Source: Cytospora piceicola
Taxonomy: Eukaryota > Ascomycota > Sordariomycetes > Diaporthales > Cytosporaceae
Length of the DNA: 64,000 bases
Direction of reading: 5' to 3'
Assembly: GCA_023375675.1 (NCBI GenBank)
Contig: JALQBC010000024.1
Coordinates: 1 to 64,000 of the forward strand
Position numbers and translations under genes: made by a program. The notes beneath the pieces were generated by a model. It worked only from the letters and a program-made list of their open reading frames with translations. It ran no database searches and was not told the DNA's origin. Shown here piece by piece: positions 1 through 64,000 of this stretch (positions are counted from its first letter, which is position 1; the number at the start of each line of letters is the position of its first letter).

Positions 1-7
1 CCCGCCG

Positions 8-98
<91 letters not shown>
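1..98. repeat. Near-perfect poly-C homopolymer tract
   Basis: Ninety-eight bases that are all C except G at positions 4, 7 and 38. It is not a telomeric repeat (no CCCTAA units). It could be a real G/C homopolymer or an unresolved assembly or sequencing artefact at a contig edge. Confidence 0.9.
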
Positions 99-1594
99 AC
101 GCCCGTAGTGTGGTCTAGGAGCAGGGAGAGCTGTCGATGTGGATACTGGATGCGATGGTTGAGCCGATATGTTGGTCGAAAGATGTGGGAGGGCAAGGAT
201 GGGATCTTGCTAGGTGTAGGAAGCTAAGGCAGGTAAGTTAGGATATGCAGAAAGAGCCTCAGGTGGACAACCACAGGGCAGCAATTATAGAAGAGCAAAC
301 AAGCTCCTCTCGGGCTTGGCTGGGCTGGCCTTGAAGGCTAGCTAAGGTGAGAGGTAGGGTTGGTGAAGGTGTGGGTGCGTCCCTATTTCACGCGACACTG
401 TCCTGTTATGGTCAGGACAGGAAGGAGAGCAGCGACGTGGGCAGGATACGGTCAAGACGGACGAGAGGTAGAGCTGATAGCGACGTGGAGGAAATGTTGC
501 ACCCACAAATAGATAAAGTTCAGAGGACTGCAGATTGAGGGAGACCTACCTTGGAAAGCAATCAGAATGGACGTCGTGGTGTTGATGCGGGGTATCTGGG
601 AAGGAATTGTGGTTGAGAAAGACGATGTCACAGCTGGCTTTGATGCAGACGGCGGCGGGTTGGGTCTTACTTTGGAGGTGAAAGCGGTGCTTGCTGGTTG
701 CTGGTGGCTAGTTGCTGGCTGCCGCTTAGTTGCTAGTTGCTGGTGACTTAACTGCGGTAAGGTAAGCTTGAAATGGGGTTTGGTGATGTCCGACGTGGGC
801 CCTTTTTTTTTTGGCTGGGTTTTCAGTGGCCACTGGGGCAAGTGCCCCTCACTAAGTCGCAGCCAAACCCCTGGTACACCTGGGCACATTATAGGTGCAC
901 CCTTAACTGCCGTACCCGGCCACCTGGACAAGAAATGCGAACACTTTTCCATCTAACCTCTTTTATTTTCACACTTCACCCTTCAATATGCCTACCCACC
1001 TTCCTAGGTACCTAGATGGTAGGTGGTGTACTAAGTACGTACCTAGCTACAGCATCAGCATTCCCTCACCACCCCGGCCTGTCTGACGTGCTTTCGACGT
1101 ACTGCATCACTTGCTGGCCCCCAATCTTCTCAGATGACAAGATATCCAGATTGCCGGGTCTTAATGCAGCATCCCGGAAATGGCACTCCCGAGCATACCC
1201 AGGAGTAATTCCCAACTACCTACTTAGTAGTAAGGACCGAGGTTGGACAGCCAGAGTACCTAGAAATGCTGGTAGTTGTTCTATATGTCTCCTGACTTTC
1301 ACAAGCCAGAGCATGATACCTAGGTATCTACATACATAACATACTTCTCACTATAAAGGAAGACCCATGGGGACGGAATCTCTGCTTCATCTGCCACAAT
1401 GGGCGGGTTTGACATATATCTTATCATCCAACATATTTTCATTCCATGGTACCTATCGGTCTCCCATTGATATCTGGGCTTATATTTTCTGAATCATTGT
1501 GGTTGCTACATCACAACGAACCGAGGAACTGGAGCAATACCAATCCATCGGTGCATACAGCCACTGTACCAATAAACCTCGATGCCAGGATATC
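99..1594. other. Gene-free upstream stretch
   Basis: I find no convincing gene here. The short open frames lack splice partners or recognisable motifs. The stretch holds two copies of the recurring CCTAGG palindrome, at about 1003-1015 and 1315-1328 (GATACCTAGGTATC), plus related TACCTA/TACTTA fragments. It probably includes the promoter of the downstream ORF. Confidence 0.5.
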
Positions 1595-2581
1595 ATGGAG
1601 TCTGAGCTCGGCAACAAGAGAACTGTACCCGGTGGTTCTGCTACAAAGCAGGACAAGGGAAAGGACAAAGGCAAAGTCACAGCACAAGATGAAAGGCAGC
1701 CACATGCCGGAGACTCAATCGTGTCCCGGATTGGCAAATCCGCATCTGGACTTTCAAGGAGTATTGCCCATGGCACACCAACAGCCACTGATCTGGCAGA
1801 TGTTGTTCCGTCCGAGAAGTCAGAAACACCACCCAGGGGCAAACTTGTTGCCCCGGGTGAAAGCTCTTCAGCAGTTCTCCTGCCTAACACTCCTGGGAAG
1901 AGTGTCTTCCGATCTGGACATACACACGCTTACACTGCTGCCGAGGAATCTGCCTTTTCTGAGTTCTTGGACAATACCCCAGCGCTTGTTCCGACAGAAC
2001 CGGTTGGACTCGAGCATACATGGCACCAAGCTACGCGTGGCAGTTCACGTCCCAGTGTCTACGGGCATTCGAAAGTCCCAGATGTCTCCTCGGTAGCCGA
2101 GCAACAGGGGCGGGATGGCAGTGAAGTAGTCCGTCTGTTGTCGCAGACAGATGAAGAGATGCCAAGTAACGAATGTCATATTGTGGTTTCCGAAACAGAG
2201 CTAAAGAGTCTACGCCAGGCCCTGTTCGAAGACGGGCTACCTGATCAGCTGTCAGCTACTGATTGGAACAACGCTCTAAATTTTGTCCCGGATTTCCTCC
2301 GCAGAGATAGTGAGGACGGCGAGGTAAAGGAGTTTTCTGTGAATAGCTACACGAATCTGGGAGTCACTGAGCTGGCCGAAGCTGGTAGTCTATGGCTTGA
2401 GCATTGGAACAGAGTGCTCACAAGCTACACGGATGAGGTTTGGGGAGACTTGGGGGACCTTGTCAAAACGGCCCGAACAGAGGTCGACGAGCTGAAAGAA
2501 GGGAACAACGTGGTTCCAACAGATGTACCAGCTGTCCGACAACTTCGATCCATCCTCACACGAGTGCGAGCCCGATTATAG
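1595..2581 (+). CDS. Hypothetical protein (328 aa)
   Basis: Single-exon frame from the first in-frame ATG at 1595; the open frame extends upstream to 1499 but only from a GTG. I do not recognise the family. The first half is polar and Ser/Thr/Pro-rich, hence probably disordered. The second half, from about residue 195, looks folded, with acidic and hydrophobic alternation, a Trp-rich stretch (ATDWNNALNFVPDFL) and a C-terminal helix-like segment containing YTDEVWGDLGDLV. No signal peptide or membrane segment is visible. An additional 5' exon is possible because the start context is weak. Codon use looks like that of neighbouring genes. I am fairly sure it is coding because the frame is long and its C-terminal half is compositionally protein-like. 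Function is unknown. Confidence 0.6.
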   Translation: MESELGNKRTVPGGSATKQDKGKDKGKVTAQDERQPHAGDSIVSRIGKSASGLSRSIAHGTPTATDLADVVPSEKSETPPRGKLVAPGESSSAVLLPNTPGKSVFRSGHTHAYTAAEESAFSEFLDNTPALVPTEPVGLEHTWHQATRGSSRPSVYGHSKVPDVSSVAEQQGRDGSEVVRLLSQTDEEMPSNECHIVVSETELKSLRQALFEDGLPDQLSATDWNNALNFVPDFLRRDSEDGEVKEFSVNSYTNLGVTELAEAGSLWLEHWNRVLTSYTDEVWGDLGDLVKTARTEVDELKEGNNVVPTDVPAVRQLRSILTRVRARL

Positions 2582-3440
2582 GTCGAATGGAAGCGGATTG
2601 GGGCCTCGTCGGGCCGCAGAAATCAGCAGATCCGGAGCCTGAAAGGTCACCAGACGCACACGGCATTGATATGGGATGTTTGGCCATCCTCATATCCCAT
2701 TGCCAAACAGCAAAACTCACCCGTGGGTATTGTTTCTGTCTGGGGATATTTTATAAATCCCGTGGTCCAGCTAGCAGCGTCACCGGGATCGTTTCAGGGT
2801 TGTCCGTTGTGAAACCCCCGCCAAAACCCCACGTTGAAACGGAAGTGATTGCGGGGTTTGACGGGCGGTTGGAATCGGAGCTCTGTGGGTTGCTGTGCCG
2901 ACTGATGACATCATATGAACACAGCAGCAGAATCTCACTGCTACTGCTGTTCACAAACTGACGAACAAGAAGCTCTTGCCAGCTCACGAGAGCTCCGCTC
3001 TGCCTGTGAAGCCATACAGAGCTGCAGGGGCTTATGCTCTGCAGTCAGTCAATTTGACTGCATTGTTTGGGCGGTTATGCATTGACAGCCCTAAATTAAT
3101 GCGTTGACGAGTGCTGTCAATCAAGGCTTTGGCTGCAGAGGGCATCGCTACCTAGCACGACCTGGGCTGGGCACTCACCAGCCACCTTCATTCGATGTTG
3201 ACCAGCCAGCTTACTTTCGTGACTTGATATCGAATTTTCTGCGGACCTTCCACGACACTTTTCGAAACAATTCGACGATCACCAATCACCTCAGCATCCA
3301 TTGATCTCACTCGGGCCTTCCAGCGAGTCTTGTCTTGACTAGACAACTTGCTGTAGCTCGGCCAACAATTACTCAGAGACATACTTAGTACTGACAGGAT
3401 CGGCTCCCGACGCACAGGCGAGCAGCCAGTCAAGTCAACG
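2582..3440. other. Spacer between hypothetical ORF and secreted-protein gene
   Basis: No gene seen. The last 150 bases before 3441 are probably 5' leader of the secreted-protein gene; they are pyrimidine-rich, which is common before fungal start codons. Confidence 0.4.
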
Positions 3441-4223
3441 ATGGGTCGCAAACACTTTTCCCCGATTCCCATCCTCACCCTCGCCTTCGCCCTCACCCTC
3501 CTCATCACACACCTCCCCTCAGCCCTCGCCAACCCGCAACCATTCCTGCCAGCCGAGACGGCCACTCCCACCCTCGGCCGCCTCCGGGCCGCGGCCCCGG
3601 CCCGCGCGCTCCTCGCCCGCGAGACCAGCGGCTGCATAGCGGGCACCTTCAGCTGCGCGAGCGAGGGCGCCTCCTTCAGCGGGGTGTGCTGCGCGTCGGG
3701 CCAGACGTGCGCGCTCGACTCGGACAGCTCGCCGGCCTGCTGCCCCTCGGGGGCCGTCTGCACCGGCGCCGCGCCGTCCAGCTACCGCGCCCCGTCGGCC
3801 ACCGCCGTCAGCTACGTCGCCAACGGCTACTTCAGCTTCCCCTACATCGCGACGTCGTACCCCGACGCCGCGGCCTGCTCCAGCGCCGCGTCGCAGTGCG
3901 GCGCCAACTACGCCGCCTGCACGGCGAACCTCGAGGGCGCCGGCGGCGGCGCCGCCGTCACCATCGTCGTGCCTGCTGGCAACGGGGGCACGAGCACCAT
4001 CGGCGCCGGCGTCGGGACGACCGTGCCCACGGCGAGCGCCACGAGTATCTGCCACAGCCTGAGCAGCGTCGCGTGCCACTCGATTGAGAACTCGTACTGT
4101 ACGGCTGGGTCGACGGCTGGATTCACAGTGGGGAGTTCGAATGCGGCGCCGACGCACATGCCGTGCATGGGTGTTGTGGCCGGCGTTGCTGTCGGTGTTG
4201 GGCTGGGTATGATGGGAATATGA
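3441..4223 (+). CDS. Secreted, cysteine-rich, probably GPI-anchored surface protein (260 aa)
   Basis: Single exon. The N-terminus is a classical signal peptide: a basic MGRK, then a long hydrophobic core (residues about 8-28) ending at a likely Ala-x-Ala cleavage site (SALAN). A compact Cys-rich block follows at about residues 63-112, including a CC pair at VCCASG and another at ACCPSG, in the style of small fungal extracellular domains. A Gly/Ala/Ser/Thr-rich stretch comes next. The C-terminus has a second Cys group and ends in a short hydrophobic tail (VVAGVAVGVGLGMMGI) preceded by small residues, as expected for GPI attachment. The gene is strikingly G+C-rich at third positions, which also produces long antisense open frames (for example 3519-4157) that I treat as shadows. 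The family is not recognised; wall or membrane surface location is inferred. Confidence 0.75.
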   Translation: MGRKHFSPIPILTLAFALTLLITHLPSALANPQPFLPAETATPTLGRLRAAAPARALLARETSGCIAGTFSCASEGASFSGVCCASGQTCALDSDSSPACCPSGAVCTGAAPSSYRAPSATAVSYVANGYFSFPYIATSYPDAAACSSAASQCGANYAACTANLEGAGGGAAVTIVVPAGNGGTSTIGAGVGTTVPTASATSICHSLSSVACHSIENSYCTAGSTAGFTVGSSNAAPTHMPCMGVVAGVAVGVGLGMMGI

Positions 4224-4754
4224 TGATGCTTTTATGACGAATGACGATAATGAGCTTCGAATGCTACCGAGACACGGTACGGATGGACATATTTGGAGGT
4301 ATGGACAAACGGTTCACGATTGACGAGCCAGGTATGACCCTTGGACATTTCTTGCGACCTCCTGTGACCATGGGATGCGGCCTTGTGTCGGGGGGGATTG
4401 GACATAGGCGGCAGATGTTCTGGCCCGGATCCCGAGTATGGTGGACATAAAACACAAGCTTTCTCAGTACAAATTGATGAACTGTATTGCATGGCCTAGA
4501 TAGCCGGTAATTGATATCATGAAATAACTCTGAATAATTTGACTTTAAGGGTATTGGAACGAAACCGGACGCCTCTCCCAACGCCCTGCCATAAAGATGC
4601 CAGCTCGCTCCAAAATCACCAGTGCAACAACACATCCCTCCTGGTCCATCTGCACGATCCCCTTCGTACCGGACTGTGAGTGATCGTTTCGATCTACTCT
4701 GGCGAGGCCCTCTATCTGGAGGCCGTCTTGTCTCTCCATCAGGTTCGGCCACAC
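4224..4754. other. Convergent 3' spacer
   Basis: Lies between the stop of the plus-strand surface protein and the stop of the minus-strand CorA-like gene. It should hold both 3' ends. No gene seen. Confidence 0.5.
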
Positions 4755-7017
4755 CTAATCGCTGTCCCGTCCTTTGTCTTCTTCGACTTTATTCTCGTTG
4801 TTCCCCTTCTTGCCGAGCCCCTGCTTGATCGTCCTCCAGCTCGACATCTGAATCTGGTGCACCTTCTCGTCCAGCACGTCAGAAACGATCATGAGGGCAC
4901 GGCTGAAGAAGAACAAGCTCAGGAACGACAAGGTGGCGATCACGGCAAATGTCACCCAGTATGTTGTGCCGGTGTAGCCGTTGGTCTAATGGAAGTTGAA
5001 TAAGTCAGTCAAAATCCCTCATGGCTCTTGAAGATACTATTCGAGTAGACGAAACAATCCTCCGTCCAAGATTTCGGGTCAGAAACAGGAAGTTTTGGCT
5101 TACCAGGTCTGGGATCTGCACGGAGAAGTAGGACGTCATGAAGCTGATGGGCAGGAAGAAGACGGACAGCTTGGCAAGCAGCGAGGCGGAGCGGTTCAGC
5201 TTGGCCGTGGCCTGGGAGTCCTTTTGCGCCAGGAGGTTGAAGTATGTGTCGGACAGCGACGACTTCTCCACCAGGTACTCGTCGATCGTGTCCAGCATCA
5301 GCAGCCGGAGGCGGTCGTTCAGGCGCCCGAAGCGGTCTACCGCCTTCTGCGAGAGCCTGACGGCCCGGGACGACGTCGCGAGCAGGTTGGGGTTGGAGCC
5401 CGCCATGTTCTCCTCCCGGTCGTTGACGTCCACCGGCAGATCCATGATGCCTTTGATGAGCTTCTCGTAGCTCTCGAAGAGGTGCTTCAGTTGACGCAGG
5501 TCCCTGCTCCGCGCGTATAGCGTTTTGATGATGCTTGAGGTGTCCTTGTCCTTGTTTCTACGATCCTGTAGCATTTGTGAGTGGACATTCAGGAGTATGG
5601 GTTTCAGAGAGGACTCACGGTTATGTGGAGTACTTCATCGGTCTGTCAAAGGAGCCGTCAGTAGTCCGTAGGCAATACAAAGCTGTGGGATCCCAAAGAT
5701 TATTCTTACCATTTTGCTCAAGGTGATACTGGAACTCGACAGAAACGAGGTCGGTGCTGTATAGTCCTCGAACAGGTAGTAGAACAGGTTCGCCGATGCC
5801 TCTACTGCTTGGGAGGACTCCATCGCGGTCGTTCTAGCTCGTGAGGCTGGATGGCGGCTGGTTGTCCTTGCCAAGTCTGACCGGACGCCCTTTTGGGACG
5901 CGACTCTGAATCTATACTGGTCTATCCCAATCTTTGAAAGCTGTGAGAGCAAGTCGCGCGTGTTCTTGCGCATATTTTTTAGTTCTTCAGTTCTCCTTGC
6001 CGGTTGGGTATCGTCGCCTTTCGAACTATCGTAATTGGGAGCCTCGTGGATGGAGATCACAGTGCCTAAAGAGAGTAATTATGAGTAAGTATTCCATTGG
6101 CATTCGCGTAAACCAGCTCCTGAACTGTACTCACAATCACTAGTGAGAATATACCAAGCCCAATGCTTTGGTGGTACTAACTCGGCAGACCCTTCATACA
6201 TTTGCTCGGTGCCCTCAGATGGCCGCTCGTGCAGCCAGTTTGCCCCAATGCATATGACTATATATCGCGTTAGTCTGGCTCTTGGCAAAAGAAGCGCGAC
6301 CGACTCACAATCCTTCCCATGGTCGATGGTCGTATAGTTGTACGTCTTCTGTAGTAGTCCGTACATTTTCAGGTCCTCAGGGTCGAATGGCTCGGCGAAT
6401 GGGTCAACGCCTTGTGATGTGGTAGGCCTCTCTGCCTGTCCATTGGTAGGACCTTTCTCCAGGTCCTGTCCCCTGTGGAAAGTGCGCCTCAGCTTCGGCC
6501 TCAGGTGGTCCTCTGGCTTTGCAGGACTCGGCGAAGAGTTCAGGGCGATTTCCCTTCGCGCCTTGTCCCAGGCCAGGATCGAGCCCGCCAGCCTCGATGA
6601 GAATTTGTACCGCTTGGCAACCGCCTTGACTACATCCTGGTTATGCGCAGCTGACCAGATGTTGCTAATGACTGCGGGTTAGATGAGATTATATAGATAT
6701 TCCATGAGAAGGCAGTGACAAGCTCACATCCAAGTTACTGGTAGGTCCTCATGTTCTCTATGTGCCAATTCAAGGTCGATGAGCGTGGCGACATCTTGTG
6801 CCTTGAGATCCGTCGCGATTCTAGCCTGTTCGGCTCCAAAGCGAATAGCGAAGTTGGTGGACTTGCTATGTATGGTGTCCACCAAGTATTTCTTGTAGAC
6901 TTCCGGATCATCAAAGTTTTGAAACTGTTGGTTTAATTCCTGATGGACCTCGTTGATAGGAACAGGGTAAGGACCGTAAGGCGTTGCCGGGGTCGCCGGG
7001 GTTGTTAGGCCGTCCAT
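4755..7017 (-). CDS. CorA-like Mg2+ transporter family protein (613 aa)
   Basis: Seven exons on the minus strand, in transcription order: 7017-6728, 6664-6309, 6257-6135, 6065-5710, 5642-5619, 5565-5104 and 4985-4755. All junctions are GT..AG and phase-consistent, giving 613 codons. The start is the ATG opening MDGLTTPATP. The long N-terminal part is cytosolic. The C-terminal third has the CorA architecture: a long helical region rich in Leu/Asp/Arg (RLNDRLRLLMLDTIDEYL), then two membrane segments, LSVFFLPISFMTSYFSVQI and about 20 hydrophobic residues from YWVTFAVIA, followed by a charged tail. The canonical CorA GMN signature after TM1 is replaced by YFSVQ, as in the divergent fungal CorA-like group, so the transported ion is uncertain. 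Exon 5 is only 24 nt (TDEVLHIT). Family assignment is strong; ion specificity is inferred. Confidence 0.85.
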
Positions 7018-8870
7018 AGTCGATGAGATCCCGAAGAGTGACAACAGAGTGAAATTGCAGAGAGGATTCTTGCAATCAAGGTTCACTCAAGACGAATGGA
7101 CGATGCAAGTAGAAGAAGGAATCCTAGATACATACTTAAGTAAATGATCTCGCAGCTCTTCACAGGCGCGCTGATATTGCGCCTCGCAGCTGCAGCGGCC
7201 CTCCGAGCATGGCCTTTTTCCATTCTTTCCTTCACCGGGTCGCGGCCAGGCTGCCCAGTGCGGGTGACACGCTGACCGGCATCATGACCAGGGGGAGCTG
7301 CACGAGGATCGCGCAGCTGGGAGGTGTCACAGCGGAACCGCCCAGGACTGCCAGGTTGCCAAGGCATGTAGGCTGGGGAGGGGTCTTTGACGCCCTGGTG
7401 GGTACAGAGCAAACACCAGTTGACAGTCTTGGAATCTGTGGACCTGGATCCCGACTCCCGTCACATTTCACCTACATGATGCCTTTTGCAGGCCAGTGGC
7501 AGAGCAGTCACCTGGGTTTGTATGCAACCATAATGTCAAGGCGGCCAGCTAAGCCTAGACACGGATTACCCAAATAAGAGATCAATACCTAGGTACTTCC
7601 AGGGCTGTGCTAAGCCATCAGCAGGGAACGACAAGGTCGTAACTGCGTTTGTCAGTACTGCCTGACTGCCTGAGGTCTCGAGGTCTCGAGGTCTATAATC
7701 CTGTGAGCCTGCGGGTGATCCCAGGATTCCAGCCGCCCATTTGGGGCCCATGGGTACCTACCTAGGTAGGTATCTACAGAGGGTAGTGCCCCTCTAAGTT
7801 TAGAAGCGCCACCAACCGCGGGCCGTGGCTTACAACTCCCCGAACCCGAAATCCACCACTGTGGATGCTCACACTTGCGATGCAGCGGGCGGCCCAGAGA
7901 CGAGGCTCGCTTCGCTCCTGCTCTACCTACTTAAGGACCCAGGGTAGTCACAGACATACCTCGAACAAGAAGGATACGATGTGTTTAGGTTCTCAACGAA
8001 GCTTCCCATCAATAGACACATTTCGAGTCGGCGGGCTACCATTTCCATCTCTGCAGCACTCAGCTCGACTCTCTTCCGGGAAGAGGCAACCTCGAGGATT
8101 GGAGGCCGACCAACATTGGAAGTTGCTGCACCGATTGGGGGCTGGAGACGCATACGGGTGGATACAGCGGCGGCTGCCGATTGTTGCTCCTCTGCAAGCG
8201 GTCTTGTTGCTTTCTTCTGAGAGGTATTTGACGAAGAATCGTTTATACACTACACTCCTATGTAAGTAAGTACCTAGGTACTCTGGTACTGTGTGCAGCT
8301 TCTTGCAGCTTTTTTAATGGGGCGCAGATCAGACGAAAAGAACCCCTAACCCAACATCGTTCATGCAGCCACCCGGCATCCCGACGTCAGATTCAATTAT
8401 GCTCAAAGACGGGAAATCTTTGCAGCGGCCGCGGATAGAAAGGACTCCAAGTGATTGTTTGCTTTGCGAGACGACATATCGACATTTCGGCATGCACAAT
8501 AATTCGAGACGCCGCAAGGTTTCCTAGCGTTTGTACGGATTCGCAAATGGTCGCATCATCAGCCCCGAATAGGGCGGGTACTGGTTATGTCACACAGAGA
8601 GCTACGACATCGGGGAGTACAGATGACGATGACTTGAGATCTCATTGAGTACCTGTTGTCTTTTCGAATTTTCACTAGCCCGATACATTATCATTTGCCT
8701 CGCAAGCCACCATCGATCGCCCTTTGAACGATGCCAAAATTCCCCTTGGGTATTAATCATCGAGATGAAGATATGAACCGTGAGTATTTCCCTGGCATCC
8801 CTGTTATGTACTGCGATGCCGTGTTACAAGTAAAGAAAGGGCAGACGCTCCACCATTCGAGTGACATGAC
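7018..8870. other. Gene-free spacer with palindromes and a short tandem repeat
   Basis: No gene is supported; the open frames here are short and mutually overlapping. It contains three GAGGTCTC units in tandem at 7672-7694 and three TACCTAGGTA-type palindromes at 7586-7595, 7755-7772 (18 nt, perfect) and 8269-8282. The proximal part above 7018 should hold the CorA-like gene promoter. Confidence 0.5.
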
Positions 8871-9969
8871 CTAGTTGAAGACCATGAGGGCGATAAGGCC
8901 ACCCATAACCAGGGCGAGAGGAGAACCGAGCTTCTTGCTGTCGTTGGTGTTGACAGGGGTGCTGGTAGAGACGGTCTGGGAGTCTGTGGAGACAGCGCTC
9001 GAAGACTTGCTGCTGGCGCTGGCGCTGGAGGTGGCCTTGGTCGAGGTTGAAGCAGACGTGGTGGCACTCTTAGAGCTGTCGCTCGTCGTGGCCGTGCTGC
9101 TTTCGAGGCTAGAGGAGCTGTCGGTAGAGGTACTTGATGAACCAGATGTGGTCGGGCTGGCGGTCGAGCTGGCGGACGAGCCGGCGGACGAGCTAGCTGC
9201 CGAGCTGGCGGACGAGCTGGCGGCCGAGGAGAGCGTGCTGGACCCCGAGGTAGATGACGCCAAGGTGGTGCCTGCACTGGCGCTGGCACTACCCTCATAC
9301 TGGAACTGCGGGCTGTAGTTGGGGGTGCCGGAGTTGTCATCAATCTCGAAGGCGTACGTGTCGCTGGTCAGAGATGAATCGGGAGTCCAGGTGTAGGAGT
9401 TGTCGGTCAGGCCAGTGGCAAGGACCTTAACATTCTTCAGGTCGGTGGAGGCGCCGTCCTTCAGGGTGATGGTGACAGGGCCATCGGCGTCCGACCAGGT
9501 CAGCGTGAAGCTCTTGCCGGCGGTGACAGCGACTGTGAGTTTCGGTGTCAGTGGTTTTCTTCTCTAATAATATGTCGAGAAATGACGCAGATATCCCCAG
9601 TCGCCTCATAAACTCAGTGAAGCTCATAAGCCCAGTGACTCCAGAGCTACCAAACAGACACCTCCACACTCGGAACACCCATACTTAATCGCCCACACCG
9701 CAAGTAGTACGGGCAGCGTATTCCTCACAAGATCTAATCAAAAGATATGTTTCTTGCGGAATAATTGCTTGCTGGCGCCTTACCACTTGCAATTGGCTAT
9801 ATAGAGATGTCCAGTGCGTACATTCGCTCGAGGTAGGTCGTGATGAAATTTGAAGTCTAAAAGCAGATCGAGGTAATGATGGATACTAACAGTCGCTGTT
9901 GGTAAACTCAACGGCCAGAGCCGAAGGGAGGGCAGCCACGATGGCGAGGAAACCAGAAGTGCACTTCAT
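8871..9969 (-). CDS. Kre9/Knh1-domain, Ser/Thr-rich GPI-anchored wall protein (246 aa)
   Basis: Two exons, 9969-9891 and 9532-8871, with a phase-1 junction. Exon 1 encodes a signal peptide (MKCTSGFLAIVAALPSALA) and the start of the mature domain. Joining to exon 2 gives EFTNSDFAVTAGKSFTLTWS followed by GPVTITLKDG, a clear match to the N-terminal Ig-like Kre9/Knh1 family domain (residues about 20-110). The domain ends with YSPQFQYEG. The remainder (about 115-220) is almost pure Ser/Thr/Ala, a mucin-like O-mannosylated spacer. The C-terminus (SPLALVMGGLIALMVFN) is a GPI-attachment tail. The family is associated with cell-wall beta-1,6-glucan assembly or surface display. The intron (9533-9890, 358 nt) is unusually long for this window. 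Start and phase are well supported. Confidence 0.88.
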
Positions 9970-12746
9970 CTTGTATATTGATCGGTGGTGATGGAGCAGT
10001 TAACGGGTTGAAAGATAATTGGGAAATTCTTCCAGATATGTTAGCTTCGATGAACCTGACGAGCTTTAAAAGGCAGGGTCTGTAGAATGCTTGGTTCTGC
10101 TGGGGTTTTTGGGAATGGGGAAAGAAGGTGCGAACTCGAGAGACGCGACCAGGCAGTATTTGTTTTGTCTCGGGGGCGAGGGGCATCAACCAAGTTCCAA
10201 CTCGAAAACTGAGACTGATTCACAGAGGAATGAATGACATGAGATTAGAGACCAGAGACTAGAGGCGAATGACTTACGAAAGTGAATTAGTAACTGAATT
10301 AAAAAATTTAAGAAGCTGCGTTACTGTCTGTGTATATGTGTAGATTTGTAAAGAGCGACAACAAGACGGCACCGACACGAGACAACACGAGTGAGACGGC
10401 TGGACGGTTGATGGAGGTAGTGAGTAAAGAAAGAAGGTTCAGAGGAGGCGCAGGCTGCCGCTTCAAATACGGATAAGCTAGCTGCTGGCTGCTGGATAGC
10501 TGATAATAAGTATCCGCAATCTTGGTCGCCAACGACCGACACGATGGAGAACCACTAACCCACTAGAGCCAGACAGAACCATTGAATTCCCCAGCCCACG
10601 CAACCCAAGCAGTCATTCGAGTCGAGAGGCCACCAATGGAGGCCATGACTGTGCGTGGGTACCAAGGTAGATATTAGCTTAAAATTTAACCGAGATGGTC
10701 CCTAGAGCGATGGCATCCAGGTGGTAGCCGCAAAACACCACATAATCTCTGGGGGTTTCTTTTTTACCATGATAGGCACGCCTTCCAAAGGGGGTCCTTC
10801 CGTGCTTCCACCGCTTCCACTGTCCCCGAGACCCAACGTTCCTATCATCAGGGCAGGGCTAGCAGGGCTGCAGGGGCTGCTGCGCTGCTGCAGGGGAACC
10901 CTGGAATGTCTGCAGGGTCGAGTTTTTTGGCGTTTTTATTGCCTGTTTAGGTTCACCGGCAGCATTAGTCTACTTGAAGTCTAACAATTCATTTCCCCAT
11001 CCTTCCTCGGCAGCACCTAGATAAGCAGTCGCTGCTCGTGGGCATCAGGGGGGGCCATGAGGGCACCAGAAGCATCCAGCGTCCGGCCATCGCAATATTC
11101 CTGTTGGGAGGATGCGCACTCCAGTTTTATAACAGAGTCTCGACGTGCCTGGTGTCGAAAATATGCAGCGGCCACGACCCCCGAAGTCGGCTGTTGCGAG
11201 ATGGCCTGATGGAGTAGCGCGTCGCGACTCCGCGATGCCCGTCCCGTCCGTGCCGAGGAATTTAGACATGCGTCACAGTCACAATCGTTCCTTGTGAAAC
11301 TCGTCAGATACAATACACTACATGAATACATAGATCTGCTTGTCAGTCTTGCAGATGTTAGTGGTACAGATTGCGGCCTGCATGCTCAACCTGCAGCATG
11401 CCTCCTCAAGTATCCATGGCTGTTTCCACGGTTGCACGGACTTGCACGCCCGAGTCTTTGCATTCATTCACTCTCTTGAGGGCACAGTGGCAAGTGACAC
11501 AGTATGAGAATCTGCCATTCATCGTCCCGCGCAGCAACCATTGATTGTCGAGCCAAAACGGTGGTTCATGCGGGTCACTTGTGGGGTCCCACGCCCCAAT
11601 GGAATCAACAAGTCAAAGCACACTTGTCACTCTCATCGCCCACCGGGTTTCCCTTGTCACCTCCAAGATGGGCATCGAAAATTGGTTTGACTGCATCCAC
11701 GGGCGAAGGCATAACTCTTGGGTCTCGCCGGAGTTAACGGGATAATTGTTGGACGCTCGGCTTGGCCATTTTCGGTGGTCCCCGGAATGAACAAAATGTC
11801 AAGCCTTTCTGTACCCAGATTTTGTGTTCCCTATGAGGAATGGATTTTCTGTGCCTGCAACCTTAATCTGTACAGTTCCGTACCTGCATCATACCACATC
11901 ACGCGTGTAGAATCCTGAATGCGAAACAAGACCTGACAGAACCCCTCGCGTTGACATGCTTTTTGATGACTCCAGTCGTACTTGTTCCACGAGGGCCTCA
12001 GCCGGGACAATCCATCGACGCGTTCCTGATACTCTGGAACATCTCGAATCTGCACAATCGATCACAGCTACCGACTCACATGTTCCATAAAAACGCCATA
12101 ACTATGTGACTGCTGCAATGTAACACGGCGTGGCGAACTTGCCACCTGGTCTGATTTCAGCTGTTTGCTTCACCACCTCGATGGCAGTGTTTGGGCCCTA
12201 CACAATATGTCTGGCTGCCCCAATGCCTTTTCTGTATGTCCCCAGTGCCGAGGAGCCTGACTTCCTGTCTTTCCAACTGCTACCACGCACAAGTCGCCAC
12301 GCGCATGCCCGAGGAACCTTAGGGTGTTCCCAAGGCGTCGAATAGATTTTTGTCCAGCAGTCAATCCTGTTCCGCATGTCTCGGTGGTTCGTATCGCAAA
12401 GACGATGTTCTGACGAGGCGAGGTACAAATCTCCCATCAAACTTCCGTATGATCATGGCAGAAGCTTCACGTGCAACCATAGCAGCATTTCCCAGAGTGA
12501 TGGTCGTCATCGAGAGTGCATGCATCGGCAGGTTGCACGCTACGGATGAGGCATGCTGCTGCTTTTAGTAAACCCAGAGTATCGCCCATCTAGCGTGCTT
12601 GCTGGACTGACTATGAAGACACGAAGGGCCAGGAAGACCTGCGAATATATGGCCCCCGTCAGGCATGCGGATCTTTTGCAAGGGTTTCTAGAACCTCATG
12701 CTGTGATCTCTCCTCCAAAGGCTGTCGCGGCAGCCTTCAAAGGTCT
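9970..12746. other. Long gene-free region
   Basis: The first few hundred bases above 9969 are likely promoter and leader of the Kre9-domain gene. From about 10.6 to 12.7 kb I see only short overlapping open frames on both strands, with no recognisable motif and no consistent splice chain. A non-coding RNA or a degenerate gene cannot be excluded. Confidence 0.4.
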
Positions 12747-13993
12747 TCAAGGCAGTGTGCATGTGACAACGCCACGCCTAACGCCCTCCGTTTCTTCTCT
12801 CACCATGCTGACAGCGGCCCCGAGGTTGCGGATCTTGTCCACGAAGTCATCCAGGGAACCACCGACCCCGAAGTAGAGCCGCTTGGCAGCAACAATGGCC
12901 ACAGCCTGTCGACTCGGTTGTGCATCACGCTCTTGGCTTAGGACCGAAAGCAGCGTATCGGTGAATGAGTTCAAAGCAAAAGGAGAGTAGATGGTTTCCG
13001 CGCCCAAGATCAGGGTCTTCTGAGCACTGGCGCCGTCGCCTGCACCGCTAGGTAGCGCTGCAGAGCTGCTGTTGACCAAGTCGACGAACTCCGGTGACCA
13101 TCCCCCAGAAATGAAGCACAGTGAGATCTTGGAAGAATCGAGGAAAGCCTTGAATGAGTTGACCACGTGCTCGGTAACCTCCAGCTCGCCTTCCAGCTCG
13201 CTGTCGGTCGACGACAGCGCCTCTTTGAGGAGCTCATCGTGCTGCTGCTGATGCAGAGCCCACGCCAGAAGGAAGTTTGGCAAAGTAACGAGCTGAAGGA
13301 CACTGGGGTTGTAGTCAGCAAGAGTGAGGCACAGAGAAGTCTGATCCTGCCCCAAATCCTCCTGCATAAGTGCCCTCTTGGACAGGGCCCACTGAAAAAG
13401 AGCGAGCGAAGGTAACGCAGTGCCGCATCCCAACTGTTGGAGGCGAGAAGTCAGTAACGCTCCGGATTGGCCTGGGGTACGAGGGTGGATGGACGGCTTC
13501 CAAGAAGACCGTATCTCTGTCCACTCACCTCCATGATCCGATAAGATCCTTGGGTCATGTGTCCGGGAAAACTTTCGGCTGCGAGGACCTTGACCAGGTC
13601 GACACTGCTCTCCCAACTCTTGAATCCTCCCTCATAAATGCCGGTCTTCACGTCATGGCTGCCCAGCCCTGGCTCGACCTCATCCCCACCATCTTCGCCG
13701 CCCTCCTCGGCCATCAATTGGAGCCTAACATCCCAGAGCTCTCGTCGCGGGATATGAATCGACCCATTTCCGTCTAGGTCAACTTGAAGAAGGCTGTACG
13801 CTATTTTGGATGGCAAGTTGGACAGCAATTGACCTAGGTCGTGGTGAACTGGAGGCAGCTGAGGCTTTCCTTGAACCGGGAAGGCACTTGAGGCCGAGGC
13901 CGAAGTGGTGAGAAGTGGCGCTGAAGGAGCGACCTGCGGCGCAGAAGTATCGTTTTCTATGTCATCGCCAGCAAAGGAAAAGGAGAACGACAT
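12747..13993 (-). CDS. hpm1: Protein-histidine N-methyltransferase, Hpm1/METTL18 family (383 aa)
   Basis: Exons 13993-13529 and 13433-12747; the intron is 95 nt, phase 0. The N-terminus (MSFSFSFAGDDIE) and the segment GIYEGGFKSWESSVDLVKVL are typical of this family. Splicing creates ELGCGTALPSLALF (residues 155-168), the S-adenosylmethionine-binding motif I of class I methyltransferases. Downstream come LADYNPSVLQLVTLPN (motif II region), SLCFISGGWSPEF and ILGAETIYSP. The yeast family member Hpm1 methylates a histidine on ribosomal protein Rpl3; the same role in cytosol and nucleus is inferred here. Length is close to that of yeast Hpm1 (377 aa). The unspliced frame would end shortly after residue 155, so the intron is required. 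The neighbours give no functional hint. Confidence 0.87.
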
Positions 13994-15802
13994 AATTAGG
14001 GCCTAGAATCCGAATGTGAGACTAGACGCCTATATTGACCAAATGAGTGTGAGTGCAGTTGGGCTCTAGTGACATTTGTTTGGGACGGTGGGAAAAACCT
14101 TACCGTTTTTTACGACTGACTTGGAGAAAACGTCAATACCGCCGCCGCCGCCCAACTTCCCGGAGCCGAACAGGGTTTTAGGGCGACAGTCCCACTGTGG
14201 GATGGTGCGGTTGGGTGCGCAGGTGCGGAGACAACAGCCGCGGCCAAGACAGGGCCCAATTGGCTGGCCTCATCCATGATCGTGCTATGCGAGCACAGCA
14301 TCTGATAGATAGATGAACTGGCCCAATGTGCATATCTCGGGCAGAATACAGCTGAGCATGTCAATGATTCATATCCAATATTCATGGCAAACCAAGTATG
14401 ATTGTCATGTGGCTGCTCGACCGAGACACACGGCGCGGCGGGCCACAAATCACACACCACACGGTCCAGATGTCCTGCACATCAACCAGTCCGGCAGACG
14501 ACATGACATGCCTGCATACCTGCAGACCTAGACACCCAGGACAGCGAGGAAAAGTCATGATGAGAGCCTCCATCAAGCCTCGCCGTCCTAATTGACGCAC
14601 CTAAGCCGCAAGCTGGAAGCCAGCAGCCGGGCCTAGTGGAGTCCACACTATGATAGGAAGCTCTGCTTCCATCATCCTGGTCCTGCCCTCTTTTCGAGTG
14701 TTCCTATTCGCTGCACACCGCCGTCGTTAACAACTCGGGAGAGGCTGAGCCTTGTGATAGGACGGTTTACGACTTTGCCTCTTGACGTCGCTTCCGGCCA
14801 GCTGGGATTCTCCACCTCTCACTTACTACTTGACTACACACACACAGACAACATGCTTATCCAGACTACCTAGGTATGGGTTCTTGATGCATATCCGTGA
14901 TATTCATGCCGCCACATGTACCCCCATATGTACGTCCCAGGGAGTCTTCCCATTCCTTCACGCCCTTGGGGGCCACCATCATCCCCATCTCATCTCTGTC
15001 TCATCACCGTCACATCTCAGTCACATCCCTCCCTCCTTCTCCCTCTTTCTCCCTCCTTCCCCTGCGTCTTGACTAGCCTGAGGGGATGAATTGCTTCTGC
15101 TTGGGAATCACGAGCTCTTCTTCGACTTGAATGTTCTTCATGCCCAACTCCCCTGGTCAGGCCCATTGGCCTGGCTGCAGAGCCCGGCCAGAAGAACATC
15201 CGGGAATTTTGGCATGACTGGATGAGGCCTGTTCGGCGGCGACCTTGACCCCATGGCAACATGCTCAAGTAGCATTTGCCGTAAACCAGCCAACAGAGCT
15301 TGACTTACCCTTTCTTATGTTCCATCCACCTGCGTCTTAGCAGGAACCAATCCTTACCAACAAGGTCGTACTTTCCTATCTGGGAATTATACAAAGAAAA
15401 GCCTTGCGTCTGCATACATCTGCATGTCAAACGACCAAGAGACGAGGGTTGATCTCGCCAACCGAGGGGGAAGCACTAGGGCTTTGAGTTTCTCCACTTG
15501 TTGGAAGGTTATTGTCTTCCTGGCCATCGTATTTAGCACATTTTTCCAATCATCCCATCTTGTCATTGGTGGTCGTCCGTGAGTGCATAGTTTCAACACC
15601 AACGAAGGCCATGGTGGAACCGAGGTAGGGTCGGGTTGGTCATTGCTAGTGTGATGTTCTGATCCGACTGTTTTCTCTTGTGTTTTCAGATGCTATCTGC
15701 GTTCTTTTCCCTTCCATAAATACCAGTCACTGCTCCCCTGGACTCTCATCATCAAGACGGAGTCAAGCCACCACCCTCTCTCCTCGGTTCCGTGCCTAAG
15801 AA
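13994..15802. other. Gene-free spacer with a pyrimidine tract
   Basis: No gene is supported. A strong C/T-rich tract lies at about 14970-15065 on the plus strand, of the type found at fungal transcription starts, but no coherent frame follows it. One TACCTAGGTA palindrome lies at 14867-14876. The last 150 bases include an A/T-rich box (CATAAATACC near 15715) and a pyrimidine-rich leader that fit the promoter of the monooxygenase at 15803. Confidence 0.45.
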
Positions 15803-17881
15803 ATGGCTATTGCACGCCTCCAACAAATCTCAGATCACTTTGAGATGCCGAACATGAACGGCCACACAACACACACGAATGGGAATGGGACACACCCCAC
15901 TTACACGATCAGGGAACAGCCGCTCGGCACCCCTAAGCCCATTCGTGTTGTTTGTATCGGTGCTGGCGTCAGCGGCATCAACCTGATCCGCACACTCCGG
16001 CTCAACCTGACCGATTACGAGGTTGAAATTTACGAAAAGAACGAGCAAGTGGGCGGCACGTGGTTCGAAAACCGCTACCCAGGCTGCAAATGTGACATTC
16101 CCAGTCACTGCTACCAATACTCATGGCGACCTAACAAAGACTGGAGCAACTTCTTCGCGCCGGCTGAGGAGATTGGTGAGTATCTACGCCAAGTGTGCGA
16201 AGAGGAGAACATGATGGACTCTATCAAGTTACAACATCAAGTCACAGCGGCATGGTGGGATGAGCTTAGGGGAGTATGGAGTCTGAAGGTCCTGGATTTG
16301 CGGACCGGAGTGGAATTTGATGATGAGGCGAACTTCATCATCAATGCCTGCGGGATCTTGAAGTACTTGGAACCTCCTACCAACTGTCTGAACGAACCTG
16401 CAAGTGCTGACAAATCAAATAGCAATTGGAAATGGCCCGAAGTGGATGGCCTCCATGAGTACGCAGGGGACTTGATACACACTGCTGCTTGGCCAAAGGA
16501 CTACGACCTTACCAATAAAACAGTGGTTGTTGTAGGCAACGGCGCATCCGGTATCCAGTTACTACCAGCGATTCAACCAGGTAGGTTGATCCAATAAAAA
16601 TGCGGCGGCCATGTCGTGGCCTTGAACCTCACATCTAACATCATGACACAGATGTCAAGAAGCTGTACCATATCGTCCGCACACCAACATGGATCCCACC
16701 ACCATGGAGACAGGGGCAAATGATGATGGGCGGCGGCCAGATGTTGAAGGAGATCAGCCTCGACGAACAAGAAAACTTTACGCCTGAACAGATCCAGACT
16801 TTCAAGGACGACCTTGACTTTTACAAACGATTTGTGAAGGGCATCGAGAAGGATACCAGCGGAAACTTTCGGGTGGTAAGCATCAACTCCTACCCGTCGT
16901 GATATCGAGGGCAGTGCTGACCCTGTTCCTCTGCATTTAGACGGCCAGAGATGGACCCATACAAGCATTGGCCAGCGCCAAGACCAGGGAGTACATGACG
17001 ATGATGCTGGGCGGCGATGAGAGACTATGCAACGCATTAATACCAAACTTTCCCATCGGCACCAGAAGGATAACGCCTGCACCTGGATATTTCGAGGCAC
17101 TGCGAAAAGACAATGTTGAGGTTGTTATCGGCAACATAGAGAAATTTGTGCCAGATGGTATCCAGATGGAATCCGGAGAAGTCCTGAAAGCAGATGCCAT
17201 CATCTGTGCCACGGGTTTTGACATATCATTTTGCCCGCGGTTCCCGCTGATCGGCCGCGAAGGCGACCTCCGGGATATATGGAGCGGGGAGACGCCCAAG
17301 GCGTACATGTCCTGCGCTGTGGCTGGGATGCCAAACTATTTCAGTAAGCCTACCCAGTGAACTCAATGAGGGTCGATCCAATTTCGCATCTGGGGAGCCT
17401 AGAATCTAACAAACATCAAATCCTCGCAGCATTCCTAGGCCCGAACGCTCCCATCGGGCACGGTTCCGTTTTTACACTTAGCGAGCATATCGCTAAATAC
17501 ATTGTGCACATTTTGAAGAAGTGCCAAACAGAGCACATACGCGCGCTGGCCCCCACGCAGGACGCCGTCGATGATTACAATGAGCACGTGGCCCAGTTCA
17601 TGCCACGGACAGCGTGGTCCGCTCGCGGCAGGTCATGGTTCAAGGCGGGCAAAGAGGACGGCCCCGTCGTCGCGCTGCATCCTGGCAGCCGGGTGCACTT
17701 CTTCCACATGTTGGACGGGTTCAGGGGTGAGGACTTTGAGTACGTGTATGATGGTGCCCAGGGTGAGACGGGGATGGCAAAACAGAACCGCTTCGCGTAC
17801 CTAGGGAACGGGTTCTCGGTCAGGGAATTGGACCCCGAGTTTGACTCGACGTGGTACCTTGATGAGTCGGCCCTTGTGTGA
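15803..17881 (+). CDS. Baeyer-Villiger-type flavin monooxygenase (618 aa)
   Basis: Four exons: 15803-16580, 16652-16875, 16941-17343 and 17430-17881, all GT..AG and phase-consistent. FAD site: GAGVSG at residues 53-58 (VVCIGAGVSGIN), followed by EKNEQVGGTW and NRYPGCKCDIPSHCYQYS, typical of class B flavoprotein monooxygenases. NADPH site: GNGASG at 245-250. Between them YAGDLIHTAAWP (220-231) fits the Baeyer-Villiger fingerprint [F/Y]xGxxxHxxxWP. ATG (residue-rich CATGFD) appears in exon 3. The enzyme would insert oxygen beside a ketone, or oxidise a heteroatom, using NADPH and O2; the substrate is unknown. No signal peptide is visible and the protein is probably cytosolic. No polyketide or terpene genes flank it, so a standalone catabolic or detoxifying role is the simplest guess. 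Confidence 0.9.
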
Positions 17882-18223
17882 TGACACGTTTCTTGTTTTA
17901 CTCCTTGTCATGCTCCAGGGCGGTTCTTTGACGAAGGCGTTTGGGATGTGCGCCTGCGTTGCGTTTTTTAATGGCCTTCATCGTTTATAGTGGTCTTCTA
18001 GACTGTGGATTTGAAGGCCATCGTGTTTTAGGGCCCTCTTGGGCCACGTCTCGCGGTCGGTTCAGACTAGAACCCGAATCCCTCATTCTCGGAGTCGTAC
18101 AGGTATACCAACATGCCTTACCCCAACTGTTAACATACATGTGGCACTCATTTCGACTTCGTGAGAACAATCCAGAAACCTCTATGGCATAAAGATGTAT
18201 AATCTAATCACCCTTCATACATG
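17882..18223. other. Convergent 3' spacer
   Basis: Lies between the stops of the monooxygenase (plus) and SDHAF3 (minus). No gene seen. Confidence 0.5.
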
Positions 18224-18764
18224 TCATGAAGTCGACTCTCCGGTCTCCCCCTTCTTTATGGCCTGCAAAAGCTCATAGAGCTGCCCTATTTGTTGATCTG
18301 CGGAAACAGGCGTCAGTCAGTGCACTTGATATGGCCAACCCCATGGAGAGAACAACGACATACCGCTCATCTTCTGGATCTTCTCGGGGTCCAACTTCTC
18401 ACCCACCCAGGAGTCACCCTCTATCTTCTGGGCATACAGCTGCCACTCGGTCAAGAACCCGATCTGTAGCTCCTCGCATCAGCTGAATAGCTCACGAGGC
18501 AAGCCAACAAAAACCTCTCGTATGGTTATAACTCATATGATTGTAACTCACCAGGTGCGCCGGATTGTCGACGTTGCGGTGGGCCCTGAACTCGGCCTTG
18601 ACGTACTCGTCACCCAACAGCCGCATCTGCTGCGGCAGGTGTTTCCTGTGAGAACGCAGCAGGCGCCGGTAGAGTGGGATTGGTGGCAGCAGGGCCATTG
18701 GCTCGGGCCTGAGACCGCCACGGGCGGAGGTGGCGGAGGCGAGAAGACGTCGTGAGGAATTCAT
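18224..18764 (-). CDS. sdhaf3: Succinate dehydrogenase assembly factor 3 (SDHAF3/Acn9), LYR family, 128 aa
   Basis: Three exons: 18764-18552, 18463-18364 and 18297-18224. The Ser/Arg-rich N-terminus ([19 protein letters not shown]) is a mitochondrial presequence. Next comes the LYR-type motif [15 protein letters not shown] and the conserved [25 protein letters not shown]. Splicing then joins this to [19 protein letters not shown], the second family signature. The last exon gives [18 protein letters not shown]. Known family role: mitochondrial-matrix chaperone that protects the Fe-S subunit of succinate dehydrogenase during complex II assembly. The length is normal for the family. All three junctions keep phase and reproduce conserved family sequence, so the model is well supported. 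Confidence 0.92.
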
Positions 18765-19241
18765 GGTGTTTTTTCTTCTTCCTTTTTCTCACCTGTTCCT
18801 CCTAGCGAAGTAGTTCTTGCTGTTCAGATAATGATGGAGAATATGGCGTTGTCAAGGCCAGTAGAATTGTGCCGGATCGATGATTTTTGAAATTTTAATT
18901 AAGGTGAGTTTTGAATGAGAAATAAAAGAGCACTGTGAAATGAAGCCATCGCAGACTGGTCATTGCTCATGACAGTGCAGGCTGATGTCTTGTAAAACGG
19001 AGGCTTGTGACCGTCTATACCAGCTTACCTACTCCTGTTTTGCAGCCGGTTTGGGGGCCGTTTCGAATCAGATATGAAGACGGTTTGCTTCAAGCGGGGC
19101 ACCACTAACAGGGGTATGCGGTTAGAAAGAAATCTGGAAAGCGAGGGGCCCTGGCAGCCTGGTGAGCTGCTACTGCAGTTCTAAATGCTGCTAGTCTTTG
19201 ATTAGGGTATAGGCTGTAATATTTTCAATATTATGTATCAA
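18765..19241. other. Spacer upstream of SDHAF3 and of the tRNA
   Basis: No protein gene seen. It should hold the SDHAF3 promoter. Just upstream of the tRNA the sequence becomes A/T-rich (TGTAATATTTTCAATATTATG), as is usual 5' of pol III genes. Confidence 0.4.
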
Positions 19242-19345
19242 GCGGGGTTAGTTCAGTTGGGAGAACGTTAGACTGAAGCATCAAAACTTCATCAAATACA
19301 TCACTGTATATCTAAAGGTCGTGCGTTCGATCCGCACACACCGCA
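19242..19345 (+). tRNA. tRNA-Phe (anticodon GAA) with a 31-nt intron
   Basis: The cloverleaf can be drawn by hand. D stem GTTC/GAAC (19251-19254 with 19263-19266). Anticodon stem TTAGA/TCTAA (19268-19272 with 19311-19315). The loop CTGAAGA holds anticodon GAA at 19275-19277. T stem GTGCG/CGCAC (19321-19325 with 19333-19337) encloses TTCGATC. The intron 19279-19309 starts one base 3' of the anticodon, the canonical position. The acceptor stem GCGGGGT pairs with ACACCGC except for one G-A mismatch at the fifth pair. The discriminator is A at 19345, and a short T-run (CCTTTTTTG) follows as a pol III terminator. Confidence 0.92.
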
Positions 19346-19349
19346 ACAA

Positions 19350-19359
19350 ATCCTTTTTT
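19350..19359 (+). terminator. Pol III T-run terminator of tRNA-Phe
   Basis: A run of T residues starting a few bases after the tRNA 3' end, fitting RNA polymerase III termination. Confidence 0.6.
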
Positions 19360-20157
19360 GTTTTTGCACAGCACTCGATCCATTCACCCTGCCAGCCTGC
19401 ATACAGCTTACGGCGACACAAGGTATCTTGGTCGTGGTTCTGTTTTATACCGATGCTCTAGACTTCCAAGGTTGTTACTTGGGTGACTTGGAAGGGTATA
19501 GAACCCGTAACTTTTTCTGTGTACTTTCAGGCCCCATTTCGCATCCCCACAAAACTTGATGCTGTCGAGGCGGCTACGGATTACAGTACGGTGGGAGAAG
19601 TTGTATCCTCGCGCCTACCTGGCGTTTGACCACCTCGGCCTCCCACCCAAGATCCTTCAACTCGACCATTTGCGCCGTCCCATGGGCTGTTTCATCCTTC
19701 GTCGGCCCGCAGTCATGAAAACTGCCCTGTCAGCCTCCCCGAACTCCCCATCCAGCCGACTGTCAATCGAGACCCGCCTTAACGTGGGTATGCCCTGGTA
19801 GGCGGTTACAAGGTGGTGGCGCCCATCGGCCCAGATCCAACTGCGCCGCAGCCGGTCGCAGCCAACAAACATGGGGATCATGCATGCGATAGGCTCTCGA
19901 CGCAGGCCAAAATGCAAGCCCACCTTTGCCCAATGGATCCTGCAGGATGTTGGTGATACAGTGGAACATAATTCCCAGTGGGGAGACTCCCGGGATAAGT
20001 GTTTCGGGCGTCTTCAACTCACTCTCTCAGGTAGCTTCACCCTTTCGTGATTATATCCAATATGATCCATGCTTCTCCTTATTGTTACAGTTATGCTACT
20101 TTGAAATTCCTTTTGTAGTATCTTTATTTTTGTTCCTTTCTTGAGGCGTAATTGAGG
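19360..20157. other. Spacer upstream of the NLR gene
   Basis: No gene is supported, although short open frames occur on both strands at about 19556-20017. The last 100 bases before 20158 are T-rich (TTTGTAGTATCTTTATTTTTG), plausible as promoter and leader of the NLR. Confidence 0.4.
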
Positions 20158-23100
20158 ATGTCTTCAACCCAAAATGAGCCTGTCAACCTTTTGGCATGTG
20201 GTACGTTTTCTGTGGTATGGCTGGCAAGACTAGAGTGAACTACGTACTAATACCAGATAGATGGCGGTGGAATTAGGGGAGTATCAGAGCTCGTCATACT
20301 GGATGAGATTATGAGGAGGATGCAGCAGAAGGGAAATCTTGCGAAAGTCCCGAAGCCATGCGACTATTTCCATCTCATTGGTGGCACAAGCACTGGAGGG
20401 TATGATCTAATAGTCCTCACAGTTGGCGGGTTGGAAAACGTTCTGTGGACAAAATATGGATCAACTGACTTACGAGCCTAACTCAGTCTCGTCGCCATCA
20501 TGCTCGGCCGGCTGCAAATGAGCACCAAAGAAGCACTCACGGCATATGATAGCTTCGCAAGCGAAATCTTCTCCAAAAGACGCAAAAGTCTTGTTGAGAA
20601 ATACAAGGCCAAGGCCCTCGAAGAGACTGTAAAAAGGCTGGTCCGAGATCAAGCCAAAGGATTCAGCATGCGAGACAGGCGGCCGGCGGAAGCCAAAGGT
20701 CATGCCTTCGTTTGTACAATGCCCGAGAAGCGACACAAAGAGGTAGTGCGCCTTAGGACATACGACGTTAAAGGCGACAAGTATCCGAACTGTCTTATTG
20801 TCGAGGCAGCACGGGCAACCACCGCAGCCACGACGTACTTCAGGCCTATGGCCATCAGAGACGAGGAGGGCAACCAAGAGATGTTTGTGGACGCCGCTCT
20901 TGGCACAAATAACCCCATATCTGTATTGTGGGACGAAGCCTCCGACTTGTATGGCAAGAAGCGCAAGCTCGGCTGTGTAGTGAGCTTGGGGACCGGATCT
21001 CGTGATGTAGAGATGGTGTCGAACGGTGACCGGCTCGTGGAGAAGATGAAGTTCCTCATAAGTGCAGCAAAACTAACGAAAGAACTTGGAACGGACTCAG
21101 AGAAGGACCACCTGAGATGGCAGGCGAAGTTTGAAGAATTTGAGCATACTTACTTCCGTTTGAACGTGGATGGCGGTGCTCAAGGTATCGAGCTATCAGA
21201 GTGGGAGAAGATTGAGGAGTTGAAAAGGAGGACGCGAGAATATTTGCAGGCCCCCAATGTGAAGGAAATGGTTGACGACCTCGCTGAGGTTCTACTGGAT
21301 AGCAGAGACTCAGGATTGACTCTTGCGCATGGTGGTAAGTACAACGAATACCCTTCATCTTCACTGTGTACATCTTCTAGCCCCCCCACTGGACTCATAT
21401 GTCCCTCTTCCCTATGGACTATCGTACCATATCCTCCGGGGAAGATGTTTGTCCTAGAGGGTTTGCCGGGCTCGAAGATGATCCACTCTGTCGCAGCTCT
21501 TCTTGGGATTGCGCTGAACCGAAAACAAAAGGTGGACTTAGCAAGGAAACCACTATACCAGCAGAGCCAAGAGCCATTCGCAGGGGCAAATCGAGCAATA
21601 TCTTCACGGGCCGGACCGCAATTTTGAACAGACTTGATGACTATTTCGGGCCTCGTGCCCCTGATGACACTACAAGAAGGGAATTCCATCTTCGTGGAAT
21701 GGGCGGTGTGGGTAAGACACAAATCGCCCTGAAATTCACAGAACGAAACGAAAGAAGGTATTCCAAATCAGCTCCTAAAACGAGGTCTTGATATTGACTG
21801 CATAATAGGTTCCACATTCTTTGGGTTGATGCCACAGATACCATCACTCTCGAGCAAGGTTTCAGGCTTATGGCCGCAAACATCTTCGGTCCAAGGGAAA
21901 GAAAGGACCCGGTACAAGACGTACTATTTTGGCTGCAACAGAACGATGAACAATGGCTTCTCGTTTTCGATAATGCACCAGTGTCTGGCCTAGCTAGGTA
22001 CTTGCCAGACGGAGACCGTGGCAATATTCTCTACACGAGCAGGCATCGCAATTTGCAGCCACGCTTACGGCCAGAGTGCGTGGCAGACGTCGAAGAGATG
22101 GACGTTCAAGACTCTATTTTACTTCTCCTACGGTCCGCGCAGCAATCGGAATACACAGATGAAAGCCGGGAGCTTGCAAAGGGAATAGTCCGGGCTCTGG
22201 GCTTTCTTCCCTTGGCCATCGACCAGGCTGGCGCCTACATACACATGGCCCCATGTTCGTTGGACAAGTACCTGGGCGTCTTCGAAGAGCAGAAGGAAGC
22301 TCTACTTCGCAATCCGCGCTTCAAGGGCGGCGACGAGCAACGTCATATTGCTGTCTATGCGACCTTCAACATCTCCTACAAGGCAATCAAGGCCTACGCC
22401 CTCAAAAAAGCAGATATGACCAGGGTGAAGGACGCAGAAGTCGCTCTGAAGCTTCTCAGCTTGATTTGCTTTTATAATAATGAAGGGGATATACACGCAA
22501 TCTTCGACCAGGCGGCCAAGTTCCGCTACGAGACGCAGAGGCACTTGGAGTTTCCTCTGAAGGCGGGCGAGGTCAGGCTTGATGACCTTGTGTGGACCTT
22601 CGATACGGACGTCACACCTGAAGACCCAGACGGCAGGGCCTGGGACCCTAATGATTATATCATGGGAATGGGTTTCTTGAATGAGTTCTCACTCATCAAG
22701 TTTGACAGCGTGACAGCTTACTCTAATATGCACATCCTCGTACATGACTGGGCGAGAAACAGAATGGGTGATGAGGAGAGGTCAGAATGGGGCCTTGCGG
22801 CACGGAGTATACTCATGGACTCGATCACTTTCAAGTCGGGCCTCCATTACGTGATGTACCGTCGCGACGTTGCTCCCCACGTCGAAGTCTGCCAGAAACA
22901 TGTCAGGGTGGAACATCACGACCCTCTCCTCGAGAGTGAATTCCAGGGCAAGATGGCGCTCACCTTCCGGCAGGCTGGCAACCTGAAAGCTGCAGAGTCC
23001 GCTTTAGCGAAGGCGCTGGAATATAGGAAGCTTGCCTTTGGCCTCCTGCACGATGGCACATTCGCTGCAATGTCTCAGCTCGCCAACATCTATGTCGACC

Positions 23101-24251
23101 AAGGTCGCTACCCAGAAGCGGAGGAAATGCTGCGAGAGGTTCTTGATCGACGGGGAGTCCACCAGCGAGAACAAACATGGGAGGCTGTTGGCAAGGCTCA
23201 GAGAACGGCGGCCGAAAACAATCACAAAGATGAGGTGGCTATCCCTAGTTCGGACGATCCTCTCGACAATCCCGGGATATTGAAGGACACCAAAGCACTG
23301 GCCAATGTCCTAGTGGCACAAGATCAGAAGGCAGCGGCAGCAGATCTATGCCTTAAAATACAGCAGTGGTATGAGCGGACCGATGAGAACAGCCCCAAAG
23401 TGCGCAGATACAAAGAATTTGTCAGCAGATTGAGGAGCGAGATCGACGAGTCCAACATTGCCTTGACGATCCACGAGGCGTACCAGCAGGTCGCAGACGC
23501 GGAGGCCCGTTACGGACGCCTGCACCCCACCACGATTGGGCACATAAAGACGCTTGCCAGAACTATGACGAGGCACGACGGCCACCTAGAGGCCGAAAAA
23601 CTATATCAAGAGGTGTTCGAATGGAGGTGTCGTGCGTACGGAGAGGTTACCATCCAAGCCTTCGATGCGAGACAAGATGTAGCAAGGTCGATTTCTCGAC
23701 AGGGCCGTTACTACGAGGCCGATAGCATATTCGCCGAGTTGATGATCCAGTACAGTGGCATCCTCGGTCCAAAGCACCCGACGACGTTGGAGGTGAAGGT
23801 CGACCTGGCCCTGTGTCTATACGGCAAAACTTTATACGATGAAGCCATCACCCTCATGGAAGAGTGCTTGGCGGACCGACGCGAGGTGTTGGGTCCCCAA
23901 CATACCCTTACGCGCCAGGCGGAGCACTGTCTCCGCCAGATACGCGAAACGCAGGCTACCGCGCCCGACTACCTCAACGCAGGCCTCCGGAACAAGGCGA
24001 TGAAGACTTCTCTCGGGGTTCTTGGGGACCGCGCCCCAGAGTGGATGCGCCAGTGGGAGCCAGAGTCGGAGGAGGCTCTCATGCGAGCGCATCTCGAACG
24101 CGGGACGTTGCGCAGAATTCGGTTGGAGGTCGTTAGAGAAGGCGACTTGGTTTTCACCCGGATTCGCCCATTTGATGAAGTCGATCAACAGCAGACTGTA
24201 GACAATATTGGGGAAAGTAGCCAAGAACGGCCTCTGCACCTGGAACATTAA
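20158..24251 (+). CDS. plp-1: Patatin-NB-ARC-TPR NLR-like receptor, PLP-1/VIC2 type (about 1256 aa)
   Basis: Proposed exons: 20158-20200, 20261-20399, 20487-21334, 21460-21757 and 21809-24251. The patatin-like phospholipase domain spans about residues 10-330. It shows oxyanion loop DGGGIRG (15-21), nucleophile motif GTSTG with Ser58, and partner Asp196 in VDAALG, a variant of the usual DGG/DGA. The NB-ARC ATPase follows: Walker A GMGGVGKT (423-430), Walker B-like LLVFD (493-497), YTSRHR, GFLPLAIDQAG (from 574) and MHILVHDW (from 750). The rest (about 790-1110) has degenerate TPR repeats (ALAKALEYRKLAFG, YPEAEEMLREVL, HPTTLEVKVDLALCLYG). In N. crassa PLP-1 and C. parasitica VIC2 this architecture senses SEC9 alleles and triggers cell death; that role is inferred. 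The frame is intact. The exon 3/4 junction (acceptor at 21458-21459) is the least certain boundary. Confidence 0.9.
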
Positions 24252-24572
24252 TTAGATATGATGATATACTTCAAGAATTGATATATCCGCGACTTGAGAT
24301 ACCGGTACATAGCGGTCTAGCACTCTCCTTGCCAGCTATCGACAACCGGCATAGTGGAACTCAGGACGTTGTTGTATTGAGCTTGCTCCCGCATACCCGC
24401 TACAGATCTCCTTCAAATAGAAACGGTGCTGCTAGGACATTGTCTGTCCCTGCGACGGAAGATGTTTCACTGCACGCATGTCATCCCTCTTCAAAATCAA
24501 ATCTGGGTGACTTTGGCACAAGAATATCGAACGGTGAGTGCAGAACATGATACTTTCCTACAATAATCTAGT
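24252..24572. other. Convergent 3' spacer
   Basis: A 321-base interval between the stops of the NLR (plus) and the DEAH helicase (minus). No gene seen. Confidence 0.5.
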
Positions 24573-26858
24573 CTATGACTCCATCGCTTCAACGATCCAG
24601 TTTGCCTGGACGACACTGACTTTCTTGGCGTAGTTCTTGGTTGTGAACACGTGCTCTAAAAACATGATGGCCTCCTTTTTCTGTCCATGCAATACACTGG
24701 CTGGATGTATGGCAACGACGTGCTTGCCATGGCAAGTGACATAGCTGGCATCAGGCGCTAGAATGGCCGTCTTCATTGCAAATCCTGTCAAGAAGCATTT
24801 CAGTAATACTTCAGCGGCGTCTGGTGCTATCGGGGTGAATGGCTGAGGGTCAACCGGAGCGGCCTCTGAAAGCATCTTCTCCTTGAGGCACAAGCCTCGA
24901 AGCTGCTTCCGGATGTTCAATGCTTGCCGCATGACCCTCATATTGATCTCTCTCTGCTTGCACCACTCAGCTCGGTCCGTATTTTCCGCCGTATACTGCT
25001 GTATGGTTGTGAGATAGGTGAGAAGGTCGCCTTCTCTACGGTGAAGCTCTTTTCTGAAATCTGCCACTTTCTCCCTGTCCTCTTCAGATCGGAGTTGATG
25101 GAATATATCGTCGCCAGCTGTCAGGCATGAGATGATGTCGATGGCTTCTAGGAGGCAGTCGTGTTTAGGATCTGCTGCTGCAAGCAGTACCCTTCCGTAT
25201 GGGGCTGTGACAGGGAATGAAGCCATCTTTTTCCCCATCTCAGTGATTGATCCGTCGTCACCGACAGCACCAAGAACATGAAGGTGTAGTAAAGCTTTTT
25301 CAAAAGACTCATCGTCCGGAGTATCCATCAAGGGAAAGGAAAAGATGTCATCGATACCTCGCGCTTTCATAGTAAGGACAGCACCCAGTGTATCGATCCT
25401 TAGAATCTCTGGCAAATCTGCGTTTTGCAGAGAGTGAAATCCTTCTTCAGTGTACAACCTATAGCACCGTCCTGCAGCCTCTCTGCCAGCTCTTCCAGCA
25501 CGTTGAATAGCAGATGACTTTGAAATTGGCTTGGCAAGGAGCGATTCCATACCTAGTCGGGCGCGGAATTGCTTGACTTTGGCTTTGCCAGTGTCGATAA
25601 CGTAGCGAACGCCAGGGACAGTCACTGATGTTTCAGCGATATTAGTGGCAAGGACCACTTTTCGAGCAATCCTGCCCCTAGCAGGCTGAAAAGCCTTTTG
25701 TTGCGCTTCAATGGTCATCTGTCCAAAAAGTGGTATCGGTACCAGCCTGGGAACCTTCGGGTCCAGTGTCTTGGCGTAGTCCTCGATGATTTTCTGCGCA
25801 GTTTCAATTTCCTCCTGGCCTGTGAGGAAGGCCAGAATATCTCCAGGACAGGGCCGCTCGGCATGGATCTTGAAAATTGTTTTCATTAAAGCGTCTTGAA
25901 TGTCAGGAACCGGTTTAGGCGCGTAGATCTGGTCGACGGGATACAGACGTCCAGGGATATTCAAAGCAGCCGGTTCCTGTGTACCCGTGGCCTTCTCAAC
26001 TGTGAAGAAAGACTGGATCTTCTCCACGTTTGCAGTAGCACTCATCACCACGACCTTTAATGGGATACCGCCACGGCCCGCCTTGTCTCCGGAGACAATC
26101 TGCTTGAGGAAGCCGGATAACAGGTCCACATCAACGCTCCTTTCGTGGATTTCATCCACAATTACAGCGCTGTATTGCCGGAGGTGAGGGTCACGCAGAA
26201 GTTCTTGCAGGAGCATACCCTCGGTGAGAAACTTTATTTTCGTTCCTCGTGGTACGTTGTGGTCGAATCGTACTGAATAACCAACCAAGCCCTCATGCGT
26301 CCCACCTGCCTGGCGGAGCGGCGTACCGGCTTCCTTTGAGACTCTGTGTGCCAGTGTAGTGGCAGCTACACGTCGTGGTTGCGTTATGGCGATGACTCCA
26401 CCAACGGCGGCGTCCATTAGGCGGCCATCCAGGCGTACCTTGACTACCCTCTTGCGACACCAATCTTCGGTGAAGAGGAATTGCGGCACTTGTGTACTCT
26501 TTCCTGAGCCCGTCTCGGCCGCGACAATGAGCACATCGTTCTTCTTCAAGCAGTCTCGGATTTCGTCCCGATGCTTCCAGATCGGTAATTGTTCCCGTAC
26601 CCGTAGCAAGTCCTTGTCCCCTTTCTCGCTATGTTGGGACTGAGGTTTGGAGCCCTCTGAAGCTTTGAGGGATCCTACAGATCCGCGCTGGCTGTCTTGG
26701 GATGTCTCGTGACTTTCATCTTTCGAAACAGCCTGGCTTGGGTCGTCAGACTCAGTCTCTCTTGGTTTGTTGGGACCAAGGTAGCCTTCTAAGGAGATAA
26801 CCTTGCCACCGATCTTAATGAAATTGCCAGAATCCGATGTCTTCCGTCTTTTGACCAT
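24573..26858 (-). CDS. DEAH-box ATP-dependent RNA helicase, Dhr2/DHX33-like (761 aa)
   Basis: Intronless frame. I start at MVKRRKTSDSGNF (26858); nine more residues are open upstream from an ATG at 26885, but the basic MVKRRK start looks more natural. Helicase motifs in order: I (ETGSGKSTQVPQF), Ia (TQPRRVAATTLA), Ib (TEGMLLQELL), II (DEIH), III (SATANVEKI), IV (LAFLTGQEEIE), V (TNIAETSVTVPGVRYVIDTG) and VI (QRAGRAGREAAGRCYRLY). The HA2/OB-fold C-terminal region follows. The overall size and short basic N-terminus resemble yeast Dhr2, a nucleolar helicase of small-subunit rRNA processing; assignment to that subgroup rather than another DEAH branch is tentative. The gene sits between the NLR and SEC9, so it could hitchhike with any balanced haplotype there. 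Confidence 0.88.
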   Translation of the reverse strand: MVKRRKTSDSGNFIKIGGKVISLEGYLGPNKPRETESDDPSQAVSKDESHETSQDSQRGSVGSLKASEGSKPQSQHSEKGDKDLLRVREQLPIWKHRDEIRDCLKKNDVLIVAAETGSGKSTQVPQFLFTEDWCRKRVVKVRLDGRLMDAAVGGVIAITQPRRVAATTLAHRVSKEAGTPLRQAGGTHEGLVGYSVRFDHNVPRGTKIKFLTEGMLLQELLRDPHLRQYSAVIVDEIHERSVDVDLLSGFLKQIVSGDKAGRGGIPLKVVVMSATANVEKIQSFFTVEKATGTQEPAALNIPGRLYPVDQIYAPKPVPDIQDALMKTIFKIHAERPCPGDILAFLTGQEEIETAQKIIEDYAKTLDPKVPRLVPIPLFGQMTIEAQQKAFQPARGRIARKVVLATNIAETSVTVPGVRYVIDTGKAKVKQFRARLGMESLLAKPISKSSAIQRAGRAGREAAGRCYRLYTEEGFHSLQNADLPEILRIDTLGAVLTMKARGIDDIFSFPLMDTPDDESFEKALLHLHVLGAVGDDGSITEMGKKMASFPVTAPYGRVLLAAADPKHDCLLEAIDIISCLTAGDDIFHQLRSEEDREKVADFRKELHRREGDLLTYLTTIQQYTAENTDRAEWCKQREINMRVMRQALNIRKQLRGLCLKEKMLSEAAPVDPQPFTPIAPDAAEVLLKCFLTGFAMKTAILAPDASYVTCHGKHVVAIHPASVLHGQKKEAIMFLEHVFTTKNYAKKVSVVQANWIVEAMES

Positions 26859-27700
26859 GATGAATACCCGTGGAAGATATCGCACGGTGTCCTCCTAGCC
26901 AAGTAACAGAGTGGGTTGTGACGAAGAGGAGTTCCCAGCAGGATGTCGGTAGGATGCTTGATGAGAGTGAGATCTGGAGGGCACTGAAAATGACAATACG
27001 AGGCTGTCCACTGGATAAATAGAGAATACTAATTATAAGTAATCTTTCGTGAAGAGTGCCGAAGGGATCAGCGTCATGAAGACCACGAAGAGAAAGTCGT
27101 GAAGAGAAATGGTACGGCAGCGCCAATTGGTCTGTACATTGAAGTCTGAAAAGTTGAAGGAAATATTGCCCGTGGTAATTGTGGGTCGGCGCCTGCCTGA
27201 ATGTGGTCGATACAGTGCAAAGTTCCGGCCCCTAACCCTTACCAACGATATGTTTGAACAGACGATATCGGTCGACACCACTCCAATACTGAGCATCGGA
27301 TGCTACGTGCTGACTTGTAAATATCAGTTCGAAGGTACATATGTAGTCCTGAGACCGTGTTTTATGATTTTATGCAAGATATCGAGACCGATACAACGAC
27401 ACAGAGGGGTGCGTAATCCACGTGAGCAGACTTGAAGCAAGAACGAGCTGTGATGATAACAACACAATCTGATTTTGACACCGGACAGTAGTAGTCTAAC
27501 CTCGCTGCATGCGATCCCATCCCTATGTTTATGCATGTCTTGCCTACTACATAGAGAGGCACACATGCCCATTATAACATGGCTTCGACAAACTTGTCGT
27601 CTTACACTGTACCGCAGGCCGAACACCGTGAGCGCATATTCCCCATGAAATATAGAAGTACGAATCCCCAATCGGTGCGAGAGTTTGGGGTGGGCTCTCA
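26859..27700. other. Spacer between helicase start and SEC9 stop
   Basis: Both flanking genes read leftward, so this should contain the helicase promoter and the SEC9 3' UTR. The open frames present are short and have no recognisable motif. Confidence 0.45.
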
Positions 27701-29518
27701 TCAGTGGATACGGCCCAACCTCTCTCGGTTCATCCGGACCTATAACGTCAATGTCAGCACTTCTTCATCAAGACGGAGAGCCTGCATGCAAGCTGGTTCT
27801 CGTTCACGGTAACCAAGCGCGATGAATGCATCCAAGATCGGAACATAGCCACGGCAAAAAAGGTGGCTAGCGAATATCGAGGTGTGTCGAGGAAGCTACT
27901 TACGTGGTCGTCCACCGCATCGCTCTGTAATCAAAAGTCAGCCATCAAATTTGACAATGGTCGGTTTGAGGGGACTTACCTTGTCCGCAAGTCTATCCAG
28001 AACTTTATTTTGATCTGTAACGCGAGTGTTCATGCCACGAGCAGCCGTGTTGAGCTTTTTCATAAGCCTGCCAGCCTCAGTCAAGCCGTCTTGGATATCC
28101 TTTTCGTCCTGCTTGTCTTCGTCGTCATCACTGTCTAGCTCAAACTGATTCTTCTTCTTCTCTCCGGTGCGCATCTCCAAGGGCTTGATTTGGCTCCTGT
28201 TGCCGGCGATATCTTTGAACGTCTCTTCCATTTGCTGGGTGGACAGATAGCCATCCTTTCGCGTCGTCTCACGGACAGTCCGTTCCATCTGGTGTCGTTG
28301 GAGAACGGCCTCGTCCGCTTCCCGTTGTCTTCTCCTCGACGTAAAAGGATTTCCCACATGCACGGCGAACATGCTACCATTCACACTCTTCAGCTCCCTA
28401 TACACATACTGTCAGCTACTTGCACATGTCTTTAAGTGCTGCAATACATTGCTTTGGACCTGCATCAGAGTTCCGGTGCCGGAGATTCGCAGCACATCCC
28501 CCAGAGACTAAATTCTAGATGATAAGGACAGGGTCAAGACTGTTGGGGCAGACATACCTCGTCTTGTCTTCAGCTAAGCGGCTCTTTGCCGCTGCCTCGT
28601 CCAGGTTGCGTTCCCTGTGGTGACTCGTATCAGCATAATCCGGACTTCCAGGTTTCACCAGGGGTTGGGGCTCTGGGAAATCTTACGTTCTGTGAAGGCG
28701 ATCCCCCTGTTCTCCGAGGCGAGCATATGTGCCCAGGGCTGTGTTCAATGCGGATTCGGCCGTGGCGACTGTTCGATTAATGGAAGCTACACCTTCCTTC
28801 CGGATGACTTTGGTCTCGTTTTTGATGGCTTGAACTTGTAGCTCCTCGTTCTCCTCCTCTATGGTGCGTTAGAAACGGATTCACAAGATGTTCGCGGAAT
28901 CGGATAACTCCTACCAGTCAATTCCCTGGGAGCTCCGTAGCCATCATAATCGTCGGCAGCTGCCGCCGGCTGTGACCCAGATTGAGGGTACGGGGTATAT
29001 CGATCTTGTGCATTTGCCAACAAAGCTGACTTGGACGGATCGTTGTCGTATCGACTCGACGAAGGCTGGTCAGGGATAGGATTGATCACGTTACTCTGCT
29101 GCGGAGGCACATAGCGTCCACCAGCATCACCGAAGAGGTTGTCCTTCCCAGTGTCCTCGTCGAGACCACCATATCCACCCGGGCCTCTCCGGTTGGCACT
29201 ATAGGCTGAACTGTTGTTGTCATATAGGCTTGAGCCGTAGCCCTTCTGATTTCCAAATTTCTCGTCTCCGAAGCGGCTGGTGGTGCTTCCCCCCGACGGG
29301 CTGTGGCTTTTCCCAACCGATAGACCATTTTCAATCGAGGAGCTCTGGATGTATGGTGGTGGAGGATTGTTGGGATAAGCGAAGTTGTTCAAGGGGCCGG
29401 GTTCATTGGAATCGGGACCTTTGGCAAGCTGGGCTCGGGCCTGTTGGTAAGGGGTGATCGGAGCGGCGGCGTAAGGAGTCACCTCCTCATGCTTCTTCTT
29501 CTTGGAGAAAAGACCCAT
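27701..29518 (-). CDS. sec9: SEC9 t-SNARE, SNAP-25 family (436 aa)
   Basis: Six exons: 29518-28915, 28858-28687, 28614-28558, 28397-27980, 27924-27904 and 27739-27701, phase-consistent to 437 codons. Residues 1-201 form a low-complexity Ser/Gly/Asn/Pro/Tyr-rich head opening MGLFSKKKKHEE, without Cys palmitoylation sites, as in fungal Sec9. The Qb SNARE helix (about 202-275) has its zero-layer Gln in RLGEQGDRL. A linker with GNPF follows. The Qc SNARE helix (about 375-433) has its zero-layer Gln in VTDQNKVLDRLADKSDAVDDH and ends NRERLGRIH. The protein pairs with syntaxin (Sso) and synaptobrevin (Snc) for exocytic fusion at the plasma membrane and is normally essential. Exon 5 has only 21 nt. 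Linkage to the PLP-1-type NLR suggests that it is also an allorecognition partner. Confidence 0.92.
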
Positions 29519-29958
29519 TTTGAACTGTGACGGCGGTCAACACGAGTTATTGGTACAACAGAATATCAACGGCAATGATAGTATAATGAAGAGAGGTTGG
29601 GAAGGAAGGGAACAAATGGTAGGTAGAGGTGTTGAAGGATGACACTGTAGTGGTTTTGATGTCTGGAAAAGGAGACGGAAGGAAGGTTGAGACTGAGGAG
29701 TGTTTCGAGCGGTTTGACAGGGGATGATTAAGGTAACGGTGGGGATAAAGCGGCCTGAAGTGGAGAGGAGAGGGCTCATCGATCCAGATCCGAGATGCTA
29801 AAACAGCCGAGAGGCCAGCGTGTGGGGCGAATTCGTACCATCCACTCATCTTGAGTACGAACGGCCGGACCTGCAATTAGCTCACACCCGCCCACACGCC
29901 CGGGAATACATAAGCAAGGTATGGGGGCAAGATTGCCACATGTCAGGTGGCCTGAAGC
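29519..29958. other. SEC9 promoter and leader region
   Basis: No gene seen. Immediately upstream of the SEC9 start the minus strand is pyrimidine-rich (about 29560-29760), typical of a fungal leader. Confidence 0.45.
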
Positions 29959-30773
29959 TCAGCCTCTCTGGACAACCTGACAGGCCTTGACAGCCCTGGA
30001 GGATTTCAGCCACTGGCCTACGGAATCGGCCACTACAGAGGCCATACTCCCAGAACCCGTATTAAAGCCAAACAAGGAGTTGCTGAGTGTCTCTTTCTAA
30101 TGGATCCCAAAGGTTGTCCAGGAAAAGAGGCATCTCATTGGTATCCGAACGGATCAATGATGACTCGAGTAATGTGTAATGTATGTTGCTTGTACTGTGT
30201 ATGGGGCAGCAGTCTTACCTTCTGGAACCGCCCGCTCTTGTCGCCCTTGTCGCCCTTCTCACCCTTGCGGGCACGATGGCGGAAAGGCAGGCATGAATGA
30301 GACCGGTCGTGTGCATCTCCATCTCCATCTTCATCATCAGCCTCAGCGGCAGGCTTCTTGTTCGTGTTCTTGGCCTTCTTTTGGTTTTTTTTGTTCTTCT
30401 TTTCCTTGTTTCCATCGTCACAGTCTGTAGAGGCCGTATACGTAGTAGTTGTGGGCGCAGCAGCAGGGTGTGAAGTATTGGTCACCCTACTTGCAGGCGC
30501 CTGTGGCTTGGGTCTGCTGTCACGCGTGTCGACCTGCACCTCACACTCCTTCTGGCCTGCAGGGTCATGGTTGTCGCCGTCGGTGGTGTCCTGCCGATCG
30601 ACCGGCTTCTTTCCTAGTGCGGTTCTTGAATTCAGTGCTCTCCGCCGACGTCCCTGGCTCGCTACATCTGCCTGGAATGCTGGAAGTCCAACATTGTGGA
30701 TCTTATCGTCCTCGGTGGCAGGTAACGGCCAGGAATCCACTGCAGTGGAAACCGACTTGAGCGACGACGGCAT
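29959..30773 (-). CDS. Hypothetical basic, low-complexity protein (about 230 aa)
   Basis: Proposed exons 30773-30219 and 30096-29959, starting at MPSSLKSVSTAVD. The first exon encodes a polar protein with a Lys/Asn-rich block (KEKKNKKNQKKAKNTNKK), an acidic EADDEDGDGDAHD stretch and a basic RHRARKGEKGDKGDKSGRF end, suggestive of nuclear or nucleic-acid contact. A good donor (AAG|GTAAGA) and an acceptor (CATTAG) after a 122-nt intron lead to a short second exon (ETLSNSLFGFNTGSGSMASVV...). Without splicing the frame ends at 30135. I do not recognise the protein. It lies directly upstream of SEC9 on the same strand. Moderate confidence that it is a gene; the 3' exon is tentative. Confidence 0.42.
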
Positions 30774-31636
30774 GTTCCGTTTGATGTGTAGATCAAATGC
30801 CAGTGGTATCGTGCATTGTTGGATGGTACTCAGTCGATGAATCACTGACTTTACCGAATTGCAAGGTTGGCGGCGTGACTCTTCATTGTAGGTTTTGGCA
30901 GTTGTAGGTGCCCAGGTGCGCACAGGCCCGATGCCACTTTTGCTTTCAACTTATATTAAATTACACCTTTGTTTGTCTGCAAACACCCAAACCCTTCCGG
31001 ACCTGGACCAGCTACCGAAGTACCTACCTACCGACTTACGCATTCGACCCTTCATAACTTACTGTATCTTGATTGCGAAGATGTCTTCTTAAGCTGTGCA
31101 ACGTGCAGCCGGTCTTGGATCCTCCAGAGCCTGTCGCAACAGTAGCTTTCACCTCTTTGAAAGAGCAGGTTACGATTCTTCCATCAACCACCAATCTTGC
31201 AAAAGCAGCCGATTGTCAGTCAAGATGTTGCCTCGAATACCGAAGAGCTATTCTCCTTTATGTCGAATAACATTAAGAGCCATATGAAAACATAAACTTT
31301 ACTGAACCCTCATCTCATACCTTGTCGATATCCCGGAGATTACAGCTGGCAATTCAGGACCGGACGGACCTCCAGAACTCGTCTACTTGGGGGTTGAGAC
31401 GCTTCTATTCCCTACCTGTCAATTGAACAGCTCAGTAGACTACTGTCCTAGTTCAACCAGACAGGCTGAGGCCGAAATTGGACAGAGCGGTCTGCTGTAC
31501 CTGACGTGGTGTTCAAAACCACCAGTGCCATTCTTCACACCGCTACGCCGGGCCAGTGTCTCACCCTATCCTTCACGGGCCATTATCGTCTTCAATTGTT
31601 GGCTGCTTCTGGACATAGCCCCCAACGCCTGTGGCC
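30774..31636. other. Divergent promoter region
   Basis: Lies between the start of the minus-strand hypothetical gene and the start of the plus-strand GTPase. No gene is supported; it should hold both promoters and leaders. Confidence 0.4.
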
Positions 31637-34264
31637 ATGTCAGTCTTCACCTTCGAGACAGAGCCCACCAGGGTTTCATCTCCATGGCTGAAACAGCTCG
31701 AGGACTCCGAGCAGAGAGTTACGAAGTTGGAGGCTGAGCCTCAGGAAGGAGCTATCGAGTACAAACTGCATCTACTACTACGACCCAGACGATCGTACCA
31801 GACCATCAGCTCTGGTACGGTTTCTGGGTCTCAGCGTCCGGGCAGGGACGACTTGCCGTCAGTTTTGGAGTCTTCCACAGGAGGTCTACCCGACGTGAGC
31901 CATCTGGAGATCACCGCGACGCCGGATGATGGGAAGAAACGGAAGCCCCCATCCGAGTTTTACGCAACAACGAGCGAATCTCGGAAGCTTCGTCTTTACC
32001 ACCTTACTACTCAGCTGCTGTGGAGACTCCAGCAGTCCGTGAGATACAACCCTCTCGGTACAACGGACTCGCTGATTCCCAAGCTTCCTGATGACAGTGT
32101 TGACCTTGCAGCTGCGGTGAGGCCCAGCAATCTTTGGCAAGGGCTTGAGGAGTCCAAGGGTGCGCTGTACGAGATTGGCGTCGCTGACGATGGCACCCTC
32201 CGCGGACTACCCGAGGATGAGATGGAGGAGAGCATTCTGACCTTGAGAGTGATGGCAGCTAGCCTTGGCTGTGTCGTGGAAGTGGTGCGCCGGCAGTGCG
32301 TTGGAGATTGTGAGTGGGCTGAGTATCCTGTGCCGGAAAATGGGCACCCTGCCCTACAACCTGTCACTCACCGGGAGAAACTATATGTGGTCGAAGCGGC
32401 TGTGAAGCCAGCTTTGGATGACCAGGCAGTGGACGCGACCGACCAAAGAACATCTGCTCCTCCAGTAAAGGCTGCGGATGTCGAAGCCAAATCGACGACA
32501 GAGCAGCTACGTGTCACACTTACGGGCCCTACTGATGGAGGCAAGTCAACCCTCCTTGGAACCCTCTGCACAGGCATCTTCGATAATGGCTCAGGAAGGA
32601 GCCGGACCTTCTTGCTACGACACCGACATGAGCTGGCGTCAGGGATGACGACTTCTGTCTCCCAAATGTTGATTGGCTACAAGAACAACAGCCAAGACGA
32701 GAATCTCATCTACAGTTTCTCGGATCGCAATATAGACTCCTGGGAGGGTATACACGATCTATCGAGAGACGGGAGGCTAGTCTTCGTGTCTGATTCTGCG
32801 GGTCACCTTCGATTTCGCAGAACCATCTTGCGCGGCCTTATTGGATGGGCACCTCACTGGACTATCCTTTGCTTGGCTGCGAACGACGGCGAGATCAAGG
32901 GGACATACACGCCCACGTCTTCCCAAGATGAAGCCGATTCCCCAATCACCGAGGTGGATCAAGCTAAGGCCTATCTCGATCTCTGTCTCAAACTTCGCAT
33001 GCCACTGGTCGTTGTCATTACGAAACTTGACAGTGCAACTACGACGAGTCTTCGAAGCACGTTGACAAAAGTCTTGGCTGCCGTCAAAAGTGCTGGAAGG
33101 GTGCCAAAGTTGTTGATCAAACAGAGAATACAGTCCGACCCGACACGTGTGCCCGCAATTGACGAAGATGACATCCGGCCTCTCATCGCAGACATGAAGG
33201 AGAGCGGAAACCTTCTTGACTTCGTTCCCATCGTGTCAACCAGCGCTGTCAAGGGCGAAGGTATTGGCCTACTCCATGCTTTGCTACAGAACCTGCCGAT
33301 ACCACCGATGCCGACGGCTCGTGACTACATTGGTCTAGCCCTCAACCCGGAGCAGCCTGAGTCCGTCTTCCATATCGAAGACAAGTTCAGCTTGTCCGCG
33401 CTTCTTGGAAACGCCGTCAAGGACAACGAAGAATCGGAGCACGGAACTGTTGTGGCTGGCTACCTGCGTTTCGGACACTTGGCCGTGGGTGACCGAGTAC
33501 TGATCGGTCCTTTCCCTCCAGACGACGACTCAATGGCCATAACTCCCGAACGCCGGGCATCACCTGGCGGAGAGGAGCTGTCCATCTCTCACCATTCCTC
33601 TTCAGAGCTCGGCCGGCTCGGCATGCGAACCACCGTCCCAGCGTCGACCACGAAGGGCGAGTGGTACAACGCGCACATCGCCACGATCCGCAACCTGCGA
33701 CTCCCAGTGCGCTTCCTGGAGCCCGGCCAGACAGGGACCATCGGCATCGTCTTCGACATGTCGAACGAGGACCTGTCTGACAGCATCTTTGAGCGTCCCC
33801 CGCGGCCGCAGCCCAAGATACGCAAAGGGATGGTGCTGGCCATGCCTAGCAAGCACATGGTAGAAACAGGTCTGTCGCTGCAAGCGGCGAGCGGTGTCAC
33901 CGGCGTGTTTGAAGACGCATCAACTGAGTCGCTGATCGTGGGGAGCACCGTGAAGGTATATATCGCCAGCGTTCGCGCTTCGGCGAGGATACTGCGGGTC
34001 TCGCCGACTTGGACCTACCCTGATGGCAGTGGTGCCGTGGGGAGAGACACGGATGATGACGATGACATATTTATCATCAGTGACGAAGGGGAAGAAACAG
34101 GGACGCAGGGAAGCCCGAGGATGGTGTACGAAGTGCAGCTGGAATTGCTCTCGCAGAGGGAGTGGATCGAGATGGGCTCACAGTTGGTGATCCTCGAAGG
34201 AGGGAGCCGGCACAAGTCTGGGCTCGAGGGTTTTGTTGGGAAAGTTATGGAGATTGCGGAATGA
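31637..34264 (+). CDS. GTPBP1/2-like translational GTPase (875 aa)
   Basis: Single exon; the first ATG in frame is at 31637. The N-terminal 290 residues are family-specific. The GTPase domain follows: G1 GPTDGGKS (297-304), where most relatives have GHVDAGKS; G3 DSAGH (386-390); G4 TKLD (462-465); and G5-like STSAVKGEG. EF-Tu-like beta-barrel domains II and III come next (VVAGYLRFGHLAVGDRVLIGPFPP; QTGTIGIVFDM; RKGMVLAMPS), and the tail ends in LVILEGGSRHKSGLEGFVGKVMEI. An acidic insertion (DTDDDDDIFIISDEGEE) interrupts domain III. Mammalian GTPBP1 and GTPBP2 act in ribosome-associated mRNA surveillance and translation; the fungal role is unknown. Confident family call; exact function inferred. 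Confidence 0.85.
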   Translation: MSVFTFETEPTRVSSPWLKQLEDSEQRVTKLEAEPQEGAIEYKLHLLLRPRRSYQTISSGTVSGSQRPGRDDLPSVLESSTGGLPDVSHLEITATPDDGKKRKPPSEFYATTSESRKLRLYHLTTQLLWRLQQSVRYNPLGTTDSLIPKLPDDSVDLAAAVRPSNLWQGLEESKGALYEIGVADDGTLRGLPEDEMEESILTLRVMAASLGCVVEVVRRQCVGDCEWAEYPVPENGHPALQPVTHREKLYVVEAAVKPALDDQAVDATDQRTSAPPVKAADVEAKSTTEQLRVTLTGPTDGGKSTLLGTLCTGIFDNGSGRSRTFLLRHRHELASGMTTSVSQMLIGYKNNSQDENLIYSFSDRNIDSWEGIHDLSRDGRLVFVSDSAGHLRFRRTILRGLIGWAPHWTILCLAANDGEIKGTYTPTSSQDEADSPITEVDQAKAYLDLCLKLRMPLVVVITKLDSATTTSLRSTLTKVLAAVKSAGRVPKLLIKQRIQSDPTRVPAIDEDDIRPLIADMKESGNLLDFVPIVSTSAVKGEGIGLLHALLQNLPIPPMPTARDYIGLALNPEQPESVFHIEDKFSLSALLGNAVKDNEESEHGTVVAGYLRFGHLAVGDRVLIGPFPPDDDSMAITPERRASPGGEELSISHHSSSELGRLGMRTTVPASTTKGEWYNAHIATIRNLRLPVRFLEPGQTGTIGIVFDMSNEDLSDSIFERPPRPQPKIRKGMVLAMPSKHMVETGLSLQAASGVTGVFEDASTESLIVGSTVKVYIASVRASARILRVSPTWTYPDGSGAVGRDTDDDDDIFIISDEGEETGTQGSPRMVYEVQLELLSQREWIEMGSQLVILEGGSRHKSGLEGFVGKVMEIAE

Positions 34265-34676
34265 GTGATAGCACCGGCGCTCGCAGCGTAGTTGTTGTGG
34301 ATTGTATTGTTTGATATTAGAGCTTGTTTTATGGGTATTAATTTACTGAGATTCTCTATCTCGCAAATATATTTCCGTCTAATCGTGGCTATCTCCACGT
34401 ATTGAGCACGCACCCGCCAACGGATTCCGGAGTTACCACTCCTTGATTCACTGCCAGGGGAAGCTGGTGGACTGTGCTCTGTTTTCATTCCAGCTGATGC
34501 CAGCCATAACACCCATCTCGATACTTGTCATTCAAGGTATACAAATCATACATCCATAGTATCATGATGGCCGTCTGAACCACTCAGTGCCCAGAACGCT
34601 TGATAATCATTGATCCCTCATGCAACAGCCCCGTGTGATCCTCCTTTGTGCACTCATCATCATCGTGAACTACCAC
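34265..34676. other. Convergent 3' spacer
   Basis: Lies between the stops of the GTPase (plus) and EMC6 (minus). It is A/T-rich near 34310-34380, probably poly(A)-site sequence. No gene seen. Confidence 0.5.
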
Positions 34677-35169
34677 CTATGCTCTCACCAACCCATAGAA
34701 CAGCGTCCACGTCAGGATGAATCCGGCCAGTCCCCCGGAGAACCCACTCGTCCACAGCTCCAGCGGTCCACGGAAGTACCTGCTCGTGTCGAAGACGGGC
34801 TTTCCCGCGGAGATGGAGGCCGGGGCGACGCGGACGGCGTAGAAGAGCAGGGCCGTCAGGAGGGTGAAGGCGATGTAGAAGAGGAAGCCGTTGTAGGACT
34901 CGAGGCCGAGGATGCCTGCTGCGACGCCAAAGAGGGAGGCGGTCAGGGATTGCAGGTTGGAGAGGGCCTAGAGGGAGAGAGGTGCTTGTTTAGTAGCTAA
35001 ATCGCGTAGCTGAGGTCCGGGCCAGAGGAGGGGACGAGGAAAGGAGGGAGGGAAGGCCAGCGTTTGGAGGCTGCGCCTCTTGCTCACTGACTGATTGACT
35101 GACCTTGGTGTTGTGCATGACAGACTCATGCACGATGGGGGAGATTTGCAGCTCCTTTTCTGAAGGCAT
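34677..35169 (-). CDS. emc6: ER membrane protein complex subunit 6 (EMC6), 118 aa
   Basis: Exons 35169-35104 and 34967-34677, phase 0, intron 136 nt. Exon 1: MPSEKELQISPIVHESVMHN. Exon 2 holds the EMC6/Rab5-interacting family core: LQSLTASLFGVAAGILGLES, then NGFLFYIAFTLLTALLFYAV, then YFRGPLELWTSGFSGGLAGF and ILTWTLFYGLVRA. This gives three hydrophobic segments, the family topology. EMC6 is a core subunit of the EMC insertase that inserts tail-anchored and multipass proteins at the ER. Length is normal (about 110-120 aa). The unspliced frame in exon 2 lacks a start, so the intron is needed. Confidence 0.9.
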
Positions 35170-36309
35170 CTTGGGCTTATTGGGAGTCCGGACGTTACAA
35201 TTGAGGCATGGGCATCCTCTTCTTGTCTCAACGAGTGACAGAGCGGCTTGCGTGGAGCTTCGAATTCGAGGCTGCTGACGTCGGACCGTGTTGGAGCTCT
35301 TGATCTCCCTTGCAGCTGAGCGAGGGTCAGTAAGCGGCTACCAAGGTACCTAGGTACCTGGGTATGTGTTCTTGCCTGCCGTGGCGCTAATGAGCAGGAA
35401 CCTTTGGGGGGCTGTAGCACAGGCCCTCGATGCTTCTACTAAGCGCTGCAAGGGGGGGGCTTTCAATCTCTGGGGGGCTTTCACGTGCTGAATACGGCAA
35501 AGTGCACTGGGCCACAGGCAGGTATGAAACGGCACCCTCCCTCGCTACGCTACAACAGAGCTGCGGGCCCCAGCTTCCAAGGTTGTTACCGACACCGACA
35601 CGGTCACGGCCACACTGACACCGACATACGAGAAACTGCGACACGGACGAAGTCAAGCGCTGGCCCAGTTGCAATTCAACTGTCGACCCCGAACTTGGAA
35701 GGACCCCTTGACTCCTGTCTTCGTCGCCTCATTTAACTTTAATGAAGACCCCTGGTATCCCCGGGCAGGGAGAGAGTGATCGGTGGACTTGTGTAAGAGG
35801 CCGTCCAGGCCGTCCGGTGTCCTTTTCTCTCCTGGATCGTCATTTCAATGTTCTAGAGGCTTTCTTGAAAGTGATTCGCAATTGAGATCATTTGCAGGTC
35901 TTGTTGATGAGACAGAGATGATCTCCGCAAGTCCAAGCCACCGACACCGACACTGACTGACACTGACACTGACACTGATGCTCAAACTCACCCACACCGA
36001 TATCACCCTGATCCGTACCAATCCTATCGTCAACTGGTACGCCTCGCCTTGACTTACTCTACCTTGTGCATTTACATTACGTCTCATCTCGCGCTCACTC
36101 CCGCCGCTAGTCCTTGCCTTCGCTTTTGTTCCGTTTTACCGTTTGGTTTCCCGTCTTCCAGGTTCCTCCTTCGTGGTTACACCCATTATTAGCTACAGTT
36201 ATCTGCCTTGCCCACTCCGTCCCCGTCGCCGATCATTAAGCTTTGTGCACACGCACCGGATGGCAGCCGGTGCAACGAGTGCCACACCCCAGAATCCAAC
36301 ATCTTTTTC
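35170..36309. other. Divergent spacer with GACACN-type simple repeats
   Basis: No gene is supported. It holds a 16-nt perfect palindrome at 35344-35359 (AGGTACCTAGGTACCT) and two patches of degenerate GACACC/GACACT repeats at about 35590-35628 and 35942-35978. The right end is C/T-rich (36050-36200), fitting a leader for the gene at 36310. Confidence 0.5.
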
Positions 36310-38359
36310 ATGGAGACGGTAATTTACGACGAGACGCCTCTCGCCGAGTACCTCAAGGGTCAGTCAGTCCCAAGATGTCCTGTGCCATGCTGCCCACTCA
36401 CAACACTTTCTCTTGCCCTCCCCTTATGTCAATATGTCGCCCCCCATGCTGACTCCCTTTCTCACCACTATAGACGAGGGCGAGGAACAACAGCGAGACT
36501 GGGCGCTGCAGGAGCCGGATGTGGTTATCGACACGCCGCCACCGAGTCCCCCGAGTCCGTCATTTGCCCCTACCGGAAGGCCTCTGGTGAAGGCGCGCTT
36601 CCGGAACAAGATACCCAATTCGCTGAACATCGAGCTTCCTACCCAGAAGAAGCGCCTGAGTTCTCTACAAGATGGGGCGGTAAGGTGCCTCCTGGACCAC
36701 TGCTGCCATCTCCTGGCTGACCAACTTCGTTTGCAGAGTGCGGTAGCTACGACATTAGATCGCGCCGATAATTCCAAATTCCTCGAACGATTCCGCTATA
36801 CCATCGTCGCGTCACAGTTATTAAGCGGCCACTCGATATTAGGACAGCATGTGTCGGTGCAAAGCTCGAAAATCCCCATGGGGATCGATCAAGACCCAAC
36901 CACACCTTCACAGACAGGCTTGATTATCACGGCCGTGGGAGCACTGGGGATCGCGTGGTTCATCAGCTGGCTTTATGGAGGAGGATATACACACCTCACG
37001 AAGAAACGAGTCGCGGTCTTCGTCGTGGTCCTCGCTGTCGCTGGAATCGCATCGCAGGCTTACATCCGACAACAATGGCTCAAGTGGGTTCGGGAGCAAG
37101 CACTGGCTGAGATCGCCAATTTCGTATCGAAGGCTCAGGACTTCGATAGCGCATCGAGTGCCGCAGTGGCCCTGGTCCAAGAAGTGGAACTTGTCTCACG
37201 CGGATACCGGCTCAGCGCACCTCTGCCGCCCATCAGTCGGATAGAGGACCGCAGCCAGACCCGGAGATGTGTCAGACTCAGAAAGGCACTGAAGAGGAGC
37301 CTTAGCGACATGATTTCCAAATATGATCAAGCTTCATCCATGACCAAGGGATTCTCCGAGCAACTGGACTTGGAACGGTACCACGACATCTACGACATCA
37401 GCGACCTGGACATGTCGGATGCTTTGCAAGGGTATTACGAAAGCGAATTTGAAGACATGGAGTCACTGCGTACGCTGAAGATCGCGGCATGTCGATTCCA
37501 CATCTTGCGGAAAATGTTCCTCTGCGCACTCCTTTCGATGGAGGCACAGGGAGACGACACCGACTTCTTGCGCTGGACCACGGTTGTTGACTCTCTTCGC
37601 ATGCTGAATGAAGCGACGACCGCGTCCTACCAGCGATTGGGGTCTATCCTTGGGGAAGAGTCTTTCTCTCTCCCACCACCGACTGGTGGAGATAGGAGCC
37701 CGCTCTCACCTTCACGAGAAAGATGGCGCTCGCAACTCCGAAAGCTCAACTCTTTGACGACAGGAATCCGCGGTCTTCAGGCGAAGATGACCCTGTTGCG
37801 GGAGGAATCCGATCGGGCATTGAATGAGGCTAGCGACATCTCGGAGCTGGGACCAGACTTAATGGACCAATATGAGTCGATCGGCTCGGATTTGAAAATG
37901 CTCCAACAGGCATGGCAAGACGGAAAAGCCGCTCTCGCATCGGGTATCGACCGCAACGAGAAACGGCTATCGTCTGTTAGCGGGATGGTATCTCCGACCA
38001 TGTCCTGGGGCGGGCTATCTACCGTTGGAGAGGAATCTGGCGGTGGTGTCTCGGACGCGCTCAAGGCGCTCACGGGTGAGCAGCCCGACGGCTTCGACAT
38101 GAGCAGCACTACCGGGGAGAGCGAGGAAATATTCGAGGCCGTGGCTGGCCCTCCACAACGGCCCAGGAGTTTGTTGACGAGGGAAGAGAGGGTAGCGAGA
38201 ATGAGAGAGGAGCGCGAGAAGAGAGCGGACTTGAGGGAGAAGTCAGATGCCAGCCGCGGTATGCTCAAGGAGCTCGAGATGGTCATCAACCTGAGGCCGA
38301 ATAAGGACAGGAGGCAGACGTTACCGCCTCCAAACTCGAACCGCGTCGTTTCGCTGTGA
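36310..38359 (+). CDS. Inp2/vezatin-like myosin-binding membrane protein (625 aa)
   Basis: Exons 36310-36358, 36474-36679 and 36737-38359. Start METVIYDETPLAEYLKG; the second exon continues DEGEEQQRDW and a Pro-rich stretch. Two adjacent membrane segments occur at about residues 145-166 (TGLIITAVGALGIAWFISWL) and 176-195 (RVAVFVVVLAVAGIASQAYI). A long alpha-helical region follows, with EVELVSRGYRLSAPLPPISRIE, HILRKMFLCALLSM and coiled-coil heptads, the layout of the fungal vezatin/Inp2 family. In yeast Inp2 is the peroxisomal receptor for myosin Myo2 in organelle inheritance; the same role is inferred. The tail has a charged helix (LLTREERVARMREEREKRADLREK). The second intron (57 nt) is a multiple of three without a stop, so its retention would add 19 residues. 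Confidence 0.78.
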
Positions 38360-39599
38360 GGGTGTATAGCACGATACCCCGGGTCAATGGTTGCCCGTGC
38401 CGCTCCTTACGACTTGACGTCTGATTTTGTCTTATTTTCTGCTTTGCATCATATTTTGCATACATGGGTTTTCGGCGTTACCAGCAAGTCTTGCTGCGGT
38501 GGTAGCATGCAAACCTTTGCCGTGTCCATTTCTATTTCCCTTGAGACCTTGGCACCATGTTTTCATTTTTTCCTTGGGTACAAAAAAGAGCACATAGAAG
38601 CGGAATCCGGACTATCTGGGAACTTCGTATATAGACTTGGAGGATGACAGGACTCATGTTCACTGAGGCTCCCGACGGTGTCCGAAGCTCGTCGGGGCGT
38701 GCAAATTAGTTGGTAATGTTTGGTCCACACTTTTTAAGTAGGAACATATTGGCAGAGATATCCTGTATAAAAGAAATGGAAAACACTGAAATCATTGAAG
38801 GCAAGATCAGGGCAAATGCTAAATAAATGAGCCTGGTAATAGGATGAACCTACTTGAGTATCCAAGTCTCGGTATTAGCATGTGCATAGACTGTACCTAG
38901 GTACCTAAGTATCCTCGAGTAAAGTTGGAACCTTGGAACCTTGGAACACGGGAGGCAATGATTTCCATGATTGACAAGGGGAAGGGCCAAGGAAACGGTA
39001 ACAACCGATCGTAAAATCGATAAATGAGAGGGCAAGTGTAGGTATTCACAAAGGGCTGACTTCCAATGGAGGGGTGTAGATGGATATCGAAACTGTAGCA
39101 TCGTGTTTCTCTAGGCTTGTAAAAGCTTGAAGATCACTGGACATATGGTCGCAATGAACACGCTGGAATTACTAGTTACCGGTACCATTATGAGTGAGTA
39201 CGAGTCCGGGGCAGATTATGGTACCTATTCCGATGTTGCGCTGAAGCATAAGCATCGGGGGTGTGCTTTACAAGGATCAGGGGCTAAGAGACGAGCGGAA
39301 GCCTGCCCGCCCCGCGCGAGATTTACTGGGGCAAAGACGCGTTGAGGCGCGTTGTGCTAAATTGATCAAGAAGCTTCCAACGTCGCGGTCTCCTTCTTCC
39401 TTTTCTTCCTCTCAACCTTCAAACCACAAATTTTTTGCGCGCACCAGTGACGATACCCTAAGCCTCTCCAACACAAAATTCCTGCCTTTACATACCCAAT
39501 TTCCTTGTTTAATCCGTTCAGATATTCAGTAAGTTCCCATAACGCGCGACAGCTGAAACCCCCACTTTGTCGCGAGCAGTTACTAAGAGGCAAACAGCC
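38360..39599. other. Spacer and PCNA promoter region
   Basis: No gene seen. It contains a TACCTAGGTA-type palindrome at 38893-38904 and, close to the PCNA start, MluI-cell-cycle-box-like elements listed separately. Confidence 0.5.
39337..39352 (+). promoter_or_regulatory. Paired MCB-like elements in the PCNA promoter
   Basis: ACGCGT at 39337-39342 and GCGCGT at 39347-39352, 10 bp apart and about 250-260 bp before the PCNA start codon. ACGCGT is the MluI cell-cycle box bound by MBF (Mbp1/Swi6-type) that drives G1/S genes in yeasts. Binding here is inferred. Confidence 0.6.
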
Positions 39600-40606
39600 A
39601 TGCTTGAGGCACGATTGGAGCAGGCGAGCATCCTGAAGAAGGTAAGAAAGCGTTCTGATGCCAGCACCACTTGACTCTGAAGCTGGCTCTTCTCTGACAC
39701 GTTGCGCTCTCACAGGTCGTCGACGCCATCAAGGATCTCGTTCAAGACTGCAACTTCGACTGCAATGACTCCGGCATTGCTCTGCAGGCCATGGACAACT
39801 CGCACGTCGCGCTGGTGTCCATGATGCTCAAGGCAGACAGCTTTTCCCCTTACCGATGCGACCGCAACATCGCACTGGGAGTCAACCTCACCTCCCTGAC
39901 CAAGGTCCTGCGCGCCGCCCAGAACGAGGACATCCTGACCCTGAAGGCCGAGGACGCGCCCGACAGCCTGAACCTGGTGTTCGAGAGCAGCGAGAACGAC
40001 CGCATCTCCGAGTACGACCTCAAGCTCATGGACATCGACCAGGAGCACCTGGGTATCCCCGAGACGGAGTACGCTGCCACGATTACCATGCCCGCGGGCG
40101 AGTTCCGGAGGATCTGCACGGATTTGCTGGCAATGTCCGAGTCTGGTATGTCAAAAGAAACACCGAAACAAAAGCATTTCGCTTAGAAACAAATGATCTG
40201 TGTTTGCTGACAATGACCACCCCTCCACAGTCACCATCGATGCGACCAAGGACGGTGTCAAGTTCGCATGCACTGGCGACATTGGTAACGGATCCGTGAC
40301 TCTGCGCAGCCACCAAAACGTCGAGAAGCCCAAGGAGAACATTGAGATTGAGCTGAGCGAGCCTGTGGCCTTGACCTTCTCGCTCAAGTACCTGGTCAAC
40401 TTCTGCAAGGCCTCGGCGCTGTCAGAGCAGGTCAAGATCTGCCTGTCAAATGAGGTGCCCCTGCTGGTTGAATACACCGTGCAGGGCATGAGCTACCTGC
40501 GGTTCTACCTGGCGCCAAAGGTGAGACCTCTCTTCCTCCCCCTTCTAGCGTCAACATGTTGTCACGATACTAACGGCTGTTCCAACAGATTGGCGACGAG
40601 GAGTAA
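39600..40606 (+). CDS. pcna: Proliferating cell nuclear antigen, PCNA (259 aa)
   Basis: Four exons: 39600-39641, 39716-40145, 40231-40520 and 40589-40606. The product opens [23 protein letters not shown] and contains [44 protein letters not shown], the interdomain-connector region [26 protein letters not shown] and [22 protein letters not shown] at the C-terminus. PCNA is the homotrimeric sliding clamp for DNA polymerases delta and epsilon in the nucleus. The length is the usual 258-261 aa, and the last exon is only 18 nt (IGDEE plus stop). All junctions preserve phase and conserved sequence. Promoter MCB-like elements suggest S-phase expression. Confidence 0.98.
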
Positions 40607-41383
40607 ATGGGTCACACGACACCTAAAAGTGAAACAAGTATTGGAAGGCATCACTGCCCTCTTACTCTTCAAGTGGTCATGGGTCAAGCCTCTACGGATT
40701 TATGCGCCTGGAAATAAGGGCCTTTTCCCAAACAGAGGGGGACTGGATAAGACTTACATGTGGTGTGTTAAGAGCGGACTGAAAATTGCGGCGAAAATGA
40801 TTTTGGAAGAGAAGCAGTATGCGGACGTACTGCAGTAGTATCGCCACCCGAGAGGACTAGAAGACAACATCATGTTGTTGTTTGTACGAAATGTTGATAT
40901 CCAACGATAATGAAGAAAAAAACATCATCTCATCATAGCAGCCCCAAGTTGGACCCGTATTTCTATATTGTGCATATTGTCTGTATGTATTACTGCGACG
41001 AAGATCGCTGTCCGCGGCACATCGTGCACTGCAGCAGCACAGCGTGAACGTGGGGTTCCTGAAACGATCCCTGTGCAATGTGACTGTGGGGTAGCTCGAT
41101 CAAGGCCAATGCCGGGTGTGTCATTGGAAATTTCTAGTCTGATCAATGCCGCTGACACCGGGTCCCGGGCGCGATATCGCAAGCCGTCATCAATCCTTCA
41201 GTAATACCTAGGTACTTAGACTACTAAGTCACTTGCACCTCCGTTGCGACTTTCTATTGTCCCACCCAATTCATACCTAGGTAGCTCCTTTTCGCCAACA
41301 GTTTGCGAAACACTCCAAAATCGAAGTACAACACCCATTTGGCCAATCCTTTCATGGGCAGCGTCTGCGAACCTACACCGAAG
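40607..41383. other. Spacer between PCNA and pyridoxal kinase
   Basis: No gene is supported. Two TACCTAGGTA palindromes lie close together at 41205-41214 and 41274-41283, within 180 bp of the pyridoxal kinase start. Confidence 0.5.
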
Positions 41384-42757
41384 ATGTCAGACGATTTACC
41401 AGTACCAGAGACTCGCGTCCTCGCAGTCGCCAGTCATGTACGATGATGCGCCCTGTTTCCCATGAGCCCCTCAGCACACAGCCGTACTAACAAGATGCGA
41501 AGGTTGTCTCCGGGTAAGTCGCATGCCCCCTTGGGGCCCTTGGGGGCGGATCTCGAAGAGTTTGGACTGACCGCAATGGCGCCTCAGATATGTCGGCAAC
41601 AAGATCGCCGTCTTCACAATGCAGTCGCTCGGCTGCGACGTTGCCGCCTTGAACACAGTACAATTCAGTCAGTAACCTTCTACGCCCCCTCCCCTCCTTT
41701 CGCCCAAGCCCGGCCGCCCAACTCTGACCTTCGACATCCGCCCCCGCGAATCAGGTAATCACACCGGCTACAGACAAGTGAAGGGCACAAAGGTCACGGC
41801 GCAGGAGATCGCGGACCTGTACGACGGGCTGAAGCAGTCCTACCTGGACGACTTCGACATGATGCTCTCGGGCTACATACCCGGCGCCGAGGCCGTCCAG
41901 GCGGTGGGCCGGATCGCGGAGGACCTCAAGGAGAAGGCGAGGCCGAGGCCCGGGAGCTTCTTCTGGGTGCTGGACCCCGTCATGGGCGACAACGGCAAGC
42001 TATACGTCGCGGACGACGTCGTGCCGGCGTACAAGTCTCTGCTTCCGAATGCGGATCTGATATTACCAAACCAGTTTGAGGCCGAGTATATCTCCCCCTG
42101 AATTCCAAGTCGCAGAACCCCCAGGGGCCCCCGGCCAAGTTCAGCACTGACGGACCGCGTGTGCCCTCCAGACTCCTCTCCGACGTCAAAATCACAGACA
42201 TGACCTCCCTGACCCGCGCCGTCGAGGTGATCCACCGCAGGTTCCAAGTCCCACACATAGTCCTGACCTCGGTCTCCCTCGACAGCGACGAGCCCGACCC
42301 GTCCCTGCCCCCCAGGACCCTCTCCGTCGTCGGCTCCACCATGACCTCCTCCGGCCAGGCCCGCGCCTTCAAGATCCGCTTCCCGGCCATCGACGCCTAC
42401 TTCTCGGGCACGGGCGACATGTTCGCCGCGCTCATGGTCGTGCGCATGCGCCAGGCCGTGCACGAGACGGGCCAGGGGCTGGGGGCCACGGCGTCGTGGC
42501 TGAGCCCCGACGGCGTCGACGCGCTGGACCTGCCGCTCGCGAGGGCCGCCGAGAGCGTGCTCGCCAGCATGCACGAGGTGCTGGGCGCGACGTGCGAGAG
42601 CATGAAGGCCGAGGTCCAGAGGGCCGAGGCCCAGGTGGGGCCTGGCGACGCGAAGCGGATGCACCTGGCGAGGTCCAAGGCCGCCGAGTTGAGGCTGGTA
42701 AGGCATCTCGGCTCGTTGAAACAGCCCAAGACATATTTCAAGGCGCAAAAAATGTAG
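41384..42757 (+). CDS. Pyridoxal kinase (353 aa)
   Basis: Five exons: 41384-41437, 41503-41513, 41588-41667, 41755-42085 and 42172-42757. The 11-nt second exon is needed to recreate SHVVSGYVGNKIAVFTMQSLG, the conserved N-terminal motif of PdxK-type kinases. Then follow NTVQFSNHTGYRQVKGT, LSGYIPGAEAV, FWVLDPVMGDNGKLYV and LILPNQFEAELLSDVKI. The catalytic anion-hole region is FSGTGDMFAALMV, with Asp of GTGD as the general base. The enzyme phosphorylates pyridoxal, pyridoxine and pyridoxamine with ATP in the B6 salvage pathway, in the cytosol. The C-terminal part (about 290-353) is longer and more Ala/Glu-rich than in bacterial relatives. A long antisense open frame (41873-42748) is a by-product of high G+C. 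Confidence 0.93.
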
Positions 42758-43299
42758 ATTGTAAAAAGTATAGGCATAGGCTACGCGTGCATTTCATCAC
42801 GGAAAGGTGGGGGGTGGCGGTCCCGGTAGGGTCATCTGATAGACATAGACAGCGCATGTGCCAAAAAAACACAAGATATGGTCCAGACGTCATGTCAGAT
42901 TCGTGTCTGTTTTTAATTTGCTCTGCTCATAGCAGACGGCATCCAATATGCCTACTTCATCCAAACCCATAGCCTGCCATAATGGTGGGTATCTTATACA
43001 TGCAGACCTCGTTCAAACGTGCAATGTTGCCCTTCTGGTCCCAGTATCCTACAGAGACTTGCAACCAATTCGTTCCCTAGCAATACTTGTTTCCAGGCCT
43101 GGTACGTAATCGAAACTCTGAAGACTACTTGTTGTCTTCACAGAGCATTACCGACCCAACAAGTCTCCGAGAAGCCAATGCCCCTCTCGCTCCACGGCCA
43201 CGGAACATCCTTGTTCGTCTTGGCGCTCTTCACGTCCGGGGAAGCCGCAACGGCAACGGTAGCGTCCACGGCCGTTCTCTTCTTTCGCAACCAGGTCCC
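42758..43299. other. Convergent 3' spacer
   Basis: Lies between the stops of pyridoxal kinase (plus) and dUTPase (minus). No gene seen. Confidence 0.5.
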
Positions 43300-44092
43300 C
43301 TAAGACGATGGTTTCTCAGCCGCAGCGGCGGGCGCAGCCTCAGAAGGGCCGTCCGCAGCTCCGTCGGTGGTGATGCCAACGGCCTGGGCCAGCTGGGCGG
43401 CGAAGCCGCCCGTGGAGCCGAAGCCGCCGGCGCCGCGCACGCTCTCCTCCAGCTCCGTGACCTCCATCACCTCGGGCGTGTAGATGCGCTCGAGGATCAG
43501 CTGCGCGACGCGGTCGCCCTCGGCCACCTGGAAGTCGGCGTCGGAGTGGTTGAACAGCAGGACCTTGACCTGCCCGCGGTAGTCGGCGTCGATGACGCCG
43601 GCGCCCGTGTCGATGAAGTGCTTGGCGGCTAGGCCGGAGCGGGGAGCGATACGGCCGTCTGTTTCAAGGTAGACTCGTGGTTAGCATATAGCAGGAAGGA
43701 GCAGAGTAGGGAGGAGGCCAAATGAGTTCGTCCTAGAAGGAAGGGGGGGTTATGGGTGGCTTACAGGTTCCGGCGGGCACAGCCATGCTGATGTCTGTGT
43801 CGACGAGGGCCTTGCCGCGCGCGGGTATGACTGTGGCCTTGGACGCGTAGATATCGTATCCGGCGGCGAAGGCGCTGCCGCGCGTGGGAAGCCGGGCCTT
43901 CTCGGACAACTTCTTGATAAGGAGGCGGGGTGTTTGGCTCATCTTGGTGACGGGGACGGCGGTGCCGTTGGTGTCCTGTGTCGTTGCGTTGGTGATGGTG
44001 CTGGTGATGCTAGCAGCTTCGGCGGTCTTGACGCGTTTTGCTGGGGGAGAGTTCGGTGGTGATCTCACTGCAATGTGGTTGTCGGTGGTCAT
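43300..44092 (-). CDS. dut1: Deoxyuridine 5'-triphosphate nucleotidohydrolase, dUTPase (228 aa)
   Basis: Exons 44092-43765 and 43658-43300, phase 1. The start is ATG of [13 protein letters not shown]; the longer upstream frame has no conserved sequence. The first about 65 residues are disordered and contain a basic PPAKRVKT patch that could be a nuclear signal. The five trimeric-dUTPase motifs are present: [57 protein letters not shown] and [11 protein letters not shown]. The enzyme hydrolyses dUTP to dUMP, keeping uracil out of DNA and feeding dTMP synthesis. An unusual Ala-rich tail of about 30 residues follows motif V (after GFGSTG) where many homologues stop. The promoter carries MCB-like boxes as in PCNA. 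Confidence 0.95.
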
Positions 44093-44239
44093 GTTAGGGA
44101 AAGGTGAATGTTGAAAAAGAGAGAGGACTGAAACGGCTACGGCTGGAAACAGAAGGAAAGCTGTTGCTGTGTGGGAATTTTGGGACGCGGTTTCCGTCGT
44201 GGTGCCGACTTTCTTTTGCAGGGGTCTAAATTGTGGAAA

Positions 44240-44254
44240 GCGCGTTTGACGCGT
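44240..44254 (-). promoter_or_regulatory. Paired MCB-like elements in the dUTPase promoter
   Basis: GCGCGT at 44240-44245 and ACGCGT at 44249-44254, about 150-160 bp upstream of the dUTPase start, matching the arrangement before PCNA. ATTGG (CCAAT on the coding strand) lies just beyond, at about 44273-44277. MBF binding is inferred. Confidence 0.6.
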
Positions 44255-44674
44255 CTGAAAGAATGTTCTGTGATTGGTCAATTGGAATATAATACCCACT
44301 ATTTCCGTCTTCATATGTACCTAGGTACATGGTCTACGTATTGCTCTTACAGAGCATAGGAGGCCCAGCCACTTGACCGTAACCACCTACAGCGTTCACT
44401 AGGACCATTGAGCTTTTGAAGGGTGGACACTTTTCGTATACAACCTCTGGCCAAAACGAGACACCAGTTGACACCCGCTGCGATCCACGGATGTGCAGCT
44501 CATGACCCCAAAGGTCATGGGGATCACCAGCACGCACCGGATGGTACTCAATAATACGCATAAGTAAGAGGTGTCAAGCAGTTCTGCATCGCATTCATCC
44601 TTCTCCTGGTAAAACGCTCATGTTTCCATGCTCTCATTTTCATGCTCCCAAGGATTATCTTCTCGTGACATCGT

Positions 44675-45767
44675 CTAGTTGCCAATCTCTCGTCCAAAGT
44701 CGACAAGCCGCAAGCGTTTAGAGTCTCTTGGATGGAACTCGGCGACCTTGGACCGAATGAGAAACCGGACTGCTGCCGACTCCTCAGAAACATCAACGTA
44801 TGCATCTGAACTGGAACCCTCCGAGTCCATAAGCCTATTCATCAGTTCCTCCGTCAACGTTTGCATTTCCTCTCTGGCTGCCGCCCGCTTGTCCAGGTCG
44901 GCCTCGCCTTTCCCATTTTGGTCCTGGGCCCCGCCAAGCATATCGTCAATCTTTCGCTGCCGCTTGTCTGAGGTGGCATCCGCCTTGGCCTTCTTCCGCT
45001 TGCCCCTGGCATTAAATCCGGCCTCTAAATCGTCTGAATCGACGTCCATCATGTCGCCGGCAACGGGGCCACCACTCTGCTCAGCTGCTAGCATCGAAGC
45101 CAGAGGACCATCAATGAACTTCTTCAGGGCTCTCAGCAAGTTCGCTGTGTCCGCATCAGTTTCCTTGATATTCTTTTTGAGCTCTGAGATTCGTTCCCGA
45201 GCAACCTGGTTTGGGCTCATTGCCGTTCTCGACTCGATGCCATGGCGTAGTGACTGCATGCGGTTCTCCAAGGCTTTAGCAAGAGCTTCCTGATCAGCTA
45301 GGTTGGCCTTCTCGATCTCCAATCTGTCCTGAGCCTCTTGGAGCGAGATTTTCTGCGAAGCGAGGAACTTTCTCGATTCGGTAATGGTCGAGTTCGTGGT
45401 ACGCAAAGCTACAAGCGCCGGTACGACAGAGTCAGGGAATGGCAGGAAGGGTTCTGACGCAGCAACATCTCGATAGGCTTCAGCCACTGCGTCGAATTGC
45501 TTCTTCGCCTCAACAGTCCCACCAGAGCCCTGGTCACCATAGGTCTTCCGAGAAATGGCGGCAAGCCTCTCATTTTCCTGGATACAAGTCAGCGTAAGGT
45601 ATTGTGCCGGAGCTTGGAAAGAGATGCCAGACCTCTGCTAGCGCTCGCTTGCGCTGTTCGACCTTCTTCTGAAGCTCTTTTCTCGAGCGTTCCAAGTACG
45701 TCGTGTGCAAATCCCCGCCGGGCAGGGCTCCTGTGTGCTCATCCATGGCGACAAGGTTGGGAGTCAT
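44675..45767 (-). CDS. Coiled-coil protein, possible CENP-K/Sim4-type kinetochore subunit (345 aa)
   Basis: Exons 45767-45633 and 45577-44675, intron 55 nt, phase 0. The N-terminus has a Lys/Arg/Glu-rich helix (YLERSRKELQKKVEQRKRALAEENERLAA). Then comes PFLPFPDSVVPALVALRTTNSTITESRKFL and a long heptad-rich coiled coil (SLQEAQDRLEIEKANLADQEALAKALENRMQ). An acidic/basic linker (DMMDVDSDDLEAGFNARGKRKKAKAD) contains a likely nuclear signal, and the tail reads KRLRLVDFGREIGN. The pattern resembles fungal CENP-K-family kinetochore proteins, but I rate this as a suggestion only. Either ATG at 45767 or MDEHTG at 45746 could be the start. That it is a coding gene is much surer than its name. Confidence 0.7.
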
Positions 45768-47550
45768 GTAAGAACGCGTCTCGTGAAGTTTTGCCAGCTG
45801 CAGTCCGCGATGAGGGCCCCCCAAAAGCAACAAACCCTCTTTTCTGATTGGTCCAGTCCTTCAAGTTGACGAATCAGTCAGGGTAGCCTAGCTCTGATGT
45901 AGAAGCGAGATTCAGGGTGTCGGGTCTGCCCTTTGCATTATGCGTCGAGCGGTTATATCTACCCTGGCAAAACCGGCAGACTGGGAAGACAATGCCGTGA
46001 TATGGTTATGCTGGATACGAGGGCACCGTGTAACCAACTCCACACCAACCGTTCCCGTGTGAAGCCTTGTCTGATGTTTCAAGTGCGAAGTGTGCCGAAA
46101 TATTCCATGTCATGACTGGCATGCACTGACTGGTATGCGCTTCCTTCCTTCCTTGCGAAGTAGATACGCTCAATACGATACTGCCGATCCAATCTTGCGA
46201 GAGTGAAATTGGAAGATTGGAAGAGTGTTGGGATTGGAATGGCGCCCTAGACAACCCATCCATCCATCGACTACCTAGGTAGTAACAGAACACTTGAACC
46301 AGGTGCGTGTCTCTGCCGGGCAGCCTTGCCGGAGTACAAAGACCCACAACTGTATACTCATGTGGTCCGTGCTCAGGCAACACAGACTCTTAGCTTGGAA
46401 GCCCGCCGTAGCGGCACTTCTCCCCTCCAGTTTCACCTCTCATCAAACAGCTTCTTTCACCTGAAGTCTGAATTCTAGATCCCCTCAAGCGAAAGCAGAT
46501 CGACCGTCTGCCCCAGAGTCTCCTCTTGAGCAACACCTCGCGCGAACGTCTGGGCAGTTACCGACTCCCTTCTTCCACTGGTATTCACCTAGCCTGCCTA
46601 CCTACCTCTACCTGAAGATCCCTTTGGCCATCCATCACCATCGTCTTCACCGTCAACGACTAACCCCTTACCTTGTCTGTGGTACCCACAGAGTTCCGCG
46701 ATCATCCCCCTCTTTTTCGTTGTGGTACGTGCAGTTTTTGAGGCGACTTGCCGCCTACCCTTCGCCCTGTTTCAGCAGTGCACCTCCCTCCTACAGCTTT
46801 CCCAGCTCCCAACATTTGATATTCCTCAACTTTCGTCATTACGCGTGGAGATCCATCTACTCTCTACACTCTTGATTCTCCCTCTCATCATTCTTGTTCT
46901 GTAAGGATATACACATCTAACGCTGTGCTTACAGACGTAGCAATCCAATCAGAGCAGGCAACGCCACGAAACCGAGCAAGTCTACAGCCACCCTGCCCAA
47001 CACGGACAGCGATTTCGGCTACTTGCTGCTGTTTGACGGAGAAAAAAAGGTTTGAGATCTGGTTCTCTCGGTATCCTGCCTACCTTACACTCTCAAGCCT
47101 CACTACCTTGTCACCTCCTGAGTTCTTTGAGTGCTTGTTTGAGCTACCAAGTCTTCACCTTCCGCCTCCCTTGACTGCCTCTGCCCGACCTCAACATCAG
47201 CATACTCGCACGTCCACCGCCTCGCTCTACTTCCCGACCAAGATACACCGATCACCCATCTGAACCTGTTATTAGAGGTTGTCTTCCCAGCACCTCTCCT
47301 GCAGCGCCAGCAATCGCCTTCCGCGATAGTCTTACCTGGTGCACACTTCACTTCATCGGCCTCCTCGAGCCCAGTCAACAGCCCGACCCAACCCAACCAT
47401 CTCCATTCCCGACGCGCCACTACATCTGCACGTTTTTCTTCCGAATTCGCCCCTACAGGTGTAGATAAAGAGCAAACCAAAATTGAACATCAAATTCAAA
47501 CCGATCTTACTTGAACGAGGAAACATTCTGGTTCTGCTAGCGATATCAAG
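45768..47550. other. Long spacer and 5' leader of the KH-domain gene
   Basis: Divergent promoter region. From about 46390 to 47550 the plus strand is strongly pyrimidine-rich with CCTACC/CCTCC runs, consistent with an unusually long 5' leader for the KH-domain gene. Possible leader-intron signals are GTACGT at about 46725 and GTAAGG at 46901, with a shared acceptor at 46934 after a CTAAC branch site. A CTACCTAGGTAG palindrome lies at 46271-46282. No other gene seen. Confidence 0.45.
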
Positions 47551-49076
47551 ATGTCGGCCTCACCCCCAACCCAGTCCACGAAGCGTCCTCTCGAGGAGAC
47601 TTCATCCCCGTCCCGAACCGACCAGCCTGATGCCAAGCGACCTGCACTTGACAAGGTTATTCGTGGAGAGGAAGAAGAGGAGAGCAAAGCAAAGACGGAG
47701 CTTCCTTCTGAGAATGGTCATCCGGAAGCCTCCGAAACTCCGGCTGCCGAAGCCGAAGCCGACTCGAACGGCGAGTCGAAGACCAATGGAGACAAGGCTG
47801 AAGCAAACGACAGCCAGGGCGATACGGCTGTCCCTGATGCGACCGCAGAGACCAACCCGATCGTGAGCATCCAGAGCGGAATTCCGGGCTCCAACCAAGC
47901 CGCCTCTGCGGCAACCCACGACGAAACTGCGTGGATCCATGTCAGAGCCGTCATCACCAGCCCTGAGGCTGCTACAATCATCGGTAAAGGCGGCGAGAAT
48001 GTCTCCAAGATCAGGCAGATGTCTAGTGCGAAGTGCACTGTCAGTGACTATCAGAAAGGCGCCATAGAGCGAATCCTTACTGTGAGCGGTAGTGTTGATG
48101 CAGTGGCTAAGGCGTTCGGACTGATCATTCGTACTCTGAACAACGAGCCACTGGCGGAAGCCTCCAACCCCCAGTCCAAGACTTACCCACTTCGACTGCT
48201 CATCCCATCAATCCTGATCGGTTCCATCATTGGGAAAGGCGGCGCTCGTATCAAGGAGATACAAGAGGCTTCTGGTGCTCGACTCAACGCTTCGGATTCG
48301 GTTCTGCCACTCTCCACGGAACGCTCCTTGGTCGTTATGGGTGTCGCCGATGCTGTTCACATCGCGACTTACTATGTTGCCAGCACGCTGCTCGAGCAGC
48401 TGAACGAGCGCTTCGGAGGCCCGGCAGCTTCTGCATACGCCACGCGGAGTGGTGGTCCAGCCGGAGCGATCCCTGGAGGCATGCAGGTAGTACCCTACAT
48501 GCCGCAGCCTGCTGGTGGAAACTTCGGCAGGGGTGAGAACTATGCCAGACAAAATCAGCGCCAGGATCCTCGCGCTCACCATATGCCGCAATCATACATG
48601 CCTCCGTACGGTGCTCAGCCACACCCAGCCGCGCCATCCCCAGCGATGCCCATGCATTATGGTGGTGCCCAGGCTGCAGCAGGATATGGACCAGCGGCTC
48701 ACATGCAGCCTCATCACGGCCCTCATGTTGGCCCTCAAGCTCATGCCGGCCCTCATGCGCAACCCATGCACGGTGCAGGAATGCCTGGAGCTCCCCTCAC
48801 ACAGCAGATCTACATCCCCAACGATATGGTCGGTGCGATCATTGGAAAGGGCGGCCAGAAGATCAACGAGATACGGCAAATCAGTGGCAGTGTCATCAAG
48901 ATCAACGAGCCCCAGGACAACAGCAACGAACGTCTGGTCACCATCACTGGCACGGAAGAGTGCAACCGCATGGCACTATACATGCTGTACTCTAGACTTG
49001 GTGAGAACTCCAAATGACCTGTTAGACCTGCACGTCGCTAATCCTTGACACAGAGAGCGAGAAGCACCGTATTTAG
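47551..49076 (+). CDS. Triple-KH-domain RNA-binding protein, Rnc1/Pbp2/Hek2 type (490 aa)
   Basis: Exons 47551-49000 and 49054-49076. An acidic, disordered N-terminus (about 1-130) precedes KH1 and KH2, with GKGG loops beginning at about residues 145 (IIGKGGENVSKIR) and 228 (IIGKGGARIKEI). A linker rich in His, Pro, Met, Gly and Gln (PHVGPQAHAGPHAQPMHGAG) follows, then KH3 with GKGG at about 432 (IIGKGGQKINEIR). All three GxxG loops are intact, so nucleic-acid binding is expected. Yeast and fission-yeast relatives bind mRNA 3' UTRs and regulate stability, localisation and telomeric or stress functions. The last intron (49001-49053) changes the C-terminus from LGENSK (retained) to LESEKHRI (spliced); the spliced ending looks more like relatives. 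Confidence 0.9.
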
Positions 49077-50573
49077 GGAGTCTCTGCTCGGACAAGATAG
49101 GCGTACTGTGGAACCACCCGTTCCTGGCTCCCAAGCGGGCCGAATTTGCACCTCTCTGAGAGCCTTCACAATTTAGGTTTGAGCATTCTTTCCGCGGAGT
49201 ATTCGGGCTGTACGAAATTGGTAGTTCTGAGGGGGAAGGAGTTATGCCGGTGTTTCAAAATCGCGGATGCACACCTGGACCGCATTTCAAGGATTTTCAA
49301 GACTTAGCTTCAGCGGTCTGATATGACGAAAGCCCTCCTAATGACACATTCTTTTTTCACTTCAGCACCTGTGCCCTCACTCTTATCGTCCAAGTTCACG
49401 TCCACATCGTACATGGTCCCTAACATGAATCCTCGTGCCTACGGTCCCAAGAGCACTATTCTATAGCTACACAGACCATTCTTTTCCATCCTAGCGTCGC
49501 CATCTTCCCAGCCATCTTCCGTATTTGTGCCCTTCGCCTCAGTTGGTCAGACCGCCATCCTAGTCTGCAACCTCGAGCTGAGGTCTATTCCGGGCCCTTG
49601 TTTCCTTCTGGCGGGCGAGCCAATCCTTGCTCCCGTTCTACATCTGAGGCATGGCTACGTTGGCTGACTTCGTAAATCATAGGTTCATGTGCAAATAGCA
49701 GAGGCATGTGCTATGCTCGACACGGTTTCGAATTCTCGAGTTTGGTAGACTCGTGCAACGGACGTTCTTGGACCGACCTGGACCGATCTCTGATGGCGGG
49801 CTGCTCGCCTTACCGACGCGACGGCGAGTGTGCGGGCATCCGGTTGATACCATCGAGTAATTGCAGATGAGCTGCCTAGGTCGATTCCCGTAGAGTAGTA
49901 GTCTCGGGACGCCTTGGCCTATCAAGGATCGCGTAGAGGAGTACTTCAGTATGTTTTACTGACAGCTCGCTGATAGGATTATCCATACAAAATTTTCAGT
50001 ATCAATGCCTTGAGAGCGACGCAAATTGTACAATAGGATTGAACGCAGGAAGGACTAGACAGCATTCCATGTTCTGGATCAAGGACCCCTGACCGCAAGG
50101 CGGGTGGCAGAGAGCTATCGCAACTCGTCCCGCCTAATCATCGTGCAGAAGCATAAAGCATATATTCCATTATTTCAGGCACGCATAGGGTGGATTCCAT
50201 CATATGTTCCTTGACAGAAAATATGCTATAATCTTTTCAAATCAGACGCCAACTTTTTTCCCTGCTTTGCATATACATGTTGCAATATTACTCAACTAGG
50301 TCGCATTGGACCGATGATGAGGTTCAATGGTTGAAAACGTCCCAGCGATACGAGACTGGAAAATGTTCATATGACAAATTGGTCGAATTCAATATCAGTC
50401 TGTAACTATCATACAATGATGTGATTGTTCAAACTTCGTGTCAAATAATCCCAGTGCACTGATGTGCCCCAATTTCCGCCTATATAACCGTACGACAATG
50501 TCCGAGTACACCTTCCTGCGCCTTCCAAATAAAATCCCCAAACTCCTAAATCACATTGTATAAAGCACTCCCC
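49077..50573. other. Gene-free spacer
   Basis: Lies between the KH-gene 3' end and the small minus-strand gene. Open frames are short and without motifs. The part from about 49970 to 50550 is more A/T-rich than the genes around it. Long 3' UTRs of both flanking genes would explain part of it. Confidence 0.45.
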
Positions 50574-50890
50574 CTAGGTAGGGTGAGATGGCCCGCGAAC
50601 CCAGCTGCTCAGTTGATTAGTAACAGTGTCCAACGTTTAAACAACGGTCGAGTACAGGTTATTTCTTACTTGTTCCACATGGTGCCAATGATGCCGGGAG
50701 GGGGCCTCTGCTCGTTCAGGCTCTTGCGGCGGGCAACAGAAGCAGCATCTTGAGGACGCTTGTGATCCTGCAGAGACGCGAAGAGGGGGCCGGAGGCACG
50801 GCGGCCAGTATTGGTGGGGGAGAGGGGGGCAGCGTTGGAGGAGGCTGTGGAGGAGACGGAGTCCGAGCGATCGTTGCTTGGTGCGTCCAT
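50574..50890 (-). CDS. Small conserved-looking fungal protein (83 aa)
   Basis: Exons 50890-50670 and 50604-50574. It starts MDAPSNDRSDSVSSTASSN and is Ser/Asn-rich. A basic segment follows (TGRRASGPLFASLQDHKRPQD, then ARRKSLNEQRPPPGIIGTMWN). Splicing at AA|GTAAGA, with a CTAAT branch site and acceptor GAGCAG, gives the ending MWNNWVRGPSHPT. Without splicing it would stop after MWNK. RRAS and RRKS are possible basophilic-kinase sites. I believe this belongs to a family of short fungal proteins of unknown function, but give no name. No signal peptide or membrane segment is visible. Confidence 0.62.
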
Positions 50891-53768
50891 GTTGATAAGG
50901 GTGTTTGGTTGGTTGTTTGGTTGGTTTTGTGGTGTTGAGTTTTGTTGAGGTCGAGAGATGGGACTCTTTGTGATCAGGTTTGAGGATGGAGATAACACTA
51001 TTTGAATACGAGAGCAAGAGGGAAAAGTGAGGAGAATAGGACTCGTCCGGGCGGGGTATTTGAATGATTTCTACGGAAAGAACGAGCTGTCTTACCAAAT
51101 GGCACTTTCTGGCTGTCACAGACTGATGCGACGGCTTGGGATGCTGGATGGATGGGCTTTCACAGCAGCAGCGGTCCTCGATGACCTCACCAATGGGATG
51201 ATAACTAGTCAGCTCAAGCCTAGACCGAGAGTGGAATGACGACGATAGATGGCATGGACTTGGTCGAAAGGGGCAATGATCCTATGGGTGCGGGCGAACC
51301 GGTCACCACTTCCCTTCCCTTTGTTCGGCTTGCGTATCACAAGTCACTGTATGATATTGGGGGACACCGTGGTATATTAGCTGGTCATGGTGATACTCCA
51401 AGTACACAGTATTGTTCTGAGGAGGTGCAAAAAAGTACCGTTACCCCGCAAGGTCTTGTCGTATGACGATATTGCTCGTATGCTGTTTATTCCAAACATG
51501 CCATCCACCGACCGGCCAAGTGGTTGACACTCACCAGACATCTCAAGGTCGGCAATGTCAGCTTCCGTGGATATATGGGACTAGGGTGTGGATATTCCCA
51601 ATTATCTTTTCTGGCTCTGGCGGGCTCGATCTGGAGAGCATTAAAATATATCCATAGTATGGCCAGCCCAGGCAGCCCAGGCCCTTCACGTTTTCACAGA
51701 TCGAAGCTAGTCGGGCCGCAGAAGGGCTGATATGGAGAAGACCATGACTAGGTGAAGCGCTGGTATGGAGGAGCCTGTTCGCGTGTGCTGATGGAGCTAA
51801 TATCATGTCGTCAGGGCACCAGGGCACCAGTCACCAGGGCACCGGGGGGCTCTCGCGGGAGGAATTCGCTTTGTCTCAGAGAGCCAGAGAGCTAGGTGAG
51901 AGACTAGAAACAATCCATGGGCCCCTGTCAACCCTGTGAGGATCTTTGCTACTGGGGACCGATCTCAGTAGGGAAGAAGTCCGACAGGAGGATCGGTTGG
52001 GAGCCGTTGTCATTGATTTGACGTTGAATGGCGCTCGCTTCTGGAGCCCTTACTACCTACTTAAGTTTGTAGTGGACTGGGCAGATGGACCCCACCTCTT
52101 TTCTAAGGGTCCAAATGGGAAACTCCAGATGCCGTCTGGGGAAATGTGGACCAATTATACAGCCGATCTTGGGAACGACGTTTTCATCCATCGGATCGTA
52201 AGAACCTAGGGTACCAAGTTCCGGGATCAGAAAGAGTTTATCATGTTATCAAGTTCAATCTCAACTGTTATTGCATATTGCAGCACCAGGCCAATCGTCT
52301 GTACCTACTTAAGTACTTACTTAGTAAAAAGCAGCCAATTCTGTCTTGGCCAGGGTTTGCATGCTCAAGCACCTGGACAACAGGAACAGCTTAGGTGGGG
52401 GTGGACGGTTCCAGGGTTCCAGGGTTCCTAACGCCTAACCCGAGGCTTCCGAGCCCCTCTGGCCCGTGTAAGATGATTGGCTTCTGTCCCGTTACCAATC
52501 CTTGGGCCTCGATCTCTTCCGTCTGCACAAAAACACCCCAATCTTGACAGCTCTCATACATACAATGGTATGCGTCACCGAGTTGCTGGAATGCTGCTAG
52601 TTATATACGAACCGCCATCACTCCACTCCTATGCATCCACAATTTCACCATACATACATTTGAGATTTGGACGGGGGTATCCCGGACTTGCGCATACCTG
52701 AACGTCAACTACCTGATCTCTTTGATAGCGCGTCCTTGGGAGCCAGGCGTCTAAGACTTGGAGTCAGTTCAAGGTCGTGGCGGAGCTCAAGCCAAACAGA
52801 GGTCAAGCACTACAACACGATCAGGGCGTATCACGGCGTGGCAAGCACCAACATTGATGTGAAAACGCTCGCCAAACAACCACCAGGTGATATTTATAGG
52901 CAATGGAACCCTACTGCCTCAGGCCTGAGCACCTCGGAGCACAACTGCGGAAGCCGGGCAGGGAGCTCGACAAGCTCTCTTGCATCTTGCATCAAGATAG
53001 CTAAATGCGGATTCACCATGTGCATACAACGTAACCTCCCCCCTGGAAGACAACACTCCATGCATAGACTGTCTTTAGTAATATAACACTGCCTTTGCTG
53101 CCGAGCTGAGAAGCCCTGCATGCTCGCAGTCATGAGAAGCCACCAAATGCTACACAACACCAATCTCCTGATATCACGGCGCCAGAACGCCCGAGGGCTC
53201 CACATACCCCGGTGGCTGAGCTCCTTGGCCCGGGGCTACGGTTGGCTCGCCGGCCACACCTCGCCCAGCCCGCATGCAAGCCATCCGGGGTGGATATGCA
53301 GAGACAAGTCTTCTTTCGGTTCCTTGCCTGGAAAGCCCAATCGCTCGTTGTTACTAACCAGCCAGTGGTTCGTGGGAGCTCTGGGAAAATAAAAAATGCT
53401 GTCGATTGGTTGGTTGGCTTGTAGGACCCGGGGCTTTTTGGCTCAGCTTTGCAAGGTACAGACCGGTGATGTATGCGGCGTTTTGGGCAGTGTATGCACG
53501 CATATGTCTTGATTAGTATCCTGTATGTCTGCCCTGGTCTGCGATAGATATAGCATTGGCAGGGACAGATAGCCTGGTACAAGTACCCGGGCGGCCTATC
53601 TTCCTGCCCGTGGCATTGACGTTCGATCTCGTAAATAAGCACTTTGTAACCCCATCTCCTCCAGAGTACGGCATACCCGTGCGTGGGTCTTGTATATAGT
53701 CGACAACTTCTACACGTCCCGGCATACTGGTATCCAGATTCACAACTTCCTACGCGCCGGTACACAGG
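50891..53768. other. Long gene-free region
   Basis: Nearly 2.9 kb without a supportable gene. Open frames are under 215 codons, overlap on both strands, and contain no recognisable domain. The largest minus-strand frame (53130-53765) has an odd Cys/Tyr/Arg-rich composition unlike the real genes here. Tandem-like GGCAGCCCA units occur near 51665 and CACCAGGGCA units near 51815-51845. Confidence 0.4.
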
Positions 53769-55020
53769 ATGCTGCCCTCGGGGATTCTATGGGCGACCTT
53801 CGCTTCACTCGTCGTGGGAACAAGCTCTTCCAACAACTTCGTGACGAGTAAATTCCCTTCAGAGTTTCAGCAAAACGAGACGACCGAGTTCTACTGGGAG
53901 AACCTGGACGGCTACATAGCCGGGATACGCGTGTACTCCAGGGGAAAGGACTCGGACTCCAACTCGGATTCCGAATGGATACTGGGTTAGTCTCATCTCG
54001 CTTCCCCACTGCCAGACCTACCCTCTCAACCGCCCCTCTCGACGGTCTCCCAAACTCACCTCGTCTGCAGAACCAAACTGTCCGGACAAGGACTCTGATT
54101 CCTCCTGCACGGCCTACGCCAACAACGGCAGCGCCTCCTTCGGCGGCAGCCTTGCCAACGGCACGCAAGTGGCCCTCGGTTCTGGGTACGAGCTGGTCCT
54201 CTTATGGACCGACTCCAAGTCCTATGACGATATCGACGACGACACCTCCGAGGTGACGTCGCCAACTTTCAGTATCGTGCCGGGCAAGTCTGGTGGGGAG
54301 GAAGGGTCCGGTGGGGCGGGCTCGGGGATGAGTAAAGGGGAGACGGCGGGCATTGCGATCGCGGTGATCCTTGTGGTTATGTTTCTGGTTGTGGTGTTGT
54401 GGTGGAGGCTCACGAAGGAGAGGCGACGTAGGAGGTGGAGTAGGAAGAGGCAGGCGGAGAAGGATGAGGAGGAAGGTGATGATGACAGGAGGTGGACCCC
54501 GACAGCGGCGAGAAAGTCGTGGATGGGCAAAGGGACGCAGGAGAGCTGGGTTGCCGCCACCGACCTGCCCGAGAAACCACGCCCCACGGCGAGCAGGAGC
54601 CTGATCAGGGACATGAGCAAGAGGGCAGGGCGGCTATACCTAGACGACAAGGCCGAGCTGCCCAGCGACCCGAGCCCGCCGCACAGGATCGACACGCGCG
54701 GGCTCGCCACAGCAGGCAGCACGGCGGCCCCGGCGGCCCCGGCGGCCCCGGTGGAACTCCCCGCCGAGCCGCCGAGGGGCCAGCACGCGGCGGCATGGCG
54801 GCGGTCGGGGGCGGCGGGCGCGACGTTCGTCTACGACCCGGAGCCGCCGTACGCGCTGCGGTCGCCGCCGCCGTGCGCAGAGCCCGCCGCGGTGTCGCCC
54901 CTGTCGCCGACCAGCGCCGGCGCCGGCGCGATGGGCAGGAGGAGCCTGATGGACGGCTCCGTGTCGCCGCTGACGCCCGTCTCGAGGAAGCCCGTGGGGG
55001 GCGGCATGAGGGCCGTTTGA
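53769..55020 (+). CDS. Single-pass membrane protein with cytoplasmic basic tail (388 aa)
   Basis: Exons 53769-53985 and 54071-55020, phase 1. N-terminal signal peptide (MLPSGILWATFASLVVGTSS). The ectodomain (about 20-175) has two Cys (EPNCPDKDSDSSCTAY) and acidic Asp/Ser stretches, with several possible N-glycosylation sites (NET, NGS, NGT). A Gly/Ser linker leads to one membrane segment (AGIAIAVILVVMFLVVVLWW), followed by a strong positive stop-transfer block (RRRRRWSRKRQ). The rest is a disordered cytoplasmic tail rich in Pro, Ala, Arg and Ser. The type I layout resembles fungal wall-stress-sensor or Mid2-like proteins in outline, but the ectodomain lacks the usual WSC or long Ser/Thr region, so I give no family. 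Strong third-position G+C causes long antisense frames. Confidence 0.75.
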
Positions 55021-55450
55021 GGTGAAGGATGGGCGCTGTGGCGTTGGAGTAAGGGGAACGACCCGGGTCTGGAAATCTCTTGAAAAGCGGAGGAGTGACC
55101 AAAAGGAAACTGGAACTGGTGAATGGGGCCGGTACGCAGAATATGATTTATGATACCCATTTCATGCACCACAATGCACTGCCTCCGGGAGTATTTCACG
55201 AGACATTTCAGCTCTAGTGAAACCAAGCCCGACATATGTTGCGAAAGTTCAAGATTTCGCCTGTCTTGAGCAGGCCGTCTATTTTACTGGATGACTAGAC
55301 GGCAAACCAATACATGTGTGTCCCTTTATATTTTTGGAAACCGGTAATCCCAAAACGCCCGACCCTATGCCAATATACCCTCGGGTATCATCCGTCAACC
55401 CCCTTCACTTCTCAAGGGCAGAAGGAGGGCACCCGCACCTGCACCTGCAC
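55021..55450. other. Convergent 3' spacer
   Basis: Lies between the stops of the membrane-protein gene (plus) and LYS1 (minus). CACCTGCACCTGCACCT-type short repeats occur near 55433-55470 at the LYS1 3' end. No gene seen. Confidence 0.45.
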
Positions 55451-57602
<2,152 letters not shown>

Positions 57603-58466
57603 ATGGGTTTCTTCGACGGCTGGGACTCGGCGTCCGTAATCAGCCGCAAGTCTCACTCCTCCCGGCACCACTCCTCCTCCCAGCACAAGCGCCGCGGCAA
57701 GGGCCCCTCCCTCCGGCCAAAGTCCCGGTCCAGGTCTCGCACCCGGTCCCCGGCGGCGCGCTCCTTCTTCGCCGCCGCCGAGCAGGAGGAGGAGGAGGCC
57801 AGCAAGCCTCGTTACTCCCGGCACAACAGCAGCCGGGCCTCGTTCTTCGGGCAGCCGAACGCGTCGTCGAGGAGTTTCTTCGGGACGGGTACGTATTTCA
57901 TTTACTCGTCATAGTCACATGCACGACCCCGACAGAGGAGAGGGGGGGGGGTGAGCGAGCAGGAGAATCCAGTAAACCGGGAGGATGTGACAAGCGCAGC
58001 GGGAGAGACTAACATCAATCTTGTCGCCCGAAACCCAGACAAGCACCGCGCCCCGACGTCCTCGTACCGCCGCTCCCCGCGGCCCAGCTTCCTCGCCCGC
58101 GCCTACAAGCAGCTCAAGCGGCTCCTGCGGGACCTGGCGTACTACGCCAGGCGGCACCCCGTCAAGGTCCTCACGCTCGTCGTCCTGCCCCTCGTCACGG
58201 GCGGCGCCCTGACGGCCCTGCTCGCGCGCTTCGGGCTGAGGCTGCCGCCCGCCGTCGAGAGGGTCCTGGGCCTCGGCGCCAGGGCCATGTCCGGCGACGC
58301 CGCGGGCCTGGTGGGCGAGGCCATGCGGATGGCGGGCGGCATGGGGGGAGGGGACGGGAGGGTGAGCGTGGAAAGGGGCCGGGATGGCGCGATGCAGTGG
58401 GAGAGGAGGAGTTATGAGAGGGAGATTGGTGGTGGCTGGATGGATACGGTGAGGGACTGGTTCTGA
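57603..58466 (+). CDS. Hypothetical basic protein with a hydrophobic segment (237 aa)
   Basis: Exons 57603-57888 and 58039-58466, phase 1, intron 150 nt with a G-rich stretch. The start is MGFFDGWDSASVISRKSH. The first 120 residues are Ser/Arg/His-rich with RS-like repeats (RPKSRSRSRTRSPAARSFF) and two SFFG motifs. The second half contains FLARAYKQLKRLLRDLAYYARRHPVKV, then one membrane-length hydrophobic segment (LTLVVLPLVTGGALTALLARFGL) and a Gly/Met-rich end (AMRMAGGMGGG). It closes EREIGGGWMDTVRDWF. I do not recognise the family; the Ser/Arg head with a basic helix and hydrophobic segment suggests an organelle or plasma-membrane peripheral protein. Confidence 0.7.
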
Positions 58467-58806
58467 TGAGGAAAGGGGTTCTAGCTCAGGAGGGCCAGGA
58501 TAACATCTTATGAAGTGAACGACGTGATGGGAGGGATACCAGGACAATATAGGGCCGTTTCTAGTACCGCGGCCTACTTAGATGCCTAGGGCCTTTAGTT
58601 TTAGATCAATAATGCTGTTTCCTTTTGTTAGGCTTACGTATCACATATTCGCAAGGGACGGCTTCGCAAGGAAATATAATGCTATTACTGCCAGACGACA
58701 TTTCTATGGAGCCCCATCTATCAGAACCGAAACCAATGATACATGACAGGCCAAACCCCGCTTGAGGAAAGCTGCTTAGGATATCGTGACAAACAACGAG
58801 GTTTCA
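58467..58806. other. Convergent 3' spacer
   Basis: Lies between the stops of the hypothetical membrane protein (plus) and the disordered protein gene (minus). No gene seen. Confidence 0.5.
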
Positions 58807-60057
58807 TCATTTACCGCTCCTCTTCTTGCGGCTGTGACCACTTCCCACAGGCTTGCGCTTGGGGGACGATGCATTTGCAGACGTCTTCCTTGATGATCGG
58901 GTTACAGGCCGCGATGGAGGTGTGGGCTCGCGGTCCAGCTCCACGACTATCTGCTCCCGACCGTTGGATGGTCCGACGTTTGAGCTCCCCATACGTACGC
59001 CTGCGCCCGCCTCATCGCTGTCCTCGTCATCTTCCTCTTCCTCGCTTTCAGTGGCATCAGGACTAATCTGCCGGGATTGGCGACGAGAAGAACCAGCTGC
59101 GTATGAGGGATCGATGTAGGCCGAGGAGTCAGAGCCATGCCGAAGCGCGGCTGCAGACCCTGCGTGATATGGTGTTTGCGCACCCGCGGTCATGAACCGG
59201 AAGGGATCCAAAGTAGAGGGGACAGATGGCACAGATACAGATGCACCGTATTGCGACATCCGTGATTCTTCGAGGGGTTGAGGGCCGCGAGTTGAACGAG
59301 GTCGCACAGAAGGGTCTGATAAATGCCTTGAGTTCGCAGGTGGGCTGTTTGATTGAACGTAAGGATAATGAGAAGATGAAGAACTGCCTTGCCGATCGGA
59401 TGGTTGCTCGAAGGCCCTGCGAGTGTCGGCAATACTAGGTCGGGAAGAAGGGTGAGCGAACCACCCAACGGGTGGTTGAGCTTTTCCTCCCTGTGATCTG
59501 GCTAGCAATTCCGGAGATGGGTGTCGAGGCAACGCATCGCCGGAGACCTTGGACCCGCGGCTTTCTTTCTGCGATATAGGCCCAAGCTCCGCGAGAGGCA
59601 CGGCGTAACGTTGCTCCTTCCTCTTCTTCTTCTTCTTGTTCTCGCCAGATACCTCTGCTTGCATGCGCTTTTTCTGGCGTTCCAATGCGGCCAATTCCTT
59701 CTTGTTCAGTTTGACCTCCTTTTTGCCCTTGGCTTGCGCCCGTCGTATTCGCTGCATGGCAGCCTCGACCAATGCATCCTCCTCTTCCCGCAGAGCCGGG
59801 TCCTCGTTCCCACGCTCCGGGTCTTGATCCGAGTCAGAAGACTCGTCGTCGTCGGATATTCCATAAGCATATTTCCTGCGAGAGCGGACCGTGCCCTCGC
59901 CCATATCTATTCCAGTAAAACGAAGTGGATCGCTTGCATAACGTCCACCCGTAGAAGTCAACCCAACGCCTTGTGTATCACTATCATCGTCACTGTCCAG
60001 TTCCTCCACCATTCTCTGTCCACTAGCCCATGGGTTTTGCCCATAGCTAGCAGCCAT
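58807..60057 (-). CDS. Disordered, probably nuclear protein (416 aa)
   Basis: Intronless; start MAASYGQNPWASGQRM. Acidic Asp/Ser clusters occur early (VEELDSDDDSD; ISDDDESSDSDQD). A charged helix follows (ALVEAAMQRIRRAQAKGKKEVKLNKKELAALERQKKRM) and then the basic run NKKKKKRKEQRYAVPLAELGP, a clear nuclear-signal candidate. The remainder is Ser/Pro/Tyr-rich low complexity, with a second acidic run (ESEEEEDDEDSDEAG) and a basic C-terminus (KRKPVGSGHSRKKRSGK). I do not recognise a catalytic domain. Its start codon lies only 68 bp from the PRA1 stop on the same strand, which leaves almost no room for a separate promoter and terminator. Confidence 0.78.
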   Translation of the reverse strand: MAASYGQNPWASGQRMVEELDSDDDSDTQGVGLTSTGGRYASDPLRFTGIDMGEGTVRSRRKYAYGISDDDESSDSDQDPERGNEDPALREEEDALVEAAMQRIRRAQAKGKKEVKLNKKELAALERQKKRMQAEVSGENKKKKKRKEQRYAVPLAELGPISQKESRGSKVSGDALPRHPSPELLARSQGGKAQPPVGWFAHPSSRPSIADTRRAFEQPSDRQGSSSSSHYPYVQSNSPPANSRHLSDPSVRPRSTRGPQPLEESRMSQYGASVSVPSVPSTLDPFRFMTAGAQTPYHAGSAAALRHGSDSSAYIDPSYAAGSSRRQSRQISPDATESEEEEDDEDSDEAGAGVRMGSSNVGPSNGREQIVVELDREPTPPSRPVTRSSRKTSANASSPKRKPVGSGHSRKKRSGK

Positions 60058-60125
60058 CTGTTCCCTCTCTCGCCTCGATGGTCTTCCCCATTGGGGCGTG
60101 CGTTTGGGAGCTCGCGGCCGACCAT

Positions 60126-60656
60126 TTAGACCGCCTCCCCAGAAAAAGCCTCCTCCAGTGGCTTATCCAACAGCGAAGCATGGCCAAGGATGACAACGCC
60201 GCTGGCGCCAATCAGCCACATGATGGTGCTGAAAGGCGAGGAAATAAGACCGACCGGGATCGCGATGACGTACAGACCGGTATACAGCTGGGAGGTTGTG
60301 AGGCGAGTCTGTCCGATTTCGAGGTCCTGGCCGTTGAGCCTGCCAATGACGTACATGCCGATAACAATGAAGATGATGTCGAACAGGAGCCAGGGGTTGG
60401 TAAGGAGGGCGTAGATGCAGAGCATCGCGAAGACGACAGCATAGTTGCTGGAGAAGTGGCCCAGGTTGTAGTTGACGCGCGACTGGACCTCAGCGAAGTT
60501 CTGTGGCTTCGACACGCGCTTGATGTCGAGGAACTCAGAAACCGGGCGAAGATTGGCAAAACGGCTGGACACCGAGGAAGAGCGGATGCTATTAAATCGG
60601 TCTCCCAGGTTGAGCCTGCTCGTCAAAGCATCGATCGGGATCTGGATGCGAGACAT
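60126..60656 (-). CDS. PRA1-family prenylated Rab acceptor (Yip3-like), 176 aa
   Basis: Intronless; start MSRIQIPIDALTSRL. The family core is present: FLDIKRVSKPQNFAEVQSRVNYNLGHFSSNYAVVFAMLCIYALL, followed by NPWLLFDIIFIVIGMYVI, then LYTGLYVIAIPVGLI and a last hydrophobic hairpin (MWLIGASGVVILGHASLLDKPLEEAF). Paired hydrophobic stretches give the usual four-helix hairpin topology in ER/Golgi membranes. PRA1/Yip3 proteins bind prenylated Rab GTPases and help them partition between membrane and GDI. Length agrees with yeast Yip3 (176 aa). Confident call. Confidence 0.93.
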   Translation of the reverse strand: MSRIQIPIDALTSRLNLGDRFNSIRSSSVSSRFANLRPVSEFLDIKRVSKPQNFAEVQSRVNYNLGHFSSNYAVVFAMLCIYALLTNPWLLFDIIFIVIGMYVIGRLNGQDLEIGQTRLTTSQLYTGLYVIAIPVGLISSPFSTIMWLIGASGVVILGHASLLDKPLEEAFSGEAV

Positions 60657-63600
60657 CTTGTAGGTGGATTGATCGGTATCGAATCGTGTCTAGAGCTCAA
60701 TGTAGTCGACGACAGACGAGGTCTGGCGAAGTCTTGGGATAAGGACAGAGCAAAGTCTGGTCGATGCTGGGTGCTGAAAAGGAGTAGTAAGAGGTGGTAA
60801 GGCCTCTTTTTTGTCGACGAGCGACTGAGTCGACGGCCGTGGAAATCGGCTAGTGAAGGGACGAGAAAGTTAAGAATAAGAGAGTGACAGTCTGCTGGAC
60901 TTTTGTTAGAAAGTGGACTTGTCGGTACGACTTGGCGTTGGTGATGGATGATTGGGAAACTGCGATTGTTAGGCACGTCAGGCTCGTGGCTCGTTGGTCA
61001 AGATCAGATTCTATGGATATTGTACGTGTACGTGGCATCCCCTGACTGCACCGGCTCTTAGTTCCCCTGCGGCAGCGAGCGCCAGCCCATCTCCCGGCCT
61101 GCAGGTGGGGGCTGGGAGATCACGTGGCCGCCATGTCTGCTATAGGCACGGTCATGGTCGACGTTCTTTGTCCTTTCCCTTCCTCTTCCCTTATTGTTCG
61201 ACATGGATTATATGTTATATCACTTTGCTTTTTCTTCTTGTTCTTTTTTTTTGTCGCCGCGCGTTACGCATCCGCGATATCGTTGCAACTGACATCAGTT
61301 GATCAAATTGCAATTTTGCCCTGACCCGAGCCAGACCGTAACAAACCACCCACCCATAACGACCCGAAGCTCTCGGGTTTGTCTCCCCTGACAAGCACTG
61401 CCGGGCATCAAAACGTCCAGTAAGTACCGCACTTAGGTAAGGTTGAGCTTAGTGTAGACATCGATCTTCCAAGGCTCTCGATCGACTGGGTCAAATGCGT
61501 CGTCGTCGTAACAAGCGGGGTCGCTAGCTGCAACACTACCATGGTCTAGGGCCGTCGTCTCCTGGGGATGAGTGGACTGCATTCAATGTCTCTCGAAGGA
61601 ACCTGGCTCGCTACCTGAGATCATTTGGTATACACCAACATCATAAGAAGCTTGGAAGTGAGAGAATGGCACACAACGACAGCGCTTACTGCTGTTTGAC
61701 TGCCGTCCCGCCAAGTGTTTGGGTCTCTAAAGGACTCCCCGGGCTTAGCCTATACACCCTGCTGTCAGTAATTAAAAAAGAAATTCTCATCTTTCGAGTA
61801 CTTGAGCAGGTCTTCGTTCGGGACGAACAACGTTACTAGCTACCCACTTGGTAAGGGATCGGTATACCATCATATTGCATTGGCCCAGGTCTCATGGCAT
61901 GACTACTTAGTACTTAGGTAGGTAGACTCCTCCGTCAACAAGAAGCCGAGATGAATTTACCTTCGGCGTAATAAAAGGAAATTGTGGAGGGTTCGACCAA
62001 TAGATTCCTAGTATCTTGTTATGGATCCTACCAAAATTTAAGGTTAAAGCCAAATATTGACGACATGATCTTCACCGAATGCTCACCGAATGCTCACCGA
62101 ACAGTGCGTCGGTATTGTGATTTGGAGCCCAAGGCCTCCAGGCACTCTCAGTGACTCCATGTATAGATGACAACAACCGTACAATGGCACTCAACTTCGG
62201 CTGAACCAAAATATGGCTTTTGCTCTACCGGAGTACCGCACACAGGAAGAGAGAGATCCCTGGCACAAGCTGGTTTTGGGGTGAGGCGGGCCACCGTATG
62301 GCAACCAGTGTGCTGGAAGCGAAAAACCGGCGAAGCTTCCAAGTCCACGCAGCCGACGTCCAAGTTTGTTTTGCTTGTCTCGCTTTCCGTCTCAGTTCTT
62401 GGCACAGTCTGGGTTGGGTCTCATCGGTTGCTCGGTGGTCACACGGTGTATACAACAATGATAGCCCCATCCAATCTGCAGCGGCAGTCTACTCCGAGTG
62501 GTCGGCAGGGAGACTCACTGAGTCTTGCTTGACTTCTTGGTTCCTTGGTTCCTTGATCCCTTGGTCCCTTGGTCCAAGCCATTGTGTCAAGAAGTGGCTT
62601 GCAGATCTATATGCCGTATGGAAAGTTGGTGACGAATAGGACCATGGCTCGATACATGCAAGGGTCATACAGCATGATTCTTCTTCCAGCTGGCCATCGC
62701 CGGTGGGATGGGCCACCAGGGGCGCATTGAGTCGCATGGTCATCATCTAAGTTGGCCTTGCCAGGTTTCGTCAAGGTGACACAGAATATCAGTTCCGAAC
62801 GTTTCTGATATTACTGGCAGGTTCCGCGTTACCCAAAGCGGCGAGACGGCTACAGTGTTCGACCATGTCGATGTCTGGACATGACTTTCCGGAAGGGGTG
62901 CGGATCTGTACTGTATACTTAAGTATAAGTATACCTAGGTAGTTTTGATAGGTTGGTGAGGTGCACATCTAAACGAGACATGATAGGGTCCGACGGTGTA
63001 TGCGTGTAAGTCAACGTGTGATTCATGTGTGCCAGGCCCTGACATTCTTGAGATTGTCGACATTGAAGTTCGGATCGGATGGTTGCAGTGCTGGAGCTGA
63101 TGTCGCCTTGCGTGTGATGAACCTTGAAACTTCCCAACTCGGCCCCCAAGCCCTCCTGGCTCTTAGGGGCAGAAGGGGATCTCCACTGTTTCCCCTTTGA
63201 ACAGCCCTGGAGGAGCTGGCCGGTGCTTTCGATATCGAGCCCGCTTGTCCGCCCCTTCCCGTGCTTTAAACCGTTTCTTGTGGGGCCGTGGGCGGAGGTG
63301 GGGATTGTGTAGGCTTGTACCATTGCCCTCCTCAATCTTGGCATTAATGCCCTTTTTCTTCTTCATTTCCCATGCCATAATACTGGTAGAGTGCTTGTTT
63401 GCAGACGCAAGGATTGAAAATTGTGTAGTATGCACGGTATCTACCTACCTAGGTACCTAGGTACTTTGGTAGGTATGCAGCACCTCCACGCCAGTGTCAC
63501 CATCATCCACGTCTGGCACGTCCTAGTTGGGTTTAGCCCTGTTTGTCTTCTTCTTAGGCCCAGTCGTTCGGGGCGGTCCCGGTCCTCGGGCTCTCTTTGT

Positions 63601-64000
63601 GCAGCCCTGGCGTGCCTGGCATTCCTTGGTACGGGAGGAGTACTGTAGTACCTGGTGTCATCTGACCATCTACCACATTTCCTACCAATACCACGCAGGG
63701 CTGCATTGTATAGTTACCCTTGAGGACAAGTCTCCTCCACATTCAATCTGCCGTGCGCGCTGTGCCCGTGCTAGTCTTAGCCTGCGCGGTGGGCGTCTGT
63801 CAAATGCCACCACCCTCGAACTTACCCTCCGAACGTCTGTTGCAACCTACGTTCATATCTGGCCCTCCCGTCACTGTATCTCACCGATTGTTTCCAGGCT
63901 TGTTGTAGTCCTCAGCCCGCTGGTTCCCGTCAAGGCTCGTTTCTGAAACCCACCCATTGCTTCGCGTGGCTTCGCGTGGCTTCGAGTCTATGGTTTTGAC
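60657..64000. other. Terminal gene-free region
   Basis: The first 350 bases are the probable PRA1 promoter and leader. Beyond that I find no gene. Contents: three CACCGAATGCT-type units at 62072-62102; a CCTTGGTTCCTTGATCC-type repeat near 62540-62575; TACCTAGGTA palindromes at 62932-62941 and 63446-63463; and three GTGGCTTCGC-type units at about 63959-63985. The open frames are short and on conflicting strands. Confidence 0.5.

What the first reader, a model, noticed from the sequence alone, without database searches (positions are those of the whole stretch)
20158..29518. Linked PLP-1/VIC2-type NLR and SEC9 SNARE: candidate allorecognition-death locus
A patatin-NB-ARC-TPR receptor with intact motifs (DGGGIRG, GTSTG, GMGGVGKT) lies 3.4 kb from an intact SEC9 gene. 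In Neurospora crassa (plp-1/sec-9) and Cryphonectria parasitica (vic2/vic2a) the same two families form linked incompatibility pairs, in which the NLR monitors the essential SNARE and kills fused cells with a mismatched allele. The pair here is interrupted by a DEAH helicase and the two genes face each other, so the arrangement may differ from the known ones. The sequence supports the pairing; the death function is inference.
Basis: partly seen in the sequence, partly recalled or inferred. Interest (0 to 1): 0.9.

Follow-up and report, generated by a model that had tools for sequence, protein, structure and literature searches.

The report
Fungal self-recognition locus: receptor beside SEC9
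A canker-type fungus carries, close to what appears to be its only copy of an essential membrane-fusion gene (SEC9), an intact immune-receptor gene of the kind that in the chestnut blight fungus helps decide whether fused cells live or die; related fungi carry strikingly different versions of both genes, as expected of a self/non-self recognition locus.

Summary
An intact patatin–NB-ARC–TPR NLR (five exons, 1232 aa, 20158–24251 +) faces an intact SEC9 (27701–29518 −) across a DHR2-type DEAH helicase. SEC9 appears single-copy. The NLR falls in the clade of Cryphonectria parasitica VIC2 (about 50% identical); its nearest named relative is from Cytospora (72–73%). NLR records share contigs with helicase or SEC9 records in other Diaporthales and in Colletotrichum, so the helicase seems part of the usual layout. 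Two tests that could have failed agree with allorecognition. (1) SEC9's SNARE core is less conserved than its disordered tail in 29 of 30 within-genus pairs of Cytospora and Diaporthe, against 1 of 80 control pairs; Colletotrichum is intermediate (81 of 190). (2) The NLRs form two deep classes, each holding Cytospora, Diaporthe and Cryphonectria; over its last 820 residues the C. paraplurivora NLR is 35% identical to the window's, though the helicase is 89% identical. The TPR sensor is the NLR's most divergent large domain. This is a new member of the known PLP-1/VIC2–SEC9 kind. Cell death, allele mismatch and within-species polymorphism were not tested. Most novel open reading: the classes are alleles of one locus, kept since before these families split.

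The parts
20158..24251 (+). VIC2-type NLR gene, exons 20158-20200, 20261-20399, 20487-21334, 21532-21757, 21809-24251; 1232 aa: patatin (about 1-345), NB-ARC (about 346-640), TPR (about 781-1165)
   Evidence: Gene model; domains (first model; C-terminal piece); nearest relative C. mali P0001, 72% and 73%; model of the last 793 aa, pLDDT 86.8
20261..20399 (+). exon 2: all but the first base of the DGGGIRG motif, and the GTSTG nucleophile elbow (Ser58)
   Evidence: catalytic role from established knowledge of patatins
21532..21757 (+). exon 4, carrying the P-loop GMGGVGKT (residues 399-406)
22893..24047 (+). DNA of the TPR sensor as I bounded it (residues 781-1165), the most divergent large domain
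   Evidence: identity to C. mali 54%, against 88% patatin and 83% NB-ARC; helical repeats in the model; Foldseek matches to TPR proteins, among them a STAND-TPR protein 6mfv, with low whole-model TM-scores
24573..26858 (-). DHR2-type DEAH RNA helicase, 761 aa; conserved neighbour of SEC9 and slow-evolving control gene
   Evidence: Pfam; relatives, some named DHR2 or prh1
27701..29518 (-). SEC9 t-SNARE, exons 29518-28915, 28858-28687, 28614-28558, 28397-27980, 27924-27904, 27739-27701; 436 aa; Qb zero-layer Q252, Qc zero-layer Q407
30219..30773 (-). probable first or alternative exon of SEC9 (conserved N-terminal extension; intron 29525-30218; 623-aa long form)
   Evidence: 58-67% identical to the extensions of four Cytospora SEC9 proteins (P0121-P0124), 37-42% to three Diaporthe ones (P0127, P0128, P0131)

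Best explanation
This is the vic2-type (PLP-1/SEC9-type) allorecognition locus of a Cytospora-like fungus. Shown by sequence: an intact patatin-NB-ARC-TPR NLR in the VIC2 clade, linked across a conserved helicase to what appears to be the only SEC9 gene; a TPR sensor and a SEC9 SNARE core that diverge far faster than their flanks; NLR classes that cross genus boundaries. Inferred from studied relatives: the NLR stays silent with its own SEC9. When two individuals fuse and bring in a mismatched SEC9, the TPR domain engages the foreign SNARE, the NB-ARC domain binds nucleotide and oligomerises, the patatin domain (Ser58/Asp196) attacks membrane lipids and the fused cell dies, blocking passage of mycoviruses and foreign nuclei.
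For: Intact genes and motifs. VIC2-clade membership. SEC9: 4 of 4 genome matches are this gene. Linkage: 16 of 40 close NLR records (P0001, P0003-P0041) share a contig, inferred from identical printed contig lengths, with a helicase relative (13) or a SEC9 relative (4), one with both; in Diaporthe amygdali the tags are N8I77_004175 (SEC9) and N8I77_004177 (NLR). SEC9 core less conserved than its tail in 14 of 15 Cytospora and 15 of 15 Diaporthe pairs, against 1 of 80 control pairs. SNARE layers stay mostly hydrophobic (0.86-0.89). TPR is the fastest-diverging large NLR domain. AU tests reject genus clades for the NLR; the helicase groups by genus. Passages of papers: vic2 encodes a patatin-like lipase and sec9, and vic loci are diallelic (PMC10324583); how PLP-1 acts (PMC12881547).
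Against: No population data, interaction data or death assay. Colletotrichum is intermediate in the SEC9 test (81 of 190 pairs), and Colletotrichum falcatum, whose NLR and SEC9 records share a contig, has a SEC9 core as conserved as usual in its genus, so linkage alone does not predict diversification. NB-ARC scores only just above Pfam's cut-off. Inner helices of the TPR are not significantly more variable than outer ones (p 0.17). No NLR row bears the name of Cytospora leucostoma or C. schulzeri, and only one C. mali row is seen although two C. mali SEC9 records exist (120 rows listed of 155; clusters show one name each).
Confidence: 0.77

Rival explanations
1. Guard without allorecognition: the NLR watches SEC9 for attack by parasites such as mycoviruses or other microbes, and both genes diversify in that arms race; incompatibility is at most a by-product.
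For: Predicts the same linkage and the same SNARE-core and TPR diversification. The guard idea is in two reviews of which I saw passages (PMC10197012; PMC12881547).
Against: Two deep NLR classes, each present in three genera, look like balanced recognition alleles if they are alleles; C. parasitica vic2 is a genetically defined incompatibility locus (PMC10324583 passage).
Confidence: 0.15
2. Not exclusive of the best explanation: the two NLR classes are ancient paralogues at two loci with differential loss, so there is no trans-species polymorphism, and the window gene is simply a VIC2 orthologue.
For: Class A and class B each hold Cytospora, Diaporthe and Cryphonectria, as duplication plus loss would give. 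Position near SEC9 is indicated for class B only by a shared 450-kb contig in one species. Clusters of several sequences print one name, so a second class hidden in a genome cannot be excluded.
Against: With a class B query (P0012) the window genome gives, outside this locus, only single-domain matches of 27-37% identity. No row named for EP155, D. eres SLS63, C. chrysosperma or C. paraplurivora falls in class A in the search made with a class A query. The C. paraplurivora class B record shares its contig length with SEC9 and helicase records.
Confidence: 0.4
3. Coincidental neighbours: a fast-evolving NLR and a SEC9 under relaxed constraint that happen to be close.
For: By motif, at least four patatin genes in the genome have a P-loop nearby (window, C14, C12, C18), so genes of this type are not rare.
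Against: Contig sharing recurs in other Diaporthales and in Colletotrichum. SNARE layers are largely kept. The Gnomoniaceae pair, also Diaporthales (recalled), has an ordinary SEC9 core (tail 77, Qb 96, linker 84, Qc 85).
Confidence: 0.03

Closest known systems
Cryphonectria parasitica vic2 (VIC2, UniProt G8H3Q2, with a sec9-like partner)
   Same: Same domain order (patatin and TPR annotated on P0006), same clade, 50% identity over 95%; locus reported to encode a patatin-like lipase and sec9 (PMC10324583 passage).
   Different: Another genus; function untested here. The deposited VIC2 reading lacks an intact P-loop where the window has GMGGVGKT. Gene order at vic2 could not be read: Choi et al. 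2012 is not held.
Neurospora crassa plp-1 / sec-9
   Same: Patatin-NB-ARC-TPR NLR with nearby sec-9; the NLR reacts to an incompatible SEC-9 (PMC12881547 and PMC11138114 passages).
   Different: No row so named among the 120 listed; not compared directly. Exact gene order there was not seen.
Podospora anserina het-Z
   Same: NLR with a SNARE partner, pseudo-allelic interaction (PMC11138114 passages; PMC10890737 passages).
Botrytis cinerea Bcvic1/Bcvic2
   Same: NLR with a SNARE partner at an incompatibility locus (PMC11138114 passages).
   Different: There a NACHT + ankyrin gene and a gene called SNARE syntaxin; described as convergent linkage of distinct NLR genes (PMC10890737 passages).

Membership tests
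VIC2/PLP-1-type SEC9-linked NLR | N-terminal patatin domain with intact catalytic motifs | tested here: met
   Patatin E 1.1e-17; DGGGIRG, GTSTG Ser58, DAALG Asp196
VIC2/PLP-1-type SEC9-linked NLR | NB-ARC with P-loop, then TPR repeats | tested here: met
   NB-ARC 25.0 bits (cut-off 23.5), TPR_12 E 1.9e-24; GMGGVGKT; helical repeats in the model
VIC2/PLP-1-type SEC9-linked NLR | Groups with genetically defined VIC2 | tested here: met
   Class A branch 100/99, 7 of 15 rows, C. parasitica VIC2 among them
VIC2/PLP-1-type SEC9-linked NLR | Physical linkage to the SEC9 gene | tested here: met
   3449 bases between stops; contig sharing in relatives
VIC2/PLP-1-type SEC9-linked NLR | Diversification in the SNARE domain of SEC9 and the TPR domain of the NLR (as recalled for N. 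crassa) | tested here: met
   Between species only:
VIC2/PLP-1-type SEC9-linked NLR | Within-species polymorphism / balancing selection | tested here: inconclusive
   Two D. amygdali records are 71% identical in the NLR and not sisters (AU p 0.006; one of the two, P0005, lacks residues around the P-loop); two C. mali records are 44% identical in the SEC9 Qc helix. No isolates of the window's species
VIC2/PLP-1-type SEC9-linked NLR | SEC9-NLR binding and cell death on allele mismatch | not testable with these tools
   needs bench work
N. crassa PLP-1 orthology proper | One-to-one orthology with N. crassa plp-1 | not tested
   No row so named in the 120 listed; not fetched
SEC9/SNAP-25 t-SNARE | Two SNARE helices with conserved layers and zero-layer Gln | tested here: met
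   Profile matches solved SEC9 (E 9.4e-42); Q252 and Q407 (layer spacing recalled)

The most novel reading that the evidence does not exclude
The two NLR classes are alternative alleles of one locus beside SEC9, kept by selection since before the families of Cytospora, Diaporthe and Cryphonectria separated, with SEC9 SNARE cores co-diversifying. NLR-SEC9 allorecognition in this order would then be a single ancient system, not a recent or repeated invention, and one of the oldest balanced polymorphisms known in fungi. (Odds lowered from 0.5 on checking: cluster rows print one name each, so the one-class-per-genome pattern is weaker than I first wrote.)
Probability: 0.45. Interest if true: 0.75.

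Novelty: new member of a known kind. Interest (0 to 1): 0.52.

Why it matters
Reviews describe NLR–SEC9 incompatibility as having arisen independently in several fungi (passages). Linkage that recurs across Diaporthales and in Colletotrichum, with NLR classes shared between genera, suggests that within these orders it may be old and continuously maintained. Such loci limit the exchange of mycoviruses between strains (PMC12881547 passages), and they show how an essential protein can change its surface while seeming to keep its core function.

Tried and rejected
Chance neighbours: rejected, because contig sharing recurs in relatives. Broken NLR: rejected; the apparent frame break near 21334 is a 197-base intron fixed by the C. 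mali relative. Relaxed constraint on SEC9 across Diaporthales: disfavoured, since the one Gnomoniaceae pair shows the ordinary pattern and SNARE layers stay mostly hydrophobic (exception: the C. leucostoma Qc zero layer is His). My first SEC9 comparison used a chosen subset of Trichoderma (6 of 11) and Colletotrichum (12 of 20) (pair counts). I repeated it with every named genus that has two or more rows among the 120 listed of 233; this changed Cytospora from 15 to 14 of 15, Trichoderma from 0 of 15 to 1 of 55 and Colletotrichum from 25 of 66 to 81 of 190. TPR inner-face test: no significant difference between inner and outer helices (p 0.17; I assigned the helices by hand), so no support for a recognition groove from this. 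Repeats around the genes: nothing that I could use. Papers: Heller 2018, Choi 2012 and Milgroom 2018 are not held; Milgroom is known here only from a reference list, its content from recall.
Full report
WHAT IS THERE. The window (G000:C19:1–64000, a 43.6-Mb genome in 99 contigs) holds, at 20158–24251 on the + strand, a five-exon gene for a 1232-aa protein with GT–AG introns and no internal stop. Patatin motifs DGGGIRG, GTSTG (Ser58) and DAALG (Asp196) and the P-loop GMGGVGKT are intact. Pfam finds Patatin (1.1e-17), NB-ARC (25.0 bits against a cut-off of 23.5) and TPR_12 (1.9e-24) (run on the first 1256-aa model, which differs only at the exon 3/4 junction). An AlphaFold2 model of the last 793 residues (39-row alignment, mean pLDDT 86.8) ends in a long run of helical repeats as TPRs give. 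Its PDB matches are mostly TPR proteins and include a STAND–TPR protein, 6mfv, but whole-model TM-scores are low (0.30 by query for 6mfv).

On the − strand, 27701–29518, six exons encode SEC9 (436 aa). Pfam gave no family for it, but a profile of 23 SEC9 rows finds solved yeast SEC9 at 9.4e-42 and SNAP-25 at about 1e-14. In the genome, 4 of 4 matches listed are exons of this one gene (the tool calls such counts lower bounds). Between the two genes, complement 24573–26858, lies a DEAH helicase, some of whose relatives are named DHR2 or prh1.

WHAT FUNGUS. The closest named NLR is from Cytospora mali (72%; 73%). The closest helicases outside the window's own 90% cluster are C. leucostoma (90%) and C. 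paraplurivora (88%). The window is therefore from Cytospora or a near relative; the species was not determined. Orders and families named in this report are recalled.

IS THE LINKAGE REAL AND OLD? The three protein searches print, for each 90% cluster, its longest contig. I matched these lengths across lists (an inference that equal lengths mean the same contig). Of 40 close NLR records (P0001, P0003–P0041), 13 share a contig with a helicase relative and 4 with a SEC9 relative, one with both: 16 of 40. Eight of the helicase-sharing contigs are 17.9–95.2 kb, where chance sharing is negligible; two (2.6 and 4.6 Mb) are too long to show closeness. The other 24 show no match, but only one contig per cluster and 120 rows per search are printed, so that is not absence. 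The order of genes on those contigs was not read. In D. amygdali the tags N8I77_004175 (SEC9) and N8I77_004177 (NLR) leave room for one gene, as in the window. Tags place SEC9 beside the helicase in C. leucostoma (VPNG_00317/00316), D. vaccinii (FJTKL_01489/01490) and Colletotrichum jinshuiense (EsH8_I_001101/001102). SEC9–helicase adjacency is thus probably older than Diaporthales, with the NLR on the helicase's far side.

DOES SEC9 LOOK LIKE A RECOGNITION TARGET? In an ordinary SNARE the coiled-coil core is conserved and the disordered tail varies. I measured this within genera, taking every named genus with two or more rows among the 120 listed of 233. Mean identity of tail / Qb / linker / Qc: Trichoderma (11) 81/95/91/89; Claviceps (5) 80/96/90/94; Metarhizium (4) 72/91/91/89; Fusarium (3) 79/94/82/95; five further genera with one pair each look alike. 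Cytospora (6, window included) 70/65/47/45; Diaporthe (6) 76/46/40/49. The core is less conserved than the tail in 14 of 15 Cytospora and 15 of 15 Diaporthe pairs, against 1 of 80 pairs in the nine control genera plus one Gnomoniaceae pair. Colletotrichum (20) is intermediate: 83/86/76/77, 81 of 190 pairs; in the 12-row subset the clearest outliers are C. abscissum and C. fioriniae. Two C. mali records have SEC9 tails 89% identical but Qc helices 44% identical. In the 12 Cytospora and Diaporthe rows (window included) the heptad layers are 86–89% hydrophobic (Ala and Thr counted, zero layer excused) and more conserved than other positions (Qb p 0.024, Qc p 0.017), so SEC9 looks like a working SNARE with a changed surface. 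Pairs within a genus are not independent.

DOES THE NLR? Between the window and C. mali: patatin 88%, NB-ARC 83%, middle 76%, TPR 54%, C-terminal tail 53%. A careful tree of 15 NLRs gives two classes. Class A: window, C. mali, D. amygdali (two records), D. eres LA080, C. parasitica VIC2, Coniella (100/99). Class B: C. paraplurivora, C. chrysosperma, C. parasitica EP155, D. eres SLS63 (100/100). AU tests reject single clades for Cytospora, Diaporthe and C. parasitica (p under 1e-6 each) and for the two D. amygdali records (p 0.006); the smallest p values should not be read literally. The helicase tree (20 rows) keeps the three Cytospora-type rows together (99) and ten Diaporthe-type rows together (100; four of these are unnamed contigs); it holds no C. 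mali, C. chrysosperma or Cryphonectria helicase, so the control covers one class B genome. On 13 contigs that hold both genes (Coniochaeta's long contig left out, the window added), helicase and NLR identities (NLR last 820 residues) correlate (Spearman 0.94, 66 of 78 pairs, the class B row left out), but window versus C. paraplurivora is 89% for the helicase and 35% for the NLR, 7.9 standard deviations off the line (pairs not independent; over the full length the NLRs are 44% identical). With the class B query P0012, the window genome gives outside this locus only single-domain matches of 27–37% identity.

ALLELES OR PARALOGUES? Among named rows, each genome shows one class only, but a cluster prints one name, so this is weak for multi-member clusters (P0004, P0012, P0013, P0035). 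The window genome lacks class B; the C. paraplurivora class B record shares a 450-kb contig with SEC9 and the helicase; C. parasitica vic loci are diallelic (PMC10324583 passage) and the two C. parasitica NLR records fall in different classes, though the strain of the VIC2 record is not shown. This leans towards alleles, but the exact position of class B genes was not read; I put it a little under even odds.

HOW IT MOST LIKELY WORKS. From N. crassa PLP-1 (passages in PMC12881547 and PMC10197012): the NLR binds an incompatible SEC9, associates with itself and kills, depending on patatin activity and the ATP-binding motif. Each of these parts is intact here. Shown: anatomy, clade, linkage, diversification between species. 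Inferred: binding, oligomerisation, lipid attack, death, and maintenance by frequency-dependent selection.

AGAINST AND LIMITS. Colletotrichum falcatum shares a contig between NLR and SEC9 records but has an ordinary SEC9 core. The TPR inner-face test was not significant. No NLR row bears the name of C. leucostoma or C. schulzeri, and only one C. mali NLR row is seen. Within-species data for the window's fungus are absent. Balancing selection at vic2 with trans-species polymorphism inside Cryphonectria has, from recall and a reference title seen, been published (Milgroom et al. 2018); what may be new is its extension to other families. Paper searches listed no paper that by title or opening of the abstract treats this locus in Cytospora or Diaporthe; three of them listed only part (20 of 52, 12 of 544, 12 of 20), and the library omits most subscription journals.

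VERDICT. A well-supported new member of a known kind, with an open and interesting case for very old allelic classes.

Noticed in passing
window 30219-30773 (-): Conserved upstream exon that gives SEC9 a 187-residue N-terminal extension, as in several Cytospora and Diaporthe SEC9 records; others in the same genera (P0125, P0129, P0130, P0135) are of a length without it.
   Followed up: partly
window about 19241-19345 (+): A stretch that reads by eye like a tRNA gene (GAA anticodon, tRNA-Phe) split by an intron; ARAGORN, bacterial code, reported no tRNA in the window.
   Followed up: no
G000:C14:1584836-1586866 (L035): A second patatin-NB-ARC gene in the genome, 33% identical in NB-ARC; C12 and C18 have patatin motifs with a different P-loop motif (GKPGSGKS) downstream.
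   Followed up: partly
P0123, Cytospora leucostoma SEC9: The Qc zero-layer glutamine aligns to histidine, unusual for a t-SNARE.
   Followed up: no
P0167 and P0215, Colletotrichum abscissum and C. fioriniae SEC9: SNARE helices on average 61-68% identical to other Colletotrichum while the tails are 83%, hinting at the same kind of diversification there.
   Followed up: no
P0006 (VIC2, G8H3Q2) and P0005 (D. amygdali J7T55): Both deposited proteins lack an intact P-loop where relatives read GMGGVGKT; gene-model error or real difference was not settled.
   Followed up: no
window 31631-34264 (+): GTP_EFTU-domain gene upstream of SEC9; further on a vezatin-family gene (36413-38359 +) and a protein with three KH domains (47551-49017 +).
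   Followed up: no
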